Shown here in pieces: positions 1 to 64,000 of a stretch of DNA of 64,000 nt (positions are counted from its first letter, which is position 1; every line of letters begins with the position of its first letter). The notes under the pieces were generated by a model, which worked only from the letters and a program-made list of their open reading frames with translations, was not told where the DNA came from and ran no database searches. The position numbers and the translations under genes were made by a program. This DNA comes from Marchantia polymorpha subsp. ruderalis. Taxonomy: Eukaryota; Streptophyta; Marchantiopsida; Marchantiales; Marchantiaceae. Where the stretch lies: contig AP031357.1 in NCBI GenBank assembly GCA_037833965.1, positions 18,868,001 through 18,932,000 of the forward strand, written 5' to 3'.

Positions 1-600
1 TAAGATTTACATTACATGCTCAACATCAAGTTATAAACTCATTTGTAAATTATGACCATCCCGATGCACATGCTAGTGAAATGTTATTTGATTTTGATCT
101 TGTTATTTGGAATAGTGTAAGGTTTAGGCTTTGGGTCTATTCTTAGTGGGATGTCTTGAAAAATTGCTGTTATTCAAGTTTTATGCATATATTATATTGA
201 GAATATCAAGTCTGACATATATATTAATTTCACAGGTTATGAATAGAAATCTTTTTGATATAAAACTTTGAAAATATTGAATTGTACAGAAAAGTAAAAA
301 AAACAATTCTAATAACCTTAGATTATATTGAACTGTGAATGCTTAAGATTTTGTTTTAATAGAGAGCTGTTGAGCTGTTGATATCAATATGTTTTACGTA
401 ATGTGCAACCTCTCTTAAAAACCTAGTAAAGCCTTCTATAAAGTGACTGGTCTCAAGTGTTTTTTGAAATTTATGATATATCTAAGTGCCCGATGAGATA
501 TTTTCCATTGGTCCATTTTGATAAGATGGGCAAAAATTGATAACACAAACAATATAAAATACCATTAGCCTATAACGATGAAACCAAACGGCATACCGCT
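1..600. other. AT-rich intergenic sequence
   Basis: No open reading frame of useful length, no repeat and no RNA gene could be seen here. The sequence is strongly AT-rich and resembles the other AT-rich blocks of the window. Confidence 0.6.
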
Positions 601-680
601 TTGAGAAGTGATGAAAATCAAAAGCTTCAAGTTGTACGGATGCAGTGGAAATCTCATGCTTGTGATCAGAGTCAAACTAC

Positions 681-762
681 GTCCAAGTGGATAATACCAC
701 GTCACCCAAGTCATGCAAATGGAACGTTTCTAAGCATGAGGGGGTCCAAGTGGATAATACCA
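681..762 (+). repeat. Pair of 19-bp direct repeats
   Basis: The 19-bp word starting GTCCAAGTGG occurs at 681-699 and again, identical, at 744-762. The copies are 63 bp apart and the sequence between them is not obviously related. It looks like a local duplication. No function is visible. Confidence 0.8.
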
Positions 763-3700
763 GTGAAACAGCCGCAGCCGAGCAGGCACCTGGTGACGAC
801 GATTCCCGGCTTTTACGTCCAGAGGATTCTTGGTTACTGTACGGTTTCATGAGCTCGATCAGAAGCAGAGCCCAACATTGGGTGCCCATGCCCATGGGTT
901 TTGGGTGACAATATTTTTCCATGAGTGGGCACAGATAATGCTAAGGGCAATGTTTGTCAAGATCCTACCAAGAATTAGCGTAACTTGAGTAGCATGGGTG
1001 AGAACAGGTAATGATGTGGATGGGCTTAGGTCGCTGCTGATGGTTATGGTCTGGTCTGGGTGCAGATTTGAAGTAAAATGTTGGCCTCTGATCAGAAGCC
1101 ATGGAGGTTCATCGAGCCCATGAGCCCATGAGGTCCGTCGAGAGAACTGAATGTAATAATTGCTGAAACTATTTCTGGATAATTGCTCACCCTTTCGGAC
1201 CATGAGTGGGCTAACAGAATCACATATTTAAATGACAACTTGTAACTTATTCTGACTCGATGATATTCGCAGTCCTAACTGATTTGGAACTCTTTCCGGA
1301 TCGGCCTGACGGCAACATTCATGCACTCGAGCTGTTTTATTCGCTCGGCGGCCTCACTGTGTAGGTAGCAAGTGACTTGACAGAAGAGTGCAGAAGAGTT
1401 GTTTTCGTGTGCGCCTCTCCTGAACAGAAAACGAGTACCCAGCTGGTGAATCACATGGAGGTCGTAATCAGCGTCGCTGTCCCTCACGTTCACGTTCTCA
1501 GGCGGTTTGGTACGAAACCTCTGCATCGCTGCTTCCTCGCTCGGCTGCGCAGCGCAAGTCTTTGTCCAAGTTCAGTCGCCATCAGTTAAGACGTGAGTTG
1601 AAATCGGCTTCGCCGACATTCGAATGCCGAGATAGGTCCAGTTTCTGTAATCCCCGTACTCGAATCAATAATGTCATCGGCGACCGCTCCGTGACTTCTC
1701 CGAGGCCATACCGATCGCCTGACGAATGTCCGGCACCGTCCATTCTGCGAGCTACTCTCTAACTCATACGACCGACGACATAAAGAACTGCTTCAATATC
1801 ATCCAATGGGCGAGCTACTCCAGAGCCCATGTGACTTCACCTGCGATAAGAACCTCACATAGCCTTGGATGAAGACTTGCCAACTCTTGATTATTCTAAG
1901 CGAGTTGGATTATGAAGAGGTTGCGGGGAGAGTGCACGATTTGGATAGTGGGGTGATCAAATTAGAGGACGGCAAGGTCCGTGCGGTTTGGTAGGAATAG
2001 GCGAAGCGCCGGAAGACTTCGAAACTGAGAGTGAGCGTTTTCCAATTTAGGGCATCCGCCTAACTGATGCAAGCAGCTAAGATACTGGTCGTACCGGCGA
2101 GGTAACGCATGCGACAGCAATTTCGAGCGAATGAGGTGATGATGATTGGCGAAATGTGCTGGGTACAAGATTCTTCCGTCTGGTGGCGAGCAAAGAACGA
2201 AAACTGCAGCATCGCAAGCATGTTCTCTCACTCGCCGTTCGCGCAAACCAGCTTTAGCAGTATTGAGAATCAGTTTGCTAGGACGTGAATGCAGGGTGCG
2301 TCGAAGTAGAAGAGCTATTTGAGCGATTTGCAGCGATCGAGCAGATAATCATGTCGAAGGATCTCCTCCCATCGCCTGGAACAATGGAGGCGGGAGACGG
2401 CCTGAATGATCAGCCTAGGGCACAGTCTGAGGCAGAGTTCGGTGTTCGAGTTGATTCGAGAGCGAATCCCGCGACAGATTGCCTCCATCACGGTCCAGCA
2501 TCTAAGGTGACGAATCCTGCGCGTCAGCCAGCCATGTTTGGGGCGTTTGGAGGCGACGTCTATAGTCGACGTCATCTGATTCGACGTTCGAGTGTCCATG
2601 TATGTTTCTTGGTCATTTCCATGGAATCCCACGCTTTTTGTTTATACCTGAATTCCGTAGAAAAGTGTCCCACTTTGATTCCAAGATTGGTCATCAGCAA
2701 CATGGGGAGTTTTCATAATTTGACTTGAAAGCGGGGATAGAAAAAAAAATGCGTCTATCGTACAATTGTTTCATGCTCTGTTCGCAGAGAATGCTCCGTC
2801 TTTTCATTTGGTACGTTTCTATATCGTCTCCCGCGTAACTTTCTTCATAGTACCGACCTGAGCGTTCTATGTGATTCAAATCTGGTTGAGAATGGCGTCC
2901 AGGACTACTCCATACGACATCGATCGGACATGAGGGCGTTAAATGCCATGCCCGTCGTATTGGCGGCATATTTCTTCCTCTTGCGACTGTTGCTGAGAAG
3001 CACTAATGTTATCATTTGCATGCACGGATTCTTTCTGCTCATCGTCTTCTGCTGGTCTGGATATGCAACTGACCTTGTAAGTCCCTCTCCACTCTCCACT
3101 CTCCGCTTCGATGTGTCTTGTCAGAAATCCAGTAAATATGTGTCGGATTTGGAAGCGTAATTCGTGTAGGCTGTACAGAATGCCACCTTCCAAAAGGCAT
3201 GACCTAGTAGATGCCGTGATTTTAAAGCCTAGCATCGTAGCTGTGTATTACTTTTTGACTCACTTCCAGTGCCTGCGAGCGTCATCTCAACCCATTTCCA
3301 AATTCTAGGTCTGTCCAGAGTTCTGATTCTCTTCGGCACGAACTATTCGACACTTTCATCACGCACTGTTTTCCTCTATTCTGTACGAGAGCGTGCTACA
3401 TTCGGGAATGTTGCAGTGACTGACGGACTGCGATTTGAAACGTGTTGTCATAAGTCCTTAAAAGGAAACGTGGTTTCGCCTTCTTTTCGCTTTATTCATC
3501 CACGATGGCCCGTGAAAAGGAAAAGTAGATGCACTATTCTCAGTCCTTTGTCCATAAAGGAAAATGGCTCCGTTCAAAGATGTGGGCTCCAGCGAATTTC
3601 TTGCTGTGTGAGGCAGAGTCTTTTGAAACGCTCTTCCCAACAGTGTGGCTTTATAAACTCTGTGTCAAAGTCTAGCTTCTTCCTAAAGAACGACCTGGGC

Positions 3701-4050
3701 GTAGGGTTTTGTCGCCATTTAAGATTTTAATCATCGTAAACTGCGAGGCAAAACCAACTCGAGCATTTCAATAATGTCTGTCCTTGAGTTTGTCCCTGCA
3801 AGTGAGTGACATAGTTCATCTAGTTTTACGGGCACAGGGCATCAGAGTACTGCTTCAGTGCTGCAAAATGACTCTTCATGAATGTATTGACAGGTACATT
3901 GTGTGACTAGGACGTGTAGGGCTGCACGAGCTAGTCTTCGAGCCGGACTGGACGAGTCATATGATTTTGAATCTGGATTTCAGAAACAATGATTGGAGAA
4001 TGTGAATTCGTGTTCAGGCACAATACAAAGACCAGAATGTTAGATACGGA
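763..4050. other. Intergenic region without a recognisable gene
   Basis: Base composition is closer to that of the gene islands than to the AT-rich blocks. Frames of up to 153 codons occur on both strands (for example plus 2285-2728 and 3269-3730, minus 859-1203 and 1962-2246). None shows a domain I recognise and none joins convincingly to a neighbour through splice sites. It could hold a degraded gene or a non-coding transcript, but I cannot support either. Confidence 0.4.
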
Positions 4051-4092
4051 CAGAGAAGTGTCATCCTTGCATATAAGGATGACACTTCTCTG
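4051..4092. repeat. Perfect 18-bp hairpin, 6-nt loop
   Basis: The arm at 4051-4068 (CAGAGAAGTGTCATCCTT) is exactly complementary to the arm at 4075-4092, with the loop GCATAT between them. No gene or T-run beside it suggests a terminator. It is the first of four hairpins within 1.2 kb. Confidence 0.9.
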
Positions 4093-4222
4093 TACAACTA
4101 TGTAAATTAGGGCGATAGAGCTATTTTCAATAGCACTGGAGATATTTTGTAAGTCTCTAGCGTGATATCATCAAGGAAGGGCTTGCAAGGGAAGTTCTTC
4201 CTATATCTTTTCAGATCCCTAG

Positions 4223-4248
4223 ACTCGTTAGTCCCGGGACTAACGAGT
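4223..4248. repeat. 26-bp perfect palindrome without a loop
   Basis: The half-site ACTCGTTAGTCCC at 4223-4235 is followed immediately by its exact reverse complement at 4236-4248, centred on CCCGGG. A loopless palindrome of this size is unusual for random sequence. It may be a recent inverted duplication. No protein-binding role can be shown. Confidence 0.9.
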
Positions 4249-4479
4249 TTTTCACTCATGTACATGCCCACTAGTGAAGCAAACACAACTTTAGAATTGT
4301 ACACTCTGGTAGATGCTCAGGGATTTCTTGAATACAACTCCGGCTTACCTATGCAGTTTAAATTTGTAATAATATTTAAAACTAAACTAAAACTTTCTCT
4401 TCTAACAAGTGATCATTGTTAAATTTCTTGAAATGAATGATTTGTGCTTGAAATAAATAAACTGAGGGATAATTTATAG

Positions 4480-4520
4480 TTTTGGTAATATCTCACTCTA
4501 GTAGTAAGATATTACCAAAA
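4480..4520. repeat. Perfect 14-bp hairpin, 13-nt loop
   Basis: The arm at 4480-4493 (TTTTGGTAATATCT) pairs perfectly with 4507-4520. It lies in AT-rich DNA beside the two preceding hairpins. Confidence 0.85.
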
Positions 4521-5233
4521 CATGCATCCGTAATAAATTTCTACTATAAATTAATTATAACACGCTTTCATTATGTATATATGTTTGTATGGTTTCATGT
4601 TTCCTCGTGGTTTTGTGTAGGTGACAAAATTACTTGTGTGGTATTAAATCATGTGTACTCTATTGTATTATAGAATGCATCTCAAAAATATATTTTCAAA
4701 CCAGATTATTGTGTTTAATTCTGATCTAAACTCTTTGATATATTTTGAAATTGATTATTGATGTACTAATATATCTTTTTACTCGATTACGAATTCATTA
4801 CTAATGCGAAATAAATAAGTTTGATCTATATATACTCTTTACTTTTTTACAATAATTCTATGTCATATATAATTTTTTATGTGAATTTAATATAATGTTA
4901 TCTTTCGAGGATATGATGAAGTGAAATTATTTAGTGAAACCTTTGTAATGAAATTGATGGCGAGTACTATTTGACAATGCGAATTTTCACCAATTGCCTT
5001 GGAGAGTGAAAACAAGAAAGTTTGTATCATGGCTAGACTATCCAAGATTTAAGTGATTGTCTTATTGGCTTTGAGTGTGCTAACTTCTACAAGATTTGAA
5101 CTAGAAAACCAAGTATTTTTGGATTTCATAAGGCCAGCTGAACTTTGTTACAAATAGCTCTAAAAAATTCAAATTTTGTGTTTTCTCATGCTTGTCAAAA
5201 TACTGGACGAATAAATCGAAGTGTTTTGCTCCA

Positions 5234-5262
5234 AGTTCTTTGTTTTATCAAAACAAAGAACT
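5234..5262. repeat. Perfect 13-bp hairpin, 3-nt loop
   Basis: The arm at 5234-5246 (AGTTCTTTGTTTT) pairs perfectly with 5250-5262 across the loop ATC. The loop is too short for ordinary hairpin evolution by point mutation, so replication template switching is a likelier origin. Confidence 0.85.
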
Positions 5263-5399
5263 CGGAACTTCTTTACCTTCGCTACTTTGCCCCGTTATTC
5301 CAGCAAGTGACTGCGACAATTTGCGCCTCCAGATTTAAGATAAGAAGTCTTGATCTGTATTTGGTGGGGTGCTTTCCAAAATATTTATAGTGGTGACTT

Positions 5400-8210
5400 T
5401 GTATCAATAGAATGTTAATAATATTATATATAAATTCATATATCATAAATTAAATGTAGCCTAAGCATTTTCCATTTAACTAGAGTTGTTACATGGGTAA
5501 ATATTCAATAGAATAAAAGATAAACACTATTGAACTAAAAAATAATATAACTGAACTATGTCAAATAAACTATAGGATATTTTTTTTGAATATACTATCA
5601 TCCATTTTCTAATCAATGGAAAAATATTTTTCAAAAAAACCTATACTCAAATGATACAATATACTATGGCAATGTTTAGTGCATTTTTTTACAAGTTTAC
5701 CAAAAGACATATGTTTAAGTTCAACTTTGGAATATTATCAGTTGTTTGTAGTTGCACTTAGTGTATGTTTTCTAATGATTCATACTTAATCAATTCTCAA
5801 GATGAGGTTTAATCATTTTGATAAAATACTTCAACTTAAAAAATCCATACTTGAGTTGTCAATTCTTGTGCTAAATATTTTTCTCATATATATATATATA
5901 TAAAGGTTTGGTGACAAGCATCAATGCTACATATCTCTTTTTACCTCAAAGTGTTTTGCAAATCAACAAATCTACTTAGTATGAATTTTTTTTCATCAGC
6001 ATTGTTATTGCTAAAGTTTTATTGAGAGAGACAAAGTTGTTCAACATATTTTAAACATTAAATTTGCAAAGCCAAATTCTTTATTTTAAACCCGAATTTG
6101 TCTCTTGATCAACTTCTGCTTATCTCAGATAGTATTAGATAAATAACTTACAAAACTGTGATAAAACAAATCAAAGTTAACCAATATGTAATTTGCTTCC
6201 AAAAAATTGTTCTTGTTCATTTTTTTTTATATCATATATCTATGAACTGTGCTACCTTTAAAATTCCTCTAAATCATATCCTAGAACTAGTTTTTTCATA
6301 ATTTATAATGTATATCAAAGTTATTAGAATTAAATTGTATACAATATAAACATGAAGCAAAAATATCAATTATATTTATAAAAATTATTTCCAATTCGCT
6401 CTTCTTAATAATATGTGAAACCTAAAATATGATAACATTTTCTTTTTCAAATATTATATATTTATTGTGAATAGTTTAGCTGGAAATGTTTAATATTTTT
6501 GTTTCACAAACACAAATTTTTAAAATTACGATACTTGATGTTTTGTATATTTATGTTCATTACATGATTCACATTTAAGGATAAATTATTTTAATTATTA
6601 TCATTATAAAGATTCACAAAAGATCATGCATTAATCTCATCTTTATTACACGTTTATCGGACCAATTATGCATCAAGTTGTTTCTACAATATATAAAATT
6701 TTGTTAAATTAATTTAATTACACATTTCAACAATGATAAGGTAAATTTTTTGAAATGTAAATATATAGATATTCATTTTCAAATATACACACACATCTAG
6801 TGATATATGTTTTAATCTGTTAATGTTGTTTAGATTCAATATTAACAAAGTGAATCAATGATTTGATTCCATAAAATCTGCATGAAAAGATCAAAATCTT
6901 TATTGTATTTTTTAAATATTTAAAATAAAGAAAATTTTAATTTTTATTATTCAATAATACAAAAATTGATTTTCAATATTATTTACATTCATTTCTGTTT
7001 CATGGAAATATTTTATTTATGAAAGTACATTATTTAATATTATATTTTAAATATATATTCCTCAAATGATAAAATGAAATATGTCATTGATATTATTAAT
7101 CTTAAGATGAGGAAGGTTTTGAAAAAAATACAATATATTTTTTGTATATATTTTTTCAAATTAGAATGCACTTCAAGTCATAAAATTGATATCTTTTAAT
7201 CGTTAGTTACAGAGATTTGGAATTTTATTATCCATGTATTGAATCTTCGATGAATTTAGTCTTGAATCATTAGTTTAGATTTGATTTAAAGATATGGAAA
7301 ATTTAGAAAAATATACTAACTAAAGAAAGTGTAGAGAATAGTTTTTCTTGAAAAATGAAAGTGAAAAATGTTTTATAGTATACTCTCCAACTTTTGTGTT
7401 TACTTTGTTGAAAATTTGTATAAGTATCAGTTGGATTTTAGTCCCGTTGATCCAGTTCAACTGGATCAAACTTCATTGGATTCTGTACCACTTTGAGAAT
7501 GAGTTTAAAAAAACCAGGACTTTTAGTACCAAGCAATACATCAATTCTACTTCTATGGAAGTGTTTCTTTTCCTCCGATCTTTTTTGCTCTGGATCCCTT
7601 TGCGTTAGAGAAAATAACATTTAGATTTAAGGATTTTAAAGAACAACCAATCTTTTCTTTCAAATAGGAAAATTATGTAAGGAAAATATATACAACTCGA
7701 ATAGAATAATAGACAATTTTAATTGTTAAATCATAAGTATGAATCTGTTTGTTTCATTTTCATATTTCTGATCTATTGCATTGTTGTTTATGATATCTTA
7801 TTTCATGGAAACGAATGAAGTCAAAACCAGACACTTCAATCTAAACGAGTAAAATGCAAATGTAGTTTCTGCAAATTTTCATATTATTAATACTTTTTTA
7901 ATTCCTCTTTGGAAAAAGCTTTAATTTTTATTATATCAAATGATGTATTTCATTTAAATGCTTCAAAAAAAGTTCAGCATATTTTTAGAGGAATTTGCTC
8001 CCATGCAAGAGGATTTGGAACTCCAATGCGAAACAATAACATATTCTGTGGCAATCCAGAATTAATATTGAGCTTTATTCTTCAAAATGAGATTTAATAG
8101 CTATCTTTGATCGACTCTGAAGATTACCAATCATTCAGTTCCATCTCCACCATCCACTGATCGTATGAAGAATAATATCTTATTGAGTCTATATTGAACT
8201 GCATAAAACA
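5400..8210. other. AT-rich block without genes
   Basis: About 2.8 kb of strongly AT-rich sequence with poly-A and poly-T runs and an (AT)n stretch near 5888-5902. No frame codes for anything recognisable. One small perfect hairpin lies at 7447-7469 (11-bp arms starting TTGATCCAG, 1-nt loop). Decayed transposon sequence is the likely origin, but no domain survives to prove it. Confidence 0.6.
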
Positions 8211-8232
8211 TACTTCAAGAGTAGGCCACTGC

Positions 8233-8302
8233 AGCCTAGGCAGGACTTGAGCCCGAATCATAGATCCATGGTCGGAAGACTCTCGCGTTGAGCTAATGGA
8301 CC
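8233..8302 (-). repeat. tRNA-like repeat unit 1
   Basis: Read on the minus strand, this unit has a tRNA-like layout. A 7-nt 5' arm can pair with the 3' arm, TAGCTC followed by GAG resembles a D arm and A box, and a TTCGGGCTCAAGTCC segment resembles a T arm and B box. The part between D and T arms is shorter than in a real tRNA and does not form a normal anticodon arm. It is a degenerate tRNA-derived repeat and not a working tRNA gene. It shares long stretches with the five related units nearby. Confidence 0.7.
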
Positions 8303-8436
8303 ATTTACAATAGGAGACAAGGTGACAGATAACAAGAAATAACATAATCCAACACTAGTGGACACTGACATTTCATAGAATAACAATACGGTCGGTTATG
8401 TTCTCATAACAGACACCTTAGACAATAGAAAATTGC

Positions 8437-8523
8437 AGCCCAGGTGGGAGTCTTTCCCCCATGGGTACAAGTACCCCATCACAGATCCATGTTTGGAAGA
8501 CTCTGGAATTGAGCTACTGGGCT
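8437..8523 (-). repeat. tRNA-like repeat unit 2, with insertion
   Basis: Minus-strand copy starting AGCCCAGTAGCTC and ending CTGGGCT, so the acceptor-like arms pair perfectly over 7 bp. The T-arm region is disrupted by extra bases (about 8445-8480). It starts 204 bp after unit 1, which matches the spacing between units 4 and 5. Confidence 0.7.
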
Positions 8524-8589
8524 ATTCACATAAAGATACGTGATGACTTACAGCATGAAGAGAACAAACTCTGGATATATTAGAGAGTA

Positions 8590-9170
8590 GAAGTCCATGA
8601 TTTTACAGAGTGTATGAGAAGATTCTCAAGAAACCAACCCAAGTATGCTCTATGCCTCATAGGGTGAGTTCGAAAGTTTCTGCCAGCTTCATACTCTCCC
8701 CAAACATATAAAAATAGTTCTAACAATTTGCGACTTGAATGGTACTCGTTATTCCTCCCAAAATAGAGACATGCAGAGAGAGGTTGCTGGAAGCTGCTCA
8801 CGTTGGATGATCGACGACAAGCATTCAAGCACACTGTCCCTCGACTGCTTAGAGGTCGACATCTCCCTCGCTTCCGCGGAGAAGCCCAGGCCACAGACTC
8901 CACGCTTAAAATGGACATGGACACGCTTCCTTATAATCCCGTCTGTCCTCTGCAAGAGCCCCAGCTCCATCTCTCCTACTCCTGCTCGGGTTACAGGCAG
9001 CCGCTACGCTGCCCAGATGAGACATATGCTCACAAAAGCATGTTTCAATGTCTCCGTTTGAGAACTCGCATGCCTTCCAGTTTCTCATTTGGTGCTATAA
9101 GTCTATGAGTCCGTGCTCAAAAAGCTGTTTATAAGTTTACTGCACATTCATATTCCTGTATAGTGTTTCA
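8590..9170. repeat. Composite repeat block A
   Basis: This GC-richer block recurs at 11517-12150 (block C), and part of it at 10333-10500 (block B). The best-conserved part is 8951-9018, which differs from 11922-11991 at only a few positions. Minus-strand frames in A and C translate to related peptides containing SRGT-CLN-CRRSS-type strings, so the sequence may once have been coding. In all three places the block follows tRNA-like units in the same order and orientation. The family is not recognised. Confidence 0.75.
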
Positions 9171-10118
9171 ATCTGTCTACATGAAGAATGTGTTTCCGTG
9201 CATCGAATACGAGACAAACTAATAGCTGAAGAAGACTTGTAGACTTGAAACAGAGAGATATTATTTGCTTGTATTGACATATTATAGGATGTCTTCGAGA
9301 TGGGAAAAATTTCCAAGACTTTATAAGAAGAAAATTGTGTATATTGTACTTTAATGAAGTCGTATCGCTTTATAGTTCATCTATACAAGCATGCTTAATC
9401 CAGGTATGTTACGAATACCAACGTTTGCAGCGGTGTTGTCGCTGAGATTATTTGATCAATTTTTCACGATCATTAGTTCGCGGATGAATAAACAAAAGAT
9501 TACAGAATGATATACTGCCATTTCTGTGAGCATGTTTTCACTATGGTCCATCAGACACATGGAATGGATTAGCTGTTTGAACGGTGATAGACAATTATTA
9601 ATAAAGCTTGCCGCAGGTAGTGACCAGAAAAGTGAATGTTTGAGGGTATTCTAAGGCCGTCACTGATGCTCCTTCTGCAAAATAGATGTATTTTATGTTT
9701 ACTTATCCAGCGAACCAGCAAACTTGAAATGCATTTTCATTTCGAATCATCATGTGAGCTTTTCATATCCGTTTTGATTTGTTATCATATTTTGCTTCCT
9801 TCTATCATGATGGTCTTGGTTAGACCAGCACTTTCATGTTCGATACCATCATCATCAGTAGTCTTAAAATACTGGACTTAAACAGTTGAAAATTTTGTGT
9901 TAATTTCACTGTGTCCTTATGTAAACACCAAAGACATTGCAGCCGCCACAAAAATCGGAAAAACGCTATTGCATTGAGTTACTTTACCATTCCCATTAAC
10001 CGATATGATGACTGATTAAAAGAAGACGCGATACTCCGGAAATACTGGATGAATAAAAAAATTATGAAGCAATACAGTACATATAAATATGCTCTCGTAA
10101 AACACCCAGAAATAGTGA
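9171..10118. other. Spacer between repeat modules
   Basis: AT-moderate sequence without a recognisable gene or RNA. The longest frame, plus 9636-9881, shows no known domain. Confidence 0.5.
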
Positions 10119-10119
10119 C

Positions 10120-10266
10120 AGCCCAGGCACAATTTCAACCCGCACTATAGATCCTCCATTTTAAAAGATGACATGATAATAGAAGTTGACATAATCCAAC
10201 ACTACTGGACTGTGACAGTTGATGAGACAACCTCATACCTAATTTACTTGTATTATTTACTGGGCC
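10120..10266 (-). repeat. tRNA-like repeat unit 3, split
   Basis: The 3' half of a tRNA-like unit (T-arm side) lies at 10120-10155, and the matching 5' end, ending in GGCCCAG on the minus strand, lies at 10250-10266. About 95 bp of sequence separates them. It contains a segment like the spacer that follows the other units (compare 8345-8370 and 10848-10885), so the split probably arose by recombination or nested insertion. Confidence 0.55.
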
Positions 10267-10332
10267 AATCACACGAAAAGACGTGAAGAATGACTCCAGG
10301 AAGTTCTTATGCTCTGGCAAGACTAGACTGTA

Positions 10333-10500
10333 GTAGTCGATGATTTTACAAGCTGTCTTTTCCAAGAGCCCCAACTCCCATCGCTGCTTCCCCGAATCGG
10401 GTTAAACGCAGCCGCTACACAGCCCAGATGATACATGTCTACTCAAAACCATGTCTTGCTTTCTCTGCATGAAACCTGGAGTGTCTTATAGTTCCTCCTT
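10333..10500. repeat. Composite repeat block B, shortened
   Basis: It begins like the other blocks with a GTCGATGATTTTACA motif, then jumps to the AAGAGCCCCA and CAGCCGCTAC parts that are separated by about 350 bp in blocks A and C. It is therefore an internally deleted copy. It follows tRNA-like unit 3, as expected from the module order. Confidence 0.65.
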
Positions 10501-10942
10501 CGGTCATTACCGTCAAGATCGCCATGTTCAATGTTCTGTTCATTAGTTCTAATCCATATCCTTATTCGTATTTAGTTTTTCCTTTAAGTAATGTTTTGCA
10601 TTTATGTCATCTTCTACAAACTACCATATTCTGGTCACTATATTGAGCTCAAAAGTTGGAACAATGTTTCCTTGGTCTTGGTTACCTGACAATGGGTTGT
10701 ATAAAATATGATTGATGTAACTCGACATTGAGTAAAATGAATTCGTTTCTGAGCATAAGACTATCTTACAATGCGTATAAATGCATAGCGAAGGTTCAAA
10801 GATTTTCTCACTGATTTCATAAAGTTTCAAACAAGAAGTTGATATAATCATGAATCATAATCTAGCACTTCTGGACTGTAAAAGAGAATACATGTTTATT
10901 GATTTAGTTGTGGGAGTTTCTGAGAGACACCAAAAGCATTCC

Positions 10943-11008
10943 GGCCCAGGCAGTACTTGAACCCGCAGATCCATAACTTGGAAGACTCTTGCATTGAGCT
11001 ACCGGACC
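10943..11008 (-). repeat. tRNA-like repeat unit 4
   Basis: The best-preserved unit with an uninterrupted T arm. On the minus strand, GGTCCGG can pair with the terminal CTGGGCC (with G-T pairs). A D-arm-like TAGCTC...GAG follows, and GCGGG-TTCAAGT-ACTGC resembles a T arm with a 7-nt loop. Only about 17 nt lie between the D and T stems against about 23 in a normal tRNA, and only a 4-bp anticodon-like stem can form. It is preceded and followed by the shared spacer sequence. Confidence 0.7.
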
Positions 11009-11143
11009 ATTTACATGACGACACAAGACACTTGACTGCAGAATCAGATTATAATCCAGCACTTCGGGACTTTAAAACTAAATACTGTACAGCCTTGTTG
11101 TTTAAGTTATACGATGTTCTCGTACATACACCAAAAACGTTGG

Positions 11144-11213
11144 AGTCCAGGCAGGTTTTGAACCATCGGCATTGATCCGTCTTTGGAAGGCTCTTGCATT
11201 GAGCTACTGGGCC
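11144..11213 (-). repeat. tRNA-like repeat unit 5
   Basis: The minus-strand unit begins GGCCCAGTAGCTC and ends CTGGACT. It lies 201 bp after unit 4, nearly the same period as units 1 and 2. The spacer between units 4 and 5 contains the recurring ATAATCCAGCACTT and GATGTTCTCGTAC words. Confidence 0.7.
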
Positions 11214-11351
11214 ATTCCCATTCACATGGGATCAAATTATGATTAAGTACAAAGCGGTATCATAATCCAGCTTGAATGGATCGTAAAGGTGAACAAAATT
11301 ACGATACAGTAATTCGGTGATGTTCTGACAACAAACACCAAAGAAATGTTA

Positions 11352-11467
11352 ACGAACTTGAACCCACATCACAAATACATGTTGGACAAAACTTTGCAGC
11401 CCAGGCAGGAATTGAACCTGCAGCGCATATCCATGTTTGGAAGGCTCCTGCATTGAGCTAAGGGGCT
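11352..11467 (-). repeat. tRNA-like repeat unit 6 with a partial copy
   Basis: A full unit at 11398-11467 is preceded at about 11352-11392 by a partial T-arm and anticodon-side copy, giving a spacing of 254 bp from unit 5 instead of about 203. The T-arm-like segment carries CAGGTTCAATTCCTG on the minus strand, close to the B-box consensus of RNA polymerase III genes. Acceptor pairing has decayed at the 5' end. Confidence 0.65.
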
Positions 11468-11516
11468 GATCACTGACTACAACAGGAAATCATACTGCAG
11501 CCACACCTGACTGAAG

Positions 11517-12150
11517 CAGTCGATGACTTTACATTATATTCCGTTATGAGGAAAAATGTTTCAATGATCACTTTGCCTCATGTAGTAGCCATTCATTTTT
11601 CTTCCAGCTTGGTATCCTCCCCATTCATCAGATAACATTCACTGACAACTTGGAGGTTAAAGGTAGTCATAATCGCTCCCAAAAGACAAAAGGCAGAGAG
11701 AAGTTGCTGAAGACTGCTAGCATCGGATGATGGCCGGCAAACATTCAAGCACGCTGTCCCTCGACTGCGCAGAGCGGATAGTGATCGTTGCTCGGTCGCC
11801 CGCCTCACGCTTTACCTTCCACATTATCCACCCAGACCCCTCTCGCTTCCGCGGAGGAGCCCAGGACAGAGACTCCCCACGCTTCAAGTGGACGTGCCTT
11901 CCACATGATCCCCGCGGTCCTTGGCAAGAGCCCCAGCTCCATCTCTCTTACTCCCGCTCGGGTTACAGGCAGCCGCTACGCTGCCCAGATGCGAGAAGTC
12001 TTCACAGACGTGTATTTTATTGTGTCTGTGTTAAATCTCGCGTGCCTTATAGTTTCTCGATCGCTGTAGTACAGTACGTCGATTTGTCCTTGTTCGAATA
12101 GCTGTTCATAAGCTGCAATACATTTCCTTTTTTGTTGACAGTGTTAGATG
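11517..12150. repeat. Composite repeat block C
   Basis: Full-length relative of block A, with small insertions such as about 11780-11840. The region 11922-11991 is the most conserved. Related peptide strings occur in the minus-strand frame 11593-11808. It follows tRNA-like units 4-6 in the same order as in the other modules. The function is unknown. Confidence 0.75.
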
Positions 12151-14240
12151 TTGTGCCATTTGTGTCATACACAATTTCACTTTTACCCATCAGACATAGA
12201 GAAAGCAAACTTATTGCTTCCCTTCAGTAGCTCATATGAAATTTTGTCAATGTTGGTAAGTTTAGTCTGAACATTCACGAGATTGAAGGTCGCTTTTTTC
12301 TAATTTCAATTCATGAACTCTCAGAAAGCTTTCACGATTGAAGCATTAGCGTATGGCGCTTAAAGACGACTGACTCGTATTCGTACATCGTTGATTAGCC
12401 CAGGGCAGCCCTTAATTGATTCTTGTTTGCAGTTATCGATAGCAGAGGGCATTGATGACCTGGAAATTCTAGACTCGTATCCAATATGAGTGACAACATC
12501 ACTTGCTTCTAGAGTCAGATTGAAGACACGAAACACAACTTTACTACCTTCATTCGGTGTGTGCGTATTGTCCACCATTCTGCTGGAGTTATATCTTCAT
12601 AGCTCGAATGCCAATTCCGTGAACAGGACCGGGTGACCAACAACGACGGACCCTTTCACCATTTCATAAATGGCGATGAATATAAAACTCGTGAAAATTT
12701 TATGATTTAAAACAAAAACACATGTTATTTTGTTTTATTCTATCATTATTATTTTAGTAAGTGTGATTATATCTATAATTTGAGTGGTTCGATATATTTC
12801 CATGCAAGATATAAATGTGAATAATTTTTTTGACAAAAAGAACATTCAAATATTATTTTCTTATACAATGCAATATTGTGGACATCGTAACTATGAGTTA
12901 TTCTGTTAAGAATTTTTATCCATTTAAGATATAATTTTTGTTTAATTTGATACTATATATTCAAACATATTTAAATTTGTCAAAAAACCCCATATATTAA
13001 TGTTTTCTTTTACCATTATTTATATTAAAAAATTATTATTATATGATTAGTAATTGAGTTATTATTCTTATATCAAACTATTTTATTACTCATATTATCT
13101 TATAAAATAATATCACTTTTTAAATTAATTATTTATCATTCAATCGACATAACATTTAAATTTTTAAAAATACTAAAGATTTATCATTTAATACAATAGA
13201 ATTGATATCATATTTGCTTCGCAATTCCACTCAGATGAATGCGTATCTATGATCCGTACAACTGGCTTCAGTTGTTTCGTCGAGGATAATTCAAGGAAAA
13301 ACAACATAAGGTAAGTCTATGCAGATGGCGGACGGCAATACGGTGCAGTAGGGTGATGAGGATGACAGATTGGGGCGGAATAAGGTTCTCAGGTCATGTC
13401 TCTGCTCTCGTGTTCTCAAGTAGTCTCTGTTGTGCTTATCTGATTGCATGAGCTCATTGTCAGTTTCTACCATTGCATCAAAGTGATGCGTCCTATCGCA
13501 GTTCTATCACCTGCTCATTTGAGAGGGATAACTTGTTGTATGTGGAGATTTTGGTTAGGTTAGTCATAAGCTATGTGCAATGGGTAAAACCCAGCAAGGT
13601 TCTAGGTCAGCTCGTATTACCTATGTAGTTGCAATGCAACCCAGCAAGGTCATAAAAATCCTCGGTGTTGTTACAATTCTTTTTGTCTTGTGCATGTCTA
13701 GAAGAAGATTGCGATACTCTGAGACAGAGTACAATTTGCAACATTTTCTCTTTGTGAGAACAAAAACTATAATTTAAATTAGCAACAGATTTTTTTGGAT
13801 TAATTTCATGGATTATTCTTAATTATAAAAATATTTGCAAACTTATGTCAAAAGCCATAGTGACATTATTTTTCAATGAATCGAGAAAAATATCACTCTA
13901 AATTTAACTACATAAACATAGAGTCATTTACTAAAACATTATATTTTGTCATCAAGAATCAATATCGATCACGTTATATAATGACAAGCTAATTGACGTA
14001 ACCAAACATAATTTTAATTGAATTTTTATTATCTACAAATTATCTCATGAAATAACGAGTTAATTCTTAACAATTTACAAACATATTGAAATTTCTTAAT
14101 CTTGTTACTTTTAGACAAAAATTCGATGATTTCTTCTTTGAAAACTTTACAAAATGATTACAGAAATATATAAATTTCAATTTTAAGTTATGAAAATCAT
14201 GAATGATTATTTCAACTTAATTTTTTAAGTACAAGATTTT
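12151..14240. other. Intergenic, mostly AT-rich
   Basis: No recognisable gene. From about 12680 to 14240 the sequence is strongly AT-rich except for a short GC-richer patch near 13220-13700. Within that patch the 12-bp word ACCCAGCAAGGT occurs twice, about 50 bp apart (13589 and 13639). Confidence 0.5.
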
Positions 14241-16620
14241 ATTTCATGTGGCTGTTTGGGGCTCAAAATGGGTTTAAAGCCCCAACTGCCCGACACCTTA
14301 TGTAAACATTTAACATGCTCGCTAGCGTCTGGGCACGATGTTAGTTACGCGGAGTCTCTAGCTGTCGCAGAAGATGCTGATTGCGTTTCTATGGTGGTGC
14401 CCCGGCAAAGGGGCGTCCCAAAGATTGGTTGAAGCCGCTTTTGTGTCCCGCACACGGTATTCTTTAGTAAAAGGCGAAAGAATAGTTCGCTCTGGGCTGA
14501 ACACGCGGTCGATGACGCTGGTATCGGAATTCGGCATATATGTACCTAGTCTCGAGCATTGAGATGCTTGTACGCTTATGGGTTAAAGTCCCACTGGGTT
14601 CGGACAAATGAGGAACAGAGACTACAGAGTTTCAGCTAAACTGAAGCTACTCATGCGGAACAATAGTACAATTACCGGCTACCGGCTATTATTTCGAGGT
14701 TTAACAAAATGGGTTTGCACTAACCCAAGATGACAATGTCAAATCACTCGTGGCTTGAAAGAATTTTCCGATCAAAAGAACATGGAGAGAAGATTTCATA
14801 TTACTGAAAGAGCATTCAAAAATCAAGAGATTCATCCAAACTTCCACGTCTGAATTCTCGATATCCGTGTGTAGGTTCAAACCATGACACAGTAACTTGA
14901 CTTCGTGACTCAAACTCCGAAGTGGGAGATTCTGTTGCATGTCCAGAAGAATTGTGTGTGTGATGCAGCCATTTTTGCTTTCCGGTTCCATTGAGTGTCA
15001 AGTTACTTGTTGTGGTTGTCTACGATAACTATATGATCATTTAGACGAGAGTTTTACTCTGTGATGATCTATCACAGCTACGATTAACCAAGGAATTTTA
15101 TTCAGCTCCAAACATGGGATCAGCACAATCTGGGACACAAGACCAAATTGAAAGCGCCGTACTTATGAGCTCGTAGAGATGCGGAACTAATCCACTCCAA
15201 AACAAGAATGGATGGGTAAGTTTTATGCAATCAGGAACTTCCTCATTTAATTTATTCTTGTAATCTACTTCTCAATTATGAAAGTTCTATAAAATGTATC
15301 AATTATCATCATGATTTCAATACTTAATAAACTCAAAAAAAATTGAACCAAAAAATAGACACTAAAAATTCCTATTTCAAGAATTTTGCATACAGTTACA
15401 AGGTTTTTAATGAAAGTGATTCCAACATGTTGTAAAGGTACTAATTATTAAGCTAACTCTAGAGTTAATCTAATTTTTTCTTAAAAAATCTAAAATTGCT
15501 TTGTCTAAAAAAAGTATTTGTCAGATAAATCTAAGATTTTTATTCCTATATTTATTCCATGACTCTTCCAATGTAAAAATATCCCGAATTATTTAACGTG
15601 TACAATCCACAACGTTTATACGAGTACACGAGTTAATATCTATGCGTAAATACGTCAATTCTCATCGATGCATGTTACTTTTGTAGGACGTAAACGCTAA
15701 CGGGAAAGACACAATGGTACACATATAATAGACCTATTAAGATGAATGTCTGCAGGTGCTCATCTGAAAGGTTAACTGTACTCGGTTTCAAAGGAGGGGA
15801 CAGATTCTGATCTGATTATACTTCCTCCAAACAGCAGGAATTTGAGTCTTTCATGCGCGCTTGAAGTTGACCCTGTTCTACGTACCGTCCTTCCTCCACA
15901 AGAATAATGAAATCTCACGTGCGTTCTTCGGATATCGAATTGCAAACGACTCTGTTATGCAGATGCCTGATGCTGACCGAAGTAGCTGCGGAATGGCCGT
16001 GGCTGCTGTTTCACGTGGACGTGGATGGCGATGTGGGTACAGGTAGCATGGAATTCGGAAGGGAACTCACTGCAGTTTCCAGAACATGATATCGCCTCGA
16101 CTTCGTGATCAAAGGATCTGAAAGCTGAGGACGGATCCGAGTACAGAGGAAACTTTAAGCTCAAAGGTACTGTACTAGGAGTAAGAGCTTCCAGTAATGA
16201 CTTAACGCGTGACTCAACAGAAGAAATACAGAAGTCAGGCAAGATTCGAACTTCAATTCTATGGGGCCGTTTGCATGACGAAGGTATGAGAATCCGTTAT
16301 GAGAATGTTTTCTTCTTTGTTATGTCCAACATTTAGAAGCTACTCTCATCTTAGACTGTCATACGCGTTGGTACTAGCTCGAGCAATGTTACCAAACAAA
16401 GCTGTCGAGAATTGTTTACTGATATTGTGGCGTAGTCCACTATCTCATTTTGCAATTTTGATTTTGTCCCTTTTCTCTCAATTGACACAACATCATCTAC
16501 ATATATCTATATTGATTCTAGGATCTAACAATAGGAGAAGCTCTCAATGTCTTCGTTGTGAGGTGGAACTAAATCAAATGCTTGACCGTCGTAGTTTCCA
16601 CAACAACTGTGTAAACTGTG
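14241..16620. other. Intergenic region without a recognisable gene
   Basis: Mixed composition. Frames reach 95-96 codons (minus 14701-14991 and 15955-16242) without known domains. A short imperfect hairpin surrounds GGGGCT/AGCCCC near 14257-14283. Nothing else could be supported. Confidence 0.4.
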
Positions 16621-16666
16621 TGTTGACCCGTGCAAGTTTGTCCGCGCAAACTTGCACGGGTCAACA
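16621..16666. repeat. Perfect 20-bp hairpin, 6-nt loop
   Basis: The arm at 16621-16640 (TGTTGACCCGTGCAAGTTTG) pairs without mismatch with 16647-16666 across the loop TCCGCG. It is the longest perfect hairpin noticed in the window. It lies inside a 146-codon frame (16299-16739), which argues that this frame is not a conserved gene. The stem is shorter than that of a typical plant microRNA precursor. Confidence 0.9.
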
Positions 16667-19600
16667 AACAATTGCGAGGCTGATTCCTCTCAGCACTGGA
16701 ATCCTCTCACCGATGATCTCATTCATACCTGAAAGGTGACACAAGTCTTATTACATTCTCGGACATAGTCTGCTGTGCATCCACTCAGATCGAGAACAAT
16801 TGAACCTGTATGAACAATGTATCTCACACTTGTCCTCATACGGCTACGAAATGAATGGGTTGAAAATGACGATCACGAATTTATCAACTGCATCTACAAC
16901 AGGTATCACGGCTGGATGGCATAACTGTGCAGCCTGCAAGAGCCTCGTCGGTTAGAATACCATCATGCTGTCGGCGGCAATGTGTCTGAGAGACGAGTGG
17001 CGATGATCCTCGTGACAATTACTCTAACCTTTAAAGACGACTGTTTCTCGAACTGGTGTCCGAAATTTCATAACGATTGTGAAATTTCCACAATCTAATC
17101 TACTCGCTACTTCGCTGTGGAATCATCAGCTCTCTCAGAGGGACTTGTAGGATCTTGATTAATTGTCGTTAAGTCAGTTGATTCTGTTTCAGATTGATGT
17201 ATATTATTTTTAAGTTTCAAGTGATCCTCTCTTTCTTGGGTGTAAAATGTGAGGTACAAATATAAATCTACAATTTCATAATATTTATAGTGTAATATCA
17301 GTACCCTCTCTTCATAGGGACGAAAAATTTCAGCACTTGAGGAATTTTCGAGTTCATATCATCTTCGGGGCACATGCATGAGGAATGATGAACTCAAGGC
17401 CTTTGGTGAAAGGAGTTTTGAGTGAGGATGATTAGTGCGTGTATCTTTCTGTACAGTGAGTACAGAAGACATGCTTCGGATTTTCAAGCAAGATCCATAT
17501 GCAATGTGCTGGTGAAGATTTTAAAGCTCAAGCGTCCCTTGACAAGGGCCCAACCACAGAACAGAAGCAAGCATGTTCGAACTTTCACCACAGTTCATGT
17601 CATTTATTCAATCCATCGCAATTCATAGTCAAGCGGCTTTGATTGAGTCAAGTAGACTCCGCTTCACTCAAATGTCCTATCAATGTCAATCACGATGAAT
17701 TCTCTCAATGGCGCTCTGAATCTCCTTGAAAAAGCTCATCATTCTAGCAAATTCTGTCCGCCCATTGTGTTCTTCGGCATTCGATTTCAAATTGGGTTCA
17801 TCATATTTTCTTGGTATGTGTGAGGAGAAATTTCATTCATACACCATCTACAGGTACATTCAGTTGAGATCGGAGTCTAGCCTCCATCCATTCCGCTGTC
17901 ACAGAGCTTCAATCTTCCTCCTCGTCTTACTTCGTTTGTTACAAAGGAAACCAGCTCAGTCATCGAAGACATTGAGCCATCAGCTGATATTCCAAAGCCT
18001 GCTAAGGTATATGACATATTCCTGACAGGTGGGTGTGAAGAGCATAACTACGCAATACATCTTTTATTTCGAGTGGCAAGGTGGACCCTCGTATTTTAAT
18101 GTTTCACTGTAGATTTCCAACTGAATTCGTCAGGATGATCATGAGTCATCACAACCAACGGTGCTCTAGTTGCTTTCGTGTGATCATACCAGCAACATTC
18201 ATGATCATCATGCTTTGACACTGTCTCGACATAAAATCAAAGCTGATCAGTGCTTATCTGTGCTCAGCTATAGACGAAACCATCGCTGCTAGACATTAAT
18301 TCCCATGTGATGAAGGATTTACCAGCTGATTTACAAACACTTGTGTTGCAAGTCACAAAGTTGTTTTCTGATTCACTGTTCCGAACATGATGATAATTAA
18401 TTTCAAAACACCAACTAAACTAAAAAGGTAATTGTTCAAACCACAAGGTGGTCTCGACTGTTGTATGCTCAAGGATTTTTTATCAATGCAGAACCTAGTT
18501 GTAAGGAGTATTTCTCAGTTTCTACTTTTCAGGAGCTTCTGAATTCCTTCGACATTTGGAAACTTTAAAAAAACAAGATTCGCCCCGTCAACAAAGAACT
18601 CTTTTTCCTAGAAACACATATTGAAACTTTAAAACATCTCAAAAATGCTGAAATAGGCATTGACAGGGGAATATCAATTTCATCAGTGCATTTCAAGCGA
18701 TTTCAATTTAAGCTCCAGAAGGTAAGTTATAGTTAGTTTGAACGAGTTTTCGTTTTCGTGATGACTCGTGAAATATATTGCAGGACTTTGAGATGATCTC
18801 TCTTCTTTGTTTTACAATCGAGCGAACATATTTAATTAACTTGTTGCATGAACTGTGAAGTAGTACCTGAAGTTATGAATTCATGCTTTTGACGTCAGAA
18901 TAGAAAGAAGCTTGCTAGATTTTCTTTCGACCATGGCCAACATTTAAGTCATGTTCATTATAAAGGACTAAACTTGAGTTCTTTCCAGCAACTGACTCAT
19001 CTTTGGATAATCCAAATGAGATCGTATTTGTCCAAGATTTGCATAAAATAATCCTTCCAGAAAACAAGAGCTTGCAAGTGTCGTACTTTTTAACGAGGTC
19101 GATGTATAGCGCCAAGACTTATTTCCATGACATGGAAATTCTTCAAATTCCTTTCAGAAACGTTTAAAGTACAGAATCTGGGAAAATTCCGCGCCACGTG
19201 TAAAAACAAATTCTGAGCTTTTCATCAACTTCTATGCACCATAGATTTGAACCCCACTAAATCCTTGATTGTCCATGGCCACTGTATGCGTGCATGAAAT
19301 TACATTCTATCCAGCAGGGAACACTGAACTGTACAATGTGGAGAAAGCGAGGCAAAAAGGAACATCTGACAGTAACAGACGTGGACAGCGATCGAGAATA
19401 CAGCAGAATCACCAAACAAACCCCGATGCAGCGAGTCGATGTTCTTAGCTGCATGCGCTCTTGCTCTTGCTCTTGCTTACGAGACAAGGAAGAGCGAGAC
19501 TATCTTCATTTAGTTGCTGTCAACGTCGAGCTCGAGCTCGAGCTCGCGTCTTCGAAGAAGCTCAGCATAAATCATAAAGGTTAGCGAATCTAATGACTAA

Positions 19601-21900
19601 CGATCTGACAATCGAAGACGCCCATGCCCGCACTCACTCGATCTAAAACCGTTACGCATTCTGAGAAGTCAGCCTGAACGATGGTTTGTGTTCACGGCCT
19701 TCGGTCCAGAGAGGAAAACAACGATGTCATAAGATAATGCTGCAACTTTGTCAGCGGCCGCAGCCACGTACAAAATCCATGAGATCGTACTGATAATATT
19801 CTCCCATGTCACATCCGAGTGAAAGTATTACCATCAGGTAAACGCTCGCCCCAGGCCTCAGACTCAAACACAGAGTTTAGTCTCCGTCCTGCTCTTGCGG
19901 GGGAGACGCCTTTTTCAGTCATCCCAATGCTGCAGAATACATTAAAATACAGAATACAAGAAAATCGGACGCCGACCAGAACGACTCCGTGCGAGATAAA
20001 CGAGTGAGTTTGCACAGTCCAATTAAGGCGAAAATATCAGCTGTCGGGAAATTCCACCTTTCTTAGACATTCGAAGAATTTGAAGACCGAGAGGGAGAAC
20101 GGAGACTCGGCATAGGCCGACCACATTGAAGTGCAGTGCAGTGCAGAGCAGCGCAGGCCAGGGTGGCCTATTATTGCGTGCGAGATATAATCACGGGGCG
20201 CTCATCCGACTTCTTTTCATGTTAATGGAGACCATGTGCAGGCCTTAACAACAAATCGCTTTGCAGCTGGACTACGAGGCACAGTAGGCCATTATTATTT
20301 CCGGCTGGCGAGAGATCATGATTGCCCATCTTTACAATTCAAGTGATCGACGCGAGGGAGGGAGGGAGGGAGGGAGGGAGAAGAAGGCCGAAGTGGGGGC
20401 TTCGGCGCTGGACCTCTCGAGCATGCGCTGCACGTAAAGTCAACCCGTGAGTATCCGGAACTGTTACGTGTTCCTTGCCCTTCGACTGCACGCACGTCTT
20501 TCGAGACCATCACAGTGCTCCACGATACATGAATTTACTCTCGATCTGAGCTCCTACTCGAGACTCGCTTTCTCGCCACTGTTTGTCTTTGCATCGACCT
20601 AACTCTTCGGAATATGCCGAACTGAATCCTCGATTGGCACGTCGCCATTCTGCCTTGGGGGACGTCACGTTGTGCGTCCCAGTTTTCGCCACACAGATTT
20701 TCAGACCGATCAGAAAATCGAATGCATCCGAAGCTGGACATGCACAAATTTTTGACGATGATCGATCTAACAGATTGATGAACGGATCGATGCAGTTAGT
20801 TTTCAATGACTTCGGGGGGATTCGGATACAGTGCTGCTAGTGTGATCAAAATACCACTCATAACCGAGCACTGCTTGCCTTGTCAAAATCTTCAACTTCA
20901 ATCCCTCAAAATCCACACGCAGGTTAAAACAGTACCCTCAAATTCTGCTAAAAGTTCGTTTAAGCTCTTCTAGTCCCACCCTACGGCAGATTGCTTCACC
21001 AATCCTTGTTCTCTTCCTACTCTGTAATTCTCGTCAACAATACTCCTCCCTTCTCCGGGCCGAATTCCGAGAAGGCCTAAACTACTGTAAAATTTTCTCG
21101 AACAAAATCACAATGATGGATATCAGATGTTAGTGGTTAGAGCTTGCATGTGAATGGCATTCGGCCACATTTGTAGAGTCTGAAAGTTTAAAGAACCTAC
21201 CTTGTGACATGCGTTGGGAATCAGCCGAAAGCATACGATTCGCATCTCACATGCTTCGGGTGCTTCCTGGCTTCCACCATCTTTGAGCGACTGCTGTTCC
21301 GGCGCTCTCGTTTCATCTGACTGTAATTTTCGCACCATCGTTAAAAAAAGCCAATGTGCATGAGGGTCCAAGCAGCAGCCAATAAAAGCTCAAATTAAAG
21401 TCCAGCAGCAGACTGATTTTGGTCGAACCAGTGCAATGGACAATAAAGTTCTCATGGCCATGGGATTCAGATCACTCAGGACGACGAATGACTGGATGTA
21501 AAATAGTCCTGTGATGTTTCTTTCAGCTCGGATACATCTTAACTTTCGGAAACGAGCGCAGATTGGTACATGATCTGAGTACAGATGAAGTAGAAGCTCT
21601 CGAAAGACAAGGAGAGAATGAAAATCTACTCAAACATGTGAAGTGTAAGAATTGGCCTAGAATTGCGAGTTTCTGTCCAGATACTCGATGAATCTCAGAC
21701 TGGTTGAGTCCCTGCTACTACCCCGAGCAGACACGTCGGCTCCCTACTCTTCCGGGGATATTGAACTCCATATTCAGTGATTCAATAACATGGCAGAGCT
21801 CTCTCAGGAGTAATCCAATAAATCCTCAAGAAGATTCACCGTATAAATTGCCATCGAGCTAGAAATTCGTACATTGCTCGAGTAAATGCACATCATTTCC
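16667..21900. other. Intergenic region with low-complexity patches
   Basis: No gene recognised in about 5 kb. Simple patches include a GCTCTT-type repeat near 19457-19476, a GAGCTC repeat near 19527-19551, GTGCA repeats near 20132-20150 and the G-rich tract annotated separately. A 9-bp perfect hairpin lies at 19121-19139. Frames of 60-99 codons occur on both strands without known domains. The right end is downstream of the minus-strand gene ending at 22008 and may include its 3' untranslated region. Confidence 0.4.
20356..20380 (+). repeat. (GGGA)6 tract, possible G-quadruplex
   Basis: Six successive GGGA units on the plus strand give six runs of three guanines separated by single adenines. 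This satisfies the usual G-quadruplex sequence rule (four G3 runs with short loops). No gene start is close enough to assign a regulatory role. Confidence 0.75.
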
Positions 21901-22007
21901 GAAAGAGCGAACAGATCCGAGCAACGAGAGTCGGAAATTCGTATAACAAATGCTGAAATAACACTGAGCTGGCTCGAAGAATACATGTCTGATGTCTAAT
22001 GTGAGGT

Positions 22008-22697
22008 CTACGTATCGTCGTGGTGCGAGGGCCTCTGATTCCAGAGGAAAGCTATGATGGAGTACAAGAGGAGAGCACTGGCGCATCCCGTGAACAAGAG
22101 CTCGACCCGGACGTAAATGTCGACCAGGGAGAGGCCGTACTTGGGGGAGAGGCGGTGGACAACGCATGCCAAGACGATGGACGAGCAGCCGCTAGCAAAC
22201 AAGGCGGGCCAAGTCGTCAGCTTCCGTACTTGTAAGGAGATCCAGAGCTTCAACGATCCGTGGATCAGGAACCAAACTTCGATCATGTACGCCACTGCTG
22301 CGGGGCTTACTCTAGGCCTCCTGAGCATCCACACGCCGGTGGTCAAATGCAGCGTGGCGATGAGGAGAATGGCGTTGGAACCAGGAGCCTTGCGCACGCA
22401 AGAGAACTGCAGCAGTGCTAGAATTCCACTGAAGCTGAGCAGCCATGGCAGCAGATTCAGAGCCCCCTGTCCCGTGATGAATGGGATGAAGATGGAGACT
22501 GCTCCCACCAGATAAAAGAGGTAGTAAGCAGTGAAGCTGTGAAGCAGACTTTCCGGACTCTGGCCCGCGCACGAAGAAGCTGCAATGTCCCCGCATCCCT
22601 CACCGATTCGTATTTCTATGGGTGATTCCCCATGGAACGACACCACTCCTATTATCACCTCATGATCGCCCCCTGAGCATTTTTCCACCTTCTGCAT
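22008..22697 (-). CDS. HdeD-like (DUF308) six-helix membrane protein
   Basis: A single-exon frame encodes 229 aa. Six hydrophobic segments are visible at about residues 57-75, 80-100, 108-126, 133-155, 163-182 and 190-217, after a soluble N-terminus of about 50 residues. The order of helices and the last segment, with VRVELLFTGCASALL, resemble bacterial acid-resistance membrane protein HdeD and the DUF308 family, where an equivalent VGIELIFSAASLF stretch occurs. The family is known in bacteria and has members of uncertain role elsewhere; HdeD acts in the inner membrane in acid resistance at high cell density. The upstream AUG at 22697 is the first in frame. No intron or neighbouring exon was found. 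The function here is inferred only from the family, and the identification is moderate. A plant-specific multi-helix protein is the main alternative. Confidence 0.6.
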   Translation of the reverse strand: MQKVEKCSGGDHEVIIGVVSFHGESPIEIRIGEGCGDIAASSCAGQSPESLLHSFTAYYLFYLVGAVSIFIPFITGQGALNLLPWLLSFSGILALLQFSCVRKAPGSNAILLIATLHLTTGVWMLRRPRVSPAAVAYMIEVWFLIHGSLKLWISLQVRKLTTWPALFASGCSSIVLACVVHRLSPKYGLSLVDIYVRVELLFTGCASALLLYSIIAFLWNQRPSHHDDT

Positions 22698-24270
22698 CTT
22701 CGATCAGAAATTGCAGAATTTCGCCGAGGTATGTATATTTTCTAAAACTCGTCTTCCTTGGGGTTCTTCGAGCTAGGAGCCAAGGAGTGATCGATCGATC
22801 GATCCTCCTCGTTCCCCCAACTGGATTGTCAGGTGCATGGTCATTTTATCACTTTAGTAGCAGCCATGAACTGGACTGACTCTCAGAGAATATAAAACGC
22901 ACGCATTCCTCATGGCCATAGATCTTCACGCAGCTTGCTTTTTCAGCCTCGCTACGCAACCTGCGAAATCATATGCACTTCGAAGCAGCAATAAGACAAA
23001 TTTGATACATTCTCATTGACGTGAGCTTAGCAGTAGGCAGTAGTCTGACTTTAGAAACACACCTTAGAAACCCCAGGGATGTTATATCTGATGTAACTGA
23101 GCGAGACGGTGCATCTTGCTCTACGATTGCCATAACACTTGATTCTGATTCACGTCAATATGGAGGGACTGACCACCTATACCTTCCTACCTTCCTTCCA
23201 TCATGGTGTTGCAATGCAATGCAATGCAATTCAATTCTCTTTACTCTTGCGTTCCTCAGACGATGCCCATAACTTACATTATGGAAACCCGTTAGTCCAG
23301 TTGCTATTTTCAATTTATGGCTTTGCCTATGGTCGACTTTTGTTAGAGGATATGAAGCATGGTACAAGGATCGAACTCCATTACGACGCTGCAAGAAGGC
23401 AGCTTCGATGTCTATTAAATGAACAAAACGTATGTCTTTGCATGTGTCCTTGCATGCATCCCTTTTACCGCCCTCCGTCAGAAATGTGCTTCGCCCCACA
23501 CCTTTAGAAGAGGGTTGTTATCATCCTCCTATATTCTTTTGGGTAGTTCTTTCGTGCCTGGAGCTCAAAGTGTCAAGCCTCAAAGTGCTAGCTTTGCGTT
23601 GCTGGGAGAACGCATAGAGTAATGTTCATTTCACGTGAGAGGACTTCAGAAGCGTATGGCATTCCAAAGAATAAATGTCCCATGAGGGGCTTTTCGAAAA
23701 GATGTGTATATGTCTTGAAAGTTTGTTGGTAGCTCAGTCAGTTGGTTCACAAAATATTTCGAGTAACGAAAAGGAGTTTCGTTACTCACGCATGCCTTTC
23801 TAAGAGAATCCCAAAAGATGTTTCATGGGTAACGGGAAATACATCTTTAAGATGCTCAAAGGCAATCGCACATACTTTGGCTTACGTACTATCGCCTTAA
23901 CACTTTCCTCACCGCAAAAGAAATTAGTACTCTCAGTTTTGGACTATGTTGAGAAGAAACTTTGTCGACTATATCCAGCTACTTTTCTGTATGGAACTTT
24001 TCCATTCAGCCGAAAGAGTCTGACCGCAAAGGAAGCTGGAATTTATTGGAAATTTATACCTCCCATCCATGACCTTTTCCGGGTGGATAGACATCCCCTC
24101 CTGCAGTTTGGGGTAGAAAGTACATCTTATAAAATTCTAGTATTTCAAATGTAATATTCTCGTCGTGAGAATTTCTGATTATGTCATTTACGGAAAGATT
24201 CGTAACCTCTTCTCGCTAACCATGTGAGCGATTACCACCTTCTGGACTGATGTGGCTTCGATCACGAATC
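22698..24270. other. Upstream region of the HdeD-like gene and intergenic DNA
   Basis: The 200 bp upstream of the minus-strand gene carry a short GATC tetranucleotide repeat (22789-22804). A TGCAA repeat lies near 23210-23230, and a perfect 11-bp hairpin with a 5-nt loop at 23761-23787. Frames of up to 122 codons, including plus 23825-24154, have no domain I recognise. Confidence 0.4.
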
Positions 24271-24812
24271 TAGCAATTCTACGTTGTTTGCGCAAAGAAC
24301 AAATGTTTGCAAGTCTGCTCTAGAATAAGTAAAATCTAACTTTTCAAAGGTATCGGGTGCCACCTTTTTTTTTTTAAATAATTCGGAAAGAGAATTTTTG
24401 AAATGAGTGTTCGCATGTTATGCGGCACGACATCTTCAGTAAATGAATCTATCAAATAGTGTAGGTCCTTGAGGATGACACTAGAAATGAACAGTGACTT
24501 CAAAACAACAATATTTCTAAAAGTGAGAGATGTGTGCTCATTGAGATCACAATGATTAGCATTTGTAGGGAGGCATAGTGGATCAAAGTTGGAGATTCAT
24601 AATATCCATGAAATCTTTGAATAATTTGACTTTTTATCATTACGATACTTTCATAACTTTCTATCCAAATACAAGATCGTGTAAATCTGTATCTTTCCGT
24701 ATCATTAAAAAAAAAAAAGGTGGCACCCGATACCTTTGAAAAGTTAGAATTTACTTATTCTAGAGCAGACTTGCAAACATTTGTTCTTTCCGCAAACCAC
24801 GTAGAATTGCTA
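24271..24812. mobile_element. Inverted-repeat element (MITE-like), 542 bp
   Basis: The left end at 24271-24378 and the right end at 24707-24812 are reverse complements over about 105 bp with few mismatches. Outer termini read TAGCAATTCTACG on each strand, so a TA target duplication flanking a GCAATTC terminus is possible. The inner ends of the repeats carry T and A runs. The 328-bp centre has no coding capacity. Size, long terminal inverted repeats and lack of a gene suit a non-autonomous DNA transposon. The superfamily cannot be assigned. Confidence 0.75.
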
Positions 24813-26058
24813 TCAAAAGGAGAGATAAATAAGACAAATAATTTATCTCTTAAGATTCGAATATCTAAACATCAGTTTTATCTGTACCATTTGTAAACAT
24901 TAAATTATTAGACATTTGTGATAAGGATTATTTTAAAACTTGATGTGTTGTGAAAGACAATAAAAATATTTATTTTGTGATTGTTTAATAATTTTTCATG
25001 TCTTAAAATTGAATGAAAATATGCTTAAATACCTCAAATGTTTATTAATTTATTTACCATGCTTTAAATATTTTTTCCATATTTTAATATAATGATTTTA
25101 TATTTATATCCCTAAATAAATATTGAAAATGGATTTTTTCAAAATAGCATCAAAGATAAAAACTCTTTAACACTGTAACATAAGCAAAATGAAAAAAATT
25201 AGGAAAAAAATTGAAATATTGAAATTAAAATAATACGAACTTTCAAAAAAAACTTGAAGAACTTACATGTGTTTGTATGAATAATTACTGTAAAAAATCT
25301 TAAATATTTTTTGAAAAATAAGCCAAATTATTATTTTTCAAATATCCATTCAATTATAAAGTAAAACTAATATCAATGATAAAATATTTATTTTGATATT
25401 ATGTCTACAATCAAATTATGTATAAAACTTATGTGTTTGTCTGAAGTTAATCCAAATCTTGATTAATATTGGCTATTTGAATCGTTATTAGTTTGTTCAG
25501 TAAATCAATTATTGTACATGAAAAATATTCAAATATGTAAGACAATGAGGATTTCAAGAAATTAGTTTTGTGTTTTATGAATATATTCACAACAAGTTAA
25601 CCATATATTTTGTGAATCATCTTTTTTTCCCATTACATGTGACAATTTGTGAATTTTGTGTTCAAATTTTTGATTTGGTATTAGATTGTTAATTATTTCC
25701 TTTGTTGTTGGTCATGGTGTTGAGAAAAATTCAAGAGATCAAAAACGTGGGTGAACGGTGGGGGCAAGGTTGAGGAAGTAAAAAACGGTTGTATTTGAAT
25801 GACCATCTCTATGTTCAATTTTGTTTGATTAATCACAAAAGTTTTAAATTCTTGTTTCAACAATTGCATTGGAAGTGTTTTAACTACAAATCTAGATAAT
25901 CAACATAATGATAATGACATCTTTGTTCCTATTGTCATATGTGTCATATATATAAAACTTAGCAAACCACTTTAACACAAGAAAAATAACTTGTGTAGTT
26001 GAACATGTGAAATCATACTAGTTTAGCATTCATTAGCTCTTAAAATATTAGCATTTAT
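24813..26058. other. AT-rich block without genes
   Basis: Strongly AT-rich, with no frame or repeat that can be identified. It separates the inverted-repeat element from the copia remnant. Confidence 0.6.
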
Positions 26059-26168
26059 TAGCTCTACAGTTATTACTACCCACTTTTTGGTACTCCGTAC
26101 ACAATATTAAAGAATGTTTGTACTTTGTACTATAGTCAGTGGTCGTGACACTTAATCACGACCAGCCG

Positions 26169-27270
26169 ATGTATTGAGAAGATATTCTTGTGGAGACCAT
26201 GAACGTATAACACTTCAGGTATTATCCGTTCTTGTCTATCATTCAAAGAAATGAGTACATTACCTTTTTCCTGAGTGAGTTGGTGACTGTCGTTGCCTAG
26301 ATATACAAACTCCTTCGATGTTAGTTCACTATATGTCATAAAGGCATTTTTGTTGTATGTCATGTGTTCAATAGCACCAGAATTCACTTACCAGGCCGGA
26401 TCCATCCTGATTGATGTTAGAGCAGTGACATACAACCGCTGGTGATTGTTTGGTGTAGAATGTGAAAAAGCGCTGTCGTGTTTCTTCTTCCGGCACTGGT
26501 TGGGAAGATGACCTTTCTTCTTGCAATAGAAGCATTTCATCCTTTGCCTGGGAAAAGATGGTTTGGCAGGAGGTTTTGATCTTAATGAAGTACCTGCCTC
26601 AGTGGAGTGTCTTGGATGCATCATCTTTGGTGTCTAGCCTCGTTTCTTTGCTGTGTAGAGTGTTGCCATTTCGTCGGTCAACTCTTCTTCTTCTTGGAGG
26701 TGTGATTTTTCAAGAACAACACTAGCAATAACATATTTAGTGATCAACGTTTGCTTTGTTCGCATGGAGTGCACAAGGAATCTATATTTGATGGGAAGAC
26801 TTCGAAGGAGACAAGCATAAGCTTCTGCCTCTAAAATAGTCTGCCCAATAGATGCCAATTGGTGAAGAAGTAGACAAAACTTGGAGATATGTTTAGCTAC
26901 CAACTCGCCTGACTTCATTTTGAGAGAATGCAATGCATGTATCAAGTGCATCTGCATTGGTACATCATGGGATTCAAAAAATGTATTCAGTTCAGCCCAG
27001 GCCTCTGCTGCTATAGAATGGCTAGCAATCAATGGATGTTGATGGTCTCTCAACGAGTTACTCAACACCGCCAAGAACATGAGATTTTTAACATCCCATT
27101 CCTTCTGCCTTGCGCCTGACTCTGAAGTTCTGGTTGTAGAACTCGGTGGAGTGGTTGGCCGAACTTCAGTCCCTTCCATCATGCCCATCAATCCTTGCAT
27201 TCAAAAGATCAAACTAATCTTGCTCTTCCATGCATGGAAATGCTTATCATTGAATTTGGGAAGATATTTT
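26169..27270 (-). pseudogene. Copia gag-protease remnant
   Basis: The reading frame is continuous on the minus strand but is cut by stop codons near 27201, 26634 and 26388, with no frameshift between them. The gag start includes KFNDKHFHAWK before the first stop. The gag body (27200-26634) resembles the UBN2 copia-type gag family. A CCHC zinc knuckle, CFYCKKKGHLPNQC, lies at about 26530. The protease start has NSGAIEHM in place of the usual DSGASxHM, followed by VLYVHGLHKNIFSIHRL, typical of copia protease. The catalytic Asp is replaced by Asn, and the domain is cut short at the inverted LTR piece. It cannot encode a working protein. Confidence 0.85.
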
Positions 27271-27398
27271 CATGCAATTCGGGTTGAAGACCATGGAGAA
27301 GTCATCTTCCAAAACTCAAACTATCCTCTGTGTTGTGCCTCACGTTCTGCCGAAGTAAGTCTTCGAAAGTCTTTGAACTCTTAACTCTAAACCCTAAA

Positions 27399-27410
27399 GC
27401 TTTGATACCA
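27399..27410 (-). other. Copia primer-binding site
   Basis: TGGTATCAAAGC on the minus strand matches the methionine-initiator-tRNA primer site of plant copia elements (commonly TGGTATCAGAGC) with one change. It marks the boundary between the LTR (higher coordinates) and the internal region, and fixes the element's orientation. Confidence 0.85.
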
Positions 27411-27548
27411 TATCACAAAGTAAATCAATGCATGAAAGGGTCAATACACAGATACTGAGTCCTCGAGAGAAGATCTTAATTGTTGGGGAGTGAACTCGGA
27501 TGGGGGTAATATACCCAATCATGACAGTGGTCATCCGAGAGATACAGG

Positions 27549-27562
27549 ACCCTAAACCCTAA
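27549..27562 (+). repeat. Short telomere-type repeat in the LTR
   Basis: ACCCTAAACCCTAA, two units of the plant telomere repeat, lies in the LTR. A second AAACCCTAA word occurs in the leader at 27389-27397. AAACCCTAA is known as the telo-box of plant promoters. It may act in the element's promoter or be coincidental. Confidence 0.6.
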
Positions 27563-27689
27563 TGGACAGCGGCTGGTCGTGACTAAGTGTCACGATCACT
27601 GACTATAGTACAAAGTACAAATTTTTTTTAACATAGTGTACGGAGTACCAAGAAGTGGGTAGTAATACTTCTAGAGCTAATTTTGTAAA

Positions 27690-30600
27690 TCCTTTGTGAA
27701 GAACAAAAATACATTGTGATGTAATTTCAATTTTGTTCAAACGTTAAAGAAAAAAAGTATGCAAGACAAAGAGTCTACATTTGCACACTTAGAAAAAATC
27801 ATCTTCACAATTTAATAATTTCATCACTTCGCACGTAAATTATTTCTTGACGTACAAGTATGTAAGCCACAATAAGCGAATAAACGCAAAATAGACCATG
27901 ATTGTGAAGATTTGAACGAGATTTTATTTTATTTTTGCTAAAATTGAAGTGATCTCAACATTTGATAATCATAATAAGCTAGCTTTAATAATCATAATCA
28001 TAGAACTTGATCTACTACTAGAATGAAATTGTGACAAACGTCATTAATTCTTAAATTTTTATTCTAGTCCATTATTGTGTAATAAATAATATTGACAATA
28101 AAATTTCAGTTACAATCTTGATCAGTTTTTTATAAAAAATTTCATAAAAAAGATATTTAATTGTAGTAAAATTTTGTTATTTTCATATACAAATCGAGAC
28201 TCATCTATGATGCAAATGAAAGAAAAACAATTATGATGATCATCATTTGATGATAATGCAATTTGTAAAAAAAAATTCGTAAGTTTTACATAATAATAAT
28301 ATATGTAAATTTATTATTATGAAAAATTTATTTTCTGAAAATTTTAAAAAATAAGTTTGAATTTCTCTTATTATCATTAAATTTAAGGTTCTAATGCTTG
28401 AAAGATTTGCTATTATAGTGTTTGCAATATCTTTATTCATTAGTTGACATGCAAGAGATTTGAGTTGAGATTAAAGAATTAAAGATTCATAATCATCACA
28501 ATCTACTCAGAACTTCATTAAATATATTTATTTTTCAATATCGTGATGATTTGTTAATGATAAAATTAACCTCAAACAAGCTTATTTGAATCAAGAAGTA
28601 TTAAAGCGCCTTCAAAAAAGTTAACTTTTTTTTAATTTAAAATTTTAATATTGAATTTGATAGAAAAATTAAATACCTTAAAGATATCATAAAAATTATA
28701 ATAATAATCGTGAAAATTGATAGTGCTAAGTGCAAAATAGTCAAAGAAATTTTTTAATAACTTTCAAAATTCACTATTGAAAAGTGATAAACTTGACATA
28801 AATGCATGTTTATAGTTAATTCTTTTGAAGAATTACAAAATTCAAAGATTGATATGATGTTAAGATCTGAATCGAATACTTGAAAAAATTAACTAGAAAC
28901 ATAATTATGATATTTAGTTTTAGTTTCATATTATTAGATTATTGTGTGAATATATAGTTTTTTTAATAAAATTCAAAGAAAAAATCAACAAAATTAAATT
29001 GCATAAGATATCTACACATTCTGAAAATCATAAGCTTTGAGATGAATGAGATATTTACTTTGAAAAAATTTTGATAAAAAATTGAGTGATGAAAGATTAG
29101 TTTTTTAATTATTGAGATTTTTTATCATATTAGTCTTTATGAGAGATTTCATAAATGAAAAACACAACATGTTCACCAACAATGAAATTACGACTATTTT
29201 ATTTACAACAAATTTCAAGAAACAATGGTGTACTCTTTCAACAATAAAATTTTATTAGATGTGAAGTTAAATTTGAATCATGGAGGTCATTATATTAAAT
29301 AGATGATGCAGCAAAGAGATCTAAGATTAAATATATTAAAGGTACAAATCTGACTATGAAATATTTCCGTTCTGTTGAAAGTGTGTAGAATTCACTAGCT
29401 TTGAGACAATTTCAAAAAAGATTATTGCAGCAAACAAGCAATGATTCTTTAGCATATATTGAAGATTTTAAGAAAATGGATGATTATTTGATTGAATAAC
29501 AATTATGTTTTATGATACAAGTTGTATGTATTTTTTATTTCAGGTTCAATAAAAAGTTGATAAATAAAATCTAGATTATGATGGTTAATGTCGTATGTAT
29601 TATAAAAGAAAATATTTTAGCTTATACTTCATATTAAATAAATTAGGTTTTTAATGGAGTCTTGTCAATTTTGTCAAAACTAATGTCAAGTAATCATGTA
29701 GATTTAAACTTTTGATGATGCTTTCCATACATCAAACGTTAATTTGACATAATTTATCATTGAATTGAAAAAGTTGGACTTTTTTTGCATATAAAACAAA
29801 TAAAAATAAGATTATTATTCCACTAATCATCACATTAGACAAATATGATCATCAACGAAAAAAATTGACGGTATATTTCAAATCATGAATGAAAAAATAT
29901 ATATGTATTGAAGTTATTAAGCATAATAAATTTTTAAGTGATATGCAACTATGTTTAAACATGTTTGCATCTAGATATTATTTTGAGATTAAAAACTTGC
30001 GATTTTCAAGACTACTTCACATAATAAAAATAAATAATTCATTTTTTCTCAAAAATCATAATTTGTATAGCATTGTGTGAACATTAAGTGCTAGTAAAGC
30101 AGCATTAACTTACTTCTTGCATTGGAATATAGACTTATGATAAAAAAATTGAATTCATACATGATAATGAGTGAAATCCATCATCTACTCTCTCACATTC
30201 AAAAATAACTATACGGATTTTTCATTAACAAATTTTTCAAATGTTTCAAAATTATTTCCACATAAAAAACTAAAGTTATTACCAAAAAATGATAATTCAA
30301 ATTGATTACATAGAGACAAGTTAGTGAAATTTTTTTGCTTTCATAGCAACAAAAAATAAAATGTTGAATATCTAAGTTCCATTATTATAACACATGTTAA
30401 ATTATCATCTTAGTATAATAAAATTGTACAAAAAAATGATGTTGGTAAGTTTTTTTGTCAAACACATTTATATATTTAAAGAGTGTGTTGAGCAAATGAA
30501 TTTGATCACATAATTTTTGAGCAAAAATTGTGAACAATATATATATATAATTATTTATTTATATTTATATATATATAGAGAGAGAGAGTGAGAGAGTGAG

Positions 30601-33600
30601 AGAGCAATTTGTTACAAGGCATCATTTGAGTTGAAAAAATTAATGACCAGCAATTAAAAGTCTTTTTGTTATATTTGTAATGCGTGTACTTTCATATTGA
30701 AGAAAGAAAAACGTAAGTTGGATTTAAATTTTGAAAATAATAATTCTCTTGGATAGTATATTGGAAAAAAATTTAAAAATTATGAAATTGATTATCAAAT
30801 AATAAATTGTCAAATATAAAACTGTTCAATGAAATCTAGATCATTGAACAAAAAAAACTCAAGCTCAAACTTCTCATATTCACAAGTAAAATATACTGTA
30901 AGTGTTGTAATAATTATGGATGACAAAAAATTGATGGTATAGAAAAGTAGATTTTTTTGAAATAAAAAACAACAAGAAAATAACAAGATAAATGAATTTT
31001 GACACAAGCCATCATGTCAAGATCAAGTGAAAATTATTTAGAAAAAAGAGGTCAAGACACTTTATTAGTGAAACTTAATAATTTGAAAAATAGATTGATT
31101 CAATTAAATCAGAATATGATAATAATTAACTCTACGATGATAATTATTTTTTATTTCAAAAAAGTAAACTTTCTCTATGCCGAAGGTTCAAGCTTTGTAG
31201 GAGAGTTTTGATTGATATCCAAAAATGATGAAAATCCAATGTAATCTTTATCACATAGTGAATGGATTTTGTGAAAAAAACCAAAATTATATGATTTGCA
31301 AGTTGCCGATTTTTTTTTATGAAAGTTAATTAATTCATAGAAAATAAAACCAGAAATATCAGTATTTCATGAGGTTGCACAAATTTTAAGAGAGTATTTG
31401 ATCTTTATATGTTAGCATGAAGAGTTGAGATGTGAAATTTTTTGAGTTCATCACTTCAAGATATTAGGTATAATACATATTTATTGCATTTGGAAACAAA
31501 TCTGATGTTGATAAGCTCAAAACTTTCTTGATTTAAATTTGAGATTCCAAGTTTTGGTGCAACAAGAAGTATTTTAAGTATGAAGATCCCAAAAAGTTGA
31601 AAAGTTATGTTTTTAATAAAGACAAATATGAAAGTATTGATGTTTCACTACATTTTAAGAATAGATTCATTCTACGAATGTAGTGAAAAGTTTCATGTAT
31701 TTGATGATTTGATTTTTCTCTAGCTCTTTAAGAAATGCAAGTTAAATTCATTGAAAAGCTATGAAATGATCTGTTTTTTTAAATTTCAAGAGTAAGTTAG
31801 ATTTTAATCTTATGTTTGATGAAAGATTGTAAAAGGTCAAATCATTTATTGAATATATAGATGTTGTTTATGGATAACATCTTGATTTTAAAAAACTAAA
31901 TTTGAATTGTGTTCACAATTAGAGATGAATGCATAAGTTGAAAATTAAGATTGTAGAAGAAAACATCTCATTTTACTTAAAAAAGTTCAGTATTTCATGA
32001 TAATGGAAACAAAAAGTTAGGTTATTTGGTTGGATATGCATGTTAGAGAAATGAGTAAAAATGGTTTTGTTTTAAGTTTTCACTACAATGTATTCCATCA
32101 ACTCTGAATCAACTCATGGACAATTGGTAAATTTTTTTTTTACATACTATGTTAATTTATAAACATACTTTATATCATACAGTGATAAAGCTAGTATGAA
32201 TTGATAATGATGTCATTTTTTATTTTTTTAAAAAATTTATTTTTATTCAAGTTTTTTAGGTTATTTTTAAATTCTTTCTATATTTTCATTAAAACATTGT
32301 CTATATGTTAGATTTTATTCTAGAATTTTTTCAGATTAATTTTATAAATTATGGAGGTTAAAATTTCCAAAACCTGACTCATGCATTTAATTTCTACCAT
32401 AATCTTAAAGTTAGGATAGATCTTCATGGATCTAAGATCTAACATAATTATAAAGTTGGTATATATCTTGATATCTCTCATAACTCTCATGATCAATCTT
32501 GTTATTTGCTCACCATATCATCAATGACACAATTTAGATTTTCAGCATAGTAACATTATAAACTCATTTATATAGTCGTAACTAGTGTAATCTTATATAT
32601 TATACATAGTTTGTTTCCATGCCATGTGTGTGTATTCGTTGTGCAAATTTTGTATTTTGTATTTTTATAATACCAAATATATAAAGTTAAATCTTAATTT
32701 GAGCAAATACATTATTCAATTAGATCATTGCAAAACTTGAAATTATATTTTTTCATATTTATAACTTGAAATAATATAAAAATTCCTATAATTATGTTAT
32801 ATTAATATATATTAATTTACAAATTTAATAACTTAATGTTTGATTTCTAATCTCAATAATAATATTCTATTTGATTGTAGATATTCAATGTATTTTTTTT
32901 TTCAATATTATAATAATATTAGATTTTTTTATTACAAGTTCAATACACAAAACATAGAAAAATTTCACTTTTTTTAATAAAAAATGGTATACATAAATAG
33001 ATTAAGCACATGAAATCCAAAGGGTCAAAAAGTTGAAAACATACAAATCTATTATACACTTATCAAGTAAAAGATCCTCTACACTTAGGCTAGCTAGTGC
33101 CAACAGCACTAGAACGATAACTTCCCTAATAAAACAATCTAAATAAAAAATCATTGATTGTAATAAAGAAAAAAGTTTATTTTTTATGAGCTTGTATAAT
33201 CTCTTCAACCCTAGGATATGTAACAAACACATGCTCTTCATACTCAATATTTACTAGGTCATGTAACTTACAAATAAGTTACATACTATCAATATTAAAC
33301 CATCTTCGTTCCTCAATTTCAAGCCTATGAGATTCAGTTTTGTGACGAACAATATTATGACGGTAAGATGGTAGGAATCTTGGCAAGTAGGTATTCTTGT
33401 TCACACTAAACAAGCATAGGCTTTACATGAAGTTGATAAATCTGCATGTTTTGTCCGATCATATTATCTATAGATAATCAAACTTTATCATAAGATGTAA
33501 TGTTGAATACAACTTTGATCAAGATTATCATCATGTTGTTTTGAATATTGTATCAAGTAAAAACACATTGTTATACTCTATTTTTTATGACTAAAATTTC

Positions 33601-34550
33601 AGGTTATTTCATGTATGACTTATTTCAATGCAATCTCTTAAATATCAATCCACTTCTGTTTTACTCATTTTAGTGCAAACCTTCGTGATATAAAGAGATT
33701 TCACAAAAATAAGCTTCTATTTTACATACAAAACAAACTCAAGTTCTTCGAGGATAGCACTGTATTGGAAAAATATTTACGTTTTCAATTTTTTCACATT
33801 AAACTTAATAAAATATCTTATCAAACGAAACACTAGATGATGCCAATAAAGAATGAAAATAAAATGTATATACTTGCACTTTTCATATGATGAATTATAT
33901 TAGATATTCAAACATGATTTGTTCATATAATGATGAATTACACAAGATATCCAAACATGAATTGTGAGTTACTTTGATAAAGAGAAAAAAATTGCGTAAA
34001 GTTTCATGCTATCTTTCTCAATAATAACCTAAATTTATTTTATAACTCCAGGTATCACAACTTTATGACGAAAAAACTTTCTTATAAATTTTCACTAGAT
34101 TTTTTAACAGTGAAATTTTTCTTAAATGTAGGTAAAATTGTATGAATAATCATTAAAAAAACCGAAGGTTAAATTTCATGCTTTCCATGTGAAAGCAATT
34201 GGACTTGATCATGAAGCCAAAACCAAAATGACATAATACATTTAGGTAGGATAGTATCAAACTACATTTATAAATCTGAGTATTATACTTTCAAACTATA
34301 CTACCCAATTTCTGACTAGTTTGTAAGCACTGAGATACTTTAAAATACTCATTGTTGAATGAATGAATGTACACGGATCTTGGTTAAAATCCTTGAAAAA
34401 CGTATTTGAACGATTGTTTCTATGATTACATTTTTTTACATGAATTGTGTAATTGTACATAATAACTTATAAATTTTCTTATTTGTGTTATTCAAAGTGT
34501 ATTAAAACCTTGAATCACCCCATTCGTATTTTCATCTATAACTTGTGTCA
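27690..34550. other. Large AT-rich desert
   Basis: Almost 7 kb of very AT-rich sequence without a gene, RNA or intact transposon. All frames are 60-81 codons and low-complexity. A loopless 14-bp palindrome (ATGATGATCATCAT) lies near 28232-28245. Some stretches (for example 29300-29500) faintly suggest eroded retrotransposon gag, but no motif is good enough to call. Confidence 0.6.
30538..30604. repeat. Compound AT and AG microsatellite
   Basis: An (AT)n run passes into TTTAT repeats and then an (AG)n run with GTGAG interruptions. It is a simple sequence repeat inside the AT-rich desert. Confidence 0.85.
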
Positions 34551-37500
34551 AACATTTGAATAAAATTTCTAAGATTAGACATCATATGAGGCGCATGATA
34601 GCGTGCCACCCTACGCCCGTATACTGTTTAATATATATGTATTATGTACTCGACCTTTATCAGGTTCCAAGTCAATCATTCTCATTTTACTTGGAAGAAA
34701 AAATTGAAACCCAAAGACCACAAGGATCAAGGCTCAAATCTTGAAGCTCTTGAGTCCCTTTTCTTTCATCTTAAAATGACGAAGATGCGGCTGACTTGGA
34801 ACTGAATGAATGAATCTACTGCAAATTTGCCCAAGGAGCTATTTTGATGGACTTGTACCATGAGGATCTTCCTGCCTGTACTATGAACTATGAAGAGAAC
34901 TAGAAGTCGACGAAGCGAGCACCTTTCATTTGCGCTTGTGATCTGCCTGGTGAGCTGAGAGCTAGGTGCTGACATGATTGTCTCGGAGAGACAGGAGTTG
35001 ATGGCTAATTCCTTTGAATAAGGACCTTCGGAGACGTGGAGCCGGCTAACCACCCGATCGCAAGTACGTTGGGGATCGCAGTTGGGTAAGTTCGTGCAGA
35101 GGGTATACCAGACTTCAGCAGTCCGAAGCTCGTACATCCTGATTCGAGTGCTGCTGCTATCTGCATGATTATCAGTTGCATCACTTTCATCTTGTAAGCA
35201 TTTCGTACACGATTGTTCAGTACTTGCAACCGCAAGCCCGGGCCCATTCGCAATTGAAATTGAAATATGAAATCAGGTCACTATAGACTCACGACTCGTC
35301 ATTAGCCGACGTTTGATCATGAATCTCGAAGCCGAAGTGTGCCATCCCCGCCATCCCCACCATCATCTGGAGTGTGAGCCAAGTTCCATCCCGAAGTTGC
35401 GAAAGGAATCTTCAAGATGCACCAACCAACCGAAGCATAGACCGACCTCATCGAATCGATCAGTCGAATGTTCAAGCTTAGCCTGCACTTCTGGTCGGTG
35501 TCGCTGGTCGCTCTGCCACCGCGTCTCGTCAATCATAACATAGCACCGAGCCCTGTGGTACTGCATTGTCATCATGGTTGGCGTTCTAACTTAATGTACT
35601 TTGGTACCGCGAAGAATTAGCTGTCACTATATGTACCGACATGATAAGCTTCCTGGCTTCAACTGAGCCATGAGCTCGAGTCAACCGCGCCTTGCGCTGG
35701 CTGGTTTCAATCCCTGGTTAGCCGTGCACCATCGCCAGGTTAGGGGCTCTCTGTAAAAGGGCTGTCACGAGGCAGCCTAACACGAATCCGGGTTGCGTGC
35801 TGGAGGCTGTTCATGAGGAAAGTCGGGATCTCGGGTCAAACCCGCCAGTACAGATGGAATGGATGTACAATCTGTCACATCGAGGGACCATGGAACTGTC
35901 TGTTGGTCTCGAGTCTGAATGCTGAGACCGTAGTCGCTTCGCTAACGGATTGTACGGGCGGTTCATCCACATTCGCCTATAATAACTGAGATCGTAATCT
36001 CAGAGCACCGGGTCAGCGATTTCGGCTTGCATCGAGTTCGAATCTCATCAGCCCACGCGGAGGAGAAGCGCGGATTTCTTCATGGTAACTCTGTGCATGG
36101 GAAGCGCTCGTACTTTGCCCCGAGTTGACGACAGTCTGAGCCACCGAGGAGGGCTGCTGTGCGTCGTCAATTCTATGTCGATGCTCTTTCTTATCTGGGG
36201 TCTGAAGGAGGACGAGGCCGGAGGTAAGAAAAGACGGACCTTTCTCAAGCTTCTCGCCTGTTCGGCCGGTCGATGTACTGTCACGAGTGTGCGGAATGCG
36301 GGCTTGTCGTCGGAAAATACAAGAGGAACTATTTCAGGATGGATGCTAGCGAGCGAATAACACATGCGCGTTTGGCCTGACATTGGACTGTTTACCTTCA
36401 ACCGAATCGAAGACCTCTCTCTCTTTACGCTCGTAGAGACATGATCTTAGGACTTCGTGTGCCTGCCAGGATGCATCCAAACGCGTATGAAGCCAATCTC
36501 TCTTGGATAATGTGACACACGACGAAGATAGGATATTCGGAACTTCGGTCTGCGTTCTAACGTAGGATGATGTCAAAGGTACAAAGACAAGATGGCGGAG
36601 TTCTGGCTCTAGGATTGTGACAGTTTTTGACATCGGTAGGTAGCACAGCGAGGTGAGAGAGCACGGCAGTTTTCAACGCGATCGGTCTGTAAACCTGGAT
36701 TAACATCCGCTTTAGGATGCTTGTGCGAGCTTGTATCTTGACGGCACGATCCAAGTCCGCCAGAGGTAAGTGGAACCTCTCCACCATTAGAGGATGAAGT
36801 TCACAGTGCTCCATGTTGCAGTAATCACGTTTCGGTGGAAGTCTCAGATGGATGTTTCGGTTTCCTTCTTTCTTTTCTTCAGCTCAGAAATGTGATGCAA
36901 CCCAATTCGGCTTTTGATTCTTCGCCGTCATTTGATCACTAGATGATCCTTCGAAGCAAGTCATCCGGGTTTGGCAACGATAACGAGCGGTTCTGGATTC
37001 AATCGAAGGTGGCAAAGCTTACGTGATCGTTAACGAGCCTGACCAACACAGTACCAGAAAGTCTGAGGAGTACAGGCAGTTCATGTCTGTACCTCACCGG
37101 ATTACGGATTCTTCATTTCCTCGTACGTGCACGGCCTCTACTACCGCCTTTGTTTCAGCAATATACAGGACGAGATTAACTCTCAGATCTCAGAGATACT
37201 GATTGTTGGACACTCGATAACGAAGCGTATACTATGCTGGCTGGTGTGGTCGCCCAGAGATCATAGAAGCCTGTCCTGTGATGTATTATCAGACAGATAT
37301 GTAAGTCACTACAGGGTAGACAAAAAACGGCCTTGTCACCTCGATCAAGAGAGGGGCTGGGCTCGTTCTTTGTCTCCCCTGTGGCAACCTACATATGGGC
37401 AGAATGGTCAATATTGTCGTCGAAAGCATCGGCATTGAGTTACAATACTTAGTATTCTTACTGCACAAGAGCGGAGCCTTCGACCAATGATGGTACCTCG

Positions 37501-38329
37501 AGCAAACATGCTGCTGTGAATTACAAGTTGACAGGTCTGACAAACTCCTCTTCTGTCTTCCACATCGAGCATACTCGCACGGTTTTCTCCAATGTCAGCA
37601 TCGGTGCTGAAATACTTGTGATCGATTGTGACTGCCCAGAAATCTTTGACAGCTCGGTCTTCCCCCAGAGATGTCAAACGTAAATCACGCTATCCGTTCA
37701 TTATTTGCAACATCGTGCGCTGACGTGATTCACTCTGGTTCTGACGTTCTTAGACTGATATTGGAAGCTCCATAGAACGGCCGTCTTCTCTGGTGGGGGT
37801 GGTGTCGCAAGGGATCAGATAATGTGCTCTCGTTGGGAAGTTCAGATCCGGTTTTCCTTAGCCGACAGTGATCTCTCGCCTCATGATATTCCCGACCAGA
37901 ACGTTCAAATTGTGACACTTCGAAATTGTCAGCTTAGTCGTAGACAAATCGCCTCTGTGTGCTTCCGACGTAGCAAACATTACAAGCCTGAGACCAGCAG
38001 ATCCAGCACTCACTCGCTATGGGCTATGGGCGAGAGCGAATCCCTCTGCCCAGACGCTATATTCGGTAAATTGCTATTCCTGTTCTTCCCCGTGGACACC
38101 CTCGTTACCTTCTCACCCTCTGTCTCATACCACCAGAAACTCCTCCAGAATCCAGAATATAATCGTACGCACTCGCCCAACGACGCATAACGTCTCAATC
38201 CAAACAAATATTACGTCCATTCTGTCTGCTTCAACAAAAGCTCATTAAGATATATTAGAAAAACGTAAAACTTGAACAAAGATTTTTTTAAAAACAAAGA
38301 AATTCACAATATTATGCTGAACTTATTTT
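34551..38329. other. Intergenic region without a recognisable gene
   Basis: More GC-balanced than the desert before it. Frames of up to 123 codons on both strands (minus 34766-35137, minus 36048-36401, plus 37822-38190) show no domain I know, and overlapping frames on opposite strands are equally long. Small hairpins occur, for example CTGAGAT/ATCTCAG at 35986-36003. Non-coding transcripts or a degraded gene are possible but not supported. Confidence 0.4.
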
Positions 38330-38983
38330 TGTACCGGAAAATAAAAACTGGCAATAATTTTTTGATTAATGATAAAACGATGATCTGAGGTGAAGGAAGT
38401 CGCAGTCGCTCCTTCGTCGTTTAGCAGGAGCCGGAAAAGTACAGTCGAGACAGGAGACTTGAAGTTTACGGCGCTCTGAGGGCGGAAAGGGACTGCGTCG
38501 GGGATCAGGGGTGGGTACAGGAGAAGCTGGGGGGAGGGCTTTTCCGCCCTTCTGGCGAGTATGACAAAGAAAGACGTGAAGGGAAGGAATGGGACGGGGC
38601 CGGGACGAGGACGAGGACGCCCGCGGTGGTGAGGAAGGAGCAGGAGGAGGGCCTGCCCTGTTTTACGTCCTCCCGTCCCGTTCCGCATCGTCCTCTGGCT
38701 CGGCTCCAGCGCTTCCAGGCAGCAACAGCCTCCTTGCTATTCTGCTGCGTGTCTGCGATCATCTCGTCGTCTCTTCGTCGCTCTTTTGAGTGAGAGGGGA
38801 AGGTGGTCGTCCAGGCAGTCGACTCCACAAGGGCTCCAAGAGTGAGGTTTTCTCGACGGCTCGCCTCTCTTTTGTGGGTGGGTGTGGGTTCTTGCGTTTT
38901 CTTCTAGGGCAGAGAGAGGAGCGAGCGAGCGAGAGCGAGAGCGAGTGAGAGAGAGAGAGAGGGATCGGAGGTGAGAGGGCGCG
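38330..38983 (+). promoter_or_regulatory. Promoter and 5' leader of the MPP-beta gene
   Basis: GC-rich stretch directly upstream of the start codon. A purine-rich tract of GAGC and GA repeats (38911-38962) lies just before the AUG, a common feature of plant 5' leaders. No convincing TATA box was seen, which suits a housekeeping promoter. The transcription start cannot be fixed. Confidence 0.5.
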
Positions 38984-41900
38984 ATGGCGGGGAGGATGTT
39001 GGCTCAGGCAGTGGGCAGGAGCGCGAGGCGGAAATGGAGACAGGTCGCGGCCCTGCACAGCCACGCGTTGGCTGTTCCCGATGATCGATTCAAGAGGTAC
39101 AATTCGCCCGTCCCCATCACTGCCGATCACACGTCCGTCCTCGCCACGCCCCAGACCAGGGTTACCACTCTCAGCAACGGGTTGAGGGTGGCCACCGAGT
39201 CTGGCCAGGCCTCGGATACCGCCACCGTCGGAGTGTGGATCGATGCCGGTAGCCGATACGAGACTGCGGCCACCAATGGGACCGCCCACTTTTTGGAGCA
39301 CATGATTTTCAAGGGCACTGCCAAGAGGAGCCTGAGGCAACTCGAGGAGGAGATCGAGAACATGGGTGGTCACTTGAATGCTTACACTTCCCGTGAGCAG
39401 ACTACTTATTATGCTAAGGTGCTCGAAAGGGATGTGCCTGCTGCTGTTGACATCTTGGCGGACATTCTCCAAAATTCTTCCTTCGATCAAGACCGAATCG
39501 AGCGCGAGCGGAACGTTATTCTTCGGGAAATGCAGGAGGTAGAAATTCTCTCCACATGAATGAATTATTGTGATTGCAGTTGGATCCACCAGCACGCTCG
39601 ATTATATGGGATTTCTCTATGTAAAAATTTAATCGTTTGTAAAATTGAAGATCCGATGACAATGAATTTGGCTCAAATGAAAGGTAGTTCACATCCTTCA
39701 GTTGACAATCAACCGTAACCGTGCTTTTGAATCTTAATACGTAGTCCTCCTGTAAGAAACGCGTTTTAAGTCTAAATCTTTGAGCTGTTCCGCGGAAGAG
39801 TTCACTCGCCGGCTGGCATCTTGACTAGTCTCACCGCAGGTGATGTAGATCAAGCTTCTATGCTTCGCTAGAAGTCGGAATTAGGAGTTTACTGAACTTG
39901 AGGTCTATGAAGGAAGGTACCGAACTTAGTAGACTAGCATCATAGTCACGGCATGTCGAAGCCAAATCAGTCTTACAGTTTGTTATCTGAACTGCAAATT
40001 ATGGAAATTCCTCGTGCTTAGACATAGAGAAGGCTTTTGGTTCGTCAACATTGAAGGAGGGGTCAACGAAGACTGCCACCTCTACATCCTCTACACGGAC
40101 GTAAAGAACCAGGGAAGAATCAGATTGCGAAGCTTAAATCCTCGAAGGGTAGGATCCGTTCGTTAATTGAAATAAGCGCAATACATCTTACTCAGTGACT
40201 AGAGACGCAGAGATGGTGCTGGTTGTTTATATTTTCTGCAGTGGAACATCCTACAATACTCGCCTGGGATGTGATATCAACCCCTCTCACTTGGAGTGCT
40301 GGATATACCGACATCTGCCACAGGCATAGCCCCAAGGTTCTGAGAGTTTTGCGTGTCTAGTTTGATGGACGACGAAGAGGGCTGATGATTGTGGAAGTGT
40401 GGTTGGAAACTCTCACAGGTGGAGGGTCAGGTAGAGGAGGTTCTGTTTGACCACCTCCATGCCACCGCTTTCCAGTACAGTCCTCTTGGACGCACCATTT
40501 TGGGACCGGCAGACAATGTGCGATCAATCACCAGAGCCGACTTGAAGGACTACATCTCCACTCACTACTCAGGACCCAGGATGGTAAGACCTTCTGCTTG
40601 TGAAATCTCATCCAGAGAGGACTTTGATGTGAACATTTTTTGCTCAATAGCGGTAGAAATGCATTTGCGAACCAGATAACCTTGCTTCCTTTTTATCGGT
40701 GCCTTTCTGACACTTGTAGTCTAGTTGGACAAAATTTTCTTGTAACTGATTCGCGATACTTTTGACTTGGAGTTGTGACTTGATTTCAGTTGTCCTTGAA
40801 GTTAATGATTATTGTTGAAACTACAGGTCATCGCAGGAGCTGGAGCTGTTGACCACAACAAGCTGGTTAAACTTGTTGAGGAGAAATTTACCAGTCTGTC
40901 AACGGACACCACCACAACAGCTGACCTTATCAAGAGAGAGCCCGCAATTTTCACAGGCTCAGAGGTGATCATTTATACTTGTTGTGAGTAAACAATTTGG
41001 GGGATGTTGAGTGTATAAACTGTGTTGGATACTGCTCTTATTTAGATGTACTTCAAGCCCGTGCGTACATCGGAATAATTCTGCGTTATTTTTACTGACC
41101 CCACGCTTGTTCTTCAGGTTCGCATCAGAGATGATGATGTTCCCCTAGCTTACTTCGCTGTGGCGGTTAAGGGAGCAGCATGGACAGACCCGGACTCCAT
41201 TCCGTTGATGATTATGCAGACCATGTTGGGACATTGGAACAAGAGTGCCGGTGCTGGAAAGCACATGGGGTAAGCTGAAGAATTTGCTACTCATTCTAGT
41301 CTTCATTCTAGTCGTTTATCTATCTTTGCAGAGTAGTCTATTTGTACGACCTGAATGGAGGTCACATTGTCGTCGTCTTATACTTAATTCCAGCTGTCTG
41401 ATCTCTCCTTCTCCTCGTACTGCTTTATTTCTTTCTTCTTCTTACTCGTACTCAGCCAAGGGTGCGAGGCCTTTGATCTCTTGTCTGGGCATCGGCAGAT
41501 CCTATTCATACAGTTTTTACTACCTAAGAGATCAGATTGTTATTCAGCTCACCTCAAACATAGATGAGGAATACTAAATGTAACTTTGCAAATGCAGATC
41601 GGAAATGGCGCAGATGATTGCAGCAAACGATCTTGCCGAAAATGTGATGGCATTCAACACGAACTACAGCGATGCTGGACTTTTTGGAGTCTACGCTGTT
41701 GCGAAGGTATTATTTTTTATCTAATTTTTCCATCTGTATCTGACTGGAATTTGATTTAGGTGTCAATTGATGTCTCACTATCACCCTTAGACGTACCCGT
41801 TTTTTTCTCAAGAGGGCGAGACGCCTGCCAGCTGCTACTAGTGGCTGACTTTACAATCCAAATGAAAAGATAAAACACAAACGCGTATGGGTGTTGCGAT

Positions 41901-43175
41901 GTTTACCAGACTCGCCACTCGTGAATCACACTGTTGACATCTTATTGTTGCAATTTTTTAAGTAACGTTTGGTATTAGTTCACTTTGGATGTGGAGTTGG
42001 AAGCCATGTCCTTTCCTGCGCTTGTACTCGGCCTTGAGAGACTGGGTGCGGAGTTGGGTTCCAAGTATGTAGTGCTACTACGTTATGTAGGTTTTTTGTC
42101 TCTTCGATATTTGACCGTGGGGGGTTTTTTGCGCAGCCCGAAGGTCTGAGCGATCTCGCTTACTGTATCATGCACGAGTTTGCCAAGCTTATCTACAGTG
42201 TTGATGAGAATGATCTTATTCGCGCACGCAATCAGGTGAACATTTGTACTATATATTTGTGTACAGCAAGGAGTTGGTAGCTCTTCACAGGTTTTAAAGG
42301 GCTGTTAACAATCTTTGAGCAGCTAGCCAGAAAACTACATCAACTCTAATTCATGTAGTGTACTTTTAAACATATCATACATGAATTCTTCTATTAGTAT
42401 ATTTCGCAATGATTCTTACCAGATATGTTAGTGCCTTAGTAAGGCCAGCCGGATGATCGAACTTCGAGTGGCTTATTTACGGAGAAGCCTTTGACAGTTT
42501 GACACTTCTTATTCCTGTTATTCACCAAAGACTTGGTTTCCGCATCTACAGTTGAAGGCGTGTCTGTTGCTACATTTGGATGGAACAAGCCCTATTGCCG
42601 AAGATATCGGTCGCCAGGTAATGATCTCCTTCGCCCTTCCATTGTATTTTTTATCTTACATTCTTTGTAATGAACACTATATGTTGGACTTCTCATCTAG
42701 TAACCTTTCCCCGGGCCGTGGTCAGTGTTCAGGCAGTGAACACAAAGTATCATTTCTATGGTATTAGTTTGTGACAAAAAGGGCTTACGGTTTTGTTTGT
42801 ATTTTAGCTTTTGACCTACGGACGACGAGTACCTCTTGCCGAGCTTTTCGCTAGGATAGACGCAGTGGATGCTAACACCGTGAAGAGGGTGGCAAGACGC
42901 TTTATCTTTGACAAGGTATGTGAGAATCTTGTGCGCATGTAGTATCTGTGTAACATTTCAAATCTTCTTTATAAGAATTAATTTTTTTCTAATAAAGAAG
43001 TTCTCATGTTAGCTCAGGATTTGCTCTTTAAATCAATGCCAGAACATCAAACAAAGCATGCACTAATTCTTCCGATTTGGGATTACAGGATGTTGCAATT
43101 GCAGCAATGGGACCCACCCACGAACTACCAGACTACACCTGGTTCAGGCGCAGGACCTACTGGCTCCGATATTGA
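38984..43175 (+). CDS. MPPB: Mitochondrial processing peptidase beta subunit
   Basis: Nine exons join with GT-AG introns into 492 codons: 38984-39538, 40419-40583, 40827-40964, 41118-41269, 41598-41706, 42137-42235, 42552-42617, 42808-42915 and 43089-43175. The protein removes presequences from proteins imported into mitochondria, as the catalytic partner of the alpha subunit; in plants this pair is also the core 1/core 2 part of respiratory complex III. The arginine-rich N-terminus fits a mitochondrial presequence. The inverted zinc motif HFLEH lies at residues 102-106 (ligands H102 and H106, catalytic E105), with the third ligand E182 in REMQE. Later conserved stretches include [29 protein letters not shown] (split here: [14 protein letters not shown], then [10 protein letters not shown]), [37 protein letters not shown] and the C-terminal [10 protein letters not shown]. 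All key residues are present and the length is normal for plants, so the gene looks functional. Confidence 0.96.
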
Positions 43176-44790
43176 GAAATTACTAAATAGAACATTGTGA
43201 ATTTTTCCCTGCACTGAATGTATATTCAGTCCAGGCGAGGTGGAAGATGGTGTCTCTGAGCAGCGGAGAGTGAATATATAGACGAATCCAGAGTTCCATC
43301 AGAAGTTTTCCAGGCTCAGCTCTCTCACCAATGCAGAAGCTGCCGTGTTTGGTATTTTCATGCCCTCCAGCTAGAAGGCTAAAATTCTTGGAGGACTTCA
43401 TAGGCCGTTCAGGTATCTGAATCTTTCACTAAAAGTTTGAGGTTGATCGCAAGGGAAGCTTCCCACATAAAGTCTTTAATGGCATGTGGCAGTCTTCACA
43501 TGTAATAAAATAACGTGCATGCATGAATCTTGTGTCACTGTTTGGAAGAGTAAAAATTCTAATGAAAAGTGAAAAATGCACACGAGGTTTGGCGAGTGTT
43601 TGAAAGTGAGGAATTTGAGCTTTTAAGTCATATTGAAGAGGCGAAGTTAGCCAAAGACGTATTACACGAGACGCGAACCGGTAACAAGCCAGTAACAGAC
43701 ATTCGGGATTCGCAGGGTAGACGATGCCCCGGATGAGAAGAAGATCTAAAGATCAAGACGATTGTGACTTAGGGAAACCTCTCTTATGGACTTGAGCGTC
43801 TCTAACTGTGCTTTCGTTGGTCGACCATGCCTTATGAGTCACCGCATGGAAGCGCCTAAAATCTAGTTAACGTTTTCGTGAATCTGCAAATTCTGCGTTT
43901 AAAACAGCTGGCATATTTGTTGACCTACTGAAAACGAGGTAGGAAGTGTCCCTTTCAGAAGTTCTTAACACTTTTGTGTGGGTTTGTCCACTTTCGTTGC
44001 ATGATTACTTCAAAATTTAGTTTTCTTCGGTGCGTAGTTGTTGCGTTCCTTAGTTTCTCTGTTTTTAATCGAAACAAGGAGAGGATTCGTATCGGGATTG
44101 CATAGCTCTCTGCGCTTGCAGTTTAGAAAACTAATGTCACGTTTGTCTTGTTATCTAGAGCACCAGCAGAAATTACTAGGACTATTAGTATTGTGCTTCT
44201 TAATTTTTTGACAATGAAATTGGATATTGTCGACTTTGTTGCTAGCAGCAATGACTGTTTTATGGCATCTAAGACGCTTTGTAATATTTGGTATTTCTTG
44301 TGCACGTGTGTACATAGAATCACATCCCAGGGTGTATTCTCTTAAATAAACAGCGAAGATAGAGCACGAAGGAATACAACACAGGAACAGTAATCCGCAA
44401 TATTCAGCAACAGTAACTCCGGTGGAGGAAAATTTGGTACGGTTTCATGGATATGACACGAAAATTTTATTTGTCTCTGGTTATATGATATCTCGCGGAA
44501 TTGCATGAAGGTATGCATGTTTTTTATGGTCTCATGATGTACACATGCAATTTTGAATATGTTTACTTGTTTGGTGAACGATATTAAGTGGTCCCTGCTA
44601 CTGTGTACTACTGTGAGGGTTAACAGTATTTTTGTATTAGTAAAAGTGATGACTTCGTGGATCGATGGTTGGTGGACAAACCACCATCCATATTCCAAAC
44701 ACCCTAGCGCTGTTTAGCGGCTAACTTATTCGTGAAGTACACTGGTAGTAGACTACATTCACCTCTTCATCATATGCTGTATAGTTAAAC
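43176..44790 (+). other. 3' flank of the MPP-beta gene
   Basis: The beginning is probably the 3' untranslated region; an AATAAA signal occurs near 43504. The rest has no recognisable gene. Frames such as minus 44342-44698 (118 codons) show no known domain. Confidence 0.45.
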
Positions 44791-46480
44791 GAGTCATTGT
44801 TCCTTGAATCGAAACTACTCTTTAATTTTAATGAAGGGTTCTGATACTTTTATTCTACAATTCGAATTAAATATTAATATATTCAAGATTAACTCATATG
44901 ATTGGTTGGTATCTTATCGTTTTTTTTAATTCAAGTGAATAGCATTATATCTAATAACATTACTTTTTGAATCTCTATAAATATTTCTAATTTTAAATAT
45001 GTTGTTATTGAACATCCTGTACCAACTTGAATTGGGATCAATTTACGAATGTAATAATGAGAAAGATACATCTAATTTTGTTTAATTATGATTGTTACAA
45101 TTTCGATTAAATTCTTTATTTATTTAAGATACTTTTTAAACACTGAAATTCAACTAACTATAACAATGGAAAAGTTGATGTCTAGAGAAAAATATGTTCA
45201 CTTCAAGATTTTTTCATACATCGATTGGAATTTTCAGATATTTCTTTTCATCTTTGGTTATAATATGTTTTACATAGCAATAGTCATCACAAAAATTTCA
45301 AACAAAAAATGTTTGATAATCTATGGTTAATTTTTACTAAAAATTGCATTTTAAAACTTGGAACATTTTGTTAATTATTTTTGACCTATTTTGAAACAAT
45401 TAATGATATCGAACTTAAGCATTAATATCCTTTTCAAATAAAAATGAAAATTATATCTACCAAAAAATATATATATATATATATATTGGTTTCAATTTAA
45501 TAATTTGTCTTAAATTATCAATTCAAATTTGATCATTTTTAATTCATATTGATTCTAATTTTTTATGTTGCCACATGTGTTTGATTTCATCAATACCTGA
45601 TTACTTTAAAAGACATTTTTGAAAACACGATTAATAAAAAATCTCAAAGATCAATTCAATCTTTCATACATTTAATATTTTCATCACAAAATTCAATTAA
45701 AATGTTTGATTTGAAAAAAATAATTTCCTAACGTATTTTCAAATGCCTCCCGTCATTAGCTTAGGAATATGATAGACAATCTTTGGAAAAATTTAAGTTG
45801 TGATGATTTGAAGATGATTTATTGATGGACCAAAAAGTATTTACCATAATCACATGTACATCACACTATTGAAAATAAGCTATAATTTAAAAATTTGATT
45901 CAATATTCATTAGATTGCAAATATATTATGATATGGAAAACTAATTTCAATACCGATGCATTCGTTCTTAATTGCATAATTATTAAAAGTGACAAAGTTT
46001 TTTTTTAAGGAATGTGCACACTTAGCACACCTATTATAATTTCTGAGATATGAAAACCAACTATTGTATGTTATTGAACAGTATCACTCTCAAGTACTGG
46101 TGATAGAGATCAGGGAATGCTAAATTTCAAAGTAAATCAAATAGCACATATATTTGAGATTTACAAATATGTTGTTAAATACATAGAATTAAGAAACTAT
46201 AACTCACTTCAAATGAGTAGCATGAAATATAATGATGCGAGTTACCATCTAAAAGTCACAAGGATTGGTTTTTTAACTTTTCAATTTATTACCACAATGT
46301 ACTTGAACAGGAAAGCCACCAATTTTTCTTCATAATATTTGTTTCGTTAATATTGATTTCGTTCTATGCTCTTATCATCACATATTAGTAATATGTAATA
46401 TGATATTACACATTGCTTTGAATTGCGTTTATAGGTTCGTACTCATATGTTATGAATCGCCTGATAAACCCGTTTGCTTG
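44791..46480. other. AT-rich block without genes
   Basis: Strongly AT-rich with an (AT)n microsatellite at 45467-45487. No gene or transposon motif is visible. Confidence 0.6.
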
Positions 46481-47135
46481 AAATAAAACTTCATTCTCTG
46501 GCTTCCTGTGGCCACTGAACAGGAACGCTTAACGCTTTATTCATGGGCGGTAGAATCTCGTCAAGCATATGCCAAATGGACCAGCCGCAATGTGTTTCAC
46601 AGTCTCGCCTTCGAATTCACGTCCGTGGTCACTCGGAGACAGAACCTCCTCCCTACATTCGCCAGAATGCAATGATAAGATTGCATTTCGTGCGATAAGA
46701 TAATGCACTGTGGCGTCGAGAGTCAGGAGCAGCTTGTCATTTGGTGAGTCCACCTGGGGCCAGGTGCTGTTCGAGCGGCTACAGAGTAAAGAGCTAGCGT
46801 ACAGTATCTGATTCTGCCCCGCCCAGGCTCATGGCGAGACCACCAACCGGTGTACGAGCAATCACATGCAAAAATATCATAGAGTGAAAGTAGCGAAAAG
46901 AGAGGCGAGGGAATAAGAGTCCATTGTTTAAGGCTTTCTAACGACTTTGGTCGGAATGTCCTCCGCATCAAACGGAATATGTTCATTGCTCTTTCCTTGT
47001 TTGCATTTTCTTGTTCACCGTTGTTGTTTCTTGTCCAGGTTGACTTTCGTCCAGTACTGTACTTAGAAGTTCGAGCTCACTTGTTCCACTTCATTAATCC
47101 TTTCCAGATTATTAGAGCCCCATTTTAACGGCACA

Positions 47136-47183
47136 AAAGAGTAGTGAGTCACTACTCTTTGGTCACTACTATTGACCAAAGAG
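47136..47183. repeat. Two overlapping, mutually exclusive hairpins
   Basis: The first hairpin has perfect 12-bp arms at 47136-47147 and 47149-47160 with a 1-nt loop. The second has perfect 11-bp arms at 47155-47165 and 47173-47183 with a 7-nt loop. They share bases 47155-47160, so one strand can form only one of them at a time. Both contain CTCTTT and AAAGAG words, suggesting two successive inverted copying events. Confidence 0.85.
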
Positions 47184-47258
47184 GAGAGAAGGATGGTCCT
47201 TCCCGTCTACGATCCTCGGAACTGCGTCTCAGAAGAAATTCAGTTTCCTAGAGTTATG

Positions 47259-47293
47259 CATTCCATCTGATCAGTAACTAATCAGATGGAATG
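47259..47293. repeat. Perfect 13-bp hairpin, 9-nt loop
   Basis: CATTCCATCTGAT at 47259-47271 is exactly complementary to 47281-47293. It lies about 75 bp from the overlapping pair. Confidence 0.85.
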
Positions 47294-48660
47294 AAACTAA
47301 TCATTAGTTCGAAGTAGTGAAGTGAGAAGTGTGTAACCAAGCCGAATTTCCTCCGTTCTCACTATCGACAGAAACAATACAGCGACGAGCAAAGTGGGTC
47401 AGTGTACCTTGCCGAGGTTCTGTTTAATGAAATAATAGGCTACACATAACTTCTAACACTTCAATAAAGTTGGGATAGATCTTTGGGAGCGCATTGGGCA
47501 GGCAGGTGCATCTTGCTGACGGACTAATCAGTGACGTGTTAGGTTACTGATAACGTGTAACTCTTCAAGAAGTTGGGGTACCTTAGTTTCTATGGACAGA
47601 AGCGTTCGAAAATTAATCTGAAAGAAACAAAATCGTTTTAGCCCAAAGAGATCATGTCGTTGATGGTGATTCTGCAAATTCTGGAATTAGGAAATTTGAA
47701 CTGAGAAGGCAAATTGCTGCAAATGTTTGGAGACCGGATCTGGAGGTCGGCTCATTTCCCTTGATGACAAAGATGGAAGAAGGAAACCCCCGTACGAGAC
47801 AAACATGCGAACCAAACTGCTGATAGGAACGTACCGGCGATCCCGCTCCATCATTTCCATAGCCAACTGCGTCATCAAGATCAATTCGCAATGTAGCACA
47901 ATTCCCGTACATCAAACAACATATTCCGAGCGCACTTATGCTTGTAGGTATCTAGACTGAAATTGTTTCCAGTTTTGCACCGCTGCTGCAGAGATTCGCT
48001 CCACAGCACAGCATATGCTTCGAGACCGACCCTAAACGCAACGCAAGTACCATGAGCACCTACTACCCTGGACATCCCATCCACTCAGATTTACTGACGG
48101 ACAGGCAAAAGCTGAGCCGCTGCCACTTGACAGGGACAGACAGACATACAGAGGTAGCCTTTTGGGGCGTGGTAAAAACTGAATTTCGAATGAAGTTGGC
48201 TCATATCGTGAGCAGCCCGACGAATGTCTGTATGCAGTTCTCTTTGATCAGATAGCACAGATCGAACGTCACTGGTAGGACAGAATACAGTCCCCTTTAT
48301 CGTTCCTGATTTAGATATGCATATCAAGTGTCCAATAGTCATGTACGAGCGTTTTTTTAGCGTTGAAATTCAAGGCGCCTGTCGATCGTGCTCTTGCTAT
48401 GGTTTCCGTAGAACCTCTACAGCTCGCATCTACAGTCTCATCCACAGGTTGTCTGGTGGTGGGGTGCTTTCCCATCCTTCTCGTGCATTTCAGCGCACAT
48501 AATCTGTAACGAGAAACCCCCGTACCACAATCCTCAATTGTAACATAAGATCATCTAAACTTTCGCAACCATTTCAACATGAATGAGCTAGTTCTGGAGA
48601 TGAAGGAAGATGTCAGAAACTTCATTTATGTGAAGCTAAAATTCTTCATCAATTTTTCTC

Positions 48661-50002
48661 AGTGGACTCGAGAGATGTCAACGTTAAACCCCGGGCCATC
48701 GACCCGGTCCTGACCCCGGCACAAATTCGCGGAGCATGGATCCGACCAGAATTTTCTCGCGCCCGGATCTCGACTCGCAGCACTGCGAAATCATATGAAT
48801 CGAGACATGAACGAGCTCAGGAGGACAGTGTCGAATTTCGCCGGGGGCGATGGTAGACTGGTCAACGGAAGAGAGAAGAATCCGATCGACCGAAAGTCGG
48901 ACAGCCGTTGCAGAAGGGCCCGGAGCAGCCAGCCAGCGGTAGACCGCGAAGTTCTTGGATAAGGGGCCGCGAGCCCTCAATCGTGCCGTGTCACCTCGCG
49001 ATCTCCCCCACCAGACACGTGTCGAGCTTCTGCGAGCTTCTTCGCACCAGTCACCCTGAGAAGCCCCGACACGCGTCCACGGGGCATCCGGAGCCCATCG
49101 TACGATCCCTCGCAGCATCACGATCTCGAATATTCTCCCGTCCCCACTCGCTCAGCTGCGCGGACAGACTGGTGCAGTCCACCGGGTCGGAAGACCTCCA
49201 AATCTGACGGCGCTGCCCCACTCTGCCCCTAATTTTGGCCACGGCTAATTCCGCGGATATTTGCATCGACTCGGTAAAACTGACAGGAATAATAACAGAG
49301 GCCCCCCGCAAATGTGCGATGGATATCGTCGTGCTTCGGTGCCCCAAGATCCCAAACGCAAGCCAGCCGTCGACGCTGGCATCGAGAGGCGGGCAGCGAA
49401 GAGAGTGACATTGGGCATGGGCAGCGGTGTTTAAACTGGCGGTGGGGCCCCGCGCTCTTGGCACCTGTTGGCTCAGTTTCTCGTGGCTCGAGCGGGCCAA
49501 GAAGATGCACAGAGAGAGAGAGAGAGAGAGAGAGGAGACAGGGGTCGAGGCCAAGAGATGGACGTTGCCCGAGGCAGAGCAGGGAGAAAGTGAAATCGAG
49601 GGGAGAGGGGCAGGGGCAGAGGCAGAGGCAGAGCTGCTGCTGCTGATGCGCCAGAGGACGGGGAGTGGAGTGGAGCAGAGACATTGCTAATGAAAGCCTG
49701 CGGGAGAGAGGGAGAGGCGGGGAAACACGCGGCGGAGAGCGGACGGAAGGAGTGAGGAGTAGGTGGCAATTGGACGCGAGGGGAATGGAGGCGTAGGGTG
49801 GTGGGTCGGGGAAGGAAGTGTGAACGGCGAGGGCCAGAGAGAGGCCAGCGAGGGAGGGCTGGGGTGCCTGTGCATGAAGGACATGACAGCGCTTTGAGAG
49901 GGAGGAGGTTGGGGAATCTCTCTCTCTCTCTCGCTCTGTGTGTCTTCTCCTCATTCTCTCCGCGGTAGCGTTGGCGGACTTCGGTCCGGGGTGTCGAGCA
50001 GG
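48661..50002 (+). promoter_or_regulatory. Promoter and 5' leader of the starch branching enzyme gene
   Basis: GC-rich region upstream of the start codon, with many CpG dinucleotides, an (AG)n microsatellite at 49511-49534 and a CT-rich run at 49918-49932. Long frames on the minus strand here (for example 49229-50143) come from the low-complexity purine bias and are not genes. The transcription start cannot be fixed and no clear TATA box was found. Confidence 0.5.
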
Positions 50003-53000
50003 ATGCACGCCGCCGTTTCGTGTTGCGGTTTCTCTCATGCGTTGTCTCCCGCAATCCAGGTTCGTTCCTCTCCGCTGCGATCCTCGTGCCAATTCGGATG
50101 GTGGTGTACAGGATTCCCGGAGGTGTAGGTAGATTTCGAACATGGATGACTAGTGATGGGCGGAATTTGCGTGTTGTGTCACATTTGGAGTTGTGTCATG
50201 GCCATGGATGGAGCTCCTGCATTAGGGCTTTCCGTATGTCCTGGTTTTGTCGGATGATCAGTCCACTCGCATTCAGTTCCATTGCAGATTTCCTCTCGCT
50301 TTTTTATCGTTTGGCATTGTGAAATGCCTGATACTCGTGGATGAATCGTTGTTCGTGCTCGACTCTGCGTCCTGTTGTGGTGTATGATGAGCCTGTCATC
50401 TTCCGACCAACGGAATGGAGGAGGATTCGTTGTCCTGCTCTTAGTAAACAGTAGATAACGTATTCGGATGATATGCAAGACTCCCGCAACAATCTCACAT
50501 TTTTCCACGATAGTATTTGCTTGGTCACGCATCTGGCCGAGAGCATTATCACGAAATTAGATTATTTTCTTCTAGAAATCGATTTCCTGCCAAATCCAGC
50601 CTCTTATATGCGACGGCCGAGTCACCATCCGCCATGGCTGAGTTACGAACGCGCAGTACTCAGCAGTAAAACCAAGGGGATTCGCGAACCAAGGGGATCG
50701 AGGGATCGTCGTAAACTCTTGGCTGCGATTTATAACGTGATCATCCCGAATTTTAATGTCAGAATGGCTGGAACGAAGCTGAATCTCCTGTACATATCTG
50801 GAGAACATCCATGGCGTCGATATGCGTTGGCTAGGGTATTATGGTAGAGGATGATAGACCGTTGCAGAAACTGAACCTGGCGGAGATATGGGTCGCCCTC
50901 AAAATTTTTTCACCTCCATCCCATCACTACCTCTTCACACGGTAATGCTGTGATTCTTGTGCTGACTGTGGTGCCGTCATCAAATTCCACCAGCAGGGCC
51001 GAAAGAGGGAGGCGTTGTCGACTGCGAGATGCACGGATTATCAACAGCTGATTCTTAAAAGTGGCCAAGGAAGGTTGTCCGCCTTAGGCCCTTGCGGCTT
51101 CTGCAAGTCCACTTGGACGAAAGGAGGGGTGAGTTCTGATCTTACTCGCGTCGCAATGTGCCCAAAAAGTGCTCTTGAGGTTGATTCAAAACCCTGAGCT
51201 GGTGATGTCTCTCATAAGTGGCAGATTATTGGGCACTGTGGCCACGATTGCGAGATTCTGCACTGTTTATCTGATAGAAAGTTACTGGCTTCCATAAAGG
51301 GTAAAGTTGAGCGAGTTGATTTCATCAGTCTTTGAGTAGCACTGTATTGGTAAGGCGCGATGTGAGCTGTGCCTTTTTAATGTATCCATGAGCATCGAAT
51401 GTGTGAGAGGCTCCTTGAGCGAGCGACGATCGCAGTCGCCTTCCGCGAGTGTCGTGCTACAGGATTAAGGAAGAGATTTGTCTATTGGGTTAGTCTGTCC
51501 CACTTAACATGCCGTATTGAAATGCATCACCCTCGCTTTGTGATTTTGGCAGTCTTCTCAGCTTGCTGTGGAGAAAACAAGGATGCAGGTGCATTCTGTC
51601 CATGCCGCGAGTGTGGAGACTAACGAGCCGCTTGTCCGGAAAGAAGTTGAAGCCTCTGCAGACCGGTTAGGTGTGCTGGATGTGGATCCGGACCTGTCTC
51701 CACATGCTGATCATCTTCGATACAGGTTCAATCAGTACCAAACCAAAAAGGAGCTGATTGAGAAGTACGAAGGAAGTCTCGAGGAATTTTCTGAAGGTTA
51801 GTTCACTACCGAGTTAAATTCAGTGTAGATTACAATTTTCAAGCAGCGCCCCTTATGAGTCCGTGTTGAATCCTTTCTGGCCACTTGACTAACGTGTTTG
51901 AAATATACTCTACACAATGCTTGGGTGAGGGTAGCAGTATAGACTGCCGGCTATATGTTTCATACAGAATTGTGACTTAATGAGCTTGATATATTATATT
52001 TGATGGCGGCATCATGATTCTTCTTCTTAGATTTTTGACATATCGAAAGATCTACGAAGAAATCTTCCGGTTTGTCATTAATCTCAGTTACACGTTTGCT
52101 CTCTCCTGATTATACCGTTGTCTAGAAGTGATTGCTTGAAACCATATTTCTTGTGTTGCGGGATAGAGTTTTGGGTTATGTAAGTGCTGTCTGCAGATAT
52201 AAATCTCGGATGAAACTAACGTAAGTGATATTTGCTGCAGGTTACAAGAAATTTGGTTTCAACCGGCAAGATGGTGTCACAGTTTACCGAGAATGGGTAC
52301 CATCAGCCAAGTAATAATTATTTTCCCTGGACCTGAGATATACCCGGGAAGCATTCGCCTAGTATTGCATGGTGTCCCACTTGTTCCAATTGTGCTTCTC
52401 TTGCCTTACTTTTCAGGACTGCATACCTACTCAGTCAAGGGGCATGAAAAAAATTGAACATACTTAATTTTTTCAGTGAATTAGTTGTTAGTATTTCTTT
52501 GGGGTTCTTCCTTTAGATTGAAATTTTTGTATGCTCATCCGTACAGCATAGAAACGATGTTGCTCATTAATCAATTTCTGACGGATTCAGGGAGGCAATG
52601 CTCGTCGGTGATTTCAACGGGTGGAATGGTGCTGATTACCGGATGGAGAAAAATGAATTTGGAGTCTGGAGCATTAGCCTTCCGGATAGGGATGGAAAGC
52701 CTGCAATTCCCCATGGTTCTAAAGTGAAAATCAGATTAATGAAGAATGATGGTAATTGGGTGGATTGTATCCCAGCATGGATAAAGTGGGCCATTGTGGA
52801 TCACAGCAAGTTTGCCGCCGCGTACGATGGCGTATACTGGGATCCACCTGCATCTGAGAGGTCGGTTTTGGTTAGCTTGTATTTCTCAATCAGTTAGTTA
52901 TCGATGGTGCTTCACCATGTCTTATGCATTTCAACAGATATTGTTACTGGGTTGAGTTGAGTGTTTGAAATTAAGATTTGTTGACTTCGCGTTTGATATG

Positions 53001-56000
53001 CGCAGATACGAGTTTAAGAACCCTCGCCCTCCTCAGCCGACTGCGCCTCGCATCTACGAAGCTCACGTAGGAATGAGCTCTGCGGAGCCACGAGTTGCAT
53101 CTTACAGGGAATTTGCTGACAATGTGCTACCCCGCATCAAGGCCAACCACTACAATACCATTCAATTAATGGCTGTGATGGAACATGCCTATTACGGTTG
53201 CTTCGGGTATCATGTGACCAATTTCTTCGCTGTCAGCAGTCGTTCTGGGACCCCTGACGACCTCAAGTACCTAATTGACAAGGCTCATGGTATGGGAATC
53301 CGTGTTTTGATGGACTGCGTTCACAGTCACGCTAGCACGAATACTTTAGACGGCCTGAACGGTTTTGATCTCGATCCTGGTAAAGGAGGGTCTTATTTCC
53401 ATGACGGTGCCCGAGGTTATCACAGTCTATGGGATAGTCGTCTCTTTAATTATGGCGCGTGGGAAGTGCAACGATTTTTGTTATCAAATTTGCGATGGTG
53501 GTTGGAAGAATATCAGTTTGATGGCTTCCGATTTGACGGTGTCACTTCAATGCTATATCACCACCATGGATTGAACATGGGCTTTTCTGGAAACTATCAC
53601 GAGTATTTTAGTCCTGCCACAGATGTAGAGGCCGGAGTATATCTTATGTTGGCGAACGAGCTCATTCATAAGCTCTTGCCTAGCGCGACTATGATAGCAG
53701 AAGATGTATCTGGCATGCCTACTCTTGGCAGGCCTGTTTCTGAGGGGGGTGTAGGTTTCGACTATCGTTTGGCCATGGCCATACCAGATAAGTGGATCCA
53801 ATACATGAAGGAGAGAAAGGACGAGGATTGGCAAATGGGAGACATAGTTTACACTCTTCTGAATAGGAGGTATACAGAAAGGTGTATCGGCTACGCAGAG
53901 AGTCACGATCAGGTGAGATACCCAATGTCTTCGCTATGTTTGCAAAGAATGTAGTGCATGTCGGCACTAGAGCTTGTGACGAGAACAATAACCAATAGTT
54001 GCGACACGCCTGTGCCGTTTACACATGGGCCCGTCAACACTTCACAGCTTGTAGTTATTATGAGGTTCTATCCTGGAACTCGCGCGTTTCCACCAGGTTT
54101 TGATGATGCGAATGTTTTGAATGGCTTTTTGCTTTGGTATTGAGCTTAATTATTTTGTCTTTTCTTCTTCTTCTTTTAATTATCAGTCCTTAGTGGGAGA
54201 CAAAACGTTCGCCTTTCTACTCATGGACAAGGAGATGTACTTCGGCATGTCAGCTAGCAATCCGTCATCACCTGTTGTCGACCGTGGTATAGCTCTTCAC
54301 AAGGTATGTGTGCATCTGTGGATATCGCAATTTACTTTTTTTGTAACTGCTTTTGTTTTTCAAAATAATTGAGATTTTGCTCGTCTTATCTGATTCCAGT
54401 GCTGTGAGACTGCATAGCGTCCAAATGTGCTAGTTCGCCCTTGTAAAGAATCAACGAATTCCAACCCTAGCAAAGGCAGATCTCACCGTAGAAAAACAAG
54501 CGTCAAAAGAAATTCTCCCAGCAAGTTTTTTCTCCCATTTCTTGCTTTCGTGTTTAGAATATTTTTACCATGATATGTGCCCTTTGTGACGGCTACTGGA
54601 TTCATCGGTTGCAGATGATACATTTTATTACCTTCGCTCTTGGTGGCGAAGGGTATCTTAACTTCATGGGAAATGAGGTATGTTATCAACATAATTGTCC
54701 TTTATCTTCCTTTTTTTCTTCGGTTAACGTTGTTATAGGTGGTTAGTGTGTCGGATCACGCAGCGTGGTGGCTGTCTGATTTTTCTTCGCTTCAACTCTC
54801 TAATTTCAGCTTGTTGCTATTTCAGTTTGGTCACCCAGAGTGGATTGATTTCCCAAGGGAAGGTAACAACTGGAGCTACGATAAATGTAGGAGACGTTGG
54901 GATCTGTGCGATGCCGAACATTTGCGTTACAAGGTAACAACTCAATGTTAGAAGTATAAAGTATCTATAGTTGAGAATGTTCTTTGAGACAGAAGAGTTT
55001 CACAAAATTGTAATGCTGTTAAGGTTTCCGATTGTAGGACGTGAACAGATCTGTGATTTTGAATGTTTAATAAACTTTGCCTCCTTAACAACATATTCTG
55101 TTCTCAGTGGCAAATTGATAAGATGCGAAACCAACCCAAATTGGTTTTGTTGTGTTTCAGTTTTATTATATAGCTCACCAATCTGTGTCTCGCTCACTTT
55201 TCTCAGTACATGAACAACTTCGACCAATTAATGAACGACCTTGATGAAAGGTTTGGCATCCTAAGCAGCAACAAGCAGTACACTTCATGTGTGAACGAGA
55301 TGGACAAGGTAGGCCATATGTTTATCGCGAGTTGCAAGTGGAGTAGATTACTTCGTGTTGATGACAGTTTTTTCCGCTGCACTCTAGTACTTCCTATTCA
55401 TAGTTGCTGATGTCTAATGACTTTGAATGCCTCCGAGCCTGTTAACTAATCAATTAACAAGGTGGTTGTGGTTTGTGTAGATGATCGTCTTTGAGAAAGC
55501 GGACATGGTATTTGTATTCAACTTCCACCCGTTTAAGTCATATGAAGGGTAGGTGACTGGCTCTCAGCTCTCTCAGAGAATCTGTAAGGAAGGATATGTT
55601 GATCACTATATTGGCTAAAAGTAGAATCTGCGGACATGACAACTTTGTGCGTGAGCTGTACTCCTCATATATTTTCCTTGTAATATGAATCAAAGAAATT
55701 GAATTTCGGAAATAAAGAATTTTGATTAAACCGGCATTCATTTTGCAGATATAAAGTCGGCTGCGAGTTGCCTGGAAAGTATCGAGTTGCCTTAGATAGT
55801 GACGTTGCGGAGGCTGGAGGCTTTAGCCGGGTACTTACTTCAAGTGCCATGTCTCTGTTTGAATTGACCGACTGTGAAGTACGCACGAGAGTATATATGT
55901 TTGACCGCCTGGCATAAATTTGCGTAAACAAACAGCAGTCAGATTTAAACCTTGATTTACAAACAGTCTACTGTTGAGCCGTTCTCGACTTTGGCAAGTT

Positions 56001-56652
56001 TCTACGAACTGTTTGACTTCGTGATTCGAATATATCGTTTTGTTAGTATTGATCAGTTGTTGTTTTGTCACTGTTGCAGATTGATCATTCTATAGATCAT
56101 TTCACTTCCCCCGAGGGAACTCCTGGAATTCCATCGACGAACTTCAACAATCGTCCTCATTCATTTATGGTTTTAGCTCCTTGTCGGTCCTGCCAGGTAT
56201 GTAGAACTCAGGACCCTTGATTTGTTTCATCTGGAAGCGATGTTCGGATTGTTTTCAGTTTGCGTGATGCATGATGCGTATGAAATTACTTTCACAGTTC
56301 ACTATTCCAGAGTTAGAATAAACGATTATGGTTTTAAGTTTTAAGTACATGCGTCTTTGTTATGAATGAATAAATTTATTAAATTCTTTTCTAGCGATTA
56401 AGTGCTCTTCACTCTGATGATGTTGGTGTTGTTTGAGCAGGTGTACTATAAAGTACCAGAACCATGAATCTGATATTGCTATTGTATGAGCAGGTGTATT
56501 ATAAAGTACCAGAACCAGATGTAGAGCAATTAGGACAAGCTACTGTAAATGGAGATGCCGAGTTAAGTCGAGATTCTGATAGCGTTCTTAAGGATGTTGG
56601 GGACAGTCTCTTTCTCACTTCTGAAGATGATGCAGAGACCAGTGCTCAATAA
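50003..56652 (+). CDS. SBE: Starch branching enzyme, plastidic (GH13)
   Basis: Fourteen exons with GT-AG introns give about 829 codons: 50003-50059, 50994-51128, 51562-51796, 52241-52310, 52591-52860, 53006-53912, 54187-54303, 54615-54677, 54826-54933, 55207-55308, 55481-55548, 55749-55830, 56080-56196 and 56494-56652. The enzyme cuts alpha-1,4 glucan chains and rejoins them by alpha-1,6 bonds in starch synthesis. Residues 1 to about 70, rich in Ser, Ala, Arg and Cys, suit a plastid transit peptide. A CBM48 domain (about 150-245, with VGDFNGWN) precedes the catalytic barrel. Visible GH13 motifs are DCVHSH (359-364), FRFDGV with nucleophile D433, AEDVSGMP with acid/base E488, and ESHDQ with D557, then [23 protein letters not shown] (in two parts here: [23 protein letters not shown]). 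Sequence and motif order match plant SBE I/II-type enzymes. All catalytic residues are present. The first exon is the least certain. The last exon can start at two acceptors (see 56429-56517). Confidence 0.95.
56429..56517 (+). repeat. Tandem duplication of the last splice acceptor
   Basis: A 36-bp segment spanning the acceptor and the first eight codons of the last exon occurs twice, at 56429-56464 and 56482-56517, with two mismatches and an offset of 53 bp. Both copies have a GAGCAG acceptor followed by codons for VYYKVPEP in the right phase. After the first copy the frame stops at once (TGA 56465-56467), giving a protein of about 785 aa. After the second it continues for 44 more residues to TAA at 56650, giving about 829 aa with an acidic tail. 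Which acceptor is used cannot be told from the sequence. Confidence 0.85.
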
Positions 56653-57950
56653 ATTCCATCTCAAATGGATGGTCTGTATATTTATCATGGGTTGTACAAT
56701 GAATATCGTTTAGGCTTTATTTTTTCCCCCTGCATTTCGGAGGTACCTTACCATTTGCAGGTGTCAGGTTTTCCATGTTTGGCATCAACAAGTCCTGTTA
56801 GTCCTATCATCGAGAAGCGACGTTGCCTTCCGACTCTTAATGTACGGATTGACCGCGACGAAAGCCGGTTGTTGTCAGTGGAGTTAGCTTATATGTAGGT
56901 GAAGATATTTGTGAGCTTGATCGCAAGGTAGCATCTTGTCTAAGAGGAGGTATTTGCAATTCCGTGAAGTGAGGTTTTAGCGCTACGAACGCAAGTAGAC
57001 AAGTAGATAATTCAGGGAAGATATTAGTTTTTGAAGGGAATTTTCAGCATCTTTAGCACCAGGCGCTCGTCCTCCAACAGGGGTAAATTATATGCGTTCC
57101 GTAGAGTGAAGAGGCATTGTTGATAACTCTGATGAGCAGCAGCGAATCAATTTTGTATCACTTTCCTTGTTTAGACTTGCGTAAGCTATTTCGCTAGGAA
57201 TCCAACCATCTTGCAAGTAGTCTTGTCGAAATACGGGACATTTGGGTGAAGCTATCCAAACGAAGAAATTCCACCAGGTTACCGCTGTGATTATTTACGA
57301 GTTATGTTTCTGTGCGTTGATACATTTCCAGGAATGAACCATTTATGGTTTGGTTTAGATTCTCAATTTTCCGAAAACATGTCGATTGATGAGTCTCGTT
57401 GACCCCTAGTCCCTGACGACATTATCAGTCAACGTGAAATGTATCTCGAACGAGAGTGAACCTTCTAAGGAATCGAGTAACTAATCAAGTAGTTGAATGT
57501 AATCTTCATTATATCTCTGCTCGTGACTAGTAAGGGTAAAATGTAAACACCGCAATAAAAGTGTGAGTAGCGTTACAAAGACGGAAAGTTCTGATTTAAT
57601 GTGAGTCACAGGATTTGCAGATGTGGAGGGATGAAACGTGCCGACATCTGAAAAGTGGGACCTTCTAGACCTTCTTGCATGTTACCTTACCAACATTCAC
57701 TCTTTTTGAAGCAGGAGATGATTCAAGTTGTAGAAACTTGCCAGTTTTCTCCGAAAGCATAACCCTGAGTGGCTTGTGATGACTTGACAACATTTTTTCC
57801 TGTGCTAAGTATGCACATGATAAATGTGTGAGAAGAATGTAGTATTTTAAATATAGGGCATTACTAATTACAATATGAGGTTCTGTCGGAGGATGTCTAA
57901 AAGATCAGCCAAGGTAATTGTGCATTGTTGAATTATTCTGGAATGGAACA
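56653..57950 (+). other. 3' flank of the starch branching enzyme gene
   Basis: Probably includes the 3' untranslated region. AATAAA words occur at 56648-56653, overlapping the stop codon, and near 57554. A 77-codon frame at 56665-56898 has no recognisable domain. No further gene is seen. Confidence 0.45.
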
Positions 57951-60908
57951 TATTATTGTATAATTTCATGTCGTGGATTAATAGCTCTGTCAGAAAAAAA
58001 AAAATATTCCATGTATTACATGCCAACTCCATGTGAAGAATTTTTTTACATGCTGTATTTCTGAATAATTTTTTGTTAGAAACAACATCTTGTATATAAT
58101 ATTACGTTCAATTTACGTTGTGTGAAAAAACGTGCATTCTGCTGTTAACTTTTTCAGTTTTACTATTCACAGGAGATTAAAGTCTGAAAGCATCAACTTT
58201 GGTTCAATGAAAGTCCAAACTGTAAAAAGGGGTTTTACCCCTCCTTATTCAAGATTCAATCACCGAATCCAATCACCCCTCCCGACTTGTTTAGATGTAA
58301 AAAGCGTGATTTAGGTTGAGTACTAGATCTTAGTGACATCCATCAAGTTGTTCAGCCTCAAAATGAAACCTAGTTTAAGCCAAAGAGTATCGGAGCTTAA
58401 TGGCGGCAATCAAGTGGTTCAATCTTAACTGGATGTGGAAAATAGATTGAAAATGATATAGAGGATTGGATCTTATGATGCATAAAATATGATTCAAGGC
58501 TCAAGGTTTATCGTATACGAACGGAGCCGACGTAAAATTATGAATATGGGCCAAATCAAAACTTCAAAAATGTTGCTGTCAAATCTTTTTGCGATCAACA
58601 TTTGATGTTTCCATAGATATTATTTTTTAATTTGATAATACATAATTTTGAAGATTTTTTCATGCGGCAATTAATAGATTCTCATGATTTCATCGATTTG
58701 CTGCTCATTGATATAATGTAATTTGAAACTTGACCATTTATATTTTGCTTTGGCAGATGTTATGAATTTAAATTATTCTATTGTTACATCTTTCAACATT
58801 TCAGATTAGCTATATCATTTATGTTATCTTAAGTCATCTTACAGAAATTCATTGTTAGTTATTTTGTAAAGATGTATTTTCTTCAAATGATAAACGTGCC
58901 AATAGCTTTTGAAGTTTTATTCATACTTGGTTGTTTCCAAGTTGTGGTTATGACACTCTATAGAATGCAACTTACAGTATTTATATTAAATTTGTGTAGT
59001 GTGTTGTGGCTCAATTTTCAACTTCGAATCAAGTTAGTTGTTTTGATTTAAAAAAAATCAACATCTTCTTTTCATTGATGGAGGTTTTTGTTATCAATGA
59101 GAGCTCAGTTGACAATTATTCTAAGGCTTTGTGAATTTTTGGCAACTTGTTTGAAGCATTCAAAAAGAATTATTATTTCATGAAATCAAAAATCAGATTT
59201 AAAAAATTTTATAGATCATTTCATGAGATGACAAAGGGGATGAGTGATATCAGCATCTAAGTGCATGTTTTTTGTATTTCTGTGAGATTTTAAAAGTATC
59301 AAAAGCTACTTCTACTTATAACTTGAAATTTTTTGTGGATTGATATTTGTTGGCCATTAAGATAGTTTTGAGTGCGTGATGATGGCTAAAATTTGATATT
59401 TATATTGAAAATTGCAAAATTTCACTTATTGACACAATTTTATAATTTTGCTATAAACATATTATCTCAATAATTTTTTTTAATATAATTTTGAATGATA
59501 CTTTATGTTTTTGTGAAGTTTTAAATTCTTTGAAGTGATAGTTATAGAGTCATACCAAAATTGATACATTGTAATCTACATAACGTTTTAAGTATATTTG
59601 ATGAAATTCAAAGTATAAATTTACCTTTTTACCATACGTTGATACATTGAGTTGATTAATGAACTGATTATCTAGGATTGATAAATTTGAACTATTTTAA
59701 AGTAAAATTGGTAGTTACTTAAAAATAATAATGTATTTGACATTAGTTACAAATGATTTTTATGCATTATTTTGATGTTTTTCACTTTTTTGAGGAATGA
59801 ATTTTCCATTTTAGGATCCAAATTTAATAACCTTGTTGTGTAACCACATATAACTTCTTAAGTAAGTTAAATTTCATCTTCAATGTTTCTTAGTGAAAAA
59901 ATTTCTATGTGGTTTTGAACTCACATAGATTTGAATAATATGAGTATGTGAGAGTGTATTAACTTAATTTTTTCAAATTTTTTTGTTTAACAAATATGTG
60001 TGTATGGTATAGTTTGACAACAAATTTGATTAGATTATCAATTTGTATGTAAAATATTAATTTGAAAAATATTAATTTACATCTGTTGCAAAATTCTGAT
60101 GCCTATGAATGCACAAAAATATAATGACTATTAGAGCATATTCACATATAAGTGAGCAAGTCAATTCTAAATATGACATTCTTTGAATTTGCTCTCTGAA
60201 GTTAAGCTACAACTTAGTACTGTATAATTTACATAGAATTTTGTATCATATTCTATCTAAATCGTATAGGCAATAAAATCTTAAAACTACAATCCACGGA
60301 AAGATTGTGATGTTCACATTTAAATCTGCTCGATCTGATCATGATGCTACTTTAGTTGAATATGAATATTATTTTTTTAAATGTTTTCATAACAGCTAGT
60401 GAAAGCTTTTGATGATACCTTAGAATTCAATTTGTGTAAGAAAATGAATTAATGATAAATAAAGAAATATGTTTGTTTATAAATTTCATGTGAAATAAGT
60501 AAACCACAAATATATTTTTTGTATGCATGTGTATCTCATTGTGCATTGAGACTCATGCACAATGAGTCTTTCATCTTCATCATCTGAATTTTTATTCAAA
60601 TCATAAAATTTCTTTCAAGCAAATATGAAAATTCTCTAATCAAGTAAAGATATGAATAGAGAATATTTAGTTTCTACTTTAGAAGAATACCTGGATACTC
60701 AATGATATTTTCTCAATTTTTATCAAGGTTATAATAAGAGAATGGTAAAATTCTATCCGTGAGTTGTTAAATTCAACTCTTCACAATAATACTCTTTGAT
60801 TTACTTATGTGAGGGAGAAAACCATTAGCTTTTGCATTAAAATGGGAAATAAATCTCGAGTAAATGTCAATTACATGTTAATCCAACATGTTTCAAAGTC
60901 AAGAGAAG
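57951..60908. other. AT-rich block without genes
   Basis: About 3 kb of AT-rich sequence without useful frames. A perfect 12-bp hairpin with an 8-nt loop (arms starting CTCATTGTGCAT) lies at 60535-60566. Confidence 0.6.
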
Positions 60909-61400
60909 AGGTATTTACTTGATGGGACTCCATCGGAATGTAAACTGATTGATGAGATCCATCAAGTTTCGTTTTACCCAATGAGACCCCACCGACAGTA
61001 TATATCACATCTATTGTAGTCTGAACAGAAGGTGGAATGGCATTGTCGTAACACAGTGGAACATGGCCGCAACGCAGTGGAGCTCTGAATGTGAATTTGT
61101 GCTGCTATCGTTATTGAATTTGTTGGAATCGATCGATAAGTCCGTGCAAGAATTCGGAATCTGCACATGAATTGTATGATGCTGCTCTTTTTCGCGAGCA
61201 CTGGACATTGAGGAGCAACATAGATCTGTCGACCGACTTTGTCGTGAAGAACAACACCATAGAATATACACATATTTGTACAAGAACACATTAGAATTCA
61301 CCAACGGTATGTCGTCGCGGAAGTGCCATCGGTAAAACAAAACTTGATGGGTTCCATCAAACAGTTTAGTTTCTAATGAAATTCCATCAAGTAAATACCT
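60909..61400. mobile_element. Inverted-repeat element (MITE-like), about 490 bp
   Basis: The left end at 60909-60983 and the right end at about 61326-61400 are imperfect reverse complements over roughly 75 bp (about four in five bases). Both outer termini read AGGTATTTACTTGATGG. The ends also contain shorter TTGATGG/CCATCAA inverted words. The centre is not coding in any family I recognise. No target-site duplication is clear. It is unrelated in sequence to the element at 24271. Confidence 0.7.
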
Positions 61401-62100
61401 ATAGACAAAGGGAAGAAAAGATGAAAACTCTGTAGATTTTATTCTTTTGTCTTCTGATATCTCTTTGGTCGCGGGAAAAGCTCTGCTTTTGATTGCTACC
61501 TACGTTTCGAGTGCCAAGGAAAGATTAAAAGAGTATTATATTACATTTATCGATTTAGAGATTAGTTCAGAAATTTTTGACGGTCGAATTTAACAATTTG
61601 ATATAATGATCATATAATAAAATGATACCTGATACATTTCTTCATATCTCTATATATATGACATGTTAAAAACGTATGATATATTCCGCTGAAATACTAA
61701 TATTTTTATCTGAACTAAAACAAAAAAGTTAAGTTTTTTTTTTTGATAAAACGATTAACATTAAAATTGGTACACAATGCTTGACTCATAATTGCATTCA
61801 ATTGATATAACCATTTATTGAATTTATTCTTGTAATAATCTAATTTCAATTGTAGCCGTGCAAACATTCACTGTAATCTCCTTTTGATACGGTCACATCA
61901 CCTTCTGTGACGATCTCACTTCCAAATCACAGTACGATTCTTTCTTTTGTTTTTGGAATATCTTCTATTCTCCATTATTTTGGCCAACCCCTCACGTTAC
62001 TTCCACTCTGTCACTCTAAGCAAAGAAGCACTAACGAAATTTCTCCCCTGACTCCGAAGCCTAGCTAAGCGTCGAAAGTCCAATCGCTTTATATAATTTT
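61401..62100. other. Intergenic AT-rich sequence
   Basis: No frame or repeat of note apart from a T-run near 61734-61744. It becomes more balanced toward 61900, where the upstream region of the next gene begins. Confidence 0.5.
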
Positions 62101-63040
62101 CGCTTTATATAATCCGAAGATGCTCATTTTCTGTTGCAGCCAACTTGACTTGGTCAAATGTCACGAATTTCAATTTGTCGTGATTTTTCAGAGAACGGCG
62201 CAGATGAGAATTTCAACATGTCGTGGCCGTCGTACAAGAGACCATCCAGGTCACCAGAGTATGGAGAACGTCCGAGGTGGCGTAGGCGGAGGGTCAGGGA
62301 GCCAGCTAGGACGGCGCATTGTCAATGTCCTCGTCCGTAGAGCTGCTGCAAGCTGCGACTAATTTGCTCTGACCAGTCGCGATCGATCGCGAGTCCTTGC
62401 GGATTTATAGTTGACGCCAGTGCAGGACGAGGAGCAGCGCAGCAGCTTGCACGCAGAGGTGAGCAACTTGCCGGAGTATTTGGAGCCGTGACATTGATTC
62501 CCAGTTCCCGGCAGTGCGATTGCTCTGTTTCTAAACCCAAAATCTTCGAGCGAGAATTTCGACGACAGCGACAGTGGATTGAGAATTCGGTTACTGTCTT
62601 CTGAAAGTGGGTCCTTCGGTTCTGGTGTTTGTGTTTGACACTTCGTAATTTGTGACAGGCTAAATTCAGCTCCGAGCCTATCCGAATAGTGCAATAGCAC
62701 ACAGCAAGGAGAGAAGAAGGTGAGGGAGGAGCAGTTCTGAAGGAAGAGTAAGGACTTTACTTTTTGGGTTCCTTTTCCATGTCCCAGCTACAACACCATC
62801 TGTGAACGAGGAAGTGGGGACGGGCGGACTGATAGAGGAGGTCCAGGAGAGGAGGACAGAGTCACTGGACTTATTTTGAACGGAAGGGGGAAACGTACGA
62901 AATTGAGTCGTGGATTTTTTCATTAGATTGGTTCTGAGAAGGTTTAATTTTCAGCAATCAGCATTTGGGGAAGCCAGCAGTCGGAGTGCTTGGAATTGAA
63001 AGAGCGCGTTGTACAGTGTAGTCTTCGTCGTTTGTGAATT
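62101..63040 (+). promoter_or_regulatory. Probable promoter and leader of the gene at 63041
   Basis: GC-balanced region immediately upstream of the first coding AUG. Frames on both strands (plus 62120-62362, minus 62322-62702) show no known domain and overlap each other. TATATAA words at 62091-62111 are possible core promoter signals, but the distance to the AUG would require a long or spliced leader. Confidence 0.35.
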
Positions 63041-63871
63041 ATGGAGGTAGAAAACATTCTGGGTAGCCAGCAGCTGGCCCCTCAAGAAAATGATTTGCCT
63101 GAGGCAACTTCCACGCAGGTGCGTGGTCCCGGTCTGCTCAATTGGATCTTAGCTGGTTTGACTTGTGGAAGTAAATGGCTGTAAGCTTGTGTAATTGTTG
63201 AACCCAACACGTCGAAGCAAGACGGAGAAGACACGAGTGCCTATCAGATCGCCCTTTACAAGTTTATTTTATATTCATAATGCGCAAAATCACAATGTCA
63301 GGTTAGCCACGGGACATACGCATTCACTTCATGGTGACTGTTTTTTGAGCAAATATGACAGGTCTGATTCAGTTTCGTTTCTGATAAGTCTTTCTTAGTT
63401 CAGGAATCCGATGCAGAATTAAAGAAGAAGAAGAAGAAGAAAAAGAAGCCGGCAAATGTAGCTGCTACAGAGGTTGTAGAAAGCATTGGTGGAATTCAGC
63501 TAAACTCTGGCAAGGAGGAGGAGGATGGAGAAGGAGACGAGGCCCAGGCCGATGCTCTCACAGGTAAGTCCTGTTTTTGCAGTACTTCTTTTTATGTTTT
63601 CCCTCTACTGCGATGAATGGATCATTGATTTCAGATACTCGAATTTCTTGACAACCCAGAGTGAGAATCACCCTGGAAAACGATCACTTCTGCCGCTGGA
63701 ACCCAACTATTGAGCTTGATCTCCGCTAGCGGTCTTTTTGACCCGCGCCACTTGTGCCTGTCATTGCTTCATTGCAATCTTCGGTTCTTCTGATAATTGA
63801 CCATGTTTTTACTTCCCCCAATTCGCAGAGACGGATGCAGCAAAGAAGAAGAAAAGTAAGAGCAAGAGCAA
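63041..63871 (+). CDS. N-terminal exons of probable methionine aminopeptidase 2
   Basis: Three coding exons are visible: 63041-63118, 63404-63563 and 63829-63871, all with GT-AG borders and compatible phases. The last donor is GTAAGA and the gene continues beyond the window. The 93 codons seen begin MEVENILGSQQ, contain a run of nine lysines encoded largely by AAG repeats (63422-63448), then an acidic stretch (KEEEDGEGDEAQ) and a second lysine-serine cluster (KKKKSKSKSK). This alternation of acidic and poly-lysine segments is typical of the N-terminus of type 2 methionine aminopeptidase, which removes the first methionine from new proteins and docks on ribosomes. The catalytic domain is outside the window, so other lysine-rich proteins, such as translation factors, cannot be excluded. 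The AUG was chosen as the first in phase with the downstream exons. Confidence 0.55.
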
Positions 63872-64000
63872 GTAAGAGTTTTCTGCTTACATGTCGTGAA
63901 TATCTCTTGGGCACTAAAATAGTTCTGGAGATATATTTCTGTTGTAGCTGTCGAAAGGATTGCCTTCTTGTATAGAGTCTGAATTCTGATCTTGGGCTGA
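63872..64000 (+). other. Start of the next intron
   Basis: The sequence follows the donor site of the third coding exon. No acceptor followed by a convincing exon was found before the right edge. Confidence 0.5.

Follow-up and report, generated by a model that had tools for sequence, protein, structure and literature searches.

What is the composite element that occurs three times within 8233..12150 of the window, that is, of the whole 64,000-nucleotide stretch of Marchantia polymorpha subsp. ruderalis DNA analysed here? A reading of the sequence alone had described tRNA-like units followed each time by a related GC-richer block, and had suggested a SINE-like mobile element. The GC-richer block is a plant SRP (7SL) RNA gene on the minus strand, as identified by the RF01855 covariance score and by blast. 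The locus consists of one SRP RNA gene with an upstream region of the paralogue type and a T-run, two broken SRP copies and the tRNA-like units. It is likely an old cluster of individual small-RNA genes that has undergone repeated duplication, in which SRP RNA is combined with a tRNA-derived family.

All SRP features are on the minus strand. The copy at 11695..11989 is full-length: it scores 132.3 bits (cut-off 105), covers positions 1-305 of the 305 positions of the model, and is 87% identical to an SRP copy on contig C2. The two other copies do not qualify as RF01855 members. One of them, at 8775..9017, lacks SRP nucleotides ~149-215 (45.6 bits; the blast match is in two pieces, SRP nucleotides 1-148 and 216-295) and is a probable pseudogene. 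The other, at 10351..10428, is a 5' fragment comprising the first 76-77 nucleotides (77% identity to SRP nucleotides 1-76), with the upstream motif partly retained, to about position 10500. The promoter region of the full-length gene (11990..12060) was aligned with the sequences upstream of 28 further SRP copies. It contains GAGAAACTATAAGGCACGC and ACAATAAAAT, which we take to be USE-like and TATA-like elements, respectively (motif at 12054). In an alignment of 31 copies, three of them from the window, the full-length gene retains the upstream stretches of its paralogues. The terminator of this gene is a T4 run, whereas most of the 28 other copies have a longer one; all 28 carry at least four T near the 3' end. 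Because of this T-run in SRP copies, a dicistronic SRP-tRNA transcript was rejected. In the 3' flank, or linker (11470..11694), T-runs (CTTTTGTCTTTT) adjoin the SRP end and are followed by the element upstream of the first tRNA-like unit. The SRP-proximal part of the linker is found again at three C8 loci (9.586, 19.951 and 19.972 Mb) and in four further places. A 21-mer search for SRP found 63 places in the genome (control 2), missing the SRP copy at C8:9.586 Mb.

The six tRNA-like units are all on the minus strand, as had been claimed, and were all found with E < 1e-3 by blast with the common 72-nt unit of the genome. Unit A (11397..11467, 87% identity to the common unit) retains the A and B boxes and has TTTT just 3' of it. 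Unit B (11143..11213, 83%) is followed by TTTTT, and unit C (10942..11008, 83%), with a small deletion ahead of the T arm, by TTTT. The blast matches of these three units span 11397-11466, 11144-11213 and 10944-11008, and their Rfam tRNA scores are weak (23.3, 21.3 and 20.4 bits, respectively, at cut-off 29). Unit D (10119..10154) is a 3' half comprising the B-box side only (81% over positions 37-72). Unit E (8436..8523) is 88% identical over the first 50 nt only (8474-8522); an insertion in the T arm abolishes its B box, and TTTT is present downstream. Unit F (8232..8302) is 83% identical to the common unit. Two of the six, D and F, have no TTTT downstream. The claim that the A- and B-box words are kept holds, by eye, for four units; at 8437 the B box is destroyed, and at 10119 there is no A-box half. 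Further blast pieces at 11356-11380 and 9962-9983 are not significant against the common unit. ARAGORN with default settings finds zero tRNAs in the window; with relaxed thresholds it produced hundreds of hits across the whole window and was dropped. The window units appear to be mostly decayed members of a genome-wide family. A match to SNORD18 at 10792-10856 is below the cut-off (22.9 vs 41).

Self-alignment of the window confirms that the three blocks are related and have the same orientation. Region 8230-9164 aligns with 11141-12135 (63% over 1,036 columns, E 3e-82), and 10352-10610 matches 11914-12168. Duplication, which the sequence-only reading had offered as its alternative in the form of unequal exchange, accounts for the local triplet. 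The association of units and block stands, but the direction does not: because all features lie on the minus strand, the SRP gene is upstream of the tRNA-like units in transcription.

The composite module recurs outside the window. At C8:9.586, 19.951 and 19.972 Mb, an SRP copy is followed by 97-131 nt of common 3' flank, with tRNA-like units nearby, and at C3:26.206 Mb SRP genes adjoin tRNA-like units. SRP copies and units occur together at five loci, the window included, far above random placement. Of 25 SRP clusters, four have a tRNA-like place no more than 2.5 kb away, compared to a mean of 0.027 and a maximum of 2 in 20,000 random trials; the window is one of these four, and the C8 loci may be mutual copies. 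In the random placement, one C6 stretch was represented as an evenly filled range together with a selection of the other C6 places, and C1 was excluded. The neighbourhood of SRP genes and tRNA-like units is not due to chance and is present at other loci. The order and strand are as in the window at C8:9.586 and 19.951 Mb. However, there is no fixed layout, as C8:19.972 and C3:26.206 Mb have the units in the orientation opposite to SRP, and about 970 nt, including a snoRNA, separate SRP from the units at C8:9.586 Mb.

The tRNA-like units make up a family spread over the genome, mostly in tandem, whose members carry A and B boxes and a T-run. The A-box half of the unit has 242 genome matches at up to 3 mismatches (none for the reversed control), and 92 of the 100 listed among these are on contig C6; the B-box half has 203 matches at up to 2 mismatches (control 0). 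On C6, the units form tandem arrays (40 of 149 candidates scored) with spacing of mostly 195-200 bp, interleaved with U1 genes. The units also occur in large C6 arrays devoid of SRP matches. Some C6 units are located upstream of U1 and are co-directional with it.

Could the composite have been spread by retroposition, as a SINE with a tRNA-like head and an SRP/7SL part? The units do resemble a tRNA-derived SINE head, being tRNA-related with A and B boxes; they occur at several loci, and there is an isolated copy at C2:14.275 Mb. However, the block is a known gene, the C6 units are tandem and occur without SRP, and 10 of the 11 SRP-seeded stretches contain no unit, which adds to the inverted and distant arrangements described above. 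SRP copies retain upstream promoter sequence, unlike retroposed RNA. Neither a SINE body nor an A-rich or simple-repeat tail was found after the head in 166 units, the downstream sequence being little conserved between loci; a T-run directly follows the tRNA-like part, and AAAA occurs within +20 nt in only 3% of units. In the one isolated copy examined for target-site duplications (L053), the sequence shared with C6 units extends about 30 nt beyond the tRNA-like start on the upstream side; the longest flanking repeat, of 8 bp and possibly fortuitous, lies partly inside this shared stretch. The repeat is a composite module, but its reading as a SINE is not supported, and retroposition is a very improbable explanation.

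For the analysis of conservation, units were dropped if they had fewer than 60 aligned positions or incomplete flanks, which left 190 units, 166 of them distinct (125 of the latter from C6 loci L029-L036). In 13 between-locus comparisons, the mean identity of the core is 70-82%, and that of the 60 nt downstream is 25-46% (shuffled 19-38%). In the array at C8:19.95, the core is 81% identical and the flanks 54% and 59%. Conservation in 59 units is 0.90 in the A box, 0.93 in the B box, 0.86-0.87 in the acceptor, 0.86 in the non-promoter middle of the core and 0.57 downstream. TTTT within +20 nt is found in 84% of the 166 units; in five other windows of 20 nt the fraction is 2-20%, and in shuffled sequences it is 20%. 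Of the 41 units not belonging to the main C6 arrays, 68% have it. The Pol III signals proposed earlier are retained.

These data bear on the reading that the units are a selfish or neutral tandem repeat, namely tRNA pseudogenes amplified by unequal exchange without useful transcription, and that they are close to SRP and U1 by hitch-hiking on segmental duplications. We consider this possible but less likely than not. It agrees with the many decayed copies and with the behaviour of U1: the 11 U1 matches adjoining units score 92.7-109.1 bits and are all on C6, whereas the 24 best of 41 matches score at least 113.8 (42 of 3379 candidates scored), and thus the former may stem from a few duplications. 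On the other hand, these units have retained the core and the terminator whereas their flanks have diverged on both sides, so neutral decay alone is insufficient. Core conservation could be partly due to gene conversion limited to the core.

The common form, that of C6, adopts a cloverleaf fold in which acceptor, D and T arms are accompanied by an anticodon arm of 4 bp with a 5-nt loop. The fold was assessed in 113 ungapped cores at least 70% similar to the common form, selected from 143 distinct ones (28 were not 72 nt long and 2 were below 70%). Pairs of the acceptor, D and T arms are each retained in 83-99% of these cores. The normal anticodon arm, 5 bp with a 7-nt loop, is lost: all five pairs are formed in 1 of 113 cores, compared to 17 of 21 real tRNAs, with four pairs in 31 cores, three in 80 and two in one. 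Two-sided pair changes are almost absent among the 113 cores, and therefore covariation gives no support to a selected fold, as the neutral reading would have it. The full cloverleaf is the minimum-energy structure in none of the five window units folded. Folding is also weak by z-score: -1.12 in the common form, from -0.93 to +1.06 in four units of the window, and -1.75 in unit E. Among the sampled tRNAs, which lack many isotypes, the acceptor, D and T parts are closest to tRNA-Ile(AAT) (29 of 38 positions), followed by tRNA-Ile(TAT) (26) and tRNA-Gln(CTG) (25); in whole-length alignments, tRNA-Arg(TCG) has 51 identities and tRNA-Ile(AAT) 49.

Another possibility is that the units act as DNA, as boundary or insulator elements bound by TFIIIC beside SRP and U1 gene clusters. 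Repeated A and B boxes next to small-RNA genes on three chromosomes would fit this. However, the unit-free SRP-seeded stretches and the 30 of 41 U1 matches without a nearby unit in a partial unit list speak against it, and the conservation extends to the non-promoter middle of the core. We consider such a role improbable.

In the reading as a duplicated cluster of separate small-RNA genes, unequal exchange and segmental duplication would have copied the module jointly with its surroundings. The family of tRNA-like units would descend from some tRNA gene and have lost the normal anticodon arm. It is probably transcribed; Pol III would then produce an RNA of about 72-80 nt unable to decode, and SRP RNA and the tRNA-like RNA would be independent transcripts. 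We know of no transcript of the unit. Tentatively, a plant lineage may have acquired an abundant Pol III small RNA of its own, derived from tRNA, with acceptor, D and T arms and a remade anticodon arm; its genes would number in the hundreds, mostly in tandem, and would move together with clusters of SRP RNA and U1 snRNA genes. With the present results, a puzzling repeat is read as a probable small-RNA gene cluster, and they point to a tRNA-derived family that Rfam scores as weak tRNAs. If not transcribed, the units could inflate tRNA gene counts in automatic annotation. The recurring neighbourhood of SRP and U1 raises the question whether duplication is especially frequent in clusters of small-RNA genes.

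Several known systems are similar in part. The full-length gene resembles other plant SRP RNA genes, as it passes the RF01855 cut-off and its upstream region and terminator match those of 28 genome copies; the differences are the tandem triplet, the two broken copies and the tRNA-like units just downstream. In trypanosomatids, snRNA and 7SL genes have a neighbouring tRNA gene upstream, in divergent orientation, that acts as their promoter. The similarity is in the tRNA-like boxes next to SRP and U RNA genes. However, the units described here lie 3' of SRP or point towards it, a geometry on which the same role was rejected for SRP; SRP also has its own conserved upstream region. Tandem tRNA clusters of plants, Pro and Tyr-Tyr-Ser in Arabidopsis and tRNA-Ile in maize, are described in PMC12652284, whose main text does not contain the words Marchantia or liverwort. 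As presented there, they likewise consist of a tRNA-type Pol III gene amplified head to tail, but the unit considered here has no normal anticodon arm. Finally, rodent 4.5SI and 4.5SH are small Pol III RNAs whose genes originated from tRNA and 7SL RNA, respectively, and 4.5SH genes are tandem, with hundreds of copies, according to PMC7279448 and PMC10137851. This does not imply common origin, and SRP RNA is here a normal gene. If transcribed, the tRNA-like family would constitute a plant equivalent of these rodent RNAs.

In the window (C8:18868001-18932000), the GC-richer block that recurs beside the tRNA-like units is a plant SRP (7SL) RNA gene. The copy at 11695-11989 (minus strand) scores 132.3 bits with RF01855 (cut-off 105), within the range of 108.8-143.4 bits spanned by 28 other SRP copies from fetched genome stretches. 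The copy at 8775-9017 (minus strand, 45.6 bits) lacks SRP nucleotides ~149-215, and 10351-10428 (minus strand) is a fragment of the first 76-77 nucleotides only. The 28 other copies share an upstream GAGAAACCATAAGGCACGCCAGG..CAGAGACAATAA stretch, and all of them have a run of at least four T near the 3' end. The 11695-11989 copy retains both, its T-run being shorter than in most of the others. The upstream word AACCATAAGGCACGC is similar to the upstream words of U5 and U1 genes (AACCCATAAGCGTAC and AACCCATGCACGTAG, respectively). A U5 snRNA gene (14397-14510, minus strand, 88.5 bits, cut-off 40) lies 2.4 kb from the SRP gene and is preceded by AACCCATAAGCGTAC and CATATATG; genome-wide, 44 of the 47 scored candidates are U5 matches.

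The tRNA-like units belong to a largely tandem family. Three units of the window score 20-23 bits with the Rfam tRNA model, under the cut-off of 29. A single-unit query produced at least 43 further matches, every one on contig C6 (40 of 149 candidates scored). There the units are arrayed head to tail with spacing mostly 195-200 bp (some 150-205), U1 genes are interleaved with them, and tRNA scores reach 43 bits, excluding one true tRNA of 56.3 bits in the fetched stretch L036, apparently tRNA-Ala as its sequence reads. One unit at C8:19.95 Mb scores 47.9 bits. In the genome searched (241.5 Mb, 9 contigs) a 24-nt pattern from the A-box half occurs at 242 places (reversed control, none), and among the 100 listed, 92 are on C6 and eight on C2, C3 and C8 together. 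A 23-nt pattern from the B-box half has 203 places (control, none), with one on C4 among those listed.

The pairing of block and unit noticed in the sequence-only reading does recur, as SRP copies and units occur together at C8:9.586, 19.951 and 19.972 Mb and at C3:26.206 Mb. At C8:9.586 Mb order and strand are the same as in the window: SRP nucleotides 3-295 (78% identical) and the shared flank come first, next a stretch resembling a snoRNA and, beginning ~970 nt away, four tRNA-like hits. The SRP copy and the units are separated here by a C/D snoRNA, snoZ102/R77 (L050, 2148-2230, plus strand; C8:9.5855 Mb; 63.1 bits, cut-off 40). The locus at C8:19.951 Mb keeps SRP nucleotides 1-171 and a partial flank, ahead of twelve tRNA-like hits (two weak or short) on the same strand. 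At C8:19.972 Mb SRP nucleotides 7-294 and the flank are accompanied by five inverted hits, the nearest ~800 nt off, and C3:26.206 Mb has five SRP copies over the cut-off and five units inverted relative to the nearest one.

The 63 places of an SRP 21-mer (reversed control, 2) form 25 clusters, of which four, the window among them, are within 2.5 kb of a tRNA-like place and five within 6 kb, these counts resting on an incomplete list of tRNA-like places. Random placement (20,000 trials) put on average 0.027 clusters within 2.5 kb (at most 2) and 0.051 within 6 kb (at most 3); keeping each cluster on its own chromosome lowered these averages to 0.010 and 0.023. The C8 loci may have been copied from one another, and thus possibly are not independent evidence of linkage. 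On the other hand, units were found in only one of 11 SRP-seeded stretches (C3:26.2), and the SRP 3' flank recurs at four places without known units, both of which argue against an obligate pair. Of the 63 SRP places, 44 are on C9 (at 1.61, 2.05-2.15, 2.45, 5.2-5.6 and 6.47-6.56 Mb), and the C9 SRP stretches fetched (L038-L040, L046, L047) contain no tRNA-like units at E <0.01. U1 matches lie within 2.5 kb of units in 11 of 41 cases, on C6 only. The eleven inside tRNA-like arrays (C6:8.78-10.09 and 17.22 Mb) score 92.7-109.1 bits, compared with at least 113.8 for the 24 best, and are possibly U1 variants or pseudogenes.

The SRP gene carries a T-run of its own ahead of the first unit, and boxes and a T-run likewise belong to the units; we therefore read gene and units as separate transcription units, which would have been duplicated together. 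TTTT occurs within 20 nt downstream of 84% of 166 distinct units (shuffles, 20%; five other 20-nt windows, 2-20%); for the 41 that do not come from the main C6 arrays the figure is 68%. Judged from sequence, the locus is probably a duplicated cluster of separate small-RNA genes, with the tRNA-like units likely transcribed by Pol III.

The common C6 form folds with a 7-bp acceptor, a 4-bp D arm with a 7-nt loop, and a 5-bp T arm with a 7-nt loop; the anticodon-arm position is taken by a stem of 4 bp and a loop of 5 nt. The full cloverleaf is the minimum-energy structure in none of five window units folded. The best 5-bp/7-nt anticodon arm is fully paired (5 pairs) in one of 113 ungapped cores at least 70% like the common form; real tRNAs reach this in 17 of 21 cases, shuffled middles in 9%. 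Stem changes among these cores are nearly all one-sided or pair-breaking and folding energies are unexceptional, both counting against a selected fold.

Across 59 units conservation is highest in the core (0.88) and lowest downstream (0.57), and the ~30 nt upstream are also conserved (0.73). In 13 between-locus comparisons (averages of up to 40 pairs, flanks of 60 nt each side) identity is 70-82% in the core, 35-63% upstream and 25-46% downstream (shuffled, 19-38%). Core identity exceeds flank identity within loci as well: 81% versus 54% and 59% at C8:19.95, 82% versus 62% and 57% at C6:3.48, 75% versus 53% and 36% in the window, and 64% versus 46% and 42% on C3 (3 pairs only). As the core is kept over the flanks, constraint on the sequence of the units is supported; constraint on their fold is not, given the one-sided stem changes and ordinary folding energies. 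That the units are selfish or neutral tandem tRNA pseudogenes is a less probable reading, to which we give appreciable weight.

As to the parent, tRNA-Ile(AAT) is the best match over the acceptor, D and T parts of the core (29/38; tRNA-Ile(TAT) 26, tRNA-Gln(CTG) 25) in a comparison that also took in 20 other tRNAs from a small number of isotypes. Matches to its 5' half lie close to the C6 arrays at 8.7906, 8.8144 and 17.2172 Mb, the first and last confirmed as genes by fetched sequence, and six tandem matches, two of them genes, are at 17.892 Mb. Full-length alignment instead favours tRNA-Arg(TCG), with 51 identities against 49 for tRNA-Ile(AAT); the latter is no more than a candidate parent.

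Elsewhere in the window, 24271-24812 is a long imperfect palindrome (70% over 561 columns against its reverse complement). Inverted repeats of 116 bp (26057-26172 and 27566-27681, 90% identical) bracket a copia-type gag reading frame (26634-27200, minus strand, PF14223, E 2.9e-27). Plus-strand exons encode an M16 peptidase (38975-39559, PF00675), presumably resembling mitochondrial processing peptidase, and an alpha-amylase-family enzyme (52956-53954, PF00128), which we take to resemble starch branching enzyme.

The composite noticed in the sequence-only reading is thus confirmed, as a cluster of SRP RNA genes with a tRNA-derived, mostly tandem family next to it; it is very probably not a SINE, a reading that fails on body and tail. 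No convincing target-site duplication was found at the one isolated copy examined, where sequence 5' of the tRNA-like start is also common to other units. Among the matches listed from the open-access literature, no title or abstract start describes such a tRNA-derived family. It is the family itself that is the interesting part.
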